DNA of 64,000 bases from Blepharisma japonicum. Its lineage: Eukaryota; Ciliophora; Heterotrichea; Heterotrichida; Blepharismidae. The stretch is from NCBI GenBank assembly GCA_949751835.1, contig CATKHK010000092.1, positions 104,328 through 168,327 of the forward strand, in the 5' to 3' direction. Each line of letters starts with the position of its first letter. Positions within the stretch are counted from its first letter, which is position 1. Made by a program: the position numbers and the translations under genes. The notes under the pieces are model-generated. The model was not told where the DNA came from, made no database searches, and worked only from the letters and a program-made list of their open reading frames with translations. Of the stretch, positions 1 to 64,000 are shown piece by piece.

Positions 1-1
1 G

Positions 2-1156
2 GAAATTTCTTATAAAAAAGTAAGCCATAGAGACTTTATCACTGATTTCGACTTAGAAAATGCCCCACCAAGCAGTTTAAATGAGCATTTAGTCAAAGCA
101 GCGACAGCATTTACTAAAAATTCTTTATACAGATCTGTTTTATCAAGCAATCAAATTGATATTGATGTCTTGAACTTTTCTTCTCTTACAGCTGATAAGC
201 TAGAAGAAGCGGAAGAAATAATATTTACCATTGCAGAATATACCACTAAATTATCTAAAAGCCAAGACACCAATGCAAATATTAGGTATAAGCAAGAAAT
301 TTCAGATTTATCCAGCAGATTTTATGAGATTGTTCCAAGTCTTCAGTTCTTACATTCGCCTGTTCAGCCAATTCAAAACCAATACGATGTGACTAGTAAG
401 CTGAACCTTATTGAAGCACTCCGCAATATGGAAGTAGCCAGCAAAATTCTGCTTGGCGCCTTAAAGAACCAAACCACTACAAATCCACTGGACTATACAT
501 TAAAATGCCTTGATACCAATTTTGCAGTACTGGAAAAAGAAAACCCTGAATTCCAAATTATCAATAAATATATTGCAGCTGGAAGTGATAATGATCAAGA
601 AATCTTAGGACTTTTCAAAGTTAATAGAAAAGGCGAAGCTGAAGCTATAGCGAAATATGATGAGGTAAGAAACAGAAAATTACTATGGCATGGGACTCCT
701 TCATATAATATTATTGGAATTTTAAGAAGAGGACTAAGGATTTTACCTCCAGAATGTCCTATGTATGGAAGCATGTTTGGAACTGGGCTTTATTTTGCTG
801 ATAAATTCTGTAAGAGTCAAGCATATTGTTCAGGAGATTATCAGATTGAGGATGGCAGCTATTTTATGCTTTTGTGTGAAGTTGTAGTTGGAGATTCTAT
901 GGAGTGCTGGGAAGCACAACAAGTTGAAAAACTTCCAAAGAAATTCTTATCCGTGCAAGGGATGGGAAGGGAAATTCCAGATCCTGCTGAAAGCATTTAT
1001 TTAACTAATGGAATAGAAGTTCCTCTGGGAGCCAATATAACTAGAGAACCTCCAAAAGGTAAGTATTGTCCTGTGAGTTATAATGAGTTTGTGGTTTACA
1101 ATGCAGATCAGGTAAGGATCCGCTATTTATTGCATCTTAAAGCTAAAACAGCATAA
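2..1156 (+). CDS. Poly(ADP-ribose) polymerase, 3' part (5' end outside window)
   Basis: The frame is open from base 2, so the N-terminus lies upstream; about 384 residues are visible. The first half resembles the helical PARP regulatory domain. The ART catalytic domain follows, with the H-Y-E triad typical of true poly-ADP-ribosylating enzymes: His in LLWHGT, Tyr in GLYFADKF and Glu in YNEFVVYN near the C-terminus. PARP1/2-type enzymes add ADP-ribose chains from NAD+ to proteins at DNA breaks. No WGR or zinc-finger region is visible because of truncation, so PARP1-, 2- and 3-like cannot be told apart. No intron is needed in the visible part. Confidence 0.93.
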   Translation, partial: EISYKKVSHRDFITDFDLENAPPSSLNEHLVKAATAFTKNSLYRSVLSSNQIDIDVLNFSSLTADKLEEAEEIIFTIAEYTTKLSKSQDTNANIRYKQEISDLSSRFYEIVPSLQFLHSPVQPIQNQYDVTSKLNLIEALRNMEVASKILLGALKNQTTTNPLDYTLKCLDTNFAVLEKENPEFQIINKYIAAGSDNDQEILGLFKVNRKGEAEAIAKYDEVRNRKLLWHGTPSYNIIGILRRGLRILPPECPMYGSMFGTGLYFADKFCKSQAYCSGDYQIEDGSYFMLLCEVVVGDSMECWEAQQVEKLPKKFLSVQGMGREIPDPAESIYLTNGIEVPLGANITREPPKGKYCPVSYNEFVVYNADQVRIRYLLHLKAKTA

Positions 1157-1235
1157 ACAAAAATTAATAACTAATAGAGGTTATATCATAATTAAGGGAT
1201 TTACACTAAAAATATTTAAACAGAATCGATTTATA

Positions 1236-2225
1236 TTATAAAACACAATCTTCGCTTTTCTTCCTATTAATTTCTGATTGAATCCTACTCCCTTCTACGA
1301 AATTATCATTTTTTTCTGAAATATCAGACCCAGCTGACAAAAATCGCTGCGCTTCTTCTAAGCTTGCACTTTCCTTAATCATCCAAGAATGATTTTTTAT
1401 TTGGTCAATAGAAAATCTTTCATCTGGATTATAAGCAAGCATATGCTCTATCAAATCCCTAAATTCCATTGAAAAATCTGGAGTCCTCGGGGCACTTGTA
1501 TGGAAACTTCAAAATCTTTCCCAATTACCATTTACAATGTGCTGAAAATGAGGATTTTGTCTTTCAGCTCTGAAAAAAGGTGGTCTTCCGACTACAATTA
1601 TAAAAATAATAATCCCACATGAAAATATATCTGTAAGTGCTCCTCTATACCTCTTTTTTTCTAAAATTTCAGGAGCCATATAAGGTCTTGTGCCTTTATA
1701 TGTCCCTAAAAGTCCCATCCCATTTCTTCCTTTAATAGGTGCTGTAAACCCAAAATCAGCCAATTTTAGCTCAAAGTTCTCTGAGAAAAAAATATTTTCT
1801 GGTTTTAAGTCTCTATGAACAATGCCGGAGTTATGTAAAGCTTCCACAGCTGAGATTAACTCCTTAGTGTAACGTCTACCAATTGGCTCTGGGAAGCCTC
1901 CCAGTTTTTGGACATAGTCGAATATTTCGCCGTTTTTGCCTAGTTCTAAGGCAATGTAAGACACAAGTCTGGTTCTTCCTTCAGTTCGAAAATATAAGGA
2001 GGAATTAGAAAATCCTATTAATTTCACTATATTGGGATGTTCAGGTACGAGCTGCAATGCATTTAATTCAATTCTCATTGAAGATAGCTTGTCAGGGTTA
2101 ATTAATTTTAATGCAACTTTTTCGCCTGTTTCGATGTTTGATGCTAATTTTACAGTGGCTGTAGACCCTTTGCCAAGGGTGCGTAATATTCTGTACTTAT
2201 CTATTCGGCCACGATCAGAATCCAT
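1236..2225 (-). CDS. Ser/Thr protein kinase (CAMK-like)
   Basis: This is a 329-aa single-domain kinase starting at Met 2225. It has a Gly loop GKGSTATV, a VALKLIN lysine, HRDLKPEN catalytic loop, DFGF and GTRPYMAPE. One in-frame TGA, just after NWERF, must be read as Trp; the frame then continues into MEFRDLIEHMLAYNPDERFS, the usual end of a kinase C-lobe. A short Ser/Glu/Lys tail of about 45 residues follows with no recognisable regulatory domain. CAMK-like is an inference from overall motif style. The substrate is unknown. Confidence 0.9.
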
Positions 2226-2602
2226 TTATTTATTCGCTTAGTATTGGATTAAATAAAGGTATCTTTTGTAAAGCAGTATTCTATTACTTTTTGAAAATAA
2301 AACATTTTTACTATGAAAATATATTTTAAAATATTTAGAAATAAGAAAGAAAAGAACAGAAAATGTTGATTTGATTTAAAAATTATAATTTTCTATAAAA
2401 TTCAAGAAGTCTAAAAATAATTTATTCATAAAATATATATGGAAATACCTCATCTTTAAATCAAAACTTTTTATTATTTAGTTTTAAACAAAAATATTGC
2501 CATTATAAGCATTATAATTTTGCTTGTTCTTTAGTAAATCTAAGATTTATTTCTTTTTTTGATGACGTAAAAGTTATTACACTGGTGAATATATTATTTA
2601 AA
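2226..2602. other. Intergenic, divergent promoters
   Basis: This very AT-rich stretch lies between the divergently transcribed kinase and cathepsin-like genes. I see no ORF or RNA. It presumably holds both promoters, but no motif could be singled out. Confidence 0.5.
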
Positions 2603-3679
2603 ATGGAAGACTTTTTCATTTCCCCAAAGCGTGAAAACGCTTCAAAATTTAATCGGAATATTGCAATACTAGGTCTTGTTGGACTTATTGGACTTATTGG
2701 TATAGTTGGAGTTTTCGAATACCCTAAATCCTCGAAAGTTTCTTCAGGCCTTCTTCAATTAGATACTGAAGAAAGAGAGTTCCAAGCCTTCATTAATAAA
2801 TTCCACAAAACATATACCCCAGAAGAGTACCAAATTCGCTTCCAAAATTTCAAAGACAATTTGGCTTTCATCAGAGATCAAAATTCCCAAAACCTTGACT
2901 GGGTCTTAGGTGTTAACCAATTTTCTGACCTCACTTTTGAAGAGTTCAGGAAATTTTACCTCAGTCCTATACAACCTACTTATAATTCTGTCTATAAAGC
3001 TTCGGAAAACTTAAAAATCCCTTCTTCTTGGGATTGGGCTCGAGAAGGAGCTGTAGCCGGACCTTTTTACCAAGGAAAATGCCAAGCTGCTTATGCGTTT
3101 GCAGCTGTAGGAGCTGTTGAAAGCGCTTGGAAAATCTTTAATGGCACCTTAATCCAGCTTTCTGAGCAAGAAGTTGTTGATTGTTCTAAAAATTTTGGAA
3201 ACAATGGATGTAGTGGAGGCTCTATAGATGGTACTTTTAGATATATCATAAAAAATGGTATCACCTCAGATAAAATTTATCCTTATAAGGCAAAAGAAGA
3301 AAAATGCAAAGTCAGTTTAGAATCAGAAAGTGTTGCAGAAATAAGCACTTTTACTGACGTTAATCCTAATGACACAATTAGCTTAGAAAATGCAGTTGCA
3401 GCAGGTCCTGTGGCTACTTATGTCGATGCTAATACTGCTATTTGAATGCATTATCAGGGAGGAGTCGTTACTTCTAATTACTGTGGTACAGACTTAGACC
3501 ATTCTGTGCTGATCACAGGGTATAATCTTACAATGAAGCCAAATTACTGGATTGCGTTAAACTCATGGGGACTGAGTTGGGGTGAGTTTGGATATATCAG
3601 AATTGCTATTAAATCTGGACCTGGCATTTGTGGTATCCAAATGATGCCTTCTTATCCTACAGCGGCAAAAAGAAGTTAA
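2603..3679 (+). CDS. Membrane-anchored cathepsin L-like pseudoprotease (catalytic Cys to Ala)
   Basis: The product has 358 aa from ATG 2603. A short cytoplasmic tail is followed by a hydrophobic Gly/Leu/Ile helix at about 26-44 (signal anchor), an I29 inhibitor-type prodomain (ERFNIN-like, about 62-120) and a papain/C1 domain. One TGA (3443-3445) is Trp: without it the frame would break before MHYQGGVV. The active-site segment reads QGKCQAAYAF where papains have QGxCGSCWAF, so the nucleophilic Cys25 is Ala (codon GCT). Histidine (LDHSVLITGY) and asparagine (ALNSWG) of the catalytic site are kept, as is CSGG. It should fold but not cleave; a binding, regulatory or lysosomal scaffold role is inference. 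Confidence 0.93.
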
Positions 3680-4370
3680 ATAAACTAATTTATTGCTGGA
3701 TTAAATGTAAAAAATACTATTAATCTTAAATCATGGCTAGTGCTTCATTAACTAGATACAAACCTTCTTTTTGAAAATGTGTTTGAAGGCAAGTTGTCTG
3801 GGCAATTCATAGACGCAATTAATAATTAAGGATTTTATCAGGATTTAAATGAGTAGATCTGATTAATTCTTCTAATTATCACTTCGGTTATGCGTTAATC
3901 TGATTAATCTTATAAAGTATAATATAATAATTTCATTTTGTTCGTGTCTTAATTTAAAATAAAGTTGGAACAGTAATACTGAAAATCATTAATTGGGAAT
4001 CTGAATATATGCATTTGAGATTTTGATTTAATATTAATGAGAGAATCTAATTGTAGTTTAAAAATTTAATGCTTGTTGTGAAAAAAGGTATGCTATTTGA
4101 TCTGCTGGCTTATAAAATTAGATGGACGCTTTATTGAAGTAAAGAAGTTCATTGAAAAGTTATTTTCATAATGATGCTCAATAGGGTGTAACTATATATT
4201 AGAATTATATTGATAAAAATTGCAATTTGGTGATTGTGGTAGAAAATTAAGACTTCTTACCCTATATTGGTATATAGGAGTTAATAATTTATTTTATAAT
4301 AGATATAGTATTAAAAATCATAAATTGATAATAAACTTAGCCATTAAGTATTGGCTTACTAAATCATTAA
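3680..4370. other. Intergenic, convergent 3' ends
   Basis: Apart from the decayed gene fragment at 3735-3855, I see only AT-rich sequence without a convincing ORF. Short open frames around 4220-4465 are the antisense of the next gene's C-terminus. Confidence 0.4.
3735..3855 (-). pseudogene. Decayed copy of the 3' end of the neighbouring PY/Q-repeat gene
   Basis: On the minus strand this stretch aligns with the last 30 or so codons and stop of the gene ending at 4371. The frame is broken by a stop and a frameshift, but DNLPSNTFSK parallels HNKPSNPPSK of the intact gene. The flanking ATTAACTA and TTTGAAGGC blocks are shared. It is best explained as a duplicated and decayed 3' fragment. Confidence 0.6.
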
Positions 4371-5417
4371 CTAAATATAGCCTCCTTTTGAAGGCGGATT
4401 TGAAGGCTTATTATGTGAAGAATGCTTTGGCATCGTCGCTAAATAAGGGTTTTCATCTGGATTAATCTGGTTAGGCGTAGCTATTTGGCTTGGTATTTCA
4501 TTTCTGCTATCTGAAAATTCGCTACCTTTAGGGATTTCATTATTCCATGGATTGGTATTCTGTCAATTATTAGGCTGCTGGTAATAGGATGAAGACTGAC
4601 TGCTGTCAAAATTAGGCTGTTGATAAGGCTGGGCATTATTTGGAGTGCTATAGTTTGGCTGTTGGTATGAATAAGGCTGAGGATTACTATCTAAAGGGCC
4701 CGGCTTATAAGAGTAAGGCTGAGGATTGCCTTTTGAACTGTTAAAGTTTGATGGTTGATAAGAATAAGGCTGAGCATTTCCAGTGCTAAAGTTAGGCTGC
4801 TGATAAGGCTGAGCATTACCAGGACTGAAATTTGGTTGTTGATAAGACTGAGCATTTCCGGTATTAAAATTTGGCTGTTGATAAGGCTGAGCACTTCCAG
4901 TATTAAAATTTTGATGATTATAGCTATTTCCATAATTTGGCTGCTGATAAGGCTGAGCATAATTGCCTGCATTCTGATTTGGAAAATCTCTGTAAGCACC
5001 TGGAGGACTTGGTTGTCCAGATAAGCTATACCTAACTTTTGCTTCTCTTAGACTAGGAATCAGTGTTAGAAGCTGTTGTTCATACCTTGATGATAAAAAT
5101 GCTCTCATTTCTTTATATTTCACATCAGATTCTAGCCAACTTGTAAATAAATTGACACCAAGCAACCCAGGGACAGTTAATATAGCAATTCTTTGGAAAG
5201 TTCCTTTAGGTAAGTATTGATTGTATCTTTTATACACTGAAAGCATTCCGATACATAAAAAAGGGGTAAAAATAAATGTCTTAAGCTGGTTTGAGCTCAT
5301 TTTGGCTTTAAATTCTTTATCTATGCTATCATTAAGTAAGTTTAGTCTTCCTCAGAGAAGGGATGCCTCAAAGCTTCTTTCTAGAAGATTCTTGTACTCG
5401 TCTTCTTTATTATTCAT
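4371..5417 (-). CDS. Two-TM protein with PY/Q/N-rich repeats
   Basis: The product is 348 aa, read through two TGA-Trp codons from ATG 5417 (MNNKEDEYKN) to TAG 4371. A short N-terminal region leads to two hydrophobic segments (about 45-63 and 73-92), then a soluble linker. The C-terminal half is made of degenerate repeats of about 12 residues of the type GNAQPYQQPNF, ending in an Asn/Pro/Ser-rich tail. The hairpin-like TM pair followed by a low-complexity tail suggests an endomembrane protein with a cytoplasmic disordered arm. No family is recognised. The repeats are visible at DNA level as imperfect 36-42-bp units. Confidence 0.8.
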
Positions 5418-5615
5418 TTTAATTATAAAATATAGGAAAGATGGAAAATAGCGGAAAATTAGAAATTATGTCGAAAAGAATATTTTATCAAAAAATGGAA
5501 ATTATATATTTATTGATTGTGGACATAAAATTTTAAGAATTTTAAAGTTTTTTATTAGAGTGAATGAGAAGATTGATATTATTTTAATAAACTCTAAAAT
5601 GTTAGAAATATAGAA

Positions 5616-5819
5616 TTATCTTATGCGCTGAAGATCAATTTTCTCAATTCTATGCTCATATATCATACTGATGCTGAATGTATTATCTGGTGCTTCATGA
5701 AATTTATTACTTCTTATCTCTCTTTTTTCTTTGGAAACTTCTTGTATCACTTCACTTTCTGTATTGCTTAATCTCATCAACGGCCTAGAGGCTCGATTGC
5801 ATGGTCTTTGCTTTACCAT
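5616..5819 (-). CDS. Small hypothetical protein (67 aa)
   Basis: This isolated open frame runs from Met 5819 to TAA 5616 and encodes a charged, Ser/Arg/Glu-rich peptide without membrane segment or known motif. It lies between two minus-strand genes with spacers of about 200-235 bp. It is longer than expected by chance for such AT-rich DNA, but nothing else supports it. Confidence 0.35.
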   Translation of the reverse strand: MVKQRPCNRASRPLMRLSNTESEVIQEVSKEKREIRSNKFHEAPDNTFSISMIYEHRIEKIDLQRIR

Positions 5820-6054
5820 ATAAGAGTTATAGCTTGGAATATTTACAAATTAAGGGTAAAATAATTGGGACATATTTTGTAAAGTGGAATAATTAGTACT
5901 TAGCATAAATAAGGCTAGCGACATATAATTATTAAACAAATTATTTATATTCTAATATTTATATTGCAGAGCCTAAATAAATTCATATATGCAAATCTAA
6001 ATTCTTAATTGTTTGAACTTTCTAAGAATAAATTTTATTCATTTAAATATTTCT

Positions 6055-7086
6055 TTAATTCCAAAGCGATGAATCCTCCATCCTTAAATCCTCAAGATAT
6101 TCAACAGGTGAACTATCTTGTTTGAAGTTATTGCTAATCAAAATATTTTCTTGGTCCATGGCATCTGGAATGGAGTCATTGCTAATCAAAATATTTTCTT
6201 GCTCTTGATCCATGGCATCTGGAGCAGTGCGTATAAGCGTTTCATAAGTGTAGTCATCTAAAACCTGTGAGCAATCTATATCTAAAATATTGCTCGAACT
6301 ATTTTCGGTGTTTGATTCATATTTATTTCAACTTAATTCATCAGGTGAATAACAATTTATGTGAGTGCAGGTTTCCGTTTCTGGGTAGATGTCTAAACTA
6401 AACGGACTAGACGATTGAATAGTTGTAGACGATTGAATAGTTGTATCAATAGATGATATATTTTCCGCAAGGGTTTTCTGTTGCTCATCTATTATTTTTA
6501 ATGTATCATTGAGTTCTCTAATTTTATTATCTTGTTCACTTTCTTGTAAACCCTGATTTTCAATCCCAACCTCGGATAGAAATTTTAGTGTTAATCATCA
6601 AATTTTCTTTTTTATGTCTATATTATCTATTTTCGTCTGTATTCTCTGATTAAAAAATTTGTTTAAAAAATCTAAATCAATGCTTTCATGATTTTCTCCG
6701 ATAAGACACTTTGTAAAAGGCTCTATAACATTTTCTTGAAACTGGCTTATTTTTTTTCTTAAATTGCGAATATAAATGATCGAGAATTTTCTCTTCTTGT
6801 CATCGAGTTTCTCTCACTTTCTAATTATATGTTTTGCCAAGAAAATTTGCCCTCCTTCTTTCGTCTGGTGTTTAAGGGATGAATGCATGCGATTTCAAAA
6901 ATCATTGAATTTAGGGTCAGGGTTTTTTTCTTCGAGTACTTTGCGTATTTTGCGATAGAATCTATTTCTCCATGTTTCACCTAGTCGTTTTGGTTTTGTT
7001 CTTTTAAAATGTGTGCTTTGGAATTGAAATAATAACCTAGATATTGGTTCAAGATGCCTTCCAGAATTATATTTTTTGCTTCCCAT
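6055..7086 (-). CDS. Cluster family member A (degenerate AT-hook, acidic tail)
   Basis: The 343-aa frame reads at least five in-frame TGA codons as Trp, including two in a row in KIWWLTLK. The N-terminus is basic (GSKKYNSGRHLEP), where paralogues carry an AT-hook. The shared core spans about 40-165: RNRFYRKIR, PDPKFNDFW, FQENVIEPFTKCLIG and FLNKFFNQ to KIWW. A coiled segment and a Ser/Asp/Glu-rich tail follow. The tail holds two in-frame duplications: a perfect 18-bp tandem (TTIQSS twice) and a repeated unit encoding DAMDQ...ENILISN. Relatives lie at 8395, 9346, 11191 and 13861. A DNA-binding, acidic-tailed regulator is my inference; the family is not one I can name. Confidence 0.85.
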
Positions 7087-8394
7087 ATAAAATTAAAGCT
7101 TCACGAGCATATAATTGATAAAAATTTGCAATAGAGGAACAATATGGCAATACTAGCCTAATAAATTAAATATTTTAAAAATCTTTAAAAAATTGAACTT
7201 GACAATAAAATGATTTAAACAAAAGCAGATTAGTTTTATAAGTATCAAAATATCTAATACTTTAAACCGAATCATTTAAAAATAATTTTTCTCCAATATT
7301 TAATTAATTATCCAATTAAAGGTTTCAAGCTCTTTAATATAGTTTTGATTCATATATTGACTTATTACTAAATGTTAAAAATTAATGATAACTCGTTATC
7401 GAATATATACGTTGTCCTCATCCTGAAGAAACTTAGATCAAAGAGACCTTAGGACATGAGGTCTATTACAACCCCAACTATCTATAAAGAAATTGACCCT
7501 TACTAGCAATCTTGTATCGAAGTAAAAAGAAGACGATATTAAACACAAGATATAGACTCATTGAAGAGTTCTAAGAATTCACCTTCATTTTCTAGGCTTT
7601 AGGCTGTTGACATGATTTTCTTGAAGCACTTAAAGAAATGACAGATTAGAATGGAGCATCGCCCTTCGAGGAAGTAGGGCAACTAAGAGGTTCTATGAAG
7701 AGGTGCGGAAGCAGAAGCCCAGAGAGAAACCAGAGGAGGGGACCGTCCAAGACATTGAGTCAGGCAAGGTTTGACCGGTACTTTGGGTAATTACAAAGGA
7801 GAACCAAGGAGTAAAGCCAATCATGAAGATTGGCACAAAAATGGCTAAGTTAATGAATCATAAAAATGCACTGAGCTAAATTACTAGAAACTCTGCGACC
7901 AATTAATACTAGAAATGGACATCAAACTTAGAGAACTTGAAATATAAAGTGCTCATCCAGTTCAAATACTGAAACAACATTAAAGTATGAGTAAAATGGC
8001 TAAGTCTATAAAGTATAAAAATGCACTGAGCCAAATGGCAAGATTCGCTGATGCAAGCTGAGCATCAGAAATAGATATCAATCATACAGAACTTCAAAAT
8101 GGAAAGTGTTTAGCGAATTCAAACAATTTTATTAAGAAATGATGAAATTTAGACTTTAAGTGAATCCAGAGTGATGCTTGCATCGGGACTGTTACATCTT
8201 ATAAGACTCAGCCAACCTAGACAAGCTAGATAAAGAAGAGCTAGCTAGAATCTATTTCTAAGCCCTTATAGGATATGACTATAGTTAAGTGGGAGATAGA
8301 TGTATTATACTTTTAAAAATAGTAATCGATCTTTTCAGTATATCATTAATTGTCAAATTCATTTCTTATCATGTTGTGCTTAAATAAAATGAAA
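7087..8394. other. GC-richer gene-free block with relic coding signal
   Basis: About 1.3 kb has no intact gene. From about 7640 to 7830 the base composition is near 50% GC, clearly above the neighbourhood. A plus-strand frame there (TGA as Trp) is open for about 80 codons and looks protein-like (RATKRFYEEVRKQKPREKPE). It runs into the first copy of a 156-bp tandem repeat and stops. I see no matching protein family, terminal repeats or tRNA. It may be a decayed gene or mobile element. Confidence 0.45.
7837..8148 (+). repeat. Two diverged tandem copies of a ~156-bp unit
   Basis: Copy 1 starts at 7837 and copy 2 at 7993, both beginning AAAATGGCTAAGT and sharing AAAAATGCACTGAGC. I estimate similarity at about two thirds by eye. 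Copy 2 is open when TGA is Trp (about 77 codons, from ATG 7987 to TAG near 8218), while copy 1 carries TAA where copy 2 has CAA plus a frame change. This looks like a duplicated coding segment with one copy broken. Confidence 0.6.
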
Positions 8395-9231
8395 TTAATT
8401 ATCTAAATAATTATCTATCTCTTCAATATCTTCATCATTTGCTATATTTAAATTTTCCTCAAATTCGTCAGCAAGCCTCAAATCTTCAATACTCTCAATA
8501 CTTGAAGAAATAAAAGTATTGTCCAAATTAATTTCAAATATTCTTTCTTCACTTTCCTTAAGTGAATCAAGGGTAGAGACTAAATCAAGATAATATGAAT
8601 TTTTTTCAGTAATAAATAATGGCTCATCTATTTCTTCCAAATTCGACTTGCGATTCCCTGTTTCGTGGACTGGATTTAAATATTGATAAATATTTACTAG
8701 GTTCATTTTTTGCTCATCGCTATTTTTTTCAGTGTTAGCCAAATCCATTATCAAACCTTTCCATAATTTCTTGCTATTATCAGGCCTTTCAATGCATCTG
8801 TAACTAAATAATGACTCGAGCCTCTCTTCTGCCAATTCCGATAATATTACCCCGAACTCTTGCAGGGCTCTTGAAAAGCAGAGAAAGTGTTTCATTAATT
8901 TTTTACAACTGACCATTGAAAATTGTGCCTTTAGCAGTTTTTCGTCATAAAGCTTGATGTCTGATTTATGGATGAATTTTTTTGGCCACAAATTGGAAAG
9001 AAATAGCTGTGCTAGTTCTGGCTCGACCAATTCCTTGACTCGATTATAGTCTGGATCACTGCAATTGTAAAAAAATGACCTTAAGAGGTTATAAAATTTG
9101 TTGAAAAAGATATTGAGCAATTTTTCGTGCTTTTTCCTTTTCAGCTGAGAAGTTTTAGCTCTCTTTCCTATCTTTTCAAATTTCTCAAGCAAAATAGTGG
9201 TTCTTATGCTCTTAGGTCTGCCTCTTTCCAT
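8395..9231 (-). CDS. Cluster family member B1 (AT-hook, acidic tail)
   Basis: This uninterrupted 278-aa frame begins MERGRPKSIR, a canonical AT-hook core (RGRP flanked by basic residues) at its very N-terminus. The core at 40-165 contains NIFFNKFYNLLRSFF, DPDYNRV, LWPKKFIHK, SCKKLMKHFL, LQEFGVILSE and LWKGLIMDLA. The last 100 residues are Asp/Glu/Ser-rich and end in DEDIEEIDNYLDN. It is closest to the next gene (9346-10167), which lies 114 bp upstream on the same strand. A chromatin- or promoter-binding role is inferred from the AT-hook only. Confidence 0.85.
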   Translation of the reverse strand: MERGRPKSIRTTILLEKFEKIGKRAKTSQLKRKKHEKLLNIFFNKFYNLLRSFFYNCSDPDYNRVKELVEPELAQLFLSNLWPKKFIHKSDIKLYDEKLLKAQFSMVSCKKLMKHFLCFSRALQEFGVILSELAEERLESLFSYRCIERPDNSKKLWKGLIMDLANTEKNSDEQKMNLVNIYQYLNPVHETGNRKSNLEEIDEPLFITEKNSYYLDLVSTLDSLKESEERIFEINLDNTFISSSIESIEDLRLADEFEENLNIANDEDIEEIDNYLDN

Positions 9232-9345
9232 TGATATAAATTATATAGACATGCTAAATCTATAAAAATCTGTTGAATAAAATTAAATAATGATTCCCAA
9301 AGACTTAATTTTTTTAAAAGATTTAATTTTCTAAAAATAATTAAA

Positions 9346-10167
9346 TTAATAAAGATAATAATCACTTTCAAACTCGATATTATCAGAGCAATCTGGGGCT
9401 GATAAATCGCAAAATGTTTCAACGTGACTTTCAAAAAATCTTCCATCATTATCGCCTAATGTGTCGAGGGTTGATACTAATTCCTGATCATATGGATTTT
9501 GTTCATATTTAAACAATTCCTCATATAATATTTGCTGGTCTTGTTCAGGAATATATGTTTCCTCTTGTGTAGTTTGCTCTTGGCTGTTTTCTTCTAAAAT
9601 TGAACTTAGAAACCCATAAGCAAATTCTAAGTTTTGGTTTCTTTCTGCTTCTTTTCCTATATATGCCAAGTCCATGATTAACAAAGTCCATAAATTCTTG
9701 CTATTTCCTGAGATTTTATGAACTTTAAGACATCTGTAATTAAATAATGACTCCAAAGCTTCCTCTGTTTTCTCTGATAATATCTTTCCATACTCTTGCA
9801 GGATAGTTGATAAACAGAGGAATTGAGTCATTAGAAAATTACAACTCTTGGCTGAAAATTGGGCTTTATGGCTTTCAATATTATAAAAAATTTTATCTTC
9901 CTTATGGATAAACTTTTTAGATCAGTGGCAGGAAAGAAATAGCTGATCCCATACTTCTGGCTGAGCCAAGTCTTGAACTCGACTGTATTCTGGATTGCTG
10001 TATTTTTTCCAAAATGATCTGACAAGGTTATAGAACTTATTGAAAAAAATATTAAGGATTTTCTCTGGTTTTTTAATTTCTGACTCAGATTTTTTTATCC
10101 TGTTACCGGTTCTTACAAATTGCTTGAGAAGTTCAAACCTAATGCTCTTTGGCTTGCTTCTTTGCAT
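9346..10167 (-). CDS. Cluster family member B2
   Basis: The 273-aa product is read through one TGA-Trp (CHWSKKFIHK). The N-terminus MQRSKPKSIR aligns with the AT-hook of B1 but has lost the GRP centre (SKP), so minor-groove binding may be weakened. The core matches B1 over its full length: NIFFNKFYNLVRSFW, NPEYSRV, KSCNFLMTQFL, LQEYGKILSE, LESLFNYRC and LWTLLIMDLAY. The acidic tail ends IEFESDYYLY. B1 and B2 form the closest pair of the cluster, consistent with a tandem duplication. Confidence 0.85.
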
Positions 10168-10679
10168 AAAATATATATAGAAATTAAAAAATCTCTAAAA
10201 TTTCTGCACATTAAAATGGCATGAATTGAGGTTGCAGATAAGAACAGAAGAGAATTTATCTGGAAATTGAAAATTTTATAAAAGGAAGATATACAATTAA
10301 TTCAAATTCGATCATTCTACATCAATAGGAAAAAAATCAAAATTTGATGATTTTTTAAAATTTTGAAACATATTATAAAAAAAAATATTTAGTAGAATAG
10401 TGATCTTATTAATTTTGAATAAATGATACTAGATTTAGCCAGCTGTCTAACCTTCCTCCCTTTTTCCCAGATCATACCATTCGAAAAATTCAACATCTTA
10501 TGCAATTCGGGGAAGGCATCAACATCAGCTTGAGCAGGTAATCCAGTTGTCTCTATCACGAATCCTACTGAGCTGGATGCTGAAGACGAAGAGAGATGCA
10601 ATTAACTGCCAATAGCTATTTATAAATATTCTAAATCTATTAAAAATAGTCTCCAATCATACTTTCAATTCTTTATTTT
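10168..10679. other. Intergenic with an isolated 70-codon open frame
   Basis: This lies between member B2 and the pseudogene. The minus-strand stretch 10389-10601 is open for 70 codons and encodes a sequence of less AT-driven composition (GLPAQADVDAFPELHK). It does not align with the tails of the paralogues, and I cannot say what it is. The rest is AT-rich spacer. Confidence 0.3.
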
Positions 10680-11060
10680 AATTAAAAAAATACAATTGAC
10701 AAATAAGGCTTGAGCCAAATTTTTGAGAAATATTAGCTCTGTTGTAATTAAATAGGTACTCCATCTCTCTTCTAAAATAAGATAATAGCATCTAAGGACT
10801 TTAATAATAAGAAGTAATGCCTTAGATTTTTTCAGCTTATCATTGAAATTGAAACTTGAGCTTCTATTCTGCAAAACTTAATCTTTGATTTATATATATT
10901 ATCGAAAATAAAAAGCTATAGTAATCAGATAAATAATTCTTTATAATCGTAATCTGGGCCTTTGATATCCCTAAATAATTTCAAGAAGGCTATAAATATA
11001 ATGAAAAGCTATTGGAAAATGCTTCTTATTTTAGAATTAATCCAAAAAGGCGGGATTTCT
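10680..11060 (-). pseudogene. Broken copy of the cluster family (B type)
   Basis: Translated on the minus strand, this region aligns with the core of B1/B2. IRSIFQ...FIAFLKLFRDIKGPDYDYKELF matches LLNIFFNKFYNLLRSFFYNCSDPDYNRVKEL. EAQVSISMISWKNLRHYF matches KAQFSMVSCKKLMKHF. After a frameshift, EMEYLFNYN...KFGSSLI matches RLESLFSYR...LWKGLI. In-frame TAG codons lie at 11009-11011, 10916-10918 and 10772-10774. The N-terminal AT-hook and the acidic tail are not recognisable. It sits between B2 and member D, as expected for a dead tandem duplicate. Confidence 0.8.
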
Positions 11061-11190
11061 GCTTTTTGATTACCTTTTCCAAATATAATTATCGATATAT
11101 AAACTTTAAAAATGTATAATAAAAACAAATTAATTATTTCCTAAATTATTGTTTTGATTTTTAAATCAATTAGCTTAGACGTCTTCTTTA

Positions 11191-12660
11191 CTAACTGCTA
11201 TTACTATTGATTGAGTCAATTGAAGCGTTTAAATCCTCATAATTGCCTTCATTAATGCTTGCTTGAGTACTGTACGTTTCCAAGTCCTCATCAAGATATG
11301 AATCTCAATTAGTTGTTGGTGTTCTGGAATCCTGAATAAATTTCTCTTCCTGAATTTGTTGAGAAAGAGTATGGCTCTTTGAATCAGCGTTAATATCATC
11401 AAAATGAACCCCCTTTCATTCTTCACAATTGCCATTATGCAAATCTTTATGTTTATTCCTATTTTCCTGATTTTGCTCAGAATTTGATGAGTGCTGAATC
11501 ATCTTATCTTGCTCAGAGATATCTAAATTTTCAATATCCATAGCACTATCTTCTTGTGATTTGAGTTCTATTGAATCTTGTTTATAATCAGTAGAAGATA
11601 AATTAATTTCATTTGTTGGTAAACTTATTATTTACATCGAGCTATTTAATTCAAAGGAAGTTTTCATAGGACTATCTTCATCTTTTTTCTCAGATTCTCT
11701 CGCATTTGAATTGTTCTGTGAAAATAAAACAGAAAACTCATCGTATTCATATGATTCTTGTTCGTATCTGCTTATAAATTTCTTACTATCTTTTTCCGGC
11801 TGTAAGGCATTGCTTTGTTGGCATCCCTCAGCAATTTCTTCCTGAGCGTGCCTAATCTGATAGAAAACTGGACCATAAACATTTTCCTCAAAATAATTCT
11901 CAACTACATCTTCTGTTTTTTTCCTATCAAATCCATCTGAATTATCAGATTGCTCCGTAGTATTAGGTTCATAGTCGATATCTTTACATTCTTTCCTCTT
12001 TTTCTGTGGATTTATCTGAGTTGTCTCTAAAGATGTACTTTTTGTTTCTTCTGATATCGATGAACCAGTATCTCTATCAATGATTGAATCACTTATTTTA
12101 TCTATTAATACTCTAATTTTTTTATCATACTTTGATTCTTCTTTACTTCCAGCTAAGGAATGGCATTTAATCAAATAAAATCATATTTCAGCTCTTCTCT
12201 GAACATCTATATCAATTATTAGTTCTTGATCAAAAAATGCTTTCAAAAATTCTTCATCCACATTTTTTTTACCTTCTGTCCCTACAAGACATTTTATAAA
12301 AGGCTTCATGATCTCTTCTTGAAAAAAATCAATCTTTTTTCTAATTGATGAAATTAGTGATTTCGAAACTTCAGCTTTTCTGTTAATACTTCTCATTTCA
12401 GTAATTATATAGATTGGCAAAGGAATTTTTCCTTGTGCAGTAGTTAATGTTTTTTCGTTAAGGCTTTCGAAAAAATCATTAAATCTTGGATCACGGTTAG
12501 AATCAAAAATCACATTTATCAGTAGTCAGAAAATTGTCTGATATCATCATGTGTGACGAGATTTTCTTTTCCGTTGTATTTCACTTTTTGTGGATCTAAA
12601 ATATTTCTCTAATTCAGAAACAGTATGCCGAGGTCTTCCACTCATATTATGAATTTCCAT
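11191..12660 (-). CDS. Cluster family member D, with an in-frame TAA near two-thirds
   Basis: The frame starts at Met 12660 (or 12645) with MSGRPRHT, an AT-hook-like GRP. The core spans 35-165: DPRFNDFF, SIRKKIDFFQEEIMKPFIKCLVG, EEFLKAFFDQ and EIWFYLIK. A long Ser/Asp/Glu tail follows. Several TGA codons are Trp. At 11632-11634 an in-frame TAA interrupts the tail, yet the same frame stays open for about 146 more codons of matching acidic, Ser-rich composition to TAG 11191. Removing the 12 bases 11624-11635 (GTAAATAATAAG) would restore the frame, but that is shorter than any intron seen elsewhere here. Either the protein ends at 11632 (342 aa), or it reaches about 485 aa by splicing or readthrough. 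Confidence 0.75.
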
Positions 12661-13860
12661 ATGAGTTCTTAATGCTCTTCATTATATGCATATAATATTG
12701 ATAAAAGAGTGGAATAATGGCGAATGAGCTATATGTCTAACATATACGTTAAATAAAAATTTTAGATATAGTCATATTTTGATAAAGCCAACAAAAAAAT
12801 TAAGAATGATAATTGAAAAATCCCTCGCTTGGTTGGTGGTTTTGCGCCAATTAATTGGGTTTTTAAAATCGCTAGCCATCTTCGAACTTTTTGCAAATGA
12901 CCAGTGCAAAGCGATGAGAGCAAAGCAAACTTTTATTTAGGTAAGAAAAGCGACGTGCAACAAATGAAAGAAGGACCCTGGAACTTGAGGATGTTATTTG
13001 TGTAAACACTCCGGCATTAGTTAAATTGTCTAAACGATGATCTTGGGTGAGTTCTATTACTCTAATTGTGCGCCAGTAATATCTGATCTGAATATAGCAT
13101 ATTTCACAACTGGAAAATCATTCTGAAGCGTACTTCCTGGTACAGCGAAAGGGGTTGCCTAGTGATTCTTAGGCTTGACAGAAAAGTTGAATAAAGTAAA
13201 ATAAATAAGTATTATAAAAGCAAGTATATCTAAGTTTTTCATTTCCCCAAATTCATTATTAGCATATTAAAAATAAAGCTAATTCAATATTTCAATTACT
13301 ATCTATTTATAAGTCTATTAGAGCATTACCATTATGATAACCAATTGATATAAAATATTTAAGACTGGTGATTTAATATATGCCATTTCATACATAGGCT
13401 ATAATTATAGAAATCTATAAAACCATATTTCTTATTTTGCCTGATAGATGACCAAAACTAAAGTGACTCAAAGAATATTGAGCTAAATAAATTACTAGAC
13501 ATAACATTGAGAAGTATATCTTCCAATTTCCTTCTCTTTTGCTTTTTACTGGAAATTGTGCTTCGAAGGTAGAAAAATGATCCAGATTAGTTTAGGAGAT
13601 CTTTCAATCATTAAAATTTCCATATAAGGATTTCTTTATAATTTCAGGATGAAGGAGCTAAAAATTATTATGATAGATCAAAAGTTTAAAATAGTTGAAT
13701 AAAATTAGGGGCAAGAGTTCTTCAAAACCTCTTAAAGATAAATTTGGTATTGCCAATTAAAATAACCGAGACAAAAAACAGATAAGTTTTGTGTGATCTT
13801 ATTTTTTCTGTCTAAAATTGTTTATATTAAGGATAAATTTTATTCAACTTTCTCAATTAC
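12661..13860. other. Gene-free block between family members D and E
   Basis: About 1.2 kb has no intact gene. The part 12830-13190 is noticeably less AT-rich than its surroundings but gives no long frame; the best is a 60-70-codon minus-strand frame starting MASDFKNPINWRKTTNQ. The part 13440-13620, read on the minus strand, contains KKQKRRKLEDILLN followed by SNLFSSIFFES. That faintly echoes the family N-terminal core and could be a further decayed copy, but the resemblance is weak. Confidence 0.35.
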
Positions 13861-14946
13861 TTAATAAAATGTCTCGAATTCGTCAAAATAGTCTCCATTC
13901 ATATCTCCACCTGTTATTAAAGTATCGAAATTGTTGCTATCTGGATTACGGTCATTTTCCATAAAAATTTCTCCCTGTCCTGCATTTAAATCTTGGAAAA
14001 TATCATACTTTTCCATGTCTCGTGCCTGAATTGCGTTAGATTTGCTATCAGTTGTTTGATCAAAGACTTCTTGGTCTGGTGATCCAAAAAAAGAAAAATC
14101 TTTATCATTTTTAAGGTTCTCTTCAATCCTTGGATTGAAAATTGATGACTCCTTCTCTAAAATTACACCTAAATCAATATTTGTCCCTTCTTTTGCTGAG
14201 CTCTTTCCCAGTGGATCTGATTGAATATCTGTAATGCTTGGGCGATATGATTCCTCGATTGAGGTTTCATAGCTATAAGGATCTATATCACATTTTCCAT
14301 TTAGTTTGCATAACAGCTTTTCAATTTTTCTCATTCTTAAATTGCGTCCAGTCTCTACACCGACAAAGGAAAGATGATCAGAAATCAATGAATTTCATAT
14401 TTCCTGCCTTATTTCTTTATTATATATACTATCACAGTCTTGCTGAAAAACTGAGTTTAGAAATGATTCATTAAAGCATGTCTCTTTCATTTGGCCTAGA
14501 AGGCATTTTACAAATACATTTATTACTTCTTGAAAGCCAGGAATGTAATCTCTCAATTCCTTGCAGCAATTAATAGTAAGCTTGGTTTTATTTTTATCAT
14601 AATTAGTGAATATTTCTTTTCCTTGTTTTTTCAAAAAACTTATAGGCCACAGTGGGCATCCAAGAATAGCAAGCAAATATTTTTTTGAATCATCGTCTCC
14701 ATTAGCATTTTTCTGATTTTCATTCACCCTACAGCCTTCAACATAACTATAAAAATCGCTAAATCTGCAATCAAAATCGTTCCAAAGATGATATCTAAGC
14801 AATTTATTATGCAGGAGTTTGAAAAATTTATTTATTCACATTTCGTTGTTTCCTTTCATACTTTTCAGCTTGCGGCCTGTTCTTGTACTTGTGAATTGCT
14901 TGAATAATTCAGCAATTGGTAATGGTGGTCGTCCCCTATTTTTCAT
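13861..14946 (-). CDS. Cluster family member E (canonical AT-hook, acidic tail)
   Basis: The product is 361 aa, read through TGA-Trp at NEMWINKFF and EIWNSLISD. It starts MKNRGRPPLP, a textbook AT-hook. Its core links the two subgroups: CPLWPISFLKKQ and NCCKELRDY resemble B1/B2, whereas GFQEVINVFVKCLLG, SFLNSVFQQ and EIWNSLI resemble A and D. The acidic C-terminus ends GDYFDEFETFY. It is the most distal member on the minus strand, followed by a coiled-coil gene. Function is inferred only from the AT-hook and the acidic tail. Confidence 0.85.
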
Positions 14947-15059
14947 ATAAGAATGAATACTTTGTTCTCTCTTTTTTTATCAATAAAAATGCGGAATAAA
15001 CAAAAATTAGCATAAATTAAATTTATATAATTTTTAATTATTTCTATCAATTCTATATA

Positions 15060-16160
15060 CTATTGCATAGCGCAAGAATGAGTGGCACATTGCTCTGCAT
15101 GAAAATCTGCGATAATCTCCCTTATTTTAGTTAGAGAAGATTTGATAATTGAAATATTTTGATTAATTTGTTTTGCTGTAAATTGTGGGTTTATGTCTTC
15201 ATCTTCTAATCCTAGAACCAATTTTAAGCTTACTTGTTTTTCTTCTTTTAGAGTTTCAAGAACTATAAGCACTTGGCTTATGTCTTTTTTTATATTTCGT
15301 ATATCATTTGCAAAATAAATAAGCCCTAAATGGTCTCCGTTTGAATTATATGTTTTTAATTCTTGCTTTAAAGTTTCATTTTCTGAAATTAGTCGGTTTT
15401 GCATGTCCTCAAGTTCTCTAAATTGCATCTCTAGATTTTCATATTCTGACTGATCGATATTTATCTTCATTTTTAGAGTATCGCTTTCTTGCGTTGCATT
15501 TTTGATATTCTCTTTATGCTCTGCTAAGACTTTTCCTTTTTGTAATTCGTATTCCATCTGATTTATTTTCTTATCTTTTTCGCTAATAATTTTTTTTAAA
15601 TTTGATATTTCCGCTTTATACTTGGCTTTTACATTTTCTTCAAGGTTATTCACATTAATTTCAATTTCATCACTTGAAGATTTGTCTCACCTTTCAGAAC
15701 TACCAGAAAGAGTTGAAGAATCTGAAATTGAATATTTTACAATATTTTCTTTTAGCTTTAAGTTCTCTTTTTCAAGGTTTTTAGATTTTATTTTGTAATA
15801 TTCCATTTTATTTTTGACTTTTTTTAAGTATTCGTTCATTTGTGAGGCATTTTCGTGCAGTTTTTGATCATCTTTTATATGTGATAGAGCGTTTTTTGCA
15901 TAAGATATGACTTCACTGGTTTCGTATTTTCTTCGAGGAGAGGGTGAAGCATTGGAGCTCTGATTTGCTGAGGACTCAGGGGATTTATAGCGAGTCTTTT
16001 TCAGTGATGTTAAATGTGCTGGGATATAAAATGAATGAGATGGCGGTTTTGACATTGATCTAGCTGGATATATTGCAGATGAGTTCACCTTAATAGTAGA
16101 ATGATTGCCGGTATTTAGATTTTGAAGAGAAACCTCTGGGTATTTTATGGTTTTTGACAT
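15060..16160 (-). CDS. Coiled-coil protein
   Basis: The 366-aa product is read through a TGA-Trp after SGSSER. Residues 1-90 are Ser/Pro/Lys-rich and probably disordered. Residues of about 95-145 and 165-270 form strong heptad coiled coil (EYLKKVKNKMEYYKIK, KKIISEKDKKINQMEYELQ). The C-terminal 90 residues are more mixed and end in HAEQCATHSCAMQ. The layout fits a cytoskeletal or basal-body structural protein, but no family is recognised. Confidence 0.8.
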
Positions 16161-16498
16161 TAAATATAAGTATTTTAAACCTCATGGGCAGAATTATAAA
16201 ATACTAAAAATAAATTGGCCTAATTTATTTAAAAATATGAAATTTTAATTATTAAAATCTCCCAAATTATTATTATAGATCACTAGGTGATAAATCAATA
16301 TATTTTAGATGATAATTTTATCAAAAGGAGCATTGAATTAATTCACCTTTGTCAATAATATTTTTATAATTTAATAATTATAGCACAAATAATACCTAAA
16401 ACAATTCCAGATAAAAGCAAATATAACTTCTAAGGCTTAAATTTTGAATTATTTATAAACTACAATTTTACTGGTTTTCAACTTAATTCACATAATAT
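16161..16498. other. Intergenic spacer
   Basis: This AT-rich sequence lies between two minus-strand genes. I see no ORF or RNA structure. Confidence 0.4.
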
Positions 16499-17077
16499 TT
16501 ACTTTAAAAATTGACTTAGCCATCGGAATCCTTCAGCATATCCCGTTCTTCTCGCCACTGAACACATGAAAAGCTCAATCGGTCTTACCCCTGGCTGTGA
16601 TTTTAAGTCTTTTCCATAATACCCATATGTTTCTAATCCCAGAGCATTTCGAAGCTCTTCTTCACTCGCCGCGTCAGAAAGGTCAATTTTATTGCCTAAA
16701 ATAATAAAAGGAACATTTTGTAGCTCTTCCATCGACATTAACTCATTAAGCTCATTTCTTGATAAATCGAACCGTTCTCTATCTGATGAGTCAACCATGA
16801 AGACTATCCCATCGACGCTTCCTAAATAGTCTTTCCAGATTTTTCTAGCAATTTCGTGACCTCCCAAATCAAAGGTACGGAAGCGGATGCTACCCATTAC
16901 TAGTTCTTCTGATTGTGGATGTGTAGTAGGCTCAAGTTGGGCCATTTTGTCATCTTTTAACATTTGGAGTAAGGTGGATTTGCCAGCGTTATCGAGACCG
17001 AGAAATACAAGTTTTGCATTCTTTTGGTAGAGGCCTAGATAACCGAGTGCACCATAGAACCAATTGACTAGAAACAT
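16499..17077 (-). CDS. SAR1: SAR1 small GTPase (COPII)
   Basis: The product is 192 aa, full length for the family. It starts with the hydrophobic membrane-anchoring N-terminus typical of SAR1 ([17 protein letters not shown]) instead of a myristoylated glycine. G motifs: [18 protein letters not shown] (switch 1), DLGGHE, NKIDLSD and SVARR. SAR1 recruits the COPII coat to ER exit sites; GTP insertion of the N-terminal helix bends the membrane. His in DLGGHE is the GTPase residue. Confidence is high from motif order and the C-terminal FRWLSQFLK. Confidence 0.97.
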
Positions 17078-18277
17078 TACACGTAGGAAATTATTATAAA
17101 AATGAAAGATGAGTCAGATTTTAAATTTTTTTCTGGTAAATTTGTGTAAAATTAGCATTAAATTTCAAATATAAGGATTTTAATTAGCAGAGAGGGCAAA
17201 TCATTGAAAAAATATTTTAAAAATTAATTCGAAGATTTTTGGGTATTTTGTAATAATTAGACGATTTAAAGTGAAAAAGAAAGATTTAATTGCTTTTATG
17301 ATTTGAAAAAATAATTTAATTCGTCGATATCTATAAAAAATAATTTAGCAACATTACCATATATAGATTTTTAATAGGAATATTGTTGCAAAATTTTAAT
17401 ATTAAGCCCTACTGCGTATTAATATGATTAATATCATCTTTTTAATCTATTAAGCAGCATTTATTTCGCGAAAATATTGAAATAGTATCTAATTTTTTAA
17501 CAATTGAGAAATTTTTGGATTTCTTATGATTAAAAAAAAGTAGCTCATATTCCCTTAATTTTGATTTAATAGATTCAATAATATATTAAATTCTCACAAT
17601 TGAGTTCAAAACTGGAAATCTTCTTTTAACTTAAACAGGTAATGATAAAAATGGTAATTCATCAGGCTTCAAAATCCATCATACTGATATAAAAGTTCTA
17701 AAGAAATTTTCATTGCTGAAGTTTTGCAAGCATTAAAAAAATATTTTCAAATATCAATGATGAATCCCTGACTTTTGGTTAGATCAAGATTGCAAATGGA
17801 CTTTTTCGACGACTACTTGAATCAAGGAAAGCATTATTTTTACATGAAAAATTAGCTCAGGGGTCTCTTATTCAAGCTAATCTTTAACAGCAAGCATAAG
17901 CTACGGTATTTATCTAAAAAAGCAGCGAAAGTTTAAAAATAGGGAGCCCTTGTTTTAATTATCAAAATATTTTCCTCAAAGAAATCAGATTTAAATATGA
18001 AATTTAATTCTTATTAAAAGAAAACACAATCCAACATATATCTGAAATATCTTGATGAACGGACAGAAGAAATGGCAAATTTATTAATTTTTATACCCAA
18101 CCAAGAAACCTTACCAAAAACCTTGAATATTGGCCTAGCATTTTAAAACTAAACTCCAGAAGCCATAATCAGTGCAAAAATCCAGCTCTAGCATGTCGTA
18201 AGTAAATGATCGGGACTGGTCAGTAAGTGCCTATAAAATCTAAAATGGTTACAAAATATATATAAATATATTTCATT
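17078..18277. other. Intergenic, divergent promoters, with unexplained short open stretch
   Basis: There are 1.2 kb between divergent SAR1 and the zinc-finger gene. Most is very AT-rich. Around 17755-17950 on the plus strand a short frame reads LLVRSRLQMDFFDDYLNQGK before a TAG; it is protein-like but isolated and matches nothing I know. No RNA gene was recognised. Confidence 0.35.
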
Positions 18278-18751
18278 ATGGAAACTATTTCAGAAATTCA
18301 ACAACCAAAAATTCGAAGCCAAAAGCCTCCAAAGAGCGGCAAATCAAAGAAAAATCAAAACAAATCAACCTCAGAAGGCTCTCAAGCCAAAAAGAAATCA
18401 ACAAAAGCTGACTTCCAAACAAAATTTAAGAGTGAAATTTGTAAAAATTGGGAAAACGGGTATTGCGAGTTTGGAAGCGAATGTGCGTTCGCTCATGGCG
18501 AATCCGAGTTAAGGGATAAGCCTCAGGCCAAAAACTATAAAACTCAAAGATGTAAACAGTTCCATGAGCTAGGATATTGCATATATGGATCAAGGTGCCA
18601 ATTTATCCATAGAGATCTATCACCAGACACAGCTGATAACTCACCTGTAGGAAGTAGAGTTTCAAGCAGGAAAGGATCATTTGATGCCTCTAGAGATATC
18701 TCTAAAAAAAGGTTGCCAATATTTGTTGACCTCGAAAGGAGAGGATTATAA
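18278..18751 (+). CDS. Tandem CCCH zinc-finger RNA-binding protein (TIS11/ZFP36-like)
   Basis: The product is 157 aa. A basic, Ser/Lys-rich N-terminus (1-45) is followed by two CCCH fingers at about 56-75 and 91-110. Finger 1 is C-x7-C-x5-C-x3-H (CKNWENGYCEFGSECAFAH), one residue shorter than usual. Finger 2 is the canonical C-x8-C-x5-C-x3-H. The lead-ins FKSEIC and YKTQRC match the YKTEL-type motif of TTP proteins. In that family the pair binds UAUUUAU elements and promotes mRNA decay. The rest is Ser-rich, with likely phosphosites (SRKGSFDAS). Confidence 0.9.
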   Translation: METISEIQQPKIRSQKPPKSGKSKKNQNKSTSEGSQAKKKSTKADFQTKFKSEICKNWENGYCEFGSECAFAHGESELRDKPQAKNYKTQRCKQFHELGYCIYGSRCQFIHRDLSPDTADNSPVGSRVSSRKGSFDASRDISKKRLPIFVDLERRGL

Positions 18752-19258
18752 AAGCACAATTTTAATTTAATATGACAATAATTAATCGAAGAATTAAGAA
18801 CATTTTGATTGTGTGAGTTAATAAGTAAATAAAACGCATCAGATTTTGAGAGAAAAATGCATTGGAGAAAAATCTGGAATTTCATGAAATATATCAGTAT
18901 GGCATTTTTAAATTGAAAAATATTTTTTTATTATAGAAAATAAATGTTTGAAGGATAAAGAAGCATTTACTAGGTTTTATATTGTTAATTTGTGAGAAGA
19001 TCTAGATTTGATATGAAAATTGAATTTACAAAAAACTCAGAAACAAAAAGAATTTAGGCATTTAATTTTTTATTTATTCTCAAAGCCATATGAATTTTTG
19101 CTTTGCTTTATGTCTCCTTGTTTCAAATTATGACGGAAATTGAAATTATTTTAAATTTCATACCTCCATATCTCTACGACATTTCTTCTAAAATCAATCC
19201 AAAACAGAAAAAATGCAAAAAACTAATTCACCTTACACACTAAAATTACCTTAAATAT
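18752..19258. other. Intergenic, convergent
   Basis: This AT-rich spacer of about 500 bp lies between convergent genes. I see nothing recognisable in it. Confidence 0.4.
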
Positions 19259-19621
19259 TTAATTTACAACAGAAAAAAATTGATTCCTGTCAGTTTCAGT
19301 TGCTTTAATAATCATCTCTTCTTCAACATTCGTATTCTCTGAGATTATAGTCCTTGAGTCCTCTCCTGAATGATATGTAAATATTGGTTTATATTCATCA
19401 TAAATATTTTCATCAAAATAAGTCGGAGCCAAAAATATTTCCAACTCATCCCCAGTTGATTCGTACTGAAGGTAGTTTTCTCTTTGAGAAACTAATTGCA
19501 AAAAATACCTCTCAAGCATATTTTGAATTTTTCTCTTTTTCTTTAGCTCTGTTCTAAACAATTGGAGCTCTATTAGAGCTTTATTCATACAGCTATCCTC
19601 TTCAGTGTCGCCGTCACTCAT
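19259..19621 (-). CDS. Hypothetical acidic protein (120 aa)
   Basis: The open frame starts MSDGDTEEDS and contains a basic amphipathic segment (RTELKKKRKIQNMLERY) in an otherwise Glu/Asp/Tyr-rich chain. There is no membrane segment or known motif. It lies 121 bp downstream of VPS29 on the same strand. The acidic tail recalls the 6-15-kb family, but the core motifs of that family are absent, so I do not group them. Confidence 0.6.
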   Translation of the reverse strand: MSDGDTEEDSCMNKALIELQLFRTELKKKRKIQNMLERYFLQLVSQRENYLQYESTGDELEIFLAPTYFDENIYDEYKPIFTYHSGEDSRTIISENTNVEEEMIIKATETDRNQFFSVVN

Positions 19622-19742
19622 AATTAAACTACTTAATAAAGTTTTAAAAAAATGTTCCCTATACGGACTTTAAAATGATAATTTTTTACTGGAGCTTAAA
19701 ATTATTAATCACCTAGTATGAGTTAAGTTAAGTAATTATTGT

Positions 19743-20306
19743 TTAACTTTTTGAAAATTGTGCTTTGTTAACTGAAATATTTCCATCGACAAGTTCATAG
19801 ATGAATAGTGTGGCGTCGTTACCTTGAAATGCCATTATTATAAAGCTCGGTTTAACTTCTGATGTTATTGATGAATAAGCCCCAGTAGCTGATCCTGGGT
19901 TAATAAAGTATTTCCCATCTAAAGATTCTATAGAGAGGGCGTGTGTATGACCTGATATTAAAATGTCACAGTCAAATTGACGCTGGAGATTACCTAATGC
20001 TTCTTTATCACCCCATGGAATTACTTGATGTCCATGAATCAATCCAATTTTCCAATCCCCAATTGTAACGACCTTGCTTTCAGGGATTGTGCTATTTTCA
20101 TCAAAATCGCCTTTAACTATGTGAACGCTTGAAGCCAAACCTTTGAGCCAATCGGAATATTCTCGACATCCAATGTTTCCTGTGCAAAAAATATTTTGTA
20201 CTTTTCCTGGGACTAAAAGCTCTTTGAATTTCTCAGGAAGATCAACAGCACGCTGAGGGATGTGAAGGTCGCCTATTAGCAATACAAGTTCTCCAAATTG
20301 GCTCAT
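19743..20306 (-). CDS. VPS29: VPS29, retromer subunit
   Basis: The product is 187 aa, the family's normal length. It has the metallophosphoesterase-like fold signature: GDLHIP, GNIGC, KGDFDE, IGLIHGHQVIPWGD, SGHTHA and NPGSATGAY. In VPS29 this site is not an efficient phosphatase; it is a docking surface for VPS35 and TBC1D5-type partners in endosome-to-Golgi recycling. No intron and no TGA codon are needed. Confidence 0.97.
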   Translation of the reverse strand: MSQFGELVLLIGDLHIPQRAVDLPEKFKELLVPGKVQNIFCTGNIGCREYSDWLKGLASSVHIVKGDFDENSTIPESKVVTIGDWKIGLIHGHQVIPWGDKEALGNLQRQFDCDILISGHTHALSIESLDGKYFINPGSATGAYSSITSEVKPSFIIMAFQGNDATLFIYELVDGNISVNKAQFSKS

Positions 20307-20727
20307 ATTTTATATTAGAAAATTTGGTGAGTTTATTTGATATGGCATATTTTCTACTCGGATTTTCAATAAAAAGCGGAATTAATTTAGATAAAATTTG
20401 GATTTAACTTTATTAAGATATGAAGATTCTGACTAGATCTGAAAATAAAATAAATGCAAAAACAAAAAATTATATGAAAAAATAAAACAGCTGCTTAATT
20501 AAAATAAATTTGAAAAAGCAAAATATCTTCTTATACTTATTGATTATTTGATATTTAACTTTAATATGGTAATTTGATTCTTTCTGAAGGACTCCTTTGA
20601 AAACTAAATTCCTATTTAGGTAACAAATAATCTTTTTAATACAAAAAGTAGCCTTATAGCGAGTCAAATCACCTTATAATATGAATAAAATGTGCAATGA
20701 TTCAAAAAATGAAAATAAAACCATTTA
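20307..20727. other. Intergenic, divergent promoters
   Basis: This AT-rich spacer lies between divergent VPS29 and the 288-aa gene. Short minus-strand frames here overlap the next gene's start and look spurious. Confidence 0.4.
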
Positions 20728-21594
20728 ATGGCAGAAAAATCTTTTCTGGCTAGAAACGATACCCAAATATCAAACGAACTAATTTGTTTGATATGAAGAT
20801 ATTCAAATCTTAAAGAATACAACAATATCAGAATAAGAAGAATAACAAAAAGACGCAATACTCATCGCAAATCTTCAAGTATTCCAGCTCAGCCTTGCTT
20901 CTCAACACAAAATACATATTCTCCTAATATAGAAGAGAACTCAACTTATCCTAATATCTCTCCTTTAGTATCACGCAGAATGCAATCGATCAGCTTATTG
21001 AATATAGAGATTCATAAGCAACCTAAAACTGTTTATACCATTGAACAGTATTCTTGTATCAGCTCAACATTTATATCTTTGCTTGAAAAATATCAAGGAA
21101 CTTCATGAGTGAAATATGATGAATTTCAGAGCTTAATTCATAGTGCTTTAATCAAGCAATTCTTTCTTGACTGTTACACTTGTGATCACTCTTTTTGGAG
21201 TCTACTGATTGATCCTATTAGCAATAAACCATGAGTTGATATAGAGTTATTTAAAAATTGCTTAGAGAACTTACAAGAAAGCCATAATTGGAATTTATTT
21301 TCCCCTAAAAAGATCAATAAAAAGAAGAAAAATCTGTGGCAAATCCAAAAATATCTATGTAAAAATTATTTAGTTTTCTTTTCATTTATTCAAAAAACTG
21401 TAGGGAATGAGCTCGATAAAGACCAACTCATGGAAGCTTTGGGTATGGCTGACAAAGCATCAAAATATCAGATAGGGATGCTCAGTGATATTATTTTTCA
21501 GAAGCTTAATGAATCTGAAGGCCACATGGTCAAAGTTATCAATTTTGAACAGTTTAGAGGTCTGATAGTAGAGAAAAAAGAAAGCGAATTTTAG
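20728..21594 (+). CDS. Hypothetical 288-aa protein, visible only with TGA as Trp
   Basis: From ATG 20728 (MAEKSFLARNDTQ) to TAG 21592 the frame is open once three TGA codons (in LIWRYS, TSWVKYDEF and KPWVDIEL) are read as Trp. Under the standard code no long ORF exists here. The N-terminal 90 residues are Ser/Asn/Arg-rich. The remainder is helical and well composed (DEFQSLIHSALIKQFFLD, ELDKDQLMEALGMADKA, INFEQFRGLIVEKK). The last part resembles degenerate EF-hand helices but lacks the acidic calcium-binding loops. No family is assigned. Confidence 0.8.
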
Positions 21595-21838
21595 AATGTG
21601 TAGAAATATGAAGACAAAATCAAAAAGTGCAATTTAATTAGTTTAATTGCTCTATATAATTATCTATATTATTCAAAAATTTTCTGCCAAAATAATATTT
21701 TATTATTTATTAAAATGTGGAGATATATATGTAATTTTTGTTTTTAAATAAATAATAGAAAGCATTTATTTAGTAATTTTAATGTTTAAAAGTATCAAAA
21801 TAAACAATGAAATTATTTTTTATTAGAACTCAGTATAA

Positions 21839-22399
21839 TTAGGTTACAAGCCATTGAATGCATCCTAAGCATCCTTTTCTCTTGACTGGAATCAGATTGA
21901 TCTTTGGATGTATTTCATCTAAAAGCATTTCAAAGCATTTTGATATATTAGTTCCAAGCTTTGCAGAGACCTCTATATAAGGCACACAGCACTTATCTGC
22001 AAGCATTTGTCCAGTTTCAGGCAAAACTTTTCTTTCAGATTCCAAGTCGCTCTTGTTACCGACAATGATCATTGGCACTTTAGTTAAATTTTTTTGGCTC
22101 AAAATTCGATATCTAAATTCTGAAATTTTATGCAAACTTGTTTCTTTTGTAACATCAAAAATACATAAAAATCCTAAAGATTTTTCAATAATATCAGTAA
22201 AATCTGTTATAAGTCCTTCATCACTGGCTGTTTCATTGATTTCTAATGAATAAAAACTCTTTTGATGAACAAACGGCTTGATGTAACTGCAAGATATAGT
22301 AGGTATATAATCTTCATCATAGTAATTTGATACAAATCGGTTGCATATCCTACTTTTACCTACTTCTGTATCCCCAAATATTCCTATTGAGAAGTTCAT
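21839..22399 (-). CDS. Divergent Ras/Rab-like small GTPase
   Basis: The product is 186 aa. P-loop GDTEVGKSR, NKSDLE (G4) and EVSAK (G5) are clear. The G3 motif DxxGQ is replaced by NETASDEG, so the catalytic Gln is missing and nucleotide hydrolysis is probably slow. The C-terminus ends KRKGCLGCIQWLVT: two cysteines, but not a clean CAAX or CC prenylation ending. It could be an unusual Rab-like regulator. The cargo or pathway cannot be inferred. Confidence 0.85.
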   Translation of the reverse strand: MNFSIGIFGDTEVGKSRICNRFVSNYYDEDYIPTISCSYIKPFVHQKSFYSLEINETASDEGLITDFTDIIEKSLGFLCIFDVTKETSLHKISEFRYRILSQKNLTKVPMIIVGNKSDLESERKVLPETGQMLADKCCVPYIEVSAKLGTNISKCFEMLLDEIHPKINLIPVKRKGCLGCIQWLVT

Positions 22400-22664
22400 C
22401 AGAGAGCCAAAGATATTTTTTGAATAAAATTATAAGATTTCCATATAAAGATGAATTTTTTGAAATTTATTATGCTTACATAAAATATATCATATTTCTA
22501 AAATTTCGAATATTTGGAAAATATTATTATAGATTAATTAACTTACTACAAAATCTGCTATAATTTGCTAATAAAATTAATACAAATATCATAGGCAGCT
22601 GAATTCTGAAGAGATAAAAAATGCCTCAATATCTTTTATACCAATTCGTTAAGATTATAATATA

Positions 22665-23867
22665 ATGGCAAGCAATCCTCATTGCCCTCCTCACATCAAA
22701 GCATTGCTCCAAGACCTGAAAAAATCGCATAGCGATACTTCTCAGGTCTTAAAAAACTACATATCTTATTTGGCATCTGACACAACTTTATTTTACATTT
22801 ACCTCAACTTAGGATACTCTCCTGAGCACGGAACATTCCTAAGTATTCCATCTCAGGCTGATGTTTTGCTGCAAATTTCAAAGGAATTTCAAGACCCAAT
22901 TCAGAATGACTTGGATTTTTTTTCTAATCAAAATAATACGCCTACAACTGATTGCAATAGCATCATTCGAGAAGAATTTTTGAGAACTTTTTATGAAAAT
23001 AATATTGGGATATTGTCAGAGCCAACAGAACTTGGGTTAAAAGAGCCAAGTGGCGATACATATAATTTTGAAGGTGGGACTATAACACCGGCATGAAGTA
23101 AAGTTTCATCCCCAATCCCATCTAAAATTATGTCTTCTTTTACACCTCTTACTCCTTTACATAGACAAATCCAATCTGATCAAAACACTCCACGCATGAA
23201 TAGAGGGCTTAAAGTCCTCAGTCTACGTGTAAAAGACATTATCTGCCAAAAAGGCTTTTCTTGCTATAAAGAAGTAGCTGATGAATTAATTAAAGAAATG
23301 GAGCTTAGTGATGAAATTGATAGAGAAAAAGAAGAAAAAAATATTCTGCGAAGAGTTTATGATGCATTAAATGTATTAATTGCGTGCGATATGGTGAGGA
23401 AAAAAGATAATAGATACTATTGAAAAGGAATTACACAAGAAATCCCTGAAAAAACCCAAATTAAAGCAAATCCAAAAGAAAACGAATTACAATTAGCAAT
23501 AGAAGGGAAAAGAGAAAGGCTAAAAGATATTGCAAATCGGTTTTATGCTGCTAAAGAGTTAATCAGAAGAAACAAACAAATTATTAACAATGGCGACTCA
23601 ATTCCTTTCCCATTCATTGTTGTCGCTACAGAAGAAAACGGTAACAATAAAGTATGCTTTATATAGGTAAATATCGAATTTAATAGAGCAAAAACAGAAG
23701 TTTCCATTAAATTCCAAAAAGAAATCAAAATGTTCGGGGACTTAGACATTGTCGTTAAAATGGATTTTCAAAAAGCAGCATACCGCAGGACCGATATTCC
23801 ACCTGAACTTTTAGGCTTGATTTCTATGAAAAGTCCAATTAGGATTGTTAAAAAATTAATTTTGTAA
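22665..23867 (+). CDS. DP-type E2F partner transcription factor
   Basis: Exons 22665-23651 and 23667-23867 encode 395 aa. A 15-nt intron (GTATGCTTTATATAG, 23652-23666) restores GNNK-VNIEFNRAK. Two TGA codons are Trp (TPAWSKVS and YYWKGI). After a 170-aa N-terminal region comes the winged-helix DNA-binding domain at about 180-255 (GLKVLSLRVKDIICQKG, YKEVADELIKEM, RRVYDALNVL), followed by a coiled dimerisation region and a DP-like C-terminal fold. DP proteins heterodimerise with E2F to drive S-phase genes. The next gene starts 8 nt after this stop. Confidence 0.9.
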
Positions 23868-23875
23868 TTATTATA

Positions 23876-25403
23876 ATGGGAGAAATTGCTGGAATTTTAA
23901 TGACTTCTGGAGGATGCATTGCAGTGCAATCTAAACATACAGTACCTATAACTGTAGCTCACAGCTTGTGTAGAGAATTAATAAGCAGTTTGGCTAAAAA
24001 CGAAGAGCAGGAAAAAAATGGGCAAGTGATAATGAAAACATTTCGTGGGCATTATGTAATAAGCAATGATGTAGTGATAATGGTATTTGCAACAATTACA
24101 GAAAATCCATTTGTCGCTGAAGATTGTTTAGCAAAAATCAAAGAAATTTTGCTTAGTCTTAGCAAAGGTAACGAAATAAAACCTGAAAACTTAATTAAAA
24201 AAATCACAGAAATCAATTATGCTTTAGAAGACTGCTTATACTCCTTAAACCCTTACGGAAGGCTTGGAAAATGTGAATTATTTACAATTTCAAAACCTCT
24301 GCAAAATTGCTTTTCTGTTTTACAAAGCCAAAACTCCAATCTAATTTATAACAGCAAGCCTTGAACTGAAGAAGACAATATTTTAACTTCAGCCAAAGCA
24401 AAAGCACAAAATCAGCTTAAACATGAAGAAAAATTAATTTCATTGAAATTCACAATTCCTATACAGTCAGAAATCCAGCCACCCCAAGCCATGGTTCATC
24501 CATTTGCTTATCAATTTATCGAGGAAAATGTTCCGACTCTAACTCCCTCAAACTCAAAAGTAATAGAGTCTGGCCCATCTTCTAATGATTTATCATTTTT
24601 ACCATCAACTCCTATACAAAATCAACAGAAAAAACCAGCCCAAATTCCTCAAATTAAACCTAACTTAAGAATTACAATAATGGTAAGATGTAACCAGTTT
24701 TCAGGAAAAGGCTTTAGTTGCATTTCAAGATAACAAAATTAGAAACATGAGAGTTGTAGGACAATTAGGATTGGAAATCCCAGAAATGGCAGCGGCTTTT
24801 CAAGAGTCAAGCTTAAACATAAGAATGACAAATATAAATTGGGATGATAAGACAAAAATAGCGAAAAGAATGTGTGTGGAGGGGATTCAAGAAATCGACC
24901 CTTATGTGTATAAACTAAATTTGAAAAATTTTGAAAAATCAAGTGCGATTATTGAGTATATTGTAGCACCAACAACGATAAATATAAAAAATTTCCCTTT
25001 GTATACAGCCTATAATATGTCCCAAACATCAGAATTTGAGCATCTATTACAGTTAAAATACCAAGTTAATCAAAATTGGAAAAGTTCACTTGAAGATATA
25101 AACTTCACGATAGCATTGACTGACTCACAAGCAGAACTTATTGAAGCTAATTCAAGAGGAGAGTTAATTACTGGAAATTTGGAATGAAAATCATCAAAAT
25201 TAACGACTTCACAGAAAGGTATACTTGAAGCAAGAATTAATTCGAGACTAGCCTGTGGTATAGACCATATTAAAATTTCATTTAAATCTAGAGAAACTTT
25301 GCTATCTGATATAGATGCAGTTTTTTCTCAAGAAAATGAAGTTGAGAGCACACCAGCTGCCAAAAGGCTGCTAGTAGAAGTAATTATATCACCAAATTCT
25401 TAA
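23876..25403 (+). CDS. Coatomer delta-like / adaptor medium-subunit-like protein
   Basis: Exons 23876-24682 and 24705-25403 encode 501 aa, close to delta-COP length. The 22-nt intron (GTAAGATGTAACCAGTTTTCAG split at 24683-24704) is the only GT-AG choice giving a continuous frame: ITIM-EKALVAFQDNKIRNM aligns with the start of the delta-COP mu-homology domain (IKIEEKISLTCGRDGGLQNM). The N-terminus (about 1-140) is longin-like. A linker follows, then the C-terminal MHD including FPLYTAYN and LEDINFTIAL. TGA is Trp in SKPWTEED and NLEWKSS. COPI retrieval from the Golgi is the likely role; a TSET medium subunit is the main alternative. Confidence 0.7.
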
Positions 25404-25530
25404 TATAATTCTAAATTTCAGAATATTTTTTTACTTAAAATCATTCCCATTTTTCATAATTATAATAATAATCTGAGATGATTTTAAAATGCATTTAATT
25501 ACAATTATCTAATTTTATTTAAAATCTAGA

Positions 25531-25989
25531 TTATCCTGTAGCCTTATATGCTTCTTCATCTTTTCCTTTTAAAAATAAAGATTTAGGTTTCACCAATTTT
25601 GAATAAATCTGGTGAATATTCAAATCAGGAGTTGTCAAAGAAGCGCTCCTATAATTTTTTGCTTCTTTTATTTTTGGCAAAGTAATTTTTATATGCGAAA
25701 TCTTTTTATTTCTTTTAGATAATAGTGAAATTTTAGGAAATAATCCTTTTGAAGACGATTTATTGTCCAAAACCTGAATATTTTTAGTAGAAAATGCTCT
25801 TGTTGTAGATGATAAAGGTAGCAATTTTGTATCTGGGAATGAAGTAACAGCTATATGATCAATATAATATTCCTTATTAAGCTTGCATCAAGATCGAACC
25901 CTTAATGGCTGCTTTGACATTAAATAGTGAAGCCTGACTTGCTCTTGGTTTGCATTTTCTTGTATATCATACCTTGATGAAATTTGCAT
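25531..25989 (-). CDS. Hypothetical basic protein (152 aa)
   Basis: The frame is read through one TGA-Trp (VRSWCKLNKEYY) from ATG 25989 (MQISSRYDIQ) to TAA 25531. It is Ser/Lys-rich with a basic middle (SLLSKRNKKISHIKITLPK). No domain or membrane segment is seen. It lies 60 bp downstream of the eL31 gene's stop on the same strand. Confidence 0.65.
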
Positions 25990-26049
25990 TTTTTTACAAT
26001 TATTGGTTTTATCATATTAAAGCTAAGAAATGATAAATAAATTAAAAAG

Positions 26050-26397
26050 TTATTCGCTCTCAACTTTTTCTGGTCTTAATCCTTCAAAAGAATCGACTGG
26101 CAAATATCTGACCAAGGTATAAAGTTCTTCTCCTGCAGTTTCTTCCTCTGTGCGCTTTCTTTCCATTCTTACTCTGACTCTGAATGGGACATGCTTGATT
26201 CCTCTTGACCATAAGAAATTGTTGAGGTGATAATCAATTCTCACATCTTTAGTTTTCATGACTCTTTGGGCAAAGTCTTTTATTACTCTGATGGATTTAG
26301 GAGCACGCTTCTTCAGGTTTGTGTGATGGAGGCGCTTGTGGAGGTGAATTGTATAGTCACGTGTCACAGGCTCTAATTCCTTGGTTTCTTTGACCAT
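26050..26397 (-). CDS. RPL31: Ribosomal protein eL31
   Basis: The product is 115 aa, normal for the family. It contains RDYTIHLHKRLH, KKRAPKSIRVIKDFAQ, DVRIDYHLNNFLWSRGIK, PFRVRVRMERKR and YTLVRYLPVDSFEGL, the eL31 signature order. It is a large-subunit protein at the rim of the exit tunnel and interacts with nascent-chain factors. No intron is present. Confidence 0.97.
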   Translation of the reverse strand: MVKETKELEPVTRDYTIHLHKRLHHTNLKKRAPKSIRVIKDFAQRVMKTKDVRIDYHLNNFLWSRGIKHVPFRVRVRMERKRTEEETAGEELYTLVRYLPVDSFEGLRPEKVESE

Positions 26398-26490
26398 ATT
26401 TTATGACTATCACGTAAACTTAATAATCAACTAAGGAAAAGCAAATTATTCAACTATTTGCTTGTAATCCCATATATTAACTATTAATTT

Positions 26491-27642
26491 TTACCTGTTC
26501 TTATGGATAACTCTTGGCCCTTCTTCATCCCAGTTAAATTTATAAACCCAAGTCTCAGGGCTCAACTTCATGATTCGAGCCAAGGCTGTAGCTCCTAAAT
26601 ACACTAAATATTTTCTATAAGGTGGATCTTCCACATTAATTTTGATTCCTTTCGATTTCGTTCCACCTCTCATTGCTTTATGCATCGCTGTTACATCTTT
26701 TTTAATCCTAGTAGAAATTCCAGGCAACATAGTTGTCCCTCCTGATAGTAAAATTGAGTTAAAAAGCCCAGCTCTTAAATCCATAGGAGAATTCATAATG
26801 GACTTAAAAATCATATCTGAGAGTCCTTCACTATCTTTTCCAGCAAGATAAGGACTGAATAAGAGTTCTCCACATTCAAAACGTTCTTGGCCAACTTTAA
26901 TCCAAGTGCCGTCAGGGAGTTTATAATCTTCTTCTAAAACTGTGGTTTCTTTGGCAAGTTTTCTTTCTTCAGAAAGGTTGCAGCTGACATAGCATAATTT
27001 TTCTTTTATTTCTCTTACAGTCTCAAAATCGGCCGATGTATGAAAACTGTATCCTCTGATAAGCAGCAATTTAATTAGTTGGTCTGTAAGATGACGCCCT
27101 GCTAAATTCATTCTTGCGATAGCGTGCTTATTTACGACTCCTTCAGAAACTGGAATACAATGAGTCACACCATCTCCTGAATCTACCACAAGCCCAGTCA
27201 TATATCCCATTGCATACAATGATAATGTTGCTTGAACTTGGACATCCAAAGCAAGAAACCCGAACTTTTCAAACATTATTTCTGCCATCTTCTCTCTATT
27301 TTTAAGTGGGTTCATTGGAGCTTCTGTTAATAATAAAGGAGTGCGTGACCTATCCATGCGTTCAAACTTCTGAAAAGTATAAGCCCAGATTTTTTCCATA
27401 GCGTCCCAATCTTTGACAACTCCTTCTTCCATTGGACGAGTGATTTCAAGTGCTGATCGGTATGGCTCTACATCAAAACCAATATACTCGCCACTTAGGT
27501 TTAATGATTTGTCAGCAAGTTCTTCATAATGAGGATTTGGGATGCCTATCATTGAAGGAACGCTTCATTCAGGGAAGTTGCTGGTACATCGGCCGGTTTT
27601 TAAGGATCCAGTTCCATTGTCACATATGAGAGGTTCTTCCAT
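26491..27642 (-). CDS. ARP2: Actin-related protein 2 (Arp2)
   Basis: The product is 383 aa, read through a TGA-Trp near the N-terminus (SNFPEWSVPSMIG). Actin-fold landmarks: DNGTG, LLTEAPMNP, GLVVDSGDGVTH, SADFETVREIKEKLCYV, LLSGGTTMLPG and EDPPYRKYLVYLGA. The DPPxRK segment and ADFETVR favour Arp2 over actin. Arp2 with Arp3 nucleates branched actin filaments. The first phosphate loop reads DNGTGSLKTGRCTSNFP, where Arp2 usually has VKCGYAG, so nucleotide binding may be altered. Confidence 0.9.
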
Positions 27643-28221
27643 ATTATTATCATTTAATCAACACAAAGTGCAAAATTTCTATATTGTTTGAATTGGAAGG
27701 AATGATTTTTGAAAATAATGAAGATTTAAAGAAAAATTGCTGAAAAGAGAAATCAATCTTTTGGTTTGGAGATGAATATATCAAAATGGTAGGTCATTTA
27801 GCATCAATAAATATTTAATGTCTCTAATTACAATAATTTCAAACTATATAAGTAATCAGAAATGATTTAACAGTAGCAATGCACCATTTACACTATATAG
27901 CAAATCTTTGTTTCTTTTTTAATTATTAGTTATAGATAGAATATATTAATTAGTTCAATTGAGAAATTTTATAAATATAAAATGTTTCATATTATATAAT
28001 GCATACTTTAATTTTTCCCTGATTTTTATTTTATTTATGGAAATATTTGCCAAATAATATTCTAAAAAAGCATTTATCTTGATTGAAATTTTAAAAGTCT
28101 TTTCAAAAAAAATGCTTTTCTTATATTTTTTTCATATATGAATAAGTCTTACTAACCATAAAATTAGCAAATTTATTTCTAAGTGTAAAAACTCTGTATT
28201 ACCAATGAGAAGAATATACCA
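27643..28221. other. Intergenic, divergent promoters
   Basis: There are 580 bp of very AT-rich sequence between divergent Arp2 and the next gene. No ORF or RNA is recognised. Confidence 0.4.
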
Positions 28222-28923
28222 ATGTGGAGATTTGTAAAAATGTCAAATAAATCATCAGGATACCTAGTGTCAATTTTCGGCTGTTGCAAAAGAACAAAAC
28301 GCAATGCAGTAAGTATCGAAAGCAGAGAATCATATCAAAACAACCGTACAGTGGTAGCTCAAAATGTGCACACTCAAACCAGTAAAAATGCTAAAAGCCA
28401 CAGAAGTCTTAACGAAGGGAAGGACCTAATCAGTACACCGTCTTCCTTTAAGCCAGTTATAGTTGTTAAAAAAGGGTCAAATTTCGAGCCACAATCCCCA
28501 GCTACAGCAGACACTAAAATAAATATTCAAAAATCAGCCAGTTTGGGTCTATCAATTCCCTCTGCCTTCCAAAACGACTCTATCGACTCAATTCCACTAG
28601 AAAGCAGCCAAGAAGGCTTAGTATCTTCACGCACATTTCAGCAAATATTTAAAGATTCAAGCAGTAGTATCTCTTGAAGCAAGTCCTATTCAAAGCTAAA
28701 TCCTCTCCCAAACCCTTTTGTATGTGATAGTAATTTTTTAAGACCAAAATTAAAACCTGTAACACCAGAGTCTTTTTCTAAGAAAATACCTGGGTCGAGC
28801 AGGAATATTAAAAGAAGGGAATTAACTGACTATTTAACTAGAGAACCTTTTATGAAAAGCAATGAAGAACTGCCCAAAATAAATGCAAGGTTCTTTAAAG
28901 AGTCCAAAAAGTTGGATGTATAA
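28222..28923 (+). CDS. Hypothetical Ser-rich protein (233 aa)
   Basis: The frame runs from ATG 28222 through one TGA-Trp (SSSISWSKSY) to TAA 28921. A hydrophobic/Cys patch near the N-terminus (YLVSIFGCCKRTKR) could be a palmitoylated membrane anchor followed by a basic stretch. The remainder is disordered, rich in Ser, Lys and Pro. An alternative start is the second Met (MSNKSSG). No domain is recognised. Confidence 0.7.
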
Positions 28924-29122
28924 AAATTATAAATTTATGTTCATATTGGTACTGTAGAATAATTTACTACCAATAAAATTTATTAATAAGTTTAATGCCA
29001 AAAAATAATTGCATAACTCTTATCCAAATTTGAAAAAATTGAAAAATGAAAACATAATAACTCGATGTTCTCTAAGGTGAACAAAATCCATAAGATGGCA
29101 AAACTTGAAGAATTAATAAATG

Positions 29123-30602
29123 ATGTTTTATTTCTTTTTATTCGCATCAATTTGGCACGGTTACTCTTTGCCCCCATTCCAGAACGGTATCAGTATACCT
29201 GTATTCAAAAAGAGCTCATCCACTGAACTCAACAGCCATAAAAACGTATAAACTACATAGAACCAATATTCCGTCGAAATAAATATTGGAAGTCCTGTTC
29301 AAACCTTTAGTGTCCTTTTGGATACAGCTGAATCCGTAATTTTTATTCAGTGACTTTGGGTTGTTTCTGACGAATGCCAAAATTGCCAGCCAATATCAAG
29401 ATCATTTTCTCCATCAAAATCAGACACTTATACAAGCACAGCTCTGTCAACAATTATTGACGTAAACTTTAACTTAGGTTCTGAACTCAACAGCAGGTGG
29501 TACAATTGGGACTGACTGGGTGTGGATTTGGGAATCCCTTGACGTTGAACAATTTTTTGTTCTTATCGATGAAAATTTCATAGACATAGAAACTTTCTTC
29601 GCAGACGGAGTTTTAGGCCTTGGCTTCAGCCAACTGAGCAGCGGCTATTCTAATTTTATAGAGACCTTGAAAATTAAGGGCGCTATTGATCATGCAATGT
29701 TTTCATTGTATTTAAGCTCAAAAGGAGATGATGTGGAAGATGCGATTCATTCTAATTTGATATTAGGAGGATACGATTTAGAAAAATATTCTTGGGAAAC
29801 TCAGCTTACTTATTTGAATATTTCAAACACCTCTGGTTACTGGGAAGTCCCATTAACAGCAGTCCATTTTGATACGGGACTTGACATTGAAGCCAAAAGT
29901 GTTACTTTTGATATCGGAACTTCTATGATTTTAGCATCATTTCTTGACCATTCCACAATAAGAGATGCGTTTCGGTTCTATACTGGCTGTGCAGAAGATG
30001 CGGATAATTACATTTATTGTGATTGCCCTTTTCAAAATTTCACGAAGAGCTATCCAGATCTGACCTTTTTCTTAGGCGCTGCAGGCATAGAATTTAGAGT
30101 TTCCCCTTATCATTATTTCTATTGGAATGAGACAACTCAGCTTTGTTTATTATTAATTGGAGAAAATACAGGTGAAAATTGGGTACTGGGTGATGTGTTT
30201 TTAAGAGAGTATTATACAGTATGAAACATGGATGACTCTACTATTGGATTAGCCCGTGCAAAACTTGATAATGTTCCTAAAGAAAAAAGCTCTGGGGAAG
30301 GGCTGAGCTTGACATCAATTATTATGATTGTATCAGGAGCTGCAATATTAGGCATAATTGTAGCGGCAGTACTTTATAAAGTAACGAAAAATCAATTAAG
30401 GAAGAAGAAGGTGTCTTTGTCATCCGTAAGTGTACACTCTTCTGAGGTATTTCATTATAATGATCAATCCTCTTCCAATCCAAGTTTGGTAGAAAGTGTG
30501 AATGAGTTTTCATCAGATTCAATATTAAATGAACCTTTGGTTGAGATAAAGCCTGACTATATAGTAGTCCCAGCAAATTTATCACAATATGCTAAGAACT
30601 AA
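29123..30602 (+). CDS. Pepsin-family aspartic protease with C-terminal TM
   Basis: Four exons (29123-29245, 29261-29335, 29351-29461, 29478-30602) encode 477 aa. The three introns are 15, 15 and 16 nt, and each restores homology: NNQYSVEINIGSPVQTF, then DTAES-WLWVVSDEC, then STIID-VLNSTAGGTIGTDWV. The signal peptide is MFYFFLFASIWHGYS. Both catalytic aspartates are present, in DTAES (usually DTGSS) and FDIGTSM (usually DTGTS). The C-terminus has YYTVWNMDDSTIGLA, then a TM helix at about 395-420 and a cytoplasmic Ser-rich tail. It resembles membrane-bound vacuolar or surface aspartic proteases. The altered active-site residues may change activity. Confidence 0.92.
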
Positions 30603-30695
30603 GTCAAGATTATTAGAAATATTACTTTTTTATTAAAAATATAAATTGCCTATTTTATGAAAGAAATTAAATTAATTCTAATGCTAAATTATCTA

Positions 30696-31241
30696 TTAAA
30701 GGACATTGGTCATATCGTTTTTGCAGCTAAAAAGCCAAAGCCCCGCCAAGGTCGGCAACAAAGCCAACCCATACCTGCCAAGCGACTGATAAATTTGAAC
30801 GTCTTTCCAAGGTTTTTGGTTTATCCCGTAGGCCATTAGGAGTAAAATAGCTAAATAAGGGTAATTTAGCCAAGTTTCATGAGGATAGACAATTAATAAA
30901 CCATGCCAAGTAACTGGCGCCATACAAAACCAGGGATAATAGGGGAGTGACATAGCGGTAGGTAATCCAGCTAAAGTAATCAAATGATGAGATAGGAAGG
31001 AAAAATTGCAAGCATCTAGACGGTCATATTGCATTAATATATATATAGAGTCTAAACCGTAATAAAATATCATTGGACTCAATAGAACTCGGAATATTGT
31101 GTCAATGGTATAGGACTTCAAGGCCTTTTCATTTAACGTAAATACGCTTTCTTGGATTCTTAAACGGTAAAGTGTTAAAGCCACCAAAGGAATAAAAGAA
31201 TAGAAACTCCACCAATACCAAATTGTGGAATACCAGTTCAT
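30696..31241 (-). CDS. Multi-pass membrane protein, TLC-domain-like
   Basis: The product is 181 aa with five or six hydrophobic segments. FSFLSHHLITLAGLPTAM resembles the conserved His-His region of TLC proteins (ceramide synthase, TRAM and TMEM56 relatives), and the Tyr/Trp-rich ends fit that group. Other TLC motifs are unclear and the protein is short. A lipid-related role is tentative. It converges with the aspartic protease gene. Confidence 0.6.
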   Translation of the reverse strand: MNWYSTIWYWWSFYSFIPLVALTLYRLRIQESVFTLNEKALKSYTIDTIFRVLLSPMIFYYGLDSIYILMQYDRLDACNFSFLSHHLITLAGLPTAMSLPYYPWFCMAPVTWHGLLIVYPHETWLNYPYLAILLLMAYGINQKPWKDVQIYQSLGRYGLALLPTLAGLWLFSCKNDMTNVL

Positions 31242-31786
31242 TTTGATTCTATATGAAATGGCTTTTGATGGGTTTAGAGAATATGGATTTGATTAGGATG
31301 ACGTCTAATTAAAAAGAGAAACCATAGATTTTTATTAAGAAATTTAAAGGTTTTATAATGCTGATAAGAAGAAGTAGCATAAATAAACTTCTTAAGAAAA
31401 ATATTATTTATCAGTAAAATTTTGGTTCGAATTTGTGTGAAAGGTCTGAAAATGCATTTTATTATAAGATCTTGAGAGCTTATAGAGATAGAAGTCTTGC
31501 ATTTTCCAAGAATTTTCTAGAATAATAATTTCTAAATTTTTAAGAATTTTAGTGCTAGACTTCCTAACTTATTATAAAAGGAGTCAAAATAAAAAATAAA
31601 GCTATTGAATTGGTCAGTTTTTAATCAAGATCATGATAATCACACGTTCTTCTAATCATCATATAATTTTCTATTTCATTACCATATTTTTATTAAATCT
31701 TTTTATAAGCAGACATATATAAAATTCAGTTAAGCCTATTTAAAAAACCTATTTAAATATTCCCTATCCCCTCAAAATTGTTAATA
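31242..31786. other. Intergenic, divergent promoters
   Basis: This AT-rich spacer of about 545 bp lies upstream of the GEX1-like gene. No ORF or structure is recognised. Confidence 0.4.
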
Positions 31787-32866
31787 ATGATATTAATTCT
31801 TTTATTGGCATTAGTCTCCTCCCAGCCAATGAAGCTTGAAGACTTAAAATCTCGCATTGAGTCAGGTAAAGCCCATTACAATACCTATGCTTCTATTAGC
31901 AATTGTAATGAAAAAGTTATGCAATCTATGCTGAAAAAATGCGACGAAATGAATGAAGATATCCAGTCAGAGTTTGCTTTAAAATTAACGAACTGCCATT
32001 TAGAGCGCGTAGGATTTCCACAATATGACTGCAGTCCTAAAAACCTTACTAACTGCCATATGAAAATGGACCAGAACACGTTTTTGGCTTATACACAATT
32101 TTTTACTCATGCATTTGATCTGTGCGTTTATTTAAGCTTCACTGCTTGGCAGAGCAAAACTTCAAAAACGATACAAGGATTATCGGATTCTGCAGAAAAA
32201 GCGCTTTATGCACTTGATTTAGCAGAAAAAACTGCGAAAGAGATTCAATTGGAACAAGAATATGTCCAACGATGATTAGGAAAAATATATGACGGCATTA
32301 GCGAAATAGGGTATTTAGAAGAAATGATACTAGGTGAAGTATTTGATATAAAATCAATTCTTTTTTACATAGGATCATTCATCTTATGCATGCTTTTAAC
32401 ATCATGCCCAGAAACCTCAAACGCAAGAGTAAAACTTCTCTGATTATTCTGCTTAGAAATCATCATGGAAAAAATTTTATATTGATATTTTCCTTATCTC
32501 CGTCACATATCAGGTACAATTCGGATGATATTTTTAGTTTTATGCATCACAGTCATCATATGAAGTGTTAAAACTCACAAGCAATACGACAAAATGACTT
32601 ACGAAATCTTAAAAGAAACCCTCACAAAAATAGGTAAAAGTGCATTAGAAAGCATAACACCCCGATATTCTAGCATAAAACAACGCAAAGAGAAGCGTTA
32701 TATGCCATCCCCACTTAAAGAACAGTGCTCCCAAAGGCTTAAAAAAATCCCTGAAGTCCATTATTTCCTTGAAGAAGATGTGAAGCGAGTCAGACGAAAA
32801 AGCGATGGAAATCTTGCTGAGCTTTTTATGTCAATTACGTCAAAATCAGCTAAAAAAGAGGTTTAA
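31787..32866 (+). CDS. GEX1: GEX1/Kar5/Brambleberry nuclear membrane fusion protein
   Basis: The product is 359 aa from ATG 31787 (an upstream TTG is ignored), read through four TGA-Trp codons. The signal peptide is MILILLLALVSSQP. The Cys-rich ectodomain has the family pattern: FALKLTNCHLERVGFPQYDC, then NCHMKM, TFLAYTQFFTHAFDLC and TAWQSKT. A helical stretch and two or three TM segments (about 185-255) follow, with a basic tail. In yeast, plants, Chlamydomonas and Plasmodium this family acts at the nuclear envelope in karyogamy. Here it presumably serves pronuclear fusion at conjugation. It converges with the next gene, 32 bp away. Confidence 0.88.
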
Positions 32867-32898
32867 GTATTGGTAAATATTTTTAAATAGAAATACAT

Positions 32899-33863
32899 TT
32901 AATAAAATGGTATTTCGTTTCCTGAGTCTGGGCTTTCTTCTCCGAATTCTTTAGATTGATGGTCTGCTAATGGTGATCCTAATGGTTCTTCAATTGGAAG
33001 GGAAATCTAGATAAAAATTACCCCAGAATCGTCTGAGTCCGAGTCTTTTCTTCCTGCCCAGAACACATATAAACAATATACATTGAAAATGTCTTGGCTC
33101 ATGAGTCTACACAAGAGGAATAAAAAGATGTTCACTCCTAAGCTTGCATTAGAAAATAAATCGACACAGTTATTCTGAGGAGTTAAAATCTGTATCATAT
33201 TTTGGATCATTGATACGGAGTTTCCAAATAAAACAATTAAAATCAAAACCCTGATGAAAATAATTACCATAATTCTTTTTCTCTGCTTGTATTTATCATC
33301 AAACTGTTTTGCTTGAGAATTTTGAGCTCCCGAGCCATTTTCACCCCTAAAACAAAGAAAACTACAGTTAAAACTAGTCCGCTTGATCTTAAATATATCC
33401 AAATCCCATTTGTACAGTCATAAATATTTTGGTTTGACCCACTAGCAGCTCCAATATATACCATAAACCCTGTTAAATACCCTATATTTGCTATTAACAG
33501 CGAAAATCCCATAATTTTATACATTCTCCCTTTTTTCATTTTCGACGCTTCTCCTGAAAAATAATAAAATACCAAAGTGTTTTCTATGAACTGTAAATAT
33601 ATCATAATCAAATACATAACATTGAATTCTTCATCAATAATCATGTAATGGCAAAACATACAAATTGTTTGAAGAACCTGGATATAAAGTATAGCCAATA
33701 TTTTGTTTGCGAAGATTCGAAATAGTTTTATGTGCATTATTACTTGATATCCCTGATTTTAAAGTACTGTTGCGAGGAATTCAAGAAAAGAGACCCCAGC
33801 TAAAATATAGGCAACACTACACCATGCTACTCCAAGTGTTGAAATGCAGGTTGCATAAACCAT
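32899..33863 (-). CDS. Seven-TM protein with one unexplained frame break
   Basis: Exons are 33768-33863, 33022-33752 and 32899-33006. Two 15-nt introns (33753-33767 and 33007-33021) are clear. Seven hydrophobic segments can be counted, with a Ser/Asp/Glu-rich C-tail ending GNEIPFY. Between TM5 (SGLVLTVVFFVLGVKM) and TM6 (KRIMVIIFIRVLILIVLF), near 33310, the frame must shift by -1. No GT-AG intron fits, but one extra A in the run of As at LKQ would give LKQKQFDDKYKQRKR. This could be a base missing from the assembly, a real frameshift or a recent lesion. About 311 aa when continuous. The 7TM layout suggests a receptor, not a transporter. Confidence 0.72.
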
Positions 33864-34015
33864 TTTTGTGTTATTAAGTTCACAACTATTAAGCGAATTT
33901 TTAAAAGAATATGAAATGAAGGGTTTTATAGGGTGTTAAAATAAAATTAGGAGGTTATTGTTTGGTGATTATTTAGGGTGTTAAATAGAGGTTGCTATAA
34001 GAAATTAACTTATTT

Positions 34016-36580
34016 TTAACTACGAGCAGATTCTCGAGAAATTGCATGATATCTGTTTTTTTCTCTTGAATAAAATACAAATAATAAGCAAATGACCATT
34101 ATCAGCAGGATAATTATGATGGATCCTATTAAAACTGGGTATGTATAGGACACTTCTGAGTCCAAGCTGCATCTTTCTCTTACAGGTGGCTCGTTTCTGA
34201 AGAAAATACAGTTTTCTCCTTCAGTGTGCCAAATTTCTCTATACCCATTAGTGCAGTGCCCTCTTGTTGTTTGAATATTTTCCATATTGCATAGCTTACA
34301 AGCAGTTCTCGTTTTCCAGTCAAATTCATGCTTGCATTTATCAATTTTTTTTAGCTGAGGCCAACCTTTACTAATCTTTTTATCACAAATAAAATTAATT
34401 TGCAGCGAATAATTATTTTTATTGTCACATTTATCACCATTTTTATAATTCACTACAAATCCATTTGGAAGTTCTAAAATATCATCCATGGTCCTCCCCA
34501 TATTCACAATCAGCTGATTTTTGCATAAATTCTCTTTGGTGTTTGTTAATGGTGGGTCTATTAAAGAAAATGCATAGCCTAAGCTTTTTTGGTATAAATA
34601 TTCAAATTCAGGTAAAGAAAATTCTGAAGCATTGAGGACAGATACATAAAAGCTTTGGGTTGAATGAGGAACTTCAATTGGGCCCCAAAAAGACTGATGA
34701 GTGTATACTAAAAGTTCATGGTCTCCTGAGTTTTCTATTAAATTTTCAATGTGGTAGCTGCCTTCGCTTAAGCTCAGATAGCCTATTCCAACACATGAAG
34801 CGTGATCTGGGCTTGATCTGGTGTTTTGAGGGCATTGCTCACATTTTTTGCCGTCATAAGAAAAATAATTGGGCTTGCAGACTTCACAGTCTGAGTTCTC
34901 ACTGTTGGGAGCATAGCCAGGAAGACATCGGCGGCAAAAAGCGCTTCCAGGGCCACTAATAAGCTCTCTATCACATGATATGCATTTAGAAGCTCCTCCT
35001 TCTAGTGATCCTTCAATGCTAATCGTATAAATCCTAACTTCTTCATTTTCTGCGCCAATTTTATAGATCCATCTTGCTACATGTTGGCCAGCAGTCAATG
35101 CAATTGTACTCCAATGTCTTCCTTTTTCAGTATAAACCTGTATCTCTTTCCCATCAATATATAAAAACAGTCTCCCTGTCATTGCATACAATATTTCATA
35201 TTCAAATTTCAATGAACCGTCTTTAACTAGGCTCATCTTTCTTGTAAGCCCAAGCTCCTCTTCAGGATCTACAATCCCAGTCGTCAAATACCCAGAATTC
35301 GCTTGCCAACCTGAGACAAATTTACAGTGATACCCTCTATAAGTAGAGCAATCAGTCTCAAAATCGCTTGGAAACTCATACCAGTCCTTCATTTCTATCA
35401 CGTTAAGTGAATGTGTGCCGCTTGGGCATTGGTGGCAAATATGATCATATTCTGTCTCTACTAAATAAGTCCCTGGAGGGCATGGGGTACATACAGTAGT
35501 TTCTGTGTTAGGGATTAAAGCATGATAAAATCCAGAGCTGCAGACTTCACAACTTAGCCCTGGTTCTCCTTTTGGTAAAGAAAAACCTGATTTTTTGTCA
35601 CAAATCATTGGCTCTTTTCATTGGTAAAATTTTCGTCTTTTATTATTTTCGCATTTAGAATAGTGCATTTTATAGTCATTTTCTGTGCATGGGAGTCTAT
35701 CAATGCAGGAGGCTATTCCGATTGAGCCTTGGTAGGAGTACTTGCCTTCTGGGCAGGGCTTGCAGATTCTGTTTTCAAGATAAGTGTCTTTTGGACAGAT
35801 GTCGCATGAGCTTGAGCCTTTGGAACTGGACCCAAAAGGGCATGGTAGGCATTCGTAAGATGCATAGTCTATTCCGATGATTTTTATGTAGAGGATAAAA
35901 GCTCTTATGTCAATGTCGTCCCCAGCTAAATTTGCTGTGTATGTGAAGTTTAATAACTGATTTCCTTTTGGTATTGTGAAATTTTTATATTTCCACGTAA
36001 TTGCATCTATCTCGCTATCAGAATACAACTCATTTATACCTGTGCTGAACGCCAATGCACCATTATTGCTCCCTTTATAAATTCTTGTCATCTTTTTGTA
36101 CTTATACGAGACTTCTCCAGTTTTTACAAAATGCACAGGCATTTTGAATTCTGTCCTATAAGGTCCTAATATATTAGAAAGTCCCGTCTTTAAAAAAGAG
36201 TCATAATACGGCGTTCATGATATGCAGTCTTCATTAATGTATTCTTTGCCTTTTCAATATGCAAAACATGTAGAGTCTGCATTTCTTACATAATCAGTTC
36301 AAGGTATTCCGCCTTCTCCAATTCATATTCCACCTCCTAAGCTATAAGTTCCTTCAGGGCAATCTGTACAAATCAAATCATTATTTTCAATGTCCAGTAC
36401 CTGCCCTGGACCGCATACTATATCACAAGGCAAGTTATGAATAGGGTCAGGAATGGTCTCATTGCAATTATTTTCTGCATAAAAGATGATGCTCATTTTC
36501 CCATTTGAACATTCTGTGAAGTGTTTTTTTATTTGGCAAGCTTGAGATAAGAAAGATAGAATAAAATAAAGCAAAACCAT
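34016..36580 (-). CDS. ELAPOR/EIG121-like Cys-rich type I membrane protein
   Basis: The product is 854 aa, read through many TGA-Trp codons (for example GGGIWIGEGG and CISWTPYY). The signal peptide is MVLLYFILSFLSQAC. Repeated Cys-rich modules of the ephrin-receptor/GCC2-GCC3 type follow (CTDCPEGTYSL, CPPGTYLVE, CPSGTHSL), separated by beta domains. Near 700 lies a mannose-6-phosphate-receptor-like stretch (FICDKKISKGWPQL, HEFDWKTRTAC). The TM is at about 810-833, with a short tail ending in a Ser/Arg-rich stretch. This order matches animal ELAPOR1/2, linked to endosome/lysosome and secretory traffic. It lies 17 nt downstream of the esterase gene on the same strand. Confidence 0.82.
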
Positions 36581-36597
36581 TTTATTTTAATGAGTTA

Positions 36598-37548
36598 TTA
36601 CGACAGTGATGGGAAATTATTTGAGTCTTGGGACATTTTATAAAGAATTGACATTTGGATACCAGATTTTAAAGCATAATCAGGGCCAGAAAGACCAAAA
36701 CCATCCCAGCAGGCGTGAGGGTTTATATCAGTCCATCTTTGCGCTTGAGGATAAATAATAATTATATCGTTGGATTCAGCCCATTCATTATACCCGGCGT
36801 TAGCTATAAATACTGATCCTAAGTAGTCATAGCTCATTGCACAGCCATGGAGAACCATATGAATCCTGCATGGTTTTGTTTTACAGTTTGCAGGGATATA
36901 CTTATAGCCAGTGTCCGCAAAACCTGCATTAGTGATTCCATATGCAGTTTGGTTGAATTCTACCAGGTTTTGTAAATTCTGCTGAGTTTTGGGGGTTAAT
37001 GAGCCATAAATTAAGCTGAGGATTTCTCCAGCTGCATCGATTTGACAATTATTAACGTAAGGCCAGCTGTATATCCCGCATTGATTTCCATAGTGATTTG
37101 TTATGAAACCATGGGCTGCAGGCGTATCAAATAAGCTTACAATATTTTCTTGAGGAATGTAATTCAAATAAAACTCCTTCACCTTTTTTGCAACCCCGAC
37201 ATCTATCATGGTATCATTGGTTCCTCCAAAAATCCAAACCTTGCTATTTTTCAGATTTATTGTGTCATCTATATCCCCTTGCTTTGAAAAATGATCTGTA
37301 TATCTCTTCAGGACTTTTACATCAATAAGATATGGAGAAGTCGTGCATGCGAATTTTGCATAAAGTTTATGATTCATTGCACAGAAATAAGGGCCACCTG
37401 ACATAATCCCTGCACCTATTACATCTTTGGAAAACGCAACATGCATTTGAGAAGCCATAAAAGCTCCTGAACTGAAGCCAGAAATTGAAAATTCCTTGGA
37501 AATCACAGTTGTTGCAAAAATTCAGAGTAAAATAAGGCTAATCCTCAT
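36598..37548 (-). CDS. Secreted PHB-depolymerase-like esterase
   Basis: The product is 316 aa, from ATG 37548 with a signal peptide whose Trp is a TGA codon (MRISLILLWIFATTVIS). It has alpha/beta-hydrolase features: a lipase box GFSSGAF (GxSxG), FGGTNDTMID carrying the likely Asp, and HG for the catalytic His. Many paired cysteines are present, with HACWDGFG near the end. The best fit is the extracellular short-chain poly(3-hydroxybutyrate) depolymerase group, common in bacteria and fungi. A phagotrophic ciliate could use it to digest bacterial PHB granules. Acquisition from bacteria is possible, but codon use is like its neighbours. Confidence 0.85.
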
Positions 37549-37613
37549 ATTTAAAAGTTCCATATACCCCAAAGTGTTAGGTGTTAATTAATTATCTCAA
37601 AAAATGTAAACAA

Positions 37614-38855
37614 TTAAAGCCAAAAACTTTCTGTTTCGCTTGGTTTTGATAACTCTGTAACTCTTCTTCTTAATTTTACCTCTTGGAATGATCTGTTTTC
37701 TATTGAGGGGGACATGCTGCTGTCTTCTCTAAAGCGACCAGGGCTTTCTTCTCTGTTACGACCAGGACTTTCATCTCTGACACGATTAGGGCTGCAATCT
37801 CTCATAAATTCCAATTTTGTCTTAAAGTTTCCATATCTCCTTCTGCTCGTTTCCACAATTCGTCTTGGAGTTGAGGGCTTGTTTCGTTTTATGTACAATA
37901 ATAATTTATCTCTTGCTTGCTTTGAAGCTAATTTAAACTGATTTGTATCTTGCTCTGAAACTTTATTTATTTCTTGTTGGCTTGCTAATCTTATTAACAT
38001 ATTTCTTCCTTGAAGCTTTAATTTAAAATTCTTTTTTAAGTCTTCAATGGTTTCTTCAGGAAACAACGAAAAAACATCCTGCTTTTTGAAACTCGCTATA
38101 ACTGCATACTCACTGGAAACTCTTATCGTAAACGAGCTTGGCTGCCCAAAAAATATACATTCTTCATTAAAGCAAGTCCCAACCCCCAATTTTACTACAT
38201 TTTTCCTATATTTTACTCCAGATTCTATTGTAATTGCAGCTTCTCCATCAAAAATAAAATACAACTGTTCACTTAAATCCCCTTTGCTTATAATCAAATC
38301 TCCTCTCTTACAATCATCAAAATGCAAAGAATATGCCACTCTTTCTTTAAAACTGTGGGAATATTTCCCAACATGTGGAATAAACTGCTCCACAAAATGC
38401 CTAGCTTTTTCCAGCTTGGCAAATACATAAACACCTAAAATTCTATTGAAGTCTTCTTGAGGGATCATAATCATATTTGTAAGTTTATTCGCACAGGCAG
38501 TTAGAGATCGAGGTAAATTTCGGACGAGGCCTCTTTCTCCGAGCTGTTTGCCGACTGATGCTTTGCCGACTAATTTTAAATCTCTTCCATGCTGGGCAAA
38601 TACATCAACTTCTCCAGTTAATATAAGGAAAAATTTGTTAGGTGGGTCTCCTTTCTTAAAAATGGTTTCTTTCTTTTCGTATACTTCTAAAGTCATTTGT
38701 CTGCATAACTGTAATAAAGACACTTGATTTAGATGGACTGCGTAGGATCTGTAGTCTTCTAGACAGTATAGGTAGCGGCTGAGTCATTCTAAGTCATCAT
38801 AAGTCCGGTCTTTGTTTTGGAGGATTTCAATCGCCCTGGGAAGCTCTATGTCCAT
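37614..38855 (-). CDS. Protein with two cyclic-nucleotide-binding domains
   Basis: The product is 413 aa, with one TGA-Trp in the N-terminal helix (DDLEWLSRYL). CNB-1 (about 55-155) has GDPPNKFFLILTGEVDVF and LGERGLVRNLPRSLTA, a fair phosphate-binding cassette. CNB-2 (about 165-275) keeps the fold (GDLSEQLYFIFDGEAAI), but its cassette reads CFNEECIFFGQPSSFT without the key Arg. The C-terminal 100 residues are Arg/Ser-rich with repeats of the type ESPGRxRE. No kinase or channel domain is present. It may be a cAMP/cGMP sensor or a structural relic. Confidence 0.85.
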
Positions 38856-38920
38856 GTTGCAAAAATAATTTACTTCATCAATTTTTAGCTATGATTTTGA
38901 TAGGAATATTATTTTATGAA

Positions 38921-40186
38921 TTATAAAGCCTGATTAATAATAACTCCAGGACTGCAAGCCCATTCTATTATTTTGCTATCAATTAATAGTGAATTTGGGT
39001 CCACAACCTTGACGTTTCAATACTCAAGATTCTATATAAATTTTACATTTTCCTCATAATTAATTTGCATTTTTGAAAGTAAAGGATCTCCTATATAAAG
39101 AACTGATTCAAAAGTAATCAGCTGGTGAATTTGTGAATTTGTATTATAAACGCTTAGGCTGAAGAAGGTTCCTTGAGAGTCACAAGCGATAAAAACTGCA
39201 GGGGTGTCTTCAGGGTTATTTGTGATGCTTCCTAACATTTTACATATTAGGATTTTCGCTTGATTTTTCCCACTATTAAGTAATGCTAAGTGAGCTGCGC
39301 TGTAGTTCTCTCCAAATGGTTTATTTTTTATGATAACTGGTATGGTTCTTATCATCGCCATTAGCACTTTCTTTTTAATTCCACAACCTGTCGTGATTTT
39401 CTGGCTAATTAATTGAACTCTTTCAATAATCTGGCTTATTTGGGCTTGTGAATTGAGATTTGGGTCTAATTCATGAGCTTTCTGGAAATCTGTGATAGCT
39501 TCTTGATATCTTTCCAAATACCTATACGCTTCTCCTCTATTATAATAAAGATCAGGGTTTGGCGTTTCCATAAAATTTTCTGCTTGTCCATATGCTTTGA
39601 GCGCTCTATTCAATTCTTCAGACGATGGTCTATTAATAAAAAAATTCGTCAAATGCGCATTAGCGAGGACATACCAAGAGTATCCATCTTTTATATCAAG
39701 TGCCAAAGCTTGTTTTGCTAATCCTATGCTTCCTGAAACATTATTTTTTCTTTCTTCATTTTCTCCGACAAATCTTGATATCATAGACAATTTTCTTAAA
39801 ATTTCTTTATTTGGCCCTGTTTGTTCTAAAGCTCCTTCAAAGCATCTTTTGCTTTGTAAATAATCCCCTTTCAGATATAGCATTTCTCCCATCCAATTTC
39901 AAGCGTCTCCGTTTGTAGGGTCTAGTTTGACACTTCTGGTTAGATTGTCTTCTGCAATTTTGTCATAGGTTTCAGGGTTTGCGGAGGCCCGGCCTTTATA
40001 GTAAAGTAACTTTGCTCTAGCTGATTTAGGGAGAGCATTAAGAGGAGGAGCGTTATCGACTAAACTGATGATTTCTCTTGAGAGTATTGAGGCTTGTTCA
40101 GAGTTTTTTGAGGCTTGCAGGACATTGAGATTATCTACTTTAGCTTGGAGTGAAGCCAGCAACTCTGAAACTGGATTTTCTTCCAT
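38921..40186 (-). CDS. TTC5: TTC5/Strap-like TPR protein
   Basis: Exons 39047-40186 and 38921-39031 encode 416 aa; the intron is 15 nt (39032-39046). One TGA is Trp (GDAWNWMGEM). Tandem TPRs cover the first 220 residues (YYKGRASANPETYDKI, KGDYLQSKRCFEGAL, SWYVLANAHLTNFF, YYNRGEAYRYLERYQEAITDF). A C-terminal OB-like domain follows, whose final strand (YWNVKVVDPNSLLIDSK) is recovered only after splicing. TTC5 in animals binds p300/JMY and also triggers tubulin autoregulation on ribosomes; the latter could matter in a tubulin-rich ciliate. Confidence 0.85.
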
Positions 40187-40282
40187 TTAATATTAAACTT
40201 TAACAAATTTGTATTGAAGTAAAATTTATCTGATATAGCCTGTTTTATTAATAGTGTGCATTAGGTTATAAAACCAAGGAAA

Positions 40283-41656
40283 ATGGAAACAAATAAATCT
40301 TTATCGAAAACTATTCTGAAAGGTAGATTTATTTCTCATACAAGAAACCCACAAAAATCTCAGTCGTTAACAAATTTTAATTTTACAGTCCCTAGTAAAA
40401 AAAGATCAAGTACATTCCAAATATGTGACCCGTTGAAAATTGTCTCACCTATTAAATTAATTTCAAAAATCCCGAGTCTCGATCAGCCCAAAATTCTAGA
40501 CCAAGACTTATTAAATTTCCGGAAAAAAATTCCACTTCCTCCCACCTATATCACACCTTTAAAAATAAAAGTGACTGATGAAGCTTTGGAGCCTGGGCTA
40601 TTATCACCCCCAGGCTTCAAACAAAAAGACATTAAACCTACTACAAACCCTGGCCATGACCGAAGAAAAGCTTTATCTATGAATGACCTTTTATTACCAT
40701 CTGTAAAAGCAAGAATATCAGAGCCGTTTCCTGATTCACATATTTTATCATTGCAATCCCTACAATTTATTATAGAAGAGATGAAAAAACCTGTAAGAGA
40801 TATTGAAAAAATATATAACATGACTAGACGCTTGAAATTTTTTCTTCAATACAAAGCAGATATCGTTAAACAAATGCTGAGGATTGGAGAATATGAATTT
40901 TATAACAAAGGACAAATTATCTTCAGAGAAGGAGAAGTCGGAAAACATTTATATGTGATTTTAAGAGGATCAATAGGAGTCCAAAAAGAGTCAAAAAAAC
41001 CTGGAGAGCTTGCTTATATAATTAATTCAAGATATGACGGAGAAGTGATAGGTGAGTATGCAATTGTGAGAGGAAATGTAAATAATGCGGCTGCACAGAG
41101 AAGTGCGACGTGTTTTGCGGCTGAGGCGTGCCATATGATTAAAATTTCAGCTGAGGATTATGTGTTTGCAGTGAGTGCAAATATTGATATAGAAAGCAAA
41201 ATTCTACATTTCTTGAATGGATTAGGACCATTTGAGCATATTGCCCCCATTGATTTAGCATTATTAGCGAATACTTTGAATAAAGAATATTTTGGTCTTG
41301 ATGCTGTTGTACTAGGAGCAGGGATGATTCCAAAAGGAATGTATATAGTTTATTCAGGTAGAGTAAAAATTACTTATCCATTTAAAACACCAAAATATTC
41401 AAAAAAATCAAATAAAATCACTTATAAAAATAGCGTAAAGGATTTTTATTTGCCAAGAGGAAGCTATTTTGGCCAGAGAATCCTTCTTGGTGGGTATCAG
41501 CCTGCGAAATATTCGGTGATTTCGGATTCAGCACAAACATCAGTATTAGTGATCACTACTCATGAGTTTAATTTACTTTATAACCCCAATAAAGAAGACA
41601 CTATTAATTATTTATCAAAATCGCACCAATTTGATATTGATATACCTAATTTATAA
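40283..41656 (+). CDS. Protein with two cyclic-nucleotide-binding-like domains
   Basis: The product is 457 aa. A long Ser/Lys/Pro-rich N-terminus (1-155) is followed by CNB-1 (about 205-300: FREGEVGKHLYVILRGSIGV, IGEYAIVRGNVNNAAAQRSATC) and CNB-2 (about 315-440: MIPKGMYIVYSGRVKI, FGQRILLGGYQPAKYSV). CNB-2 lacks the conserved Glu/Arg pair, so it may not bind cyclic nucleotides. The gene diverges from TTC5 with a 96-bp shared promoter region. It is similar in layout to the CNB protein at 37614-38855, but not obviously a close paralogue. Confidence 0.85.
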   Translation: METNKSLSKTILKGRFISHTRNPQKSQSLTNFNFTVPSKKRSSTFQICDPLKIVSPIKLISKIPSLDQPKILDQDLLNFRKKIPLPPTYITPLKIKVTDEALEPGLLSPPGFKQKDIKPTTNPGHDRRKALSMNDLLLPSVKARISEPFPDSHILSLQSLQFIIEEMKKPVRDIEKIYNMTRRLKFFLQYKADIVKQMLRIGEYEFYNKGQIIFREGEVGKHLYVILRGSIGVQKESKKPGELAYIINSRYDGEVIGEYAIVRGNVNNAAAQRSATCFAAEACHMIKISAEDYVFAVSANIDIESKILHFLNGLGPFEHIAPIDLALLANTLNKEYFGLDAVVLGAGMIPKGMYIVYSGRVKITYPFKTPKYSKKSNKITYKNSVKDFYLPRGSYFGQRILLGGYQPAKYSVISDSAQTSVLVITTHEFNLLYNPNKEDTINYLSKSHQFDIDIPNL

Positions 41657-42044
41657 TATAATTAATTAAACTCTGCTACGAGAATCTCTGCTTCAATAAT
41701 ATCATAAATTAAATTTAGGGGTTCAGCTAAATATTGCGGCCTAAATTTTCCTTTAATTTCCATTTTCAGTTATTCAGATTTTAATTTTATATTCCTAATA
41801 TAATTTAGTATATAAATAATTATTGATCAAAGCTAAAATTCAATTTAATGGAAAAACTCCTTGAAGGCTTGTATAGCCCGAGCCTTCTTTGGCTCGGGCT
41901 ATATGTGAAAGACAAGAAATTAATTAATAACAGAATATTTTGAAAATGGAGGCCATCTTTACATGCAATAGTCATTAATAATCATTAATTTTAAGATTAT
42001 TTATTTAATTAATACAGGCTGAAATCACAATTTAGACCATCTTT
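41657..42044. other. Intergenic, convergent, with hairpin
   Basis: This AT-rich spacer lies between convergent genes and contains the strong GC-rich hairpin at 41872-41903. No ORF is seen. Confidence 0.5.
41872..41903. repeat. Perfect 13-bp inverted repeat (hairpin)
   Basis: TATAGCCCGAGCC (41872-41884), loop TTCTTT, then its exact complement (41891-41903). The stem is GC-rich inside very AT-rich DNA. It lies about 215 bp after one stop codon and 140 bp before the opposite gene's stop. It could be an RNA hairpin, a small ncRNA or a protein site. Confidence 0.85.
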
Positions 42045-42842
42045 CTAGATATTGTAGCATCATCTTTTTCGATCCTTAATATTTTTTAATTTCAAATCAA
42101 AAGACTTTATTTCTTCTTCATTATTTTGAGCGTCCAATAATTCTCAATTTTTTTGAGATTTTTTATGAATTTTTTTTCTCAGCAACATAAAATCAGTGCT
42201 TTTTGATCGAAATTTTTCTCTTTCACTTTCTACTCTGCGAAGGCTTCTATGCCTAACTTTCTCATATAATTTCTTCTTGGAATTTATACTTTTCAAGGTA
42301 TTTAACATTCTCTCATTCAATATTTTAGCTTCCCCAAATTTATATCTATGTGGATGCGGCTGATTTGCATAAAAATTGCATAATCCTTGGTTCCTTTTAA
42401 AACCTTTAGGATCCTCTGTAAAAAGTAATCATTTTTTCGAAAATCCGCATTTTCTTCTTACATGTGGGCATTCTAACTGTGTATAATCAGCAACTTGGCT
42501 GAGTGGCAAAGTATGCAAATCAAAAGAAGTTAATTGTTTAGACCATGAATATTCTTGATGTGTGAAACTATCATTATGAGAAAGTCGATTTTTTTTGAGA
42601 TCTGACATAAATCCATGTGGAGATTTCTCATGTCCTGCTATAAGAGAATTTTTTGTGTCGTTATTTAAAATATTGATAAATGAGCCATGAAACGATTTCG
42701 GGGTTTCTTCGCTTACACCTAATTTAAGCTGTGGAAGAAATTTTTTGGATGGTCGGTTTTGCGGGGTGTTATTACGGAGTGTATATTTTGATGCTAAATA
42801 ATCCGGTAAGTCAAAACTTGCTGTACTTTTTTGAGGTTTCAT
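42045..42842 (-). CDS. Hypothetical basic protein (265 aa)
   Basis: The frame is read through three TGA-Trp codons (SKKWLLF, QKNWELL and RKRWCYN) to TAG 42045. It is Lys/Arg/Ser/His-rich, with a possible Cys/His cluster in the middle (LECPHVRRKCGF, then NFYANQPHPHRYKFGEAK) and a helical basic C-terminus (KKKLYEKVRHRSLRRVESEREK). No known domain is seen. It starts 12 nt after the DHHC gene's stop on the same strand, an extremely tight spacing. Confidence 0.7.
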
Positions 42843-42854
42843 TATACAAAATAA

Positions 42855-44021
42855 TTATTTAAAGTTAATCAATATTTTATCATCGTGAAATGTAAATCTT
42901 CCTGAAATAGGCTCATTGCTTGAAATACCATCGCATGGTGATACCAATCCTCCAGTTTTGTTATTATCGCAGTATTTCTCAGGTTTCCCATCCTCTTCTG
43001 AAAATTTTTCTGACATTCTGGTAGCTTCAATTGAGGGGCACAAAAAATATTTTTGAAAAGTTAAAGGACTAAACGCCCTCGCATGAAAACGCATAGGAAA
43101 AGTTTTTGCACAGATAACGCTAAAAATGTTTTTTAAAATCGATCTTTTACTGTATGGATTGAGTGATTTTTTCCAAGACTTTTTAATTATCTCGTTAGTA
43201 GTTTGGCCTGTAAATAGCAAATAAGTGTGAAAAATGGTCAACCCAAGCACAAACCACATCATCTAACTATTTTTTACCACCAAAGCAACTAGTAAAATAA
43301 ACATAGTAGGCCCTGCTTTTTGTAAAGCATTTTGGAAAGCTTCCATTCCACCGTCGTCTTTTGCCTTATCTGAGACTACTGCTAAATGATATATGCTGAA
43401 AACCAAGTTAAAAATAATTAAAGAGCTTGTAGAATATAAAAATCCCATAAAAAACTTGTAGTTTCTTTTTCCTATACAGTTTCCGACTCATGGGCAATGG
43501 TGGTCAAATTTTTCGACACAAACGTCACAATCTCCACAATGGGAACTTCTGGGAGGCCTTAAAATGATACCTAAATAATATGTACAGGTTCTACAGTATT
43601 TCAATTTAATTAGTCTTCCTCCTACTTGGTATTCAAAAAAACCTTTATCTAATGCTGATAATTTTGTTGGATCCTGCTGCATTGCAAATGATAATGTAGG
43701 TGCTCCTCTTGGGCCAACTGCAAATGGAGGCTCTTGTCTAGGTAAAAATCCTGGATTTGTAGTAGATGTGATCACTTGAAAAGTCAATGATAATAATAAA
43801 AATAATGCACTTACAATAGGGACAAAGATATAGTCTTCAGCAAAATACTTACCTGGGACAGAAAGAAATATTATCCCCGGAACTAAAATTAAAAAAAAGG
43901 TTATGATTGCTCGATGAACATCAGGACTAAGTAAAGCATACCCTGCCATTATTTTCCCGTCACAAAAGAACTTGTTAGTGCCAGGCCAAGAAAGATAGGA
44001 TCGTGAGACAATGTCATCCAT
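42855..44021 (-). CDS. DHHC-type protein S-acyltransferase
   Basis: Exons 43278-44021 and 42855-43262 encode 383 aa; the intron is 15 nt (43263-43277, GTAAAAAATAGTTAG). Two TM segments (about 40-85) precede the [24 protein letters not shown], then [14 protein letters not shown], where the final Trp of the DHHC-CPW motif is a TGA codon, and [12 protein letters not shown]. Two more TM segments and a TTNE motif follow, as expected. The enzyme palmitoylates membrane proteins at Golgi, ER or plasma membrane. Possible local substrates with N-terminal cysteines include the PKG at 53651-56368, but this is only suggestive. Confidence 0.95.
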
Positions 44022-44075
44022 AGTGTCTATACCTCAAATTTATATTTTTTATAAAACCCATTTTATGCAGGAAAA

Positions 44076-44990
44076 TTAATTATTAAGTCTTTCAATGATT
44101 CTTGTTACATTAGCAGTATGCTGTAGCCTATCTAAAAGGCTGGATTCTTGCGCTTTTGATAATTTTTTCGGCTTATCTTTTCTTACTATCCTCTTTTTCT
44201 CATCAAATTTCAAATCCTCAATCTTTGTATGGTAATTTTTCAAAATTTGATCAGTTTTAGCCTCAAACGGAGACAAAGGTCTCCTTTTAAAATCTTGGCT
44301 TGTATTCAATAAGTTTTTCATTTTCGTTTCAATAACTCTCGATGTCTTGCTTGATGGAGTTAATTTATTATTTTTCGGAGGTTTCTGAGTTGTTGCCACT
44401 GTTTTTTGGAAAGGGGATTTTGTTTTAAAGTTTATTGGAGAGTATTGTTTTCTGAGATTTGAGTTATCGTACTCTTTTATTGGTGTCAAATCAGATTTAA
44501 GATTTTCAAGGTTGCTTTTATAATTGTTGAAGGAGTTGTTACAGATATTTTTATCGTCAATGATTTCTTTTGAAATCTTTTCAAAGCTGGCATCGTTTGA
44601 CTTTGTCCCTGATTCTGTCCTTTTCTTCTCTAAGAATTTGATAGTAGAAAGAGCTTGCTGAGTAGCCATAGCAATGCTACAGAGCAATGAGGTATTGTTA
44701 GGAGAAAGATCGCGGATCTTAGTTTTACTTAGGGGAAGTTTTAGTTTTGGAGTAGATTCTCCATTTCTTGGAGCATGGACCATGCATTCTTTTAGGCCTG
44801 TTCAACTGTGCTCAATTTCAAATATATCGGATGCGCTTTGGATTTTCGATAGCAGCTGGTCTTTTTTATCTAAGGATTTTATGCGTAGTCTCTCTTCGTT
44901 AAGATTTCGAAGTCTAATTGACTGAAAGCTTCTATTTGGAGTCTGGATGCCAGAAAGGCATCCTTGTAATTTTATATTTTCATGCTTCAT
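44076..44990 (-). CDS. Hypothetical Lys/Ser-rich protein (304 aa)
   Basis: The frame is read through one TGA-Trp (EIEHSWTGLKE). It is basic, rich in Ser, Lys and Asn, and mostly disordered, with a short helical region near the C-terminus (SKAQESSLLDRLQHTANVTRIIERLN). It could be a microtubule-associated or scaffold protein. No domain is recognised. It lies 54 bp upstream of the DHHC gene on the same strand. Confidence 0.7.
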
Positions 44991-45590
44991 TTCTGTTAAT
45001 TAAATATAAATTTTTAGAATTAAACTTAAGTCTACTGAAATTGATGCGAACAAGCATAATGATTAAGCAAGAATTTATTTAAAGAGTTCGTTATTTTAAC
45101 GAAAACATTAATTCACCACACATAAGAAAGATATTTAATGAAAATATATGGCTTCACTATATTAAAAATTGTGATAGAAAAGTTAGGCCTATACTAATGC
45201 TGAATGGCGAGCTATCTATTTTTTATATAAGATAAATCAGTTAATTTAAATCAAAAATGTCGTAAATGGATTGTATAATTTTGCATAATCAGAAAAAATC
45301 TTTTCTCAATAAAAAAGCTTCCGATTATAATTTTTGCTTATAAATGTCTTATGAATATATATACAATAATGTTTATAACTTGCCTCTATCCTAAATTAAA
45401 CTAGTTTTACTTGCAAAACATTCAAATTCTGTCCTAGCTTATCAAGAATCTGAGCAATCCAAAACCCGTTATCATCTGACATAACCCTTCAGCAATCCTT
45501 ACTGCATAGAAATATGAATACATTAATAATCTCTCTCTCAAAATTATATAAAATCAGATATCAATAGATACAAAATAAAATCATAATAAG
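44991..45590. other. Intergenic, divergent promoters
   Basis: There are 600 bp of AT-rich sequence upstream of the HECT ligase gene. No ORF, RNA gene or repeat is recognised. Confidence 0.4.
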
Positions 45591-48500
45591 ATGGAAGGAG
45601 AGCTTGATAAAGGACAAGGAAAATACGCAGCAACTGAATTTGGTTCTCTTGAATGTAATTATTATACAGCTCCTGGGAATTTAGCAGAACATACCCAAAA
45701 CTTGTTAAACTTAATGCAATCCGATGACGATATGGATGTCTTGACTGCAGTTATGCAATTATCAATGCATCTAGCAGTAGCGCCTGAAGAATCATTTTCG
45801 TCGTTTCCGATGGAGCAAACGATAACGACACTTGTAGAATGCATGCATCGGGATCTTCCAGATATCAGTCTTTATGCAATTATTTCACTCAATCATATCA
45901 TGGATACTGTGACTAATTCTATTGCAATGATGGCCAATGCTGGAGGAGTTGCAGCTCTGTCAATGAAATTGATGAGCTTCGAGTACATTGATATGGCTGA
46001 GCATGCAATTAAAGCATTAGAAAGGCTATCATATGACAACTCAACATCTGTACTGAAAGAAGGTGCGTTTTCAGCTATGATTAATATGATGGATTTTTTT
46101 GAGCAAGAAACTCAAAAAAGGATTCTCTCTATTGCAGGAATAATTGCACGAGCGGTGGCGAGTGAAGAATTAATGACAGAATACATCTTGCCTGTCGTCC
46201 CAGTAATTTCAACATTACTTCAATACAAAGGAAATCCATATTTTCCTATGAACCAGCTTGGTTTGCATTTCTTTTCAGGAATCTCAGAAAGTATTATTCG
46301 TCTTTCTGGAGGCGATCCTGAAGTCATAAAAAGATTTGCTGAAATTTATAGTGATAACGGTGTATTTCAAAATTTATTAGAATTATTACCAAATGCTGCA
46401 GGGTTTCAAAGTCGGGTTTTGAAACTAATTAGATTTTTCTGCGATTCTTCTCCAAATTTAGTATTAATGTTCCACAATTACGGAGGTGTAAGTATGATAA
46501 AAGAAGCTCTTGACATAGGAGAAAAAGAAAACGACGAAGGGCTAAGAAGCTATTCAATGGAAGCTTTAGCACTAGTAGACGTCTTAATTCCAATAAAAGA
46601 AAGCCAAGACCCTTTAGACTTAGAGCTTGCCAATATGTATATGAATAACCCAGAATTCATGAGATCTCTTGGAGAAGTCGTAATGCCGAGAATCCTTACA
46701 ATTTACGAAAGAATCACAAACCGAAATAACGGCCACTTAATTCTACACGTTATGGGGAAAATTCTTGCCCTTTCTGATCATGATTTTGTTGATACCTATG
46801 TAACACCTGTCCAATTTTCCACATTTATATCAGAAATTTTATCCTGTAAAGACTCAGAAGCAATTAAATGCGTATTAAGTATCGTGGTAGTTTTATATAA
46901 CAAAATCCCACAGCAAGTCGCTGAAAACTTCGTCCGAGAAGGCGTTATAGCAAAAATTAGAACTTTACAAATAGAAGACGCTTTAAAAGACTTAAAATAC
47001 CCTGTACAAGTATTTCAAGAAATCTTAGCCACGACGCCTTCTACGAATTTAAGACAAGCTTTATTGAGATCTGGGATGTCAAGGGATCCCAAAGTCCTTG
47101 AACAAATTTTGGCAGAAATTAAAAAAACCCATAGGACGAAAAAAAGGTCAGCTACAATGGATGCACAGTCTGAGCCAGATGAGCCTCTTCTTAGAAGGAA
47201 AATGACAGAGCCTGATGTCCCTGATACTGTAAAAGAGGCTGCAAAAGAAATTTTGTGCCTTACTCATGAGGCTTTAACTAAACATTCAGTATATGATAAT
47301 CCTGACTACCAAAGTGTATTGGCAGAGCTAAAAGACCTAGGAAGAGATTTAGAAACAGTAGAAGGGGAGTCAGGAAAACAGTTTTTAAGCCGCTTTATTG
47401 ACTTGCTTAATAGTGATAAAGGTATAAGTCTGCACGAGCTTGACCAGTCAAACTTCTTAGATTCTTTATGGAAATTTTTATCCCCAAATAAAAGCTCACT
47501 AGTAATTTTGCATAGAATTCATGAGTTTTTGATCACAATTTTGAAAAATAATCAAAAAGGTGAAAACAATTTAAACAGATTGATCTCGTTGTTACTAAGA
47601 TTTATTAGATATACCCAACAGTTCCCTACAATAATTTATGAAGCCAATGGAGCATCAAGCTCATTTACTGCTATGCGAACTTTAAGTAATAGAACAAGGG
47701 TTTCTCTTGTATATGACGCTGAAAAATATGAACAGCTTTCCTCAGAATCTAAATTTGAATTAGAAGCTAAGCATCAATTATTTTTAAATATTGGACAGTT
47801 AGCTTTGTCTTTGGAACAATACCATTCATTAGAAACTATAAGTGAAGCTTTACTAAAAGTAAAAAGCCAGCAGAATTTAAATTTATTTTTAGCTTCATTT
47901 GAAAGGACTAGTGCAGAAATGAGAGGAATTAACCAAGGACAGTTAAATATGACTAAGCAGCATTTAAGAATGCAGCAGTTATTAAGCGAGTCAATGGATT
48001 TAACAGCGACACTGGAAGAAATGGGGATTAGAAGTGAAGGAAATGAACAATTAATTAAAGAAATTCAAGGACAAAAAGTCCAGCAGTTTTTAGATGGACT
48101 TCAAGCTGAAGAAAATAAAGGAGAAGAAGATCAAGAGCAAGACCAAGATCAAGATCAAGACCCAGAAGCACAAAATATTCAGCCAATTGAAGCGATGACT
48201 ATTTCTCATAGAAAAGAAAGTGTTTTAGACCCGAAAAAAATGAGGGTGGTAATGAGAGTTGGAGATATGGAGGTGAATAAGCGAACAACTTTGTATGAAA
48301 TAAATTCAAAATACGCGAATGAAAGCGAAGGTATTGTTATTAAATTTAGCTTTGACACAAATAATGACCAAAATGAAGAGGAGTCAACATATTTATCATC
48401 AAGTACAAATATTCTTGATGAAATTATTAATTCAGCAATTAATATCCAATCTGATAAAGGCGAAAAAGTATATGCCCCATTAAAACTCCTAAAATTTTTG

Positions 48501-49967
48501 CATACCCTAAACTCAAAGATCCATCAAATACTCTCTCCAAGCTCCCCACTATTTTATTTCCCTATTGACCCTATCTCCTTCACACAAATTTCCCATAACA
48601 TTTTTATAAGCCACAAACTTTCTGCTATTTTGGCCAGACAAGTGTCAGACGTCTTAGCAATGGCTGGTGGCACAGCTCCTGACTGGGTAAAAAATTTGCC
48701 ACGTAAAGCTACATTTTTGTTTAATTTCTTACAAAGATATGATTTATTCCGAGCTATTGGGTTTGGAGGTGGGAGGTCGTTATATTTTTATTCAAATAGA
48801 GGAAAGAATTTTACAGTAAGAATGCTGAGGCAAAAAGCTATGATTCCTAGAGACCAAATTATTGAAGCTGGGATGAGAGTTTTAAGTGACTCAGCTTTAT
48901 TGAAATTTGGAATGCTTGAATTTGATTTTAGTGGAGAAGAAGGAACCGGGATTGGCCCAACTCTTGAGTTTTATGCTTTAGCAAGCAAAGAATTGAGGAA
49001 GCTTGATATATGGAGAAACACTGGGGAAGAGTGCGGATTATTCCCAGCGCCTTTGCAGTCACAAAATTTGGCAAGAATTTCTGAAACTTTTTACTTTATT
49101 GGGAAATTAGTTGCGAAAGCTTTATATGATGATCGATTAATCGATTTGCCTATTTCTTCTGTTTTTTGGAAGCTTGTCATGAAAAAGCCGTTAACTTTGC
49201 TTGATCTTTTACAGGTTGACCCTGGAGTCGGCCGCTATATGCTTCAACTTCAAGAAATCGTGAATAAATGGAAATGGGCTCAGCATGAATGCTCAGATTC
49301 TGACTATCAAAAAGGCCAGATGAAAGAAATCACATTAAATGGGACTCCGATTGAGGAACTTTATTTGTCTTTTACCTTGCCAGGATATGATGATATTGAA
49401 TTAAAGCCTCATGGGAAAGATAAAATTGTTACTTTAGATACTTTAGAAGAATATATAAATTTAGTTGCCCATTACACCTTAATGCAAAATTATCAAGCTC
49501 AAGCATTCAGAAAAGGCTTGGAAAAACTAATCCCAGTTGAAGCTCTCGAAGTTTTTGACCCTGAGGAGCTAGAAAACGTCATCTGTGGTAAAGGAAATGA
49601 ATCCTGGGACGTATCAGTTCTGGAAGAAGCTATTGTAACTGCACACGGCTATGATAAAAAGTCAAAAGTTTATCAAAATTTATTAAAAATCATGACTTCC
49701 CTCGACATGAACGAAAGAAGACTTTTCTTACAATTTGTAACAGGGTGTCCAAGACTCCCTATTGGAGGGTTCAAAGCGTTACACCCTCCGCTTACAGTGG
49801 TCCGAAAAGATCCAACAGTCCCTGGAACCAATCCCGACGATGTCTTACCAAGTGTTATGACATGTCAAAATTATTTGAAAATCCCTGAGTACTCTTCTTA
49901 TGAAGTTTTCAATAATCAACTTAGATATGCGCTAAAAGAAGGCCACGAAGCATTCCATCTATCTTAA
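45591..49967 (+). CDS. HECT E3 ubiquitin ligase (TRIP12/UPL3-like)
   Basis: This single 1458-aa frame has no intron and no TGA-Trp. Residues 30-500 are armadillo-like repeats starting LMQSDDDMDVLTAVMQLSMHL, as in TRIP12/UPL3/Ufd4. A middle region has a short Asp-Gln repeat (EEDQEQDQDQDQDPEA, about 842-857). The HECT domain covers about 1070-1458: GILGP-like EGTGIGPTLEFYAL, SETFYFIGKLVAKALYDDRLIDLPIS, FVTGCPRLPIGGFKAL, catalytic Cys in LPSVMTCQNYLKIP, and the family-ending NNQLRYALKEG. These ligases act in N-degron and ubiquitin-fusion degradation. A 33-bp gap separates its stop from the NOC4 stop. Confidence 0.95.
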   Translation: MEGELDKGQGKYAATEFGSLECNYYTAPGNLAEHTQNLLNLMQSDDDMDVLTAVMQLSMHLAVAPEESFSSFPMEQTITTLVECMHRDLPDISLYAIISLNHIMDTVTNSIAMMANAGGVAALSMKLMSFEYIDMAEHAIKALERLSYDNSTSVLKEGAFSAMINMMDFFEQETQKRILSIAGIIARAVASEELMTEYILPVVPVISTLLQYKGNPYFPMNQLGLHFFSGISESIIRLSGGDPEVIKRFAEIYSDNGVFQNLLELLPNAAGFQSRVLKLIRFFCDSSPNLVLMFHNYGGVSMIKEALDIGEKENDEGLRSYSMEALALVDVLIPIKESQDPLDLELANMYMNNPEFMRSLGEVVMPRILTIYERITNRNNGHLILHVMGKILALSDHDFVDTYVTPVQFSTFISEILSCKDSEAIKCVLSIVVVLYNKIPQQVAENFVREGVIAKIRTLQIEDALKDLKYPVQVFQEILATTPSTNLRQALLRSGMSRDPKVLEQILAEIKKTHRTKKRSATMDAQSEPDEPLLRRKMTEPDVPDTVKEAAKEILCLTHEALTKHSVYDNPDYQSVLAELKDLGRDLETVEGESGKQFLSRFIDLLNSDKGISLHELDQSNFLDSLWKFLSPNKSSLVILHRIHEFLITILKNNQKGENNLNRLISLLLRFIRYTQQFPTIIYEANGASSSFTAMRTLSNRTRVSLVYDAEKYEQLSSESKFELEAKHQLFLNIGQLALSLEQYHSLETISEALLKVKSQQNLNLFLASFERTSAEMRGINQGQLNMTKQHLRMQQLLSESMDLTATLEEMGIRSEGNEQLIKEIQGQKVQQFLDGLQAEENKGEEDQEQDQDQDQDPEAQNIQPIEAMTISHRKESVLDPKKMRVVMRVGDMEVNKRTTLYEINSKYANESEGIVIKFSFDTNNDQNEEESTYLSSSTNILDEIINSAINIQSDKGEKVYAPLKLLKFLHTLNSKIHQILSPSSPLFYFPIDPISFTQISHNIFISHKLSAILARQVSDVLAMAGGTAPDWVKNLPRKATFLFNFLQRYDLFRAIGFGGGRSLYFYSNRGKNFTVRMLRQKAMIPRDQIIEAGMRVLSDSALLKFGMLEFDFSGEEGTGIGPTLEFYALASKELRKLDIWRNTGEECGLFPAPLQSQNLARISETFYFIGKLVAKALYDDRLIDLPISSVFWKLVMKKPLTLLDLLQVDPGVGRYMLQLQEIVNKWKWAQHECSDSDYQKGQMKEITLNGTPIEELYLSFTLPGYDDIELKPHGKDKIVTLDTLEEYINLVAHYTLMQNYQAQAFRKGLEKLIPVEALEVFDPEELENVICGKGNESWDVSVLEEAIVTAHGYDKKSKVYQNLLKIMTSLDMNERRLFLQFVTGCPRLPIGGFKALHPPLTVVRKDPTVPGTNPDDVLPSVMTCQNYLKIPEYSSYEVFNNQLRYALKEGHEAFHLS

Positions 49968-50000
49968 TTATTGATTTTAAATATTTATAGCGAAGGAATA

Positions 50001-51407
50001 TTAGTTAAAAATACCTTTAAATGGCTTTGGGTTTAGTTTTGGTCTTTTCTGAGGGACTTCTAAGTTCATCACTTCAGCTGTGGTCACTCTGGCCATTTTT
50101 TCTACAGGTTTTTCAAATTCTGTGACGAGTTCTCTGATTTTGGGGTGGTAGTGCTTTTTTAATATCATTAATTCCCAGAGGGAGCTTTCTATTGATTTTG
50201 TGTATAGAGGATTTAATTCTTCATAATTGAATTTGTCTTCTTTGTTATTATTGTTTATCATTGGTAAAAGTCCTGAGTGTATTTTAAAGCTTTTCATTGC
50301 AAAAGCTACAGACCACAAAGTTGTGCTTACTGGAGAAAGTAAGGACTCTTTTAATAATACTTTGATAAAAGACCCTATCAAGCTTGATGGGAGCATAGGA
50401 GAGCTTAAAGATAGCTCTAAAAGTTTCAAAAAGCTTTTGGAAAGAGTTTTTCCTTTTTGTAATTGTGTACGAATTAGCTGGTAAAGCTTCATATAGTATT
50501 GCTTAGCCTCAAGCCCATGCTTTGTCATCAGTATAAACAAGCCGCTTAGTGCTAAAACTGCAATATTTCCACCATTATCAAAAGATTTTAAATAAAAATC
50601 TGAAAACATCAGTGGATCTGAAACATTTGGCAGCCCATATTTGCATAAAGATTTTAGTAAAAATTTTATATCTGTCGCTTCTAGATCAAGATCTGTAAGT
50701 TCTTTTCATATTTGGCCTATAGATTGCTTATATCTCATTGCCCATGAGTCACTATCTACAAGAATCCTTTGTCCAGCAAGCTCTGGGTCAAAATTTTCTT
50801 TTCTTTTTCTTTTTTTACTAGCTAATGATGGGGGTGCAAGCTCTGGGTAAAATACATTTTCTTTGAGTTTGCTTGGAGATGGTATTTGGCTTAAAAAATC
50901 ATAAATTAGATTAAGGTCGAACTCTTCGTCTTTTACTAGGAATGAGATTACTTTAGCTGATTCTGTGGCTATATCTTGGTATTCTTTCATGATATATCGT
51001 AAAATATTAAAGAATTGGGACTCTAAAAGACTTTTGATAAGGTTAGAAAAATTTTGGTTCTCTGATATTGGGATTTTTTTATGATGAAGCTCGATTTTTA
51101 TGTATGACAGAAATTTCAAAGTCCATTTAGCTTTTATTTCATCGTCTTCTGATTTTAAAAGAAATGATAAAATTGATTTGCTGCCATCCTCATAAAGTTT
51201 TCATAGTAAATTTGATAAGCCGACAAGCCTTTCATCTTGCAAAATTTCAGCTTTTCAATATTCTTCAAGGACTCGGCCTATGCAAAGGCCAACTTTTGCT
51301 TGGAATTTGTAGTCACCTGTTTTTAGGACTTCTGCTAATTTGGAAACTTGATCAATATCTTGCAAATTTTCTTTTATATTAGCCTCAAGTTTATTGAGTT
51401 CTTCCAT
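50001..51407 (-). CDS. NOC4: NOC4 (nucleolar complex protein 4)
   Basis: The product is 468 aa from ATG 51407, read through three TGA-Trp codons (EEYWKAE, NLLWKLYED and QIWKELTD). The N-terminal half is helical. The C-terminal half carries the CBF/Mak21-type domain (AVLALSGLFILMTKHGLE, YYMKLYQLI, SSLIGSFIKVLLKESL) and the Noc4 signature SLWELMILKKHYHPKIRELV. Noc4 with Nop14 is needed for small-subunit assembly in the nucleolus. The start is chosen because the frame is open to that Met and begins with a plausible helix. Confidence 0.88.
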
Positions 51408-51727
51408 TTATATCAAATATTTAATAAAGGCACTTGAACGTTGATACAACAAGAATCAACATTTAGATAAATATAGGCTCTTAAATATAGACTCTTAAAT
51501 TAGCAGTTTTTTATATTTTAAGTTATTTGGCATTATAATTATGGTTTAATCAAACTTTTTAGGATAAAATAATTTAAAATAAGTCAAGCAAGCGATAATC
51601 TAATATTTTTAATCTTAATACTTTATAAAGCAAAAATGCTTAAGTTGAAATGAAGCTTCTCAATAATATATAGTATAATGCTATCAGTATCTTAAATGTC
51701 GAAAAATCTATTTATTTATATATAAAT
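51408..51727. other. Intergenic, divergent promoters
   Basis: This AT-rich spacer of 320 bp contains a short direct repeat (AGGCTCTTAAATATAGACTCTTAAAT near 51475-51500). Nothing else is recognised. Confidence 0.4.
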
Positions 51728-52726
51728 ATGGAATCACCTGAAATAATCTCCCAAGCTTTCCAAAAGCTTCAACAGCAAGATCCAGAAAATCTCAATTGCT
51801 TTGACTGTGGTTCTCCAAATGCAGATCATGCTTCCACAAACCATGGAATATTTTTATGTTCCAAATGTGCAGGAAATCACCTAGTTTTAGGCCCATCAGT
51901 CAGTAATATCAAGTCATGGATATCTGAACCTTGAACTCTTAAGCAGCTTAAACTTATGTCAGCAGGTGGAAACTCAGCATTCCATCACTTTCTATTGAAT
52001 TACAATATATCGAGAGAAACGCCAATTTTTGCTTTAAAATATAAAACTATAGCTGCAGAATACTATAGATCTATGCTAGATGCCCTATCAGAAAATTTGA
52101 CATATGATGTTGACTTTCCATCAGTAGAGCTTGGAATTCAACTTATAAATGAAAATAGTCCATCATATTCTCCTAATAATGAAATTTCAGCTCCTCATGA
52201 GTATTCAGATATTCCTATACAACCACCTCTAGCTGAAAGCATAGCAAACGTTCAAGTTCCTCCAATAGAAAACGAGGAGCAGCCAAAAGGATGGAAATCA
52301 TGAATTAAAGCTAAATATACACAATCAGTTCTATATGGAGATAAGGTTGTTGATAAGTTTAATAATTTTGTGAGTAGTAATCCTGCTATGAAAAAAATTG
52401 ATGAGCAAGGAGAAAAAGCAGTTAAAAAAATTAATGAAGAAGTCAAAAAAATTTCGCAGCATCCTCATGTTCAATATGTTGAAAATTTAGCCAAAGATGC
52501 CACATATCATCTTTCTGAAGAGGCAAAAATGTCTTATAATTATATACTTCCTGGAATCCAAAAAGCGAGAAATGGTGCAAACAATTTTTTCATAGGAATA
52601 GAAAGAGAAACAAAAAAAGCATCATCAGCAGCAATGAATTTTATCAAAAATAAAAGAAATCAAGAGAATAAAAATGATGGAGAGGTCCAACAGCCTCTAC
52701 TACAAAATGATAACCCTGCCAATTAA
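51728..52726 (+). CDS. ArfGAP-domain protein lacking the arginine finger
   Basis: The product is 332 aa, with two TGA-Trp codons. The N-terminal ArfGAP zinc finger is intact in its cysteines (CFDCG...FLCSKCAGNH) and ends in MSAGGN. Active ArfGAPs have HRSLG after the last Cys; here it is HLVLG, so the catalytic Arg is Leu. The usual Trp in PxWAS is also replaced (ADHAS). The C-terminus is a long amphipathic helix region (KKIDEQGEKAVKKINEEVKK), which could sense membrane curvature. A coat-binding or Arf-effector role without GAP activity is inferred. Confidence 0.88.
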
Positions 52727-53130
52727 AATTGATTAATTAAATGAAATTTAGAGTACGATTTATTTGCTTTAATAATTAAAATGTATGTGTAAGTCATTTT
52801 TAAATTTTAATCATAAAATTAAGAATGGTGTATAAAATTTTCTGTTTCTGTGCTTTGTCTCATGTAAAATGAACTCGAAAAATAGAGCTTTAGCAAATTT
52901 GTAGTAAATTTTAATTTTCCTTCAAAATCTAATATCCAGCATTTACAGTTTAATCTGATATATATATACAAATTAACTTTCAATAGAGTGCCTTAAATCT
53001 AGCATCTTTTCCAAAAAGCATTTCTATATCTCAAATTGTGTTTAAATTCCAATCAATCTTTACCACGCTCCCTATCCACTTCTCTAAATATGGATTTAGC
53101 GCTCTCAGCCTTGGGTTATATTAATAAAAT
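52727..53130. other. Intergenic spacer
   Basis: There are about 400 bp of AT-rich sequence between two plus-strand genes. I see no ORF or structure. Confidence 0.4.
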
Positions 53131-53517
53131 ATGGAAAGCCCAGGTTTTTCAAGTGAATCAAGCTATGATCCTGAAATCGTGATGCCAATTGCAATCAAAC
53201 CAGTCACCCATTTCCTTCTCGTCCCTGCTTCTCAGTTTATAATGAACCCTGATAACACCTATCTTGGAAGCTTAACCAAATCAGAACGAGCAAGCAAGGT
53301 AAAGCGTTACCTTGATAAGAAACACTCCAGAGTGTATGACAAAAAGGTCAGATATCAGAGCCGGAAAGAATCTGCTGACAAGCGTGTCAGAGTGTGTGGA
53401 AGATTTGTGAAACAAGAAGCTCCATCCAGAAGCAGCACTGAGGACGAAATAAGCATGGCTTGCTTTAAAATTGATAGCGATCCAGCTGTTGATGAAAATT
53501 CAATGGCAGCGCTTTAA
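53131..53517 (+). CDS. Small CCT-motif protein
   Basis: The product is 128 aa. Residues about 52-95 form a CCT motif as in CONSTANS/TOC1: RASKVKRYLDKKHSR, then KKVRYQSRKESADKR, then VRVCGRFVK, a close match to the consensus (RKxRYxSRKxxAxxRxRxxGRFxK). In plants the motif binds CCACA DNA together with NF-YB/YC. No B-box or response-regulator domain is present; the flanks are Ser- and acid-rich. A DNA-associated regulator is likely. Confidence 0.85.
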   Translation: MESPGFSSESSYDPEIVMPIAIKPVTHFLLVPASQFIMNPDNTYLGSLTKSERASKVKRYLDKKHSRVYDKKVRYQSRKESADKRVRVCGRFVKQEAPSRSSTEDEISMACFKIDSDPAVDENSMAAL

Positions 53518-53525
53518 ATGTAAAT

Positions 53526-53549
53526 AGCTCACCCTGGTCAAGGGTGGCT
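53526..53549 (+). repeat. GC-rich hairpin just after the CCT gene stop
   Basis: AGC-(T)-CACCCT pairs with AGGGTG-GCT across the 5-nt loop GGTCA, giving a 9-bp stem with one bulged T. It starts 9 bases after the stop codon, so it would lie in the 3' UTR. It may affect 3'-end formation or stability. Confidence 0.65.
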
Positions 53550-53650
53550 CATAACTACTTATCAAAATTAGACTTAATCATATTAAATATGGCTTCAACA
53601 TCAATAAATATCAGTTTTAATTCGGTATAACTACAAAAAATATGTATAAT

Positions 53651-56368
53651 CTAAAAATCAATATCCCACCCTTCAGGAGGCTCATTTTCAGGGCTTCTTG
53701 GGAAATTTTCGTTCTGTTCTTCAAATGCAATAAATTCATGCATTGTTTTATGGCTTTTTTTCGCACTTGCCAACTCTGAAGTCAAAGAATGAAGCTTTTG
53801 AATGTGAGGAGCCCTTTGCTGTTTGGTAATTATGCGTTCCTATATAAAAATTACTCATGAGAGGCCTAAAAATCATTTGTGCTCTTTTAGCTTGCTGGTA
53901 ACTCCTCCCGTTCTTAAAGCCGGATTTTTGTTTAAAAGCTGCTGGATTATGTTTTTCGAATAAGCAGCAGGATCAAGGTCTCTTGGGAAGAAAAGCCTGC
54001 CCTCAAGTATTTTTAGGTAGATTTCGTGAGGGTCATCAAGGTTTTCTCCGAATGGGAGTTTGCCGTATAGAAATTCGTAGATCAAGACTCCTAAACTTCA
54101 GAGGTCAGCTTGCATAGTGTATCCTGCACCTAAAAACACTTCAGGAGCCATATAATGAGGAGTTCCTACTGTTGTATAAGATCGGCCATGAACAATTTTG
54201 GCTGTACCGAAGTCTATTAGTTTAGGATATCCTTCTTCATCTATCATAACATTTTCTGGCTTAAGGTCACGGTAGATTATGTCTCGTTCATGGAGATATT
54301 CAAGCATTAATACTAAGCACCCAGCATAAAATTTGGCATCATTTTCACTCAGAATGTTTATTTTTTGTAATAAATAAAATAAATCTTGCCCATGGACATA
54401 TTCCATAAGGAAATAAAATCTTGAGTCATCTTTAAAAGTTTTTACTAGCTTGACGATCATATTATGATCTAATTGTAGCAAAATGTTTCTTTCTAATAAG
54501 ATATTTTGATATATTTCATATCCATAAACCTTTGCTTTTGGAACAGATTTCAAAGCATAAAATGTTTTTTTCTGCTTATGCGCTGTCAAATACACTGTGC
54601 CAAAATTCCCTCTCGCTAGCATTTTTATAGGTAAAATTTCATCAAAAGTTATCATATCATCTTGCAGTTCAATTCTTTTTAAGAGCTGAACCTTAATTCC
54701 TTCATCAATAATATTTAAAAAATCTTTCTTGGCCACTATCCAGCAGTCCACATCTCCATTTGCCACTACTGTTGCACTTCTCTTAAAATCATTAAAAAGC
54801 ACTGATCTCTCTCCAAAATAATCATGCTTTGTTATATTTCTTATATTAACTCCATCCTTTTGCACATTAACTTTACCTGATTTTACAATAAAAAATGAAT
54901 CTCCCAAGCTATTTTGCTCAACAATAATTTGATTGTCTGTATAATGGACTTCTCTAAGACCAGTAATTAATAGTTTAAATCTTTCTATTGATAATTCTTT
55001 TAGAAGCTGGACACTTTTTAGTATTTCTATAACCTCATTCATAGCTTGGATTTCTATTAGAGTCCCTTCCATGCTTTTTTCTATTTCTTCTTTGGTGATA
55101 TGTGCCACAATTAATTCACTTTCTGATATAAAATCGACTGAATAATTTTCCTGGGGATCTGTAAATAACTCCTCGTCACCAATGCAAGAAAAGGCTTCTA
55201 TTGTCCCTAATGGGCCCCGCATAAGACCTTTAGTTGTGATTCAAAGGTTCCGACCTTTAGGAGTCCCTCTTGGTATTACTAGCTCCCCTGCTTTGTAGCA
55301 GGTGACTTTCATTAGGTTGAAAATCAGCTCTTTTTGGTCTATTGAGAGGATTTTTAAAGCAGAACTTTTTTCGACAGAAATTCTGAGGGCGTTTCTGTAC
55401 CAAATTTGCTCTAAATTATTGCCAAGGACTTCAATTAAAGCTTTTCGTCCAATAGAAACTAATTTTACATCTCCTATAGCAGTAATTGTTGCTGTTCTTT
55501 TAGAATCATTAAGTAGTGCAAGCTCTCCAAAATACTCCCCTTTACCCATCTGTCTAATTTCTCTTTCATTTTCTGTGCAAGATACAAACCCATCCTTGAT
55601 TATATAAAATAAATCCCCAGTATCACCTTGCTTTACAATGTGCTGACCAATTGAGAATCTTTGAGTCACAAGGGACGAAAGTAATGCATCTTTTTGGCTA
55701 TTTGTAAATGTTTTAAAAATAGGAACACTTTCTATGAAATTTTTATTTTCTTCATAGTTCAAAGCCATGATTTTCTTAACTGCTTCTTTGAAGGTTTCTC
55801 TAGAAACTCCTCACAAACAACAGCGCTCTATTGTGCGAACAGTAGCAGACCTAGGTCTATCATCTAGTAGCGCCAATTCTCCAAACCCAGAGCCTGATTT
55901 TAAAACATCTTTGCGATCATTGTCGACACGCAATTCAACCCTCCCAGAAGAAAGGACATAAAAACAGAACCCTGGCTGTCCTTGTTCAAAAATGCATTCC
56001 CTTGGGCCTATTTCATAAAATCTCATATTGTTGACTAAGACCATTTGGCTATCTTCATCAAGATTTTGCAGAATAGAATGCTTGTTTATGACACCTAATA
56101 TCAGTTTGATGTCTTCTTTGGTTTTTTCTTTATCACTAACAATTGCAGAGCTTGCCTCACTATTTGTATAGAGCATTCTTCTTAAATCTATGACAGGTTT
56201 TTGATGTCTTTCCTTAGTGGCAGTTGCTCTCTTACCATTTGTCCCAGGATATTGAAAATCAGTCGATTCTTTGCTGAAAATCTTTTTATTTGTTTCTAAA
56301 AATTGAGGTTCTGGAACTATATACCCAGAGGTTCTGCCCATATCTTGTTTAATGCAGCTGCAGCCCAT
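53651..56368 (-). CDS. PKG: cGMP-dependent protein kinase (alveolate PKG type)
   Basis: Exons 53855-56368 and 53651-53839 encode 900 aa; the intron is 15 nt (53840-53854). Several TGA codons are Trp. The N-terminus MGCSCIKQD is a likely myristoylation/palmitoylation anchor. CNB-A (about 110-185, FGELALLDDRPRSATVRT) and CNB-B (about 220-310, FGELALLNDSKRTATITA) are intact, CNB-C is degenerate, and CNB-D (about 475-560) keeps FGERSVLFNDFKRSATV. The AGC kinase domain (about 595-850) has ARGNFGTVYL, IYRDLKPEN, DFGTAKI and GTPHYMAPE, and the protein ends WDIDF. Four CNB sites before one kinase is the apicomplexan/ciliate PKG plan. Confidence 0.95.
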
Positions 56369-56547
56369 CTAATACGATTCTTACTTATAAAATTAATTAA
56401 TATATGAGAATCTATTATTATGAACCTTGCAATACTATCGTGCATTTAAAATCAATAATTTTAGGTTTTTATTGTTTTTTTACTGTGGCCTTATAAATTG
56501 CAATATTTTAATGTAACTTATAGAAGAAATATTTTAATTTTTTTAAG

Positions 56548-57099
56548 TTAGCCATAGATTTTCTTGGTCATGACTACATAGAAATCATCAAAAGTCATCG
56601 CTTCTTTATCAGCGGAGACCTTTGAAAGTGCTTCTTGTAGTTCTTCTTCAGACATACTTTCTCCAAGTTCCCTTGCGACTCTTGCCAGATTTTTTACATT
56701 AATAGTCTCTGATCCGTCAGCGTCAAATAAATCGAAAATTCTTCTAATTCCATCTCTTGTGTTTCTATGGCCTAACCTTTCACTGATGTGTCCTAAAAAG
56801 TCTTCAAAAGTAATGGAAGCGCCTAGTTCTTCGATTCCTGCCAAAAGTCTAAAGATAGTTGGGGTCTTATCTTGTCCCAGAGAGGCAAGAGCAGCATTAA
56901 TTTCTTTTGGATCGATAGTACCAGAGTTATCAGAATCAAAGAGGTCAAAAGCTTCTTTGATTTCATTTATCTCATCTTGGGTCAAATTTGAAGTGTCTGG
57001 AGCATCAGCTTTTCCTCTACCTGGGGATTTTCCTCTTGAACCTCCTCTTTTAGCATCCCTTGTAGAGCTCTCAGACACGTATTTAGCCTTCTTTGACAT
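56548..57099 (-). CDS. Centrin-like EF-hand protein
   Basis: The product is 183 aa. A basic Ser/Gly/Arg N-terminal extension (1-35, RGGSRGKSPGRGK) is followed by four EF-hand units. EF1 (DSDNSGTIDPKE) has a canonical loop, EF3 (DADGSETINVKN) is near-canonical, and EF2 and EF4 are degenerate. The end is MTKKIYG. Layout and length fit centrin. In heterotrichs, centrin-like proteins build basal bodies and contractile myonemes, so a calcium-driven cortical role is plausible. It lies 55 nt downstream of the sorting nexin's stop on the same strand. Confidence 0.92.
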   Translation of the reverse strand: MSKKAKYVSESSTRDAKRGGSRGKSPGRGKADAPDTSNLTQDEINEIKEAFDLFDSDNSGTIDPKEINAALASLGQDKTPTIFRLLAGIEELGASITFEDFLGHISERLGHRNTRDGIRRIFDLFDADGSETINVKNLARVARELGESMSEEELQEALSKVSADKEAMTFDDFYVVMTKKIYG

Positions 57100-57154
57100 T
57101 TTTTATAACCAATAATTAAATATGGCAAAAATCATGAACTATTAAGTATAATTT

Positions 57155-58465
57155 TTAATAATTTAAACTATTTTCTATCACTTTATTTTGGTTTATCAGA
57201 TTCTCAAATTCTTGTATTGCGGAGTTTGTGAAAGCCCTCATAATCATTTCATATTTTTCCTGTTTATGCTCTCTGAATTTTGGGATCTCTTCTTCAATGA
57301 TTCTGGCAGTAATAATTTTGCATATAAGGCTTAAGCTTTTTATGTCATTTTCTAAATTATCAATATTTCCTTCAATTTTCGATAGATGGTGTTCTTTGGG
57401 CTTTCTTGATAGTCTTTGGGATAGCAGCTTCTTTCCTTGGTGCATTTTTTCTAGATCTAATTTGCTTTCATCAAGCTTATCTTCGTATTTACCTTTGATT
57501 TTGTTATATTCAACCTGCTTTGCGACAAGTTCTATCATAGCTTCAAGGTCAAGGACTTCTTTTCTGATTCAGTCAAGCAAAATCTGGTAAGGATTTGTAT
57601 AGGAATCTCTTAGTAAAACACTGACTTCTCTTGATTCAAAATTTTCTTTATAAAAAACATTAATTGCTTGGATTCCTTTCATCAGTCTTAGCAGCTCAAT
57701 TTCAAATGCAGCGAAGTTAATGACGTTTTCCTTACAGATTTCTTCAAACTTGTTGAGTGCTGCAATTCCTGATTGGAATGCAAGAAGAGATGCTTCAATT
57801 TTGTTGTTTAAATCTTCAGATATTTGATAAGTGATATAATTGGGGAATTCTTCTTTGAAATTTTTAGCTATTTCTGTATAATTTAATTTTTTTACTTCTT
57901 GGAGACTCTTTCTGAATTGTCCTTCACTTCTAATAAACAAATTAAATTCTGGAGATCGAAAAATATAGCTATATGAGCTTGATTTTGTTAAAAAATATTC
58001 CAATAGTTTTCTCCTTTGCTCAATAAATTGAGGATCTAAATTTCCCTATATAAAATATACAATAGCCTGTTTTGGAGGAATTTGAGGGATAAAGCACCCA
58101 GGCCATCTATCCATAAGCGAGTCTCGGAGTGCTCTGAAATCTTTATAGCGCCTGCAAGCTTCAAAAGTGCCTTTGGAATCTTGGCCCATCACTGTATAAT
58201 TAACGTGACTGCTAAGCCTTTCTTCTTTAATTACTGGGTTTACTACAGAGATAACTATTGTTTCTTCCTCATATGAAGAAGATGGATTTAAGCCTTCATC
58301 CATAATATTTAATGATTCTTTATGAGGGATATTTGATAGAGGAGCCTCTGAAAGAGGATTAATTTCTTTGAATTCTTCGTTTTCGCTGGAAAAATTGTTC
58401 ATCCCTTTTGGAGCCTTTTTTATTCTTCCATTTAGTTTAATTGAGAAATGGGATAAACTTGCCAC
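57155..58465 (-). CDS. Sorting nexin (PX domain plus coiled coil)
   Basis: Exons 58061-58465 and 57155-58045 encode 431 aa; the intron is 15 nt (58046-58060) and joins IPPKQAI to GNLDPQFIEQRRKLLEYF. The PX domain spans about 65-180: CRRYKDFRALRDSL, RWPGCFIPQIPPK, with the RRY motif that binds PI3P. A helical BAR-like region (about 190-400) follows. One TGA is Trp (ILLDWIRKEV). It is related to SNX1/2/4/7-type proteins. It is a likely endosomal partner of retromer, whose VPS29 is also encoded in this window. Confidence 0.9.
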
Positions 58466-58697
58466 AATAAAATGAGAAATATATATATTTATTAGGTAAG
58501 TTTCACATTAAATATCTTATTTTAATTAAAAACAGAATAAATATAATTATTTTAAGGATAATTTCGTTATGAAACTTATTATATTTACAATATATTGTAA
58601 TAAAAGATAATTTCTTATATGTATTTTAACTAAGATTTAAAATGCGTTATGATTTGAAGACTCTTTAGGATAATAGCTTGTACAATTTTTGATAAAA

Positions 58698-59285
58698 ATG
58701 TCATCTAATTTACGTCCTGCTTTAAAATTAGCAAAAGCGAAAAATGAGGTATTTAAGCAGCTCAAAAAAATGCAAAAGCAAAAAAGTAAGAAGAAAAAAC
58801 AAAAAGAAATCCCAGAAAATGTATCATTAGAGCCTTATGAAATCCAGCAAGAAATCAAACAAGGAACAGGAAAAATTTTAATTTCAGGGACTACAGTACA
58901 TGGAGCAGGAACATTATTTACAGAAGAAATTGAACAAAACGACGAAATTATTGTAAGGGCTGCCAATTCAGAAGAAAGGAGAAAAGTGATTCTTGTTTTA
59001 AGTGATAAATCAGCTTGCTTAAATGAGCCTTTAAGCCAAGAATCAAATATAGAATTTTTTATCCAAAAACCTCCTATTAAAGTAGATCCCAGAAAAGAGT
59101 ATGAAGAATCAAAGCCTAAAAAGAAACAAAAAACTGAAGACTCAAATGCAAATTATGAAATAAGAGTAAAAAGAGGACCTTGAACATATAAAACAGACAA
59201 TGTTGAGTCAAATCAACCTTTATCACAAGAAGATTTGTTGAATATAAGAGCGCAAAGAGTTCGAGACAAGTTCTGCTGGATGTAA
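58698..59285 (+). CDS. Hypothetical Lys-rich protein with conserved-looking tail (195 aa)
   Basis: The start is ATG 58698 (MSSNLRPALKLAK); one TGA is Trp (KRGPWTYKTD). A very basic helix (KQLKKMQKQKSKKKKQKE) is followed by a beta-type segment (GTGKILISGTTVHGAGTLF) of about 65 residues. A second basic patch and the tail LSQEDLLNIRAQRVRDKFCWM complete it. The end looks like a conserved motif, but I cannot name the family. A nuclear or ribosome-associated role is only a guess from the lysine stretches. Confidence 0.75.
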
Positions 59286-59398
59286 ACCTAAATTAATATT
59301 TATTTTCTATCAAATTTTAAACATTAAATCTTATACAAATTATTATTAATTCCAACCACTTTTTAATTCATTAATATCTTTATGCATCATCCATAAAT

Positions 59399-60841
59399 AT
59401 GCTTAGTAGGCTAACCAAACGAGCTTTTGCAAGCTTTGATTATGATTTAGCGGTTGTTGGAGGAGGTCCTGGTGGCTATGTTGCAGCAATAAAAGCTGCC
59501 CAGCTCGGTCTCAAAACAGCATGTATTGAAAAGCGAGGAACTTTAGGAGGAACCTGTCTTAATGTAGGCTGTATCCCAGCTAAAGCTTTACTAAATTCTT
59601 CTCACAAATATTATGAAGCCCAAAAACACTTTAAAGATCACGGGATTTCATTTGATAGCATAAAGGTCGATTTTGGCCAAATGATGAAAAACAAAGAACA
59701 AGCTGTGACTGGATTAACAAGAGGAATTGAAGCTCTTTTTAAGAAAAACAACGTCACTTATTTGAAAGGTGCAGGAGCTTTCCAAGACCCTAATACTTTG
59801 ACTATTGACAATGCAAATCCTATTAGAGCTAAAAATATTCTTATTGCTACAGGATCTGAGCCAAGCCAAGTCCCAGGAGGGATTTTGCCTATAGATGAAA
59901 AAAGAGTACTTTCAAGTACAGGTGCAATGGCACTGAAAGAAATTCCTAAACGTATGGTAGTGATTGGAGCTGGAGTTATTGGGCTTGAGCTAGGCAGTGT
60001 TTATAGCAGGCTTGGTACTGAAGTTATTGTTGTGGAATATTTAAATAGACTTGCCCCAGCACTTGATTTAGAAGTTGCTCAAAGCTTACAGAAAATCTTA
60101 GTAAAGCAAGGCATAAAATTCCATTTAGGAGCAAAAGTTGTAGGCGGAGAAGCCAAAGATGATTCAGTTCATGTCAAAATTGAGCCAGCTTCACCAGACT
60201 CTAAAAATATTCCAGATAGCATAGACTGCGATTATGTGCTTGTAGCTGTTGGAAGAAAGCCTTATACTCAAGGCTTGCATTTAGACTTCATTGATATATC
60301 AAGGGATAAGCAAGGACGCGTAAATGTAAATGATCATTTACAAACTTTAAGACATGCCCACATCTATGCTATTGGGGACACTATAAGAGGACCAATGCTT
60401 GCTCATAAAGCTGAAGAAGAAGGGATTTTTGTGGCCGAGCATGTAGCTGGTCAAGGTGGGCATTTAAATTATGATGCAATTCCTGGTGTTGTATACACCC
60501 ATCCTGAGGTTGCTCAAGTAGGAAAAACTGAAGAAGAATTAAAAGCAAGCAATATTCCTTATAATAAAGGCACTTTCCCATTTATGGCAAATTCAAGAGC
60601 GAGGGCTAACCAAGAGATGGATGGGTTTGTAAAGGCTCTCGCACATAAAGAAACTAATCAACTATTAGGACTGCATATTATAGGGCCTGATGCAGGAGAG
60701 ATTATCATGGAAGGAGTTGTTGGAGTAGAGTATGGAGCAGCTGCAGAAGATATTGCAAAGACTTGTCATGGACATCCTGGGTTTTCAGAAGCTATCAAAG
60801 AGGCTTGCTTAGCAACTTTTAGTAAAACTATTAACTTTTAA
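59399..60841 (+). CDS. DLD: Dihydrolipoyl dehydrogenase (mitochondrial E3)
   Basis: The product is 480 aa with no intron. The N-terminus MLSRLTKRAFAS looks like a short mitochondrial targeting peptide. FAD-binding GGGPGGYVAAIKAAQLG, redox disulfide GGTCLNVGCIP, NAD-binding VIGAGVIGLELGSVYSRLG, FAD GDTIRGPMLAHKAEEEG and catalytic HGHPGFSEAIKEA are all present. It reoxidises dihydrolipoamide in the pyruvate and 2-oxoglutarate dehydrogenase and glycine cleavage complexes. Confidence 0.98.
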   Translation: MLSRLTKRAFASFDYDLAVVGGGPGGYVAAIKAAQLGLKTACIEKRGTLGGTCLNVGCIPAKALLNSSHKYYEAQKHFKDHGISFDSIKVDFGQMMKNKEQAVTGLTRGIEALFKKNNVTYLKGAGAFQDPNTLTIDNANPIRAKNILIATGSEPSQVPGGILPIDEKRVLSSTGAMALKEIPKRMVVIGAGVIGLELGSVYSRLGTEVIVVEYLNRLAPALDLEVAQSLQKILVKQGIKFHLGAKVVGGEAKDDSVHVKIEPASPDSKNIPDSIDCDYVLVAVGRKPYTQGLHLDFIDISRDKQGRVNVNDHLQTLRHAHIYAIGDTIRGPMLAHKAEEEGIFVAEHVAGQGGHLNYDAIPGVVYTHPEVAQVGKTEEELKASNIPYNKGTFPFMANSRARANQEMDGFVKALAHKETNQLLGLHIIGPDAGEIIMEGVVGVEYGAAAEDIAKTCHGHPGFSEAIKEACLATFSKTINF

Positions 60842-61150
60842 TCAATTATGTCACTTAAAAGTAATAGAATTAAATTTTATTTATACGAAAATATTCATAT
60901 TAAGGCAATAAGATTATCGATTGTTTACTGCAAATCCTCAATGATAAAGACAATTGTATTCAAAATCTTTTCTAAATTAATATTAAAGATGAAAATGAAA
61001 TTTTTATTAATTACGTTAAATATTTAATCTGAGTGATATAATTTAAACTAATTTCTTATATTGAACCTTTCAACTAAATAGCAATTTCTAAGTAGAAATC
61101 ATAAAAAACGACTATTAACATGAAAGTATGAAATTGAATAAAAATAATCA
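60842..61150. other. Intergenic spacer
   Basis: There are about 310 bp of AT-rich sequence between two plus-strand genes. Nothing is recognised. Confidence 0.4.
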
Positions 61151-61879
61151 ATGAAAGAACAGCATTTTTCTCTTACACAAGAGCACTCTGACTATGAAGA
61201 ACTTGTTTACTTGAGAAAAATTTTACTATTACGCTTTATTCACGTTTTATTTGCTTTTGGAGTTTCTTGTCTATTTCTTTTTGTCGAAGCTGTTTATGAG
61301 TTCGCTGAATCTAGAATTTACTTAACAGTGGGATTTAAGGTATCTCTTATTCCTATCGCCATAATTTTATTTAAAGTCGAAAGAGTAGGAGGAAGCTTGA
61401 TTTTATCATCGATATTTGGGGTTCTTTTTACGCTAGGACTAGGGGCGATGTTTGGGTCTTTATTTAGCGTTTTTTGAAAGCCAGTTACTGCCTTTGTATT
61501 ATTAACTGCATTTGTCACAGTTAATATTGCTTTATTTTTATATGCAGCTTTTGAAAAAAATGTTTATAATGTGACAAAAGGGCTTTTATGGGTGCTTGAA
61601 CTGACAATTGTGAATTTTATAATTCAAATTTTTTATTTCCGCGCAGAACGCTTCTATTTGTTAATAATCGCCTTTTTATTTGGGATATTTGGAGCTTTCT
61701 CTGTTTATCACGCAAAACTGATTTCACAAGGGAAATTTAGGGTGATTCCAAGAGAAAGATATGTATTAGGGGCTTTAAGTGTTTATATAGATTTTACTTT
61801 GATAAAATTATTTATTATTCAAAAATGCTGCAAGAAAAGAAAGGAAGATGAAGATCAAAGTAAATTTTTCAAGGAATAG
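61151..61879 (+). CDS. TMBIM / Bax-inhibitor-1 family membrane protein
   Basis: The product is 242 aa, read through one TGA-Trp (FSVFWKPVTAF). Seven hydrophobic segments are spread over the chain. The C-terminal YVLGALSVYIDFTLIKLFI is the family's characteristic last-helix motif, and FGIFGAFSVYHAKLI precedes it. A charged tail follows (CCKKRKEDEDQ). TMBIM proteins are pH-sensitive calcium-leak channels of ER, Golgi or plasma membrane that influence stress responses. The placement is the lifeguard-like subgroup. Confidence 0.82.
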
Positions 61880-62058
61880 AATTAAGGCAAAGCTCTTAAC
61901 CAAAAATAAATGCTAGGTATCATTTTTTATATATTAATAGCTTTTAAATTAAAATTATAAATAATTGTATATATATTGTTGGAATCAGATCAAATTAAAT
62001 TTTATGCAAGTCTATATCCAATCACTTAATTAATCATAAACTTTAATAAAAAGATTAA

Positions 62059-63723
62059 TTATTTACGAAGTTCAAACATGAACTTTCTCTTCAGGTTAAA
62101 TTTATAGTATTTATGCATATTAAGCATTTTAGTTCCAATATAAATCATTCCTTTGCTATATTGACAATTCACTTGGCAAGGACGACCAGAACTAATTATT
62201 GATTTTCCTATTTTCTTCCAAGTATTCTCGTCACCAATTTCACTTTCGTATATCATCCCGTTACACTCAATCAAATACAGCCTATCCACACTTATTAAGA
62301 TTTTTCTTTTAAGATATGAAAATTCATAATCTATCCTTGTAAAATGGTTAGTCTTAGTCCAGTATCGTAAAATATTGTTATTATAGCACCCAGAGATCAA
62401 AATATCTCCATCAAATGTTATACTATGGCAATATTCATCAGGCTGCGGCAATGGTTTTAATTTATTCCATTTGTTTTCTTCTAAATCAAATTTTTCAGAT
62501 AAGGTTAGACTTAAGCCATTGTTCTCTCCTCCAAAGCAATAAATATTTTTATCGAAATAGAGAGCAGATGAATAGCAACAAGGTGTTCCGGGTGCAAGCA
62601 ATCAAACTCTATAATCCTGATCAATTATAGCAGAGATACCAGAAATTGGACTAGCATTTCCAAAGCAGAAAATTTCGTTATTAGGAAGCTTAGCTATGCA
62701 AGTGCCGTAATCTAATGTTTCTTGAGTAGCCAAATCTTTCATGTCTTCACTTTCACTTTCAGTGTCATAAACAAGCAAATTGGCTTCATGATAATTATTT
62801 TTATTAATAAGTAAAAGGGGTGAGCTTGGAAGATTAGCGACTGAATAGTTTTCATAATCTTGGATAAATGCTTCATTAAGAGCTCTTTCTTTATTTTCAT
62901 CAATACAATTTGGAATACTTTTACAAAACTCAGTGAGATTTTTTATATACTTTCCAATGTCTTCGGCGATGCTTAACATTTTAGCATTAAGCATGCCAAT
63001 TTCATTTTCTGTATGCTCTTTTATATCTTCCTTTCATTTTTCAAGCTCATTTTTAGTCTTTTCAGCTTCATTTTTTATAATTAACATAGAACTCCGTACT
63101 TCTGACATGCTTTCTTTATTTTTTTTATCAGTATGCTCAATTTTTTTTTCTATTTCAATTAGTCTCTCATTCAGAATCGTTTCGAATTTATCTTTAATAA
63201 ATGATCTAACCATTTTTTCTATCCCTTTGCTCATCCCGCAAAATAATTTGACACTATTATACGATTCTTGCCTTTTTGGGATTATAGCAGAAAGATTATT
63301 AATAGCTTCTGCTGGACTTAAAGTCAACAGCCTTAAAATTGGATCCTGCTCTGATTTTAGTATTTTTTTGGTTTTGAAGATCTTATCAATATGGTTACTT
63401 ATTTCTTTTGAATCAGAATCTAGCTCCTTTAGCAACTCTCTAACATTATCTTCTGAACTGCTTAAATTTTGGCTAAAGGAAGCTAAGATTTTTTCTTTGG
63501 ATTTATCTTTTTTAGAAATCTCTTTGGCTAAAAACTTAAGTGCTGCTTCTTTAGTTTCTTCAACTGTTTGAGTAAAATCAAGGTCAAATGGATGATCTTT
63601 TTTGTGTGATTTGATATGCATTCCTCAGTGATTCTCGCATGAGTAAGTATAAGGAGATGTACAGTGGCATGCAATTTCGACTTCAAAAGAGCAATTTCGA
63701 TAGAAACATTGTTTTTTGACCAT
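62059..63723 (-). CDS. Kelch-repeat protein with N-terminal Cys/His motif and coiled coil
   Basis: The product is 554 aa, read through three TGA-Trp codons (ENHWGMHI, LEKWKEDI and YRVWLLAP). Residues 1-40 hold a B-box-like Cys/His cluster (CFYRNC, CHCTSPYTYSC, GMHIKSHKKDHP). Residues 45-265 are coiled coil. Residues 330-550 carry degenerate kelch units (YCFGGENNGLSLTLSEKFDLEE read in parts, ILISGCYNNNILRY). This arrangement recalls ciliate kelch/TRIM-like proteins. The rRNA 3' end lies about 160 bp upstream on the same strand, and no partner is evident. Confidence 0.82.
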
Positions 63724-63850
63724 ATTTATAACTAGAGGAGGCAATAATATATTATTAAAAATAACAGCTTGAGTTATATATTTTATATAATCATTAAAAA
63801 TTCTAAATTAAAATAAAAGAAATTAAAAAAAAACCTAAAGACTATTTCTA

Positions 63851-63880
63851 CACCCCAGCAGAGATTAATATAAAGGGGTG
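63851..63880 (-). terminator. Inverted repeat directly after the LSU rRNA 3' end
   Basis: CACCCC (63851-63856) and GGGGTG (63875-63880) can pair across an 18-nt AT-rich loop. The right arm abuts the predicted rRNA 3' end. A role in rRNA 3' processing or Pol I termination is inferred from position only. Confidence 0.45.
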
Positions 63881-64000
63881 ACAAATCGAAGGAAGGAGGC
63901 TGGATCTCAGTAGATCGTAAGACAAGCTTACTCTCGTACGTACAATCCCTCGTTCCATGTAAGTGGTCTGCAAAAGATTTGTCCCAGTCACTATTTGGTA
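63881..64000 (-). rRNA. Large-subunit (28S-type) rRNA, 3' end, partial
   Basis: The minus strand reads TACGATCTACTGAGATCCAG near the end, matching the universal eukaryotic LSU terminus (yeast TACGATCTGCTGAGATTAAG). The preceding part also aligns: GATTGTACGTACGAGAGTAA against the yeast stretch around GTATTGTAAGCAGTAGAGTA, and CCACTTACATG against GACTTAGATG. The 3' end is set at the final ATTTGT, as in yeast (63881). The rest of the gene lies beyond the window. Confidence 0.92.

Follow-up and report, generated by a model that had tools for sequence, protein, structure and literature searches.

The window analysed here, a 64,000-nucleotide stretch of Blepharisma japonicum DNA from contig C92 (positions 104,328-168,327) with a GC content of about 31-36%, includes five related genes in tandem on the minus strand, named A, B1, B2, D and E. 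A, B1, B2 and E are uninterrupted single frames located precisely where a first-pass annotation had put them when TGA is read as Trp. TGA has to be Trp in all of the five but B1, which contains none, and B. stoltei likewise decodes UGA as Trp according to the available text of PMC9942806. The genes, their N-terminal arms and the neighboring features referred to below are as follows.

2603-3679: cysteine-protease gene (Pfam); its partner on contig C23 borders the interval of member F
6055-7086, minus strand: member A, 343 aa, open frame with TGA as Trp; held-out profile score 88 bits
6115-6204, minus strand: two tandem 42-nt copies, spacing 48 nt, within the acidic tail of A; 86% identity, repeat family D4
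7054-7065, minus strand: degenerate arm of A, SGRH
8395-9231, minus strand: member B1, 278 aa, open frame; B. stoltei orthologue P0007; AlphaFold2 model
9214-9225, minus strand: arm of B1, RGRP
9346-10167, minus strand: member B2, 273 aa, open frame; B. stoltei orthologue P0006
10150-10161, minus strand: degenerate arm of B2, RSKP
11191-12660, minus strand: member D, 342 aa up to the first stop and, in frame behind it, 146 further residues; orthologous to P0011 of B. stoltei (501 aa)
11632-11634, minus strand: in-frame TAA inside D; the tail behind it is homologous to P0011
12631-12642, minus strand: arm of D, SGRP
13861-14946, minus strand: member E, 361 aa, open frame; held-out profile score 90 bits
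14926-14937, minus strand: arm of E, RGRP
15060-16160, minus strand: flanking gene outside the family, without a Pfam family, that anchors the block described below; its partner, 57-60% identical, flanks F on C23

The gene at 15060-16160 belongs to a family of its own, found at nine places in the genome at E ≤1e-3, itself included.

The outer limits annotated for member D hold, as the 146 residues past the TAA match the tail of P0011 (E 9e-12 in a two-sequence comparison), but its frame is not clean. The TAA may be a premature stop, an assembly error or a sign of unusual splicing, such as an unusually short (12-bp) intron; the introns of B. stoltei are mostly 15-16 bp according to the available text of PMC9942806, and the sole GT...AG spanning the TAA that was spotted by eye is 12 bp. 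Among the signs of pseudogenes, only this TAA points that way. The pseudogenes that had been proposed were not recovered between the genes: when six spacers were searched with the proteins of 12 family sequences, the best match had E 0.019 and covered 35 residues of the opposite strand. Two spacer parts searched as DNA, 7450-8330 and 12700-13840, are single-copy in the genome. The internal duplication that had also been proposed is present as the two 42-nt copies in the tail of A.

The relationship among the five genes was evaluated with pairwise comparisons of the front plus core, using 300 shuffles per pair. The z scores were 62 for B1-B2, 29 for A-D, 19 for A-E, 17 for D-E and 13 for E-B2, and lower for B1-E (6.5), A-B2 (6.3), A-B1 (5.0, with at least one shuffle outscoring the real pair), B1-D (2.7) and B2-D (0). 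Because of these low scores the A/D subtype is not convincingly tied to B1/B2 by direct comparison, and it is E, linked to both, that bridges the two subtypes as had been anticipated. Profiles built with one subgroup omitted at a time scored every one of 12 sequences at 52-155 bits, and 500 shuffles of each reached at most 15 bits; the omitted subgroups were still recovered at E 7e-14 to 3e-45. Judged by these profiles, the five genes of the array are true paralogues.

Searches of the 45.2-Mb, 224-contig assembly with B1, A, E, H, F and D as queries revealed three more members on three other contigs, and two weak places, on C41 (E 0.12) and C2 (E 0.117), were left uncounted.

C23:379973-380818: member F, KGRP near the N-terminus
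C51, L004:1294-2031, minus strand: member G, RGRP near the N-terminus
C36, L010:1333-2001, minus strand: member H, RGRP near the N-terminus

These comparisons strongly support a family with eight or more members spread over four contigs, eight being a lower bound as the searches scored the best candidates only. The tandem family of the first-pass annotation stands as an array of five and falls as a tandem cluster only; the array is one side of a large duplicated block. In searches of 5.8 billion proteins, four distinct matches were obtained, all from B. stoltei and orthologous to B1, B2, D and F; no relatives outside Blepharisma were found, nor did one scan each of viral and of prokaryotic contigs with F detect a relative. 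The first of these protein searches used a 190-residue query under a length rule that hides proteins longer than about 332 aa, the second scored the 7,997 candidates sharing most words, and the third scored all 6,077 candidates. This word-based procedure, which can miss relatives diverged like D (about 45% identity), turned up no B. stoltei orthologue of A, E, G or H. The family may be absent outside Blepharisma, which these matches suggest weakly, and they do not show the heterotrich-wide expansion that had been envisaged.

Pfam, NCBIfam, PHROGs and the PDB sequences contained no convincing known family, so that the core, which could have been placed in a known family by its profile, received no placement in the libraries at hand and the family keeps its standing as an undescribed one; no title or abstract opening on it was found in the open PMC literature. 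Several matches were discarded as chance because each concerned a single member and they were of unrelated kinds: nine PDB sequences of nucleoside diphosphate kinase (E 0.028-0.036) and one of a viral glycoprotein (E 0.06), all with H, one NCBIfam beta-lactamase model (E 0.0058), eight PHROGs matches (best E 0.0021) and six Pfam families (best E 0.013).

All five genes of the array share the architecture that had been described for them, in which a basic N-terminus, with a GRP in most cases, is followed by a shared core and then by an acidic tail. In the alignment the front consists of a GRP in most sequences, followed by L-x-x-x-F and a basic stretch. The GRP is located at the very N-terminus in six of the eight members of this genome, as [R/K]GRP in five and as SGRP in D; A and B2 are degenerate, as is the B. 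stoltei orthologue of B2. The count of three intact motifs in the array (RGRP in B1 and E, SGRP in D) and two degenerate ones (SGRH in A, RSKP in B2) thus agrees with the original one. Among the Pfam matches of 10 members at E values up to 5 the AT_hook model did not appear, short models being easily lost. The core, of about 140 residues, includes a F-[F/Y]-x-x-F-Y helix and a W-P-K-x-F-[I/L]-x-K block (in A/D degenerate or missing), together with a single invariant K, L-E/N-x-x-F, W-x-x-L-I and L-[A/S]-x-x-G. Structure models of B1 and F predict a helical domain in this region, confidently for F; the five models agreed poorly for B1 (mean pLDDT 44-59) and better for F (60-65, disordered tail included). 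These predictions lend moderate support to a helical core. The model of the F core had no convincing match among PDB structures, and no known DNA-binding fold was retrieved with VIA-align; the missing match is no evidence for a new fold, which is weakly supported.

The tail is disordered, mostly acidic, and ends in acidic and aromatic residues. Its charge past residue 180 is -14 to -36 in 10 of 12 sequences and near neutral in G (-2) and H (-5). When the family was compared with 59 non-family ORFs of at least 180 aa taken from the window and five further stretches, using charge and aromatic thresholds that were picked with the family in view and family sequences that are related and hence not independent, a net charge of +7 or more in the first 45 residues was found in 11 of 12 family sequences and 3 of 59 controls, a C-terminal end of 25 residues with a charge of -4 or lower in 11 of 12 and about 2 of 59, and the latter together with at least three aromatics in 10 of 12 and about 2 of 59. 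None of the 59 controls had [RKSL]GRP within its first 20 residues. D read to its TAA misses both the front-charge and the end-charge thresholds (-2 in its last 25 residues).

B1, B2 and F are about 83-85% identical overall to their B. stoltei orthologues. The identities in front, core and tail are 44/45, 119/140 and 64/90 for B1, 43/45, 125/140 and 63/88 for B2, and 44/45, 118/135 and 71/101 for F, so that in these three pairs conservation decreases from the first 45 residues (96-98%) to the core (85-89%) and the tail (70-72%). This strongly indicates that order of constraint, which is much the tightest on the front in three of the four orthologue pairs. D, about 45% identical to its orthologue (front 24/44, core 74/153, tail 53/137), is by this comparison diverging throughout; the 160 gap columns in its tail are the result of D being cut at its TAA. 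Among paralogues, with dS near saturation in all pairs (and saturated for B1/F), dN and dS were 0.28 and 1.50 for G/H, 0.41 and 1.37 for B1/B2, and 0.75 and 1.74 for A/D, the front of A/D by itself being near parity (0.96 and 1.02). The dN/dS of G/H climbs from the front (0.11/1.57) through the core (0.24/1.34) to the tail (0.85/2.53).

ORFs of at least 100 aa from C23:330-400k (65 ORFs) were compared with those from C92:84-168k (68 ORFs), and best pairs with E ≤1e-8 were retained. This comparison (C92:84400-104400 plus the window against C23:330000-400000) identified 22 gene pairs, all 22 on opposite strands, collinear (Spearman -0.98) and with a median identity of 66%, which strongly suggests a duplicated block. 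F is located between the partners of the 15060-16160 and 2603-3679 genes, the same interval that here holds the five-gene array; the remaining genes of the interval differ between the two blocks. Two further gene pairs, 65-67% identical, are common to the surroundings of G and H. The block looks like the product of a whole-genome or large segmental duplication in Blepharisma, and it fits the 1,722 duplications inferred from transcriptomes for the Blepharisma ancestor in the portion of PMC10810533 available to us; in the available text of PMC9942806, the term whole-genome duplication occurs in the reference list only. In the block comparison F, lacking 27 bases at the edge of the stretch, was 36% identical to its best partner in the array (in the own-genome search it matched B1 at 44% over 249 F residues). 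Since the next in-order pair is 52% identical (one out-of-order pair is at 32%), the family diverges faster than its collinear neighbors, and the rapid divergence that had been proposed was borne out by these identities together with those between species.

For the B. stoltei orthologues of B1, B2 and D the longest contig given is in each case one of 1,108,635 bases, and for that of F it is one of 860,636 bases. As the first three share one value and F has another, the array and the single-copy F are probably older than the split of the two species. The best tree grouped F with B1/B2 (72/76), and an alternative that unites the array members and their orthologues stays unrejected (p-AU 0.136); the tree is made uncertain by the long branches that E, A and D of B. 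stoltei have in it. The array may have formed after the block duplication or before it.

The layout of front, core and tail suggests, by analogy, a regulator of transcription. In this view the N-terminal arm with its [R/K]GRP would occupy, together with the basic stretch that follows, the minor groove of AT-rich DNA; an extra DNA contact or dimerisation would come from the compact helical core, and the disordered, aromatic-tipped acidic tail would recruit the transcription machinery as an acidic activation domain. We tentatively favor, at somewhat less than an even chance, a small fast-evolving family of nuclear transcription regulators, so far seen in Blepharisma only. This is favored by the GRP of six of the eight members, the basic front, the acidic aromatic end, the conservation of the front above all other parts in B1, B2 and F, the rise of dN/dS from front to tail in G/H and the predicted helical core; against it count the degenerate arm of A, B2 and the B2 orthologue, the near-neutral tails of G and H, the unreported Pfam AT-hook, the position of D below the thresholds and the lack of a DNA-binding fold among the VIA-align results. 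That A and B2 have lost the arm may reflect the use of partners or a changed function. What these analogies weakly suggest about function could be extended to a new, Blepharisma-private class of DNA-binding regulators combining a GRP minor-groove arm with an acidic activation tail and a helical core whose fold is unrecorded, and represented by one gene in one copy of the duplicated block and by five rapidly diverging paralogues in the other, a possibility that we regard as unlikely.

Proteins acting as architects of chromatin rather than as activators would also combine a GRP arm in a basic front with an acidic tail, bending or marking AT-rich DNA like HMGA while the tail tunes contacts with histones or with themselves. 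The base composition of the window is in line with this idea. HMGA, the type example of the AT-hook proteins, has several AT hooks and no folded domain; the proteins described here have by our reading one arm each, and a helical core is predicted for B1 and F, and we consider such a role rather improbable. AT-hook proteins in general resemble the family in the [R/K]GRP core within a basic stretch and in the acidic tail, and differ from it in that here the single arm is always N-terminal and joined to a conserved helical core, with the Pfam model unreported. Two of the eight members have lost the arm and retained the core, and no DNA-binding family was matched in Pfam, which would suit regulators that bind RNA or protein rather than DNA, with the basic front contacting RNA or serving as a localisation signal and the core used for interactions; six of eight retain the GRP at its N-terminal place, in the part that is best conserved in three of four orthologue pairs, and we give this a still smaller chance. 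A part in macronuclear development, such as marking AT-rich DNA for programmed DNA elimination, is in keeping with the ciliate context and with the strong upregulation of chromatin and DNA-repair genes at 26 h of development given in the available text of PMC9942806, but none of the analyses carried out here linked the family to the process, which the first-pass annotation had offered as inference, and it appears very improbable. Tandem copies with a DNA-binding-like front could also be remnants of a mobile element, the DNA-binding part of a transposase amplified locally, an origin that seems the least probable of all: no more than eight copies were found, these are spread over four contigs and F is in block synteny, both spacer stretches that were searched as DNA occur once in the genome, the dN/dS of G/H and B1/B2 is below 1, and, unlike in domesticated transposases, no transposase family was present among the Pfam matches of five and ten members.

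Acidic-activator transcription factors as a general class have a folded middle and a disordered acidic, aromatic tail. The putative Blepharisma regulators resemble them in a predicted folded middle and in such a tail, the latter judged by composition, and differ in a core that matches no known DNA-binding domain in Pfam or the PDB sequences. To our knowledge, few regulators of heterotrich ciliates have been characterised. With at least eight members, a clear domain logic and a duplicated block, the family offers candidates for how a genus acquires nuclear regulators of its own, and the single-copy F and the five-gene array allow the aftermath of a duplication to be compared directly. From the original interpretation, an undescribed fast-evolving family with a basic N-terminus, a common core and an acidic tail is retained, and the tandem-only arrangement, the heterotrich-wide expansion and the spacer pseudogenes are not. 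The family also resembles the young lineage-specific ciliate families of the Blepharisma duplication pulse (PMC10810533) in being genus-restricted within a genome with large-scale duplication, although that study is a transcriptome-scale survey and the family is not met in the portion of its text available to us. The 22-pair block provides genomic support for the large duplication that, in the same portion, is placed in the Blepharisma ancestor.

Flanking sequences shared among members are suggestive at most, as 3 of 56 comparisons (28 upstream and 28 downstream) had p <0.01 by 300 shuffles. The 3' flanks of A (6007-6041) and E (13816-13846) have 19 nt in common with one mismatch, at a near-equal distance from the stop; in this one of the 56 comparisons the 300 shuffles gave p 0.003. 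The A-B1 spacer includes two 58-nt copies, 79% alike, at 7838-7895 and 7993-8050, inside the single-copy segment 7450-8330.
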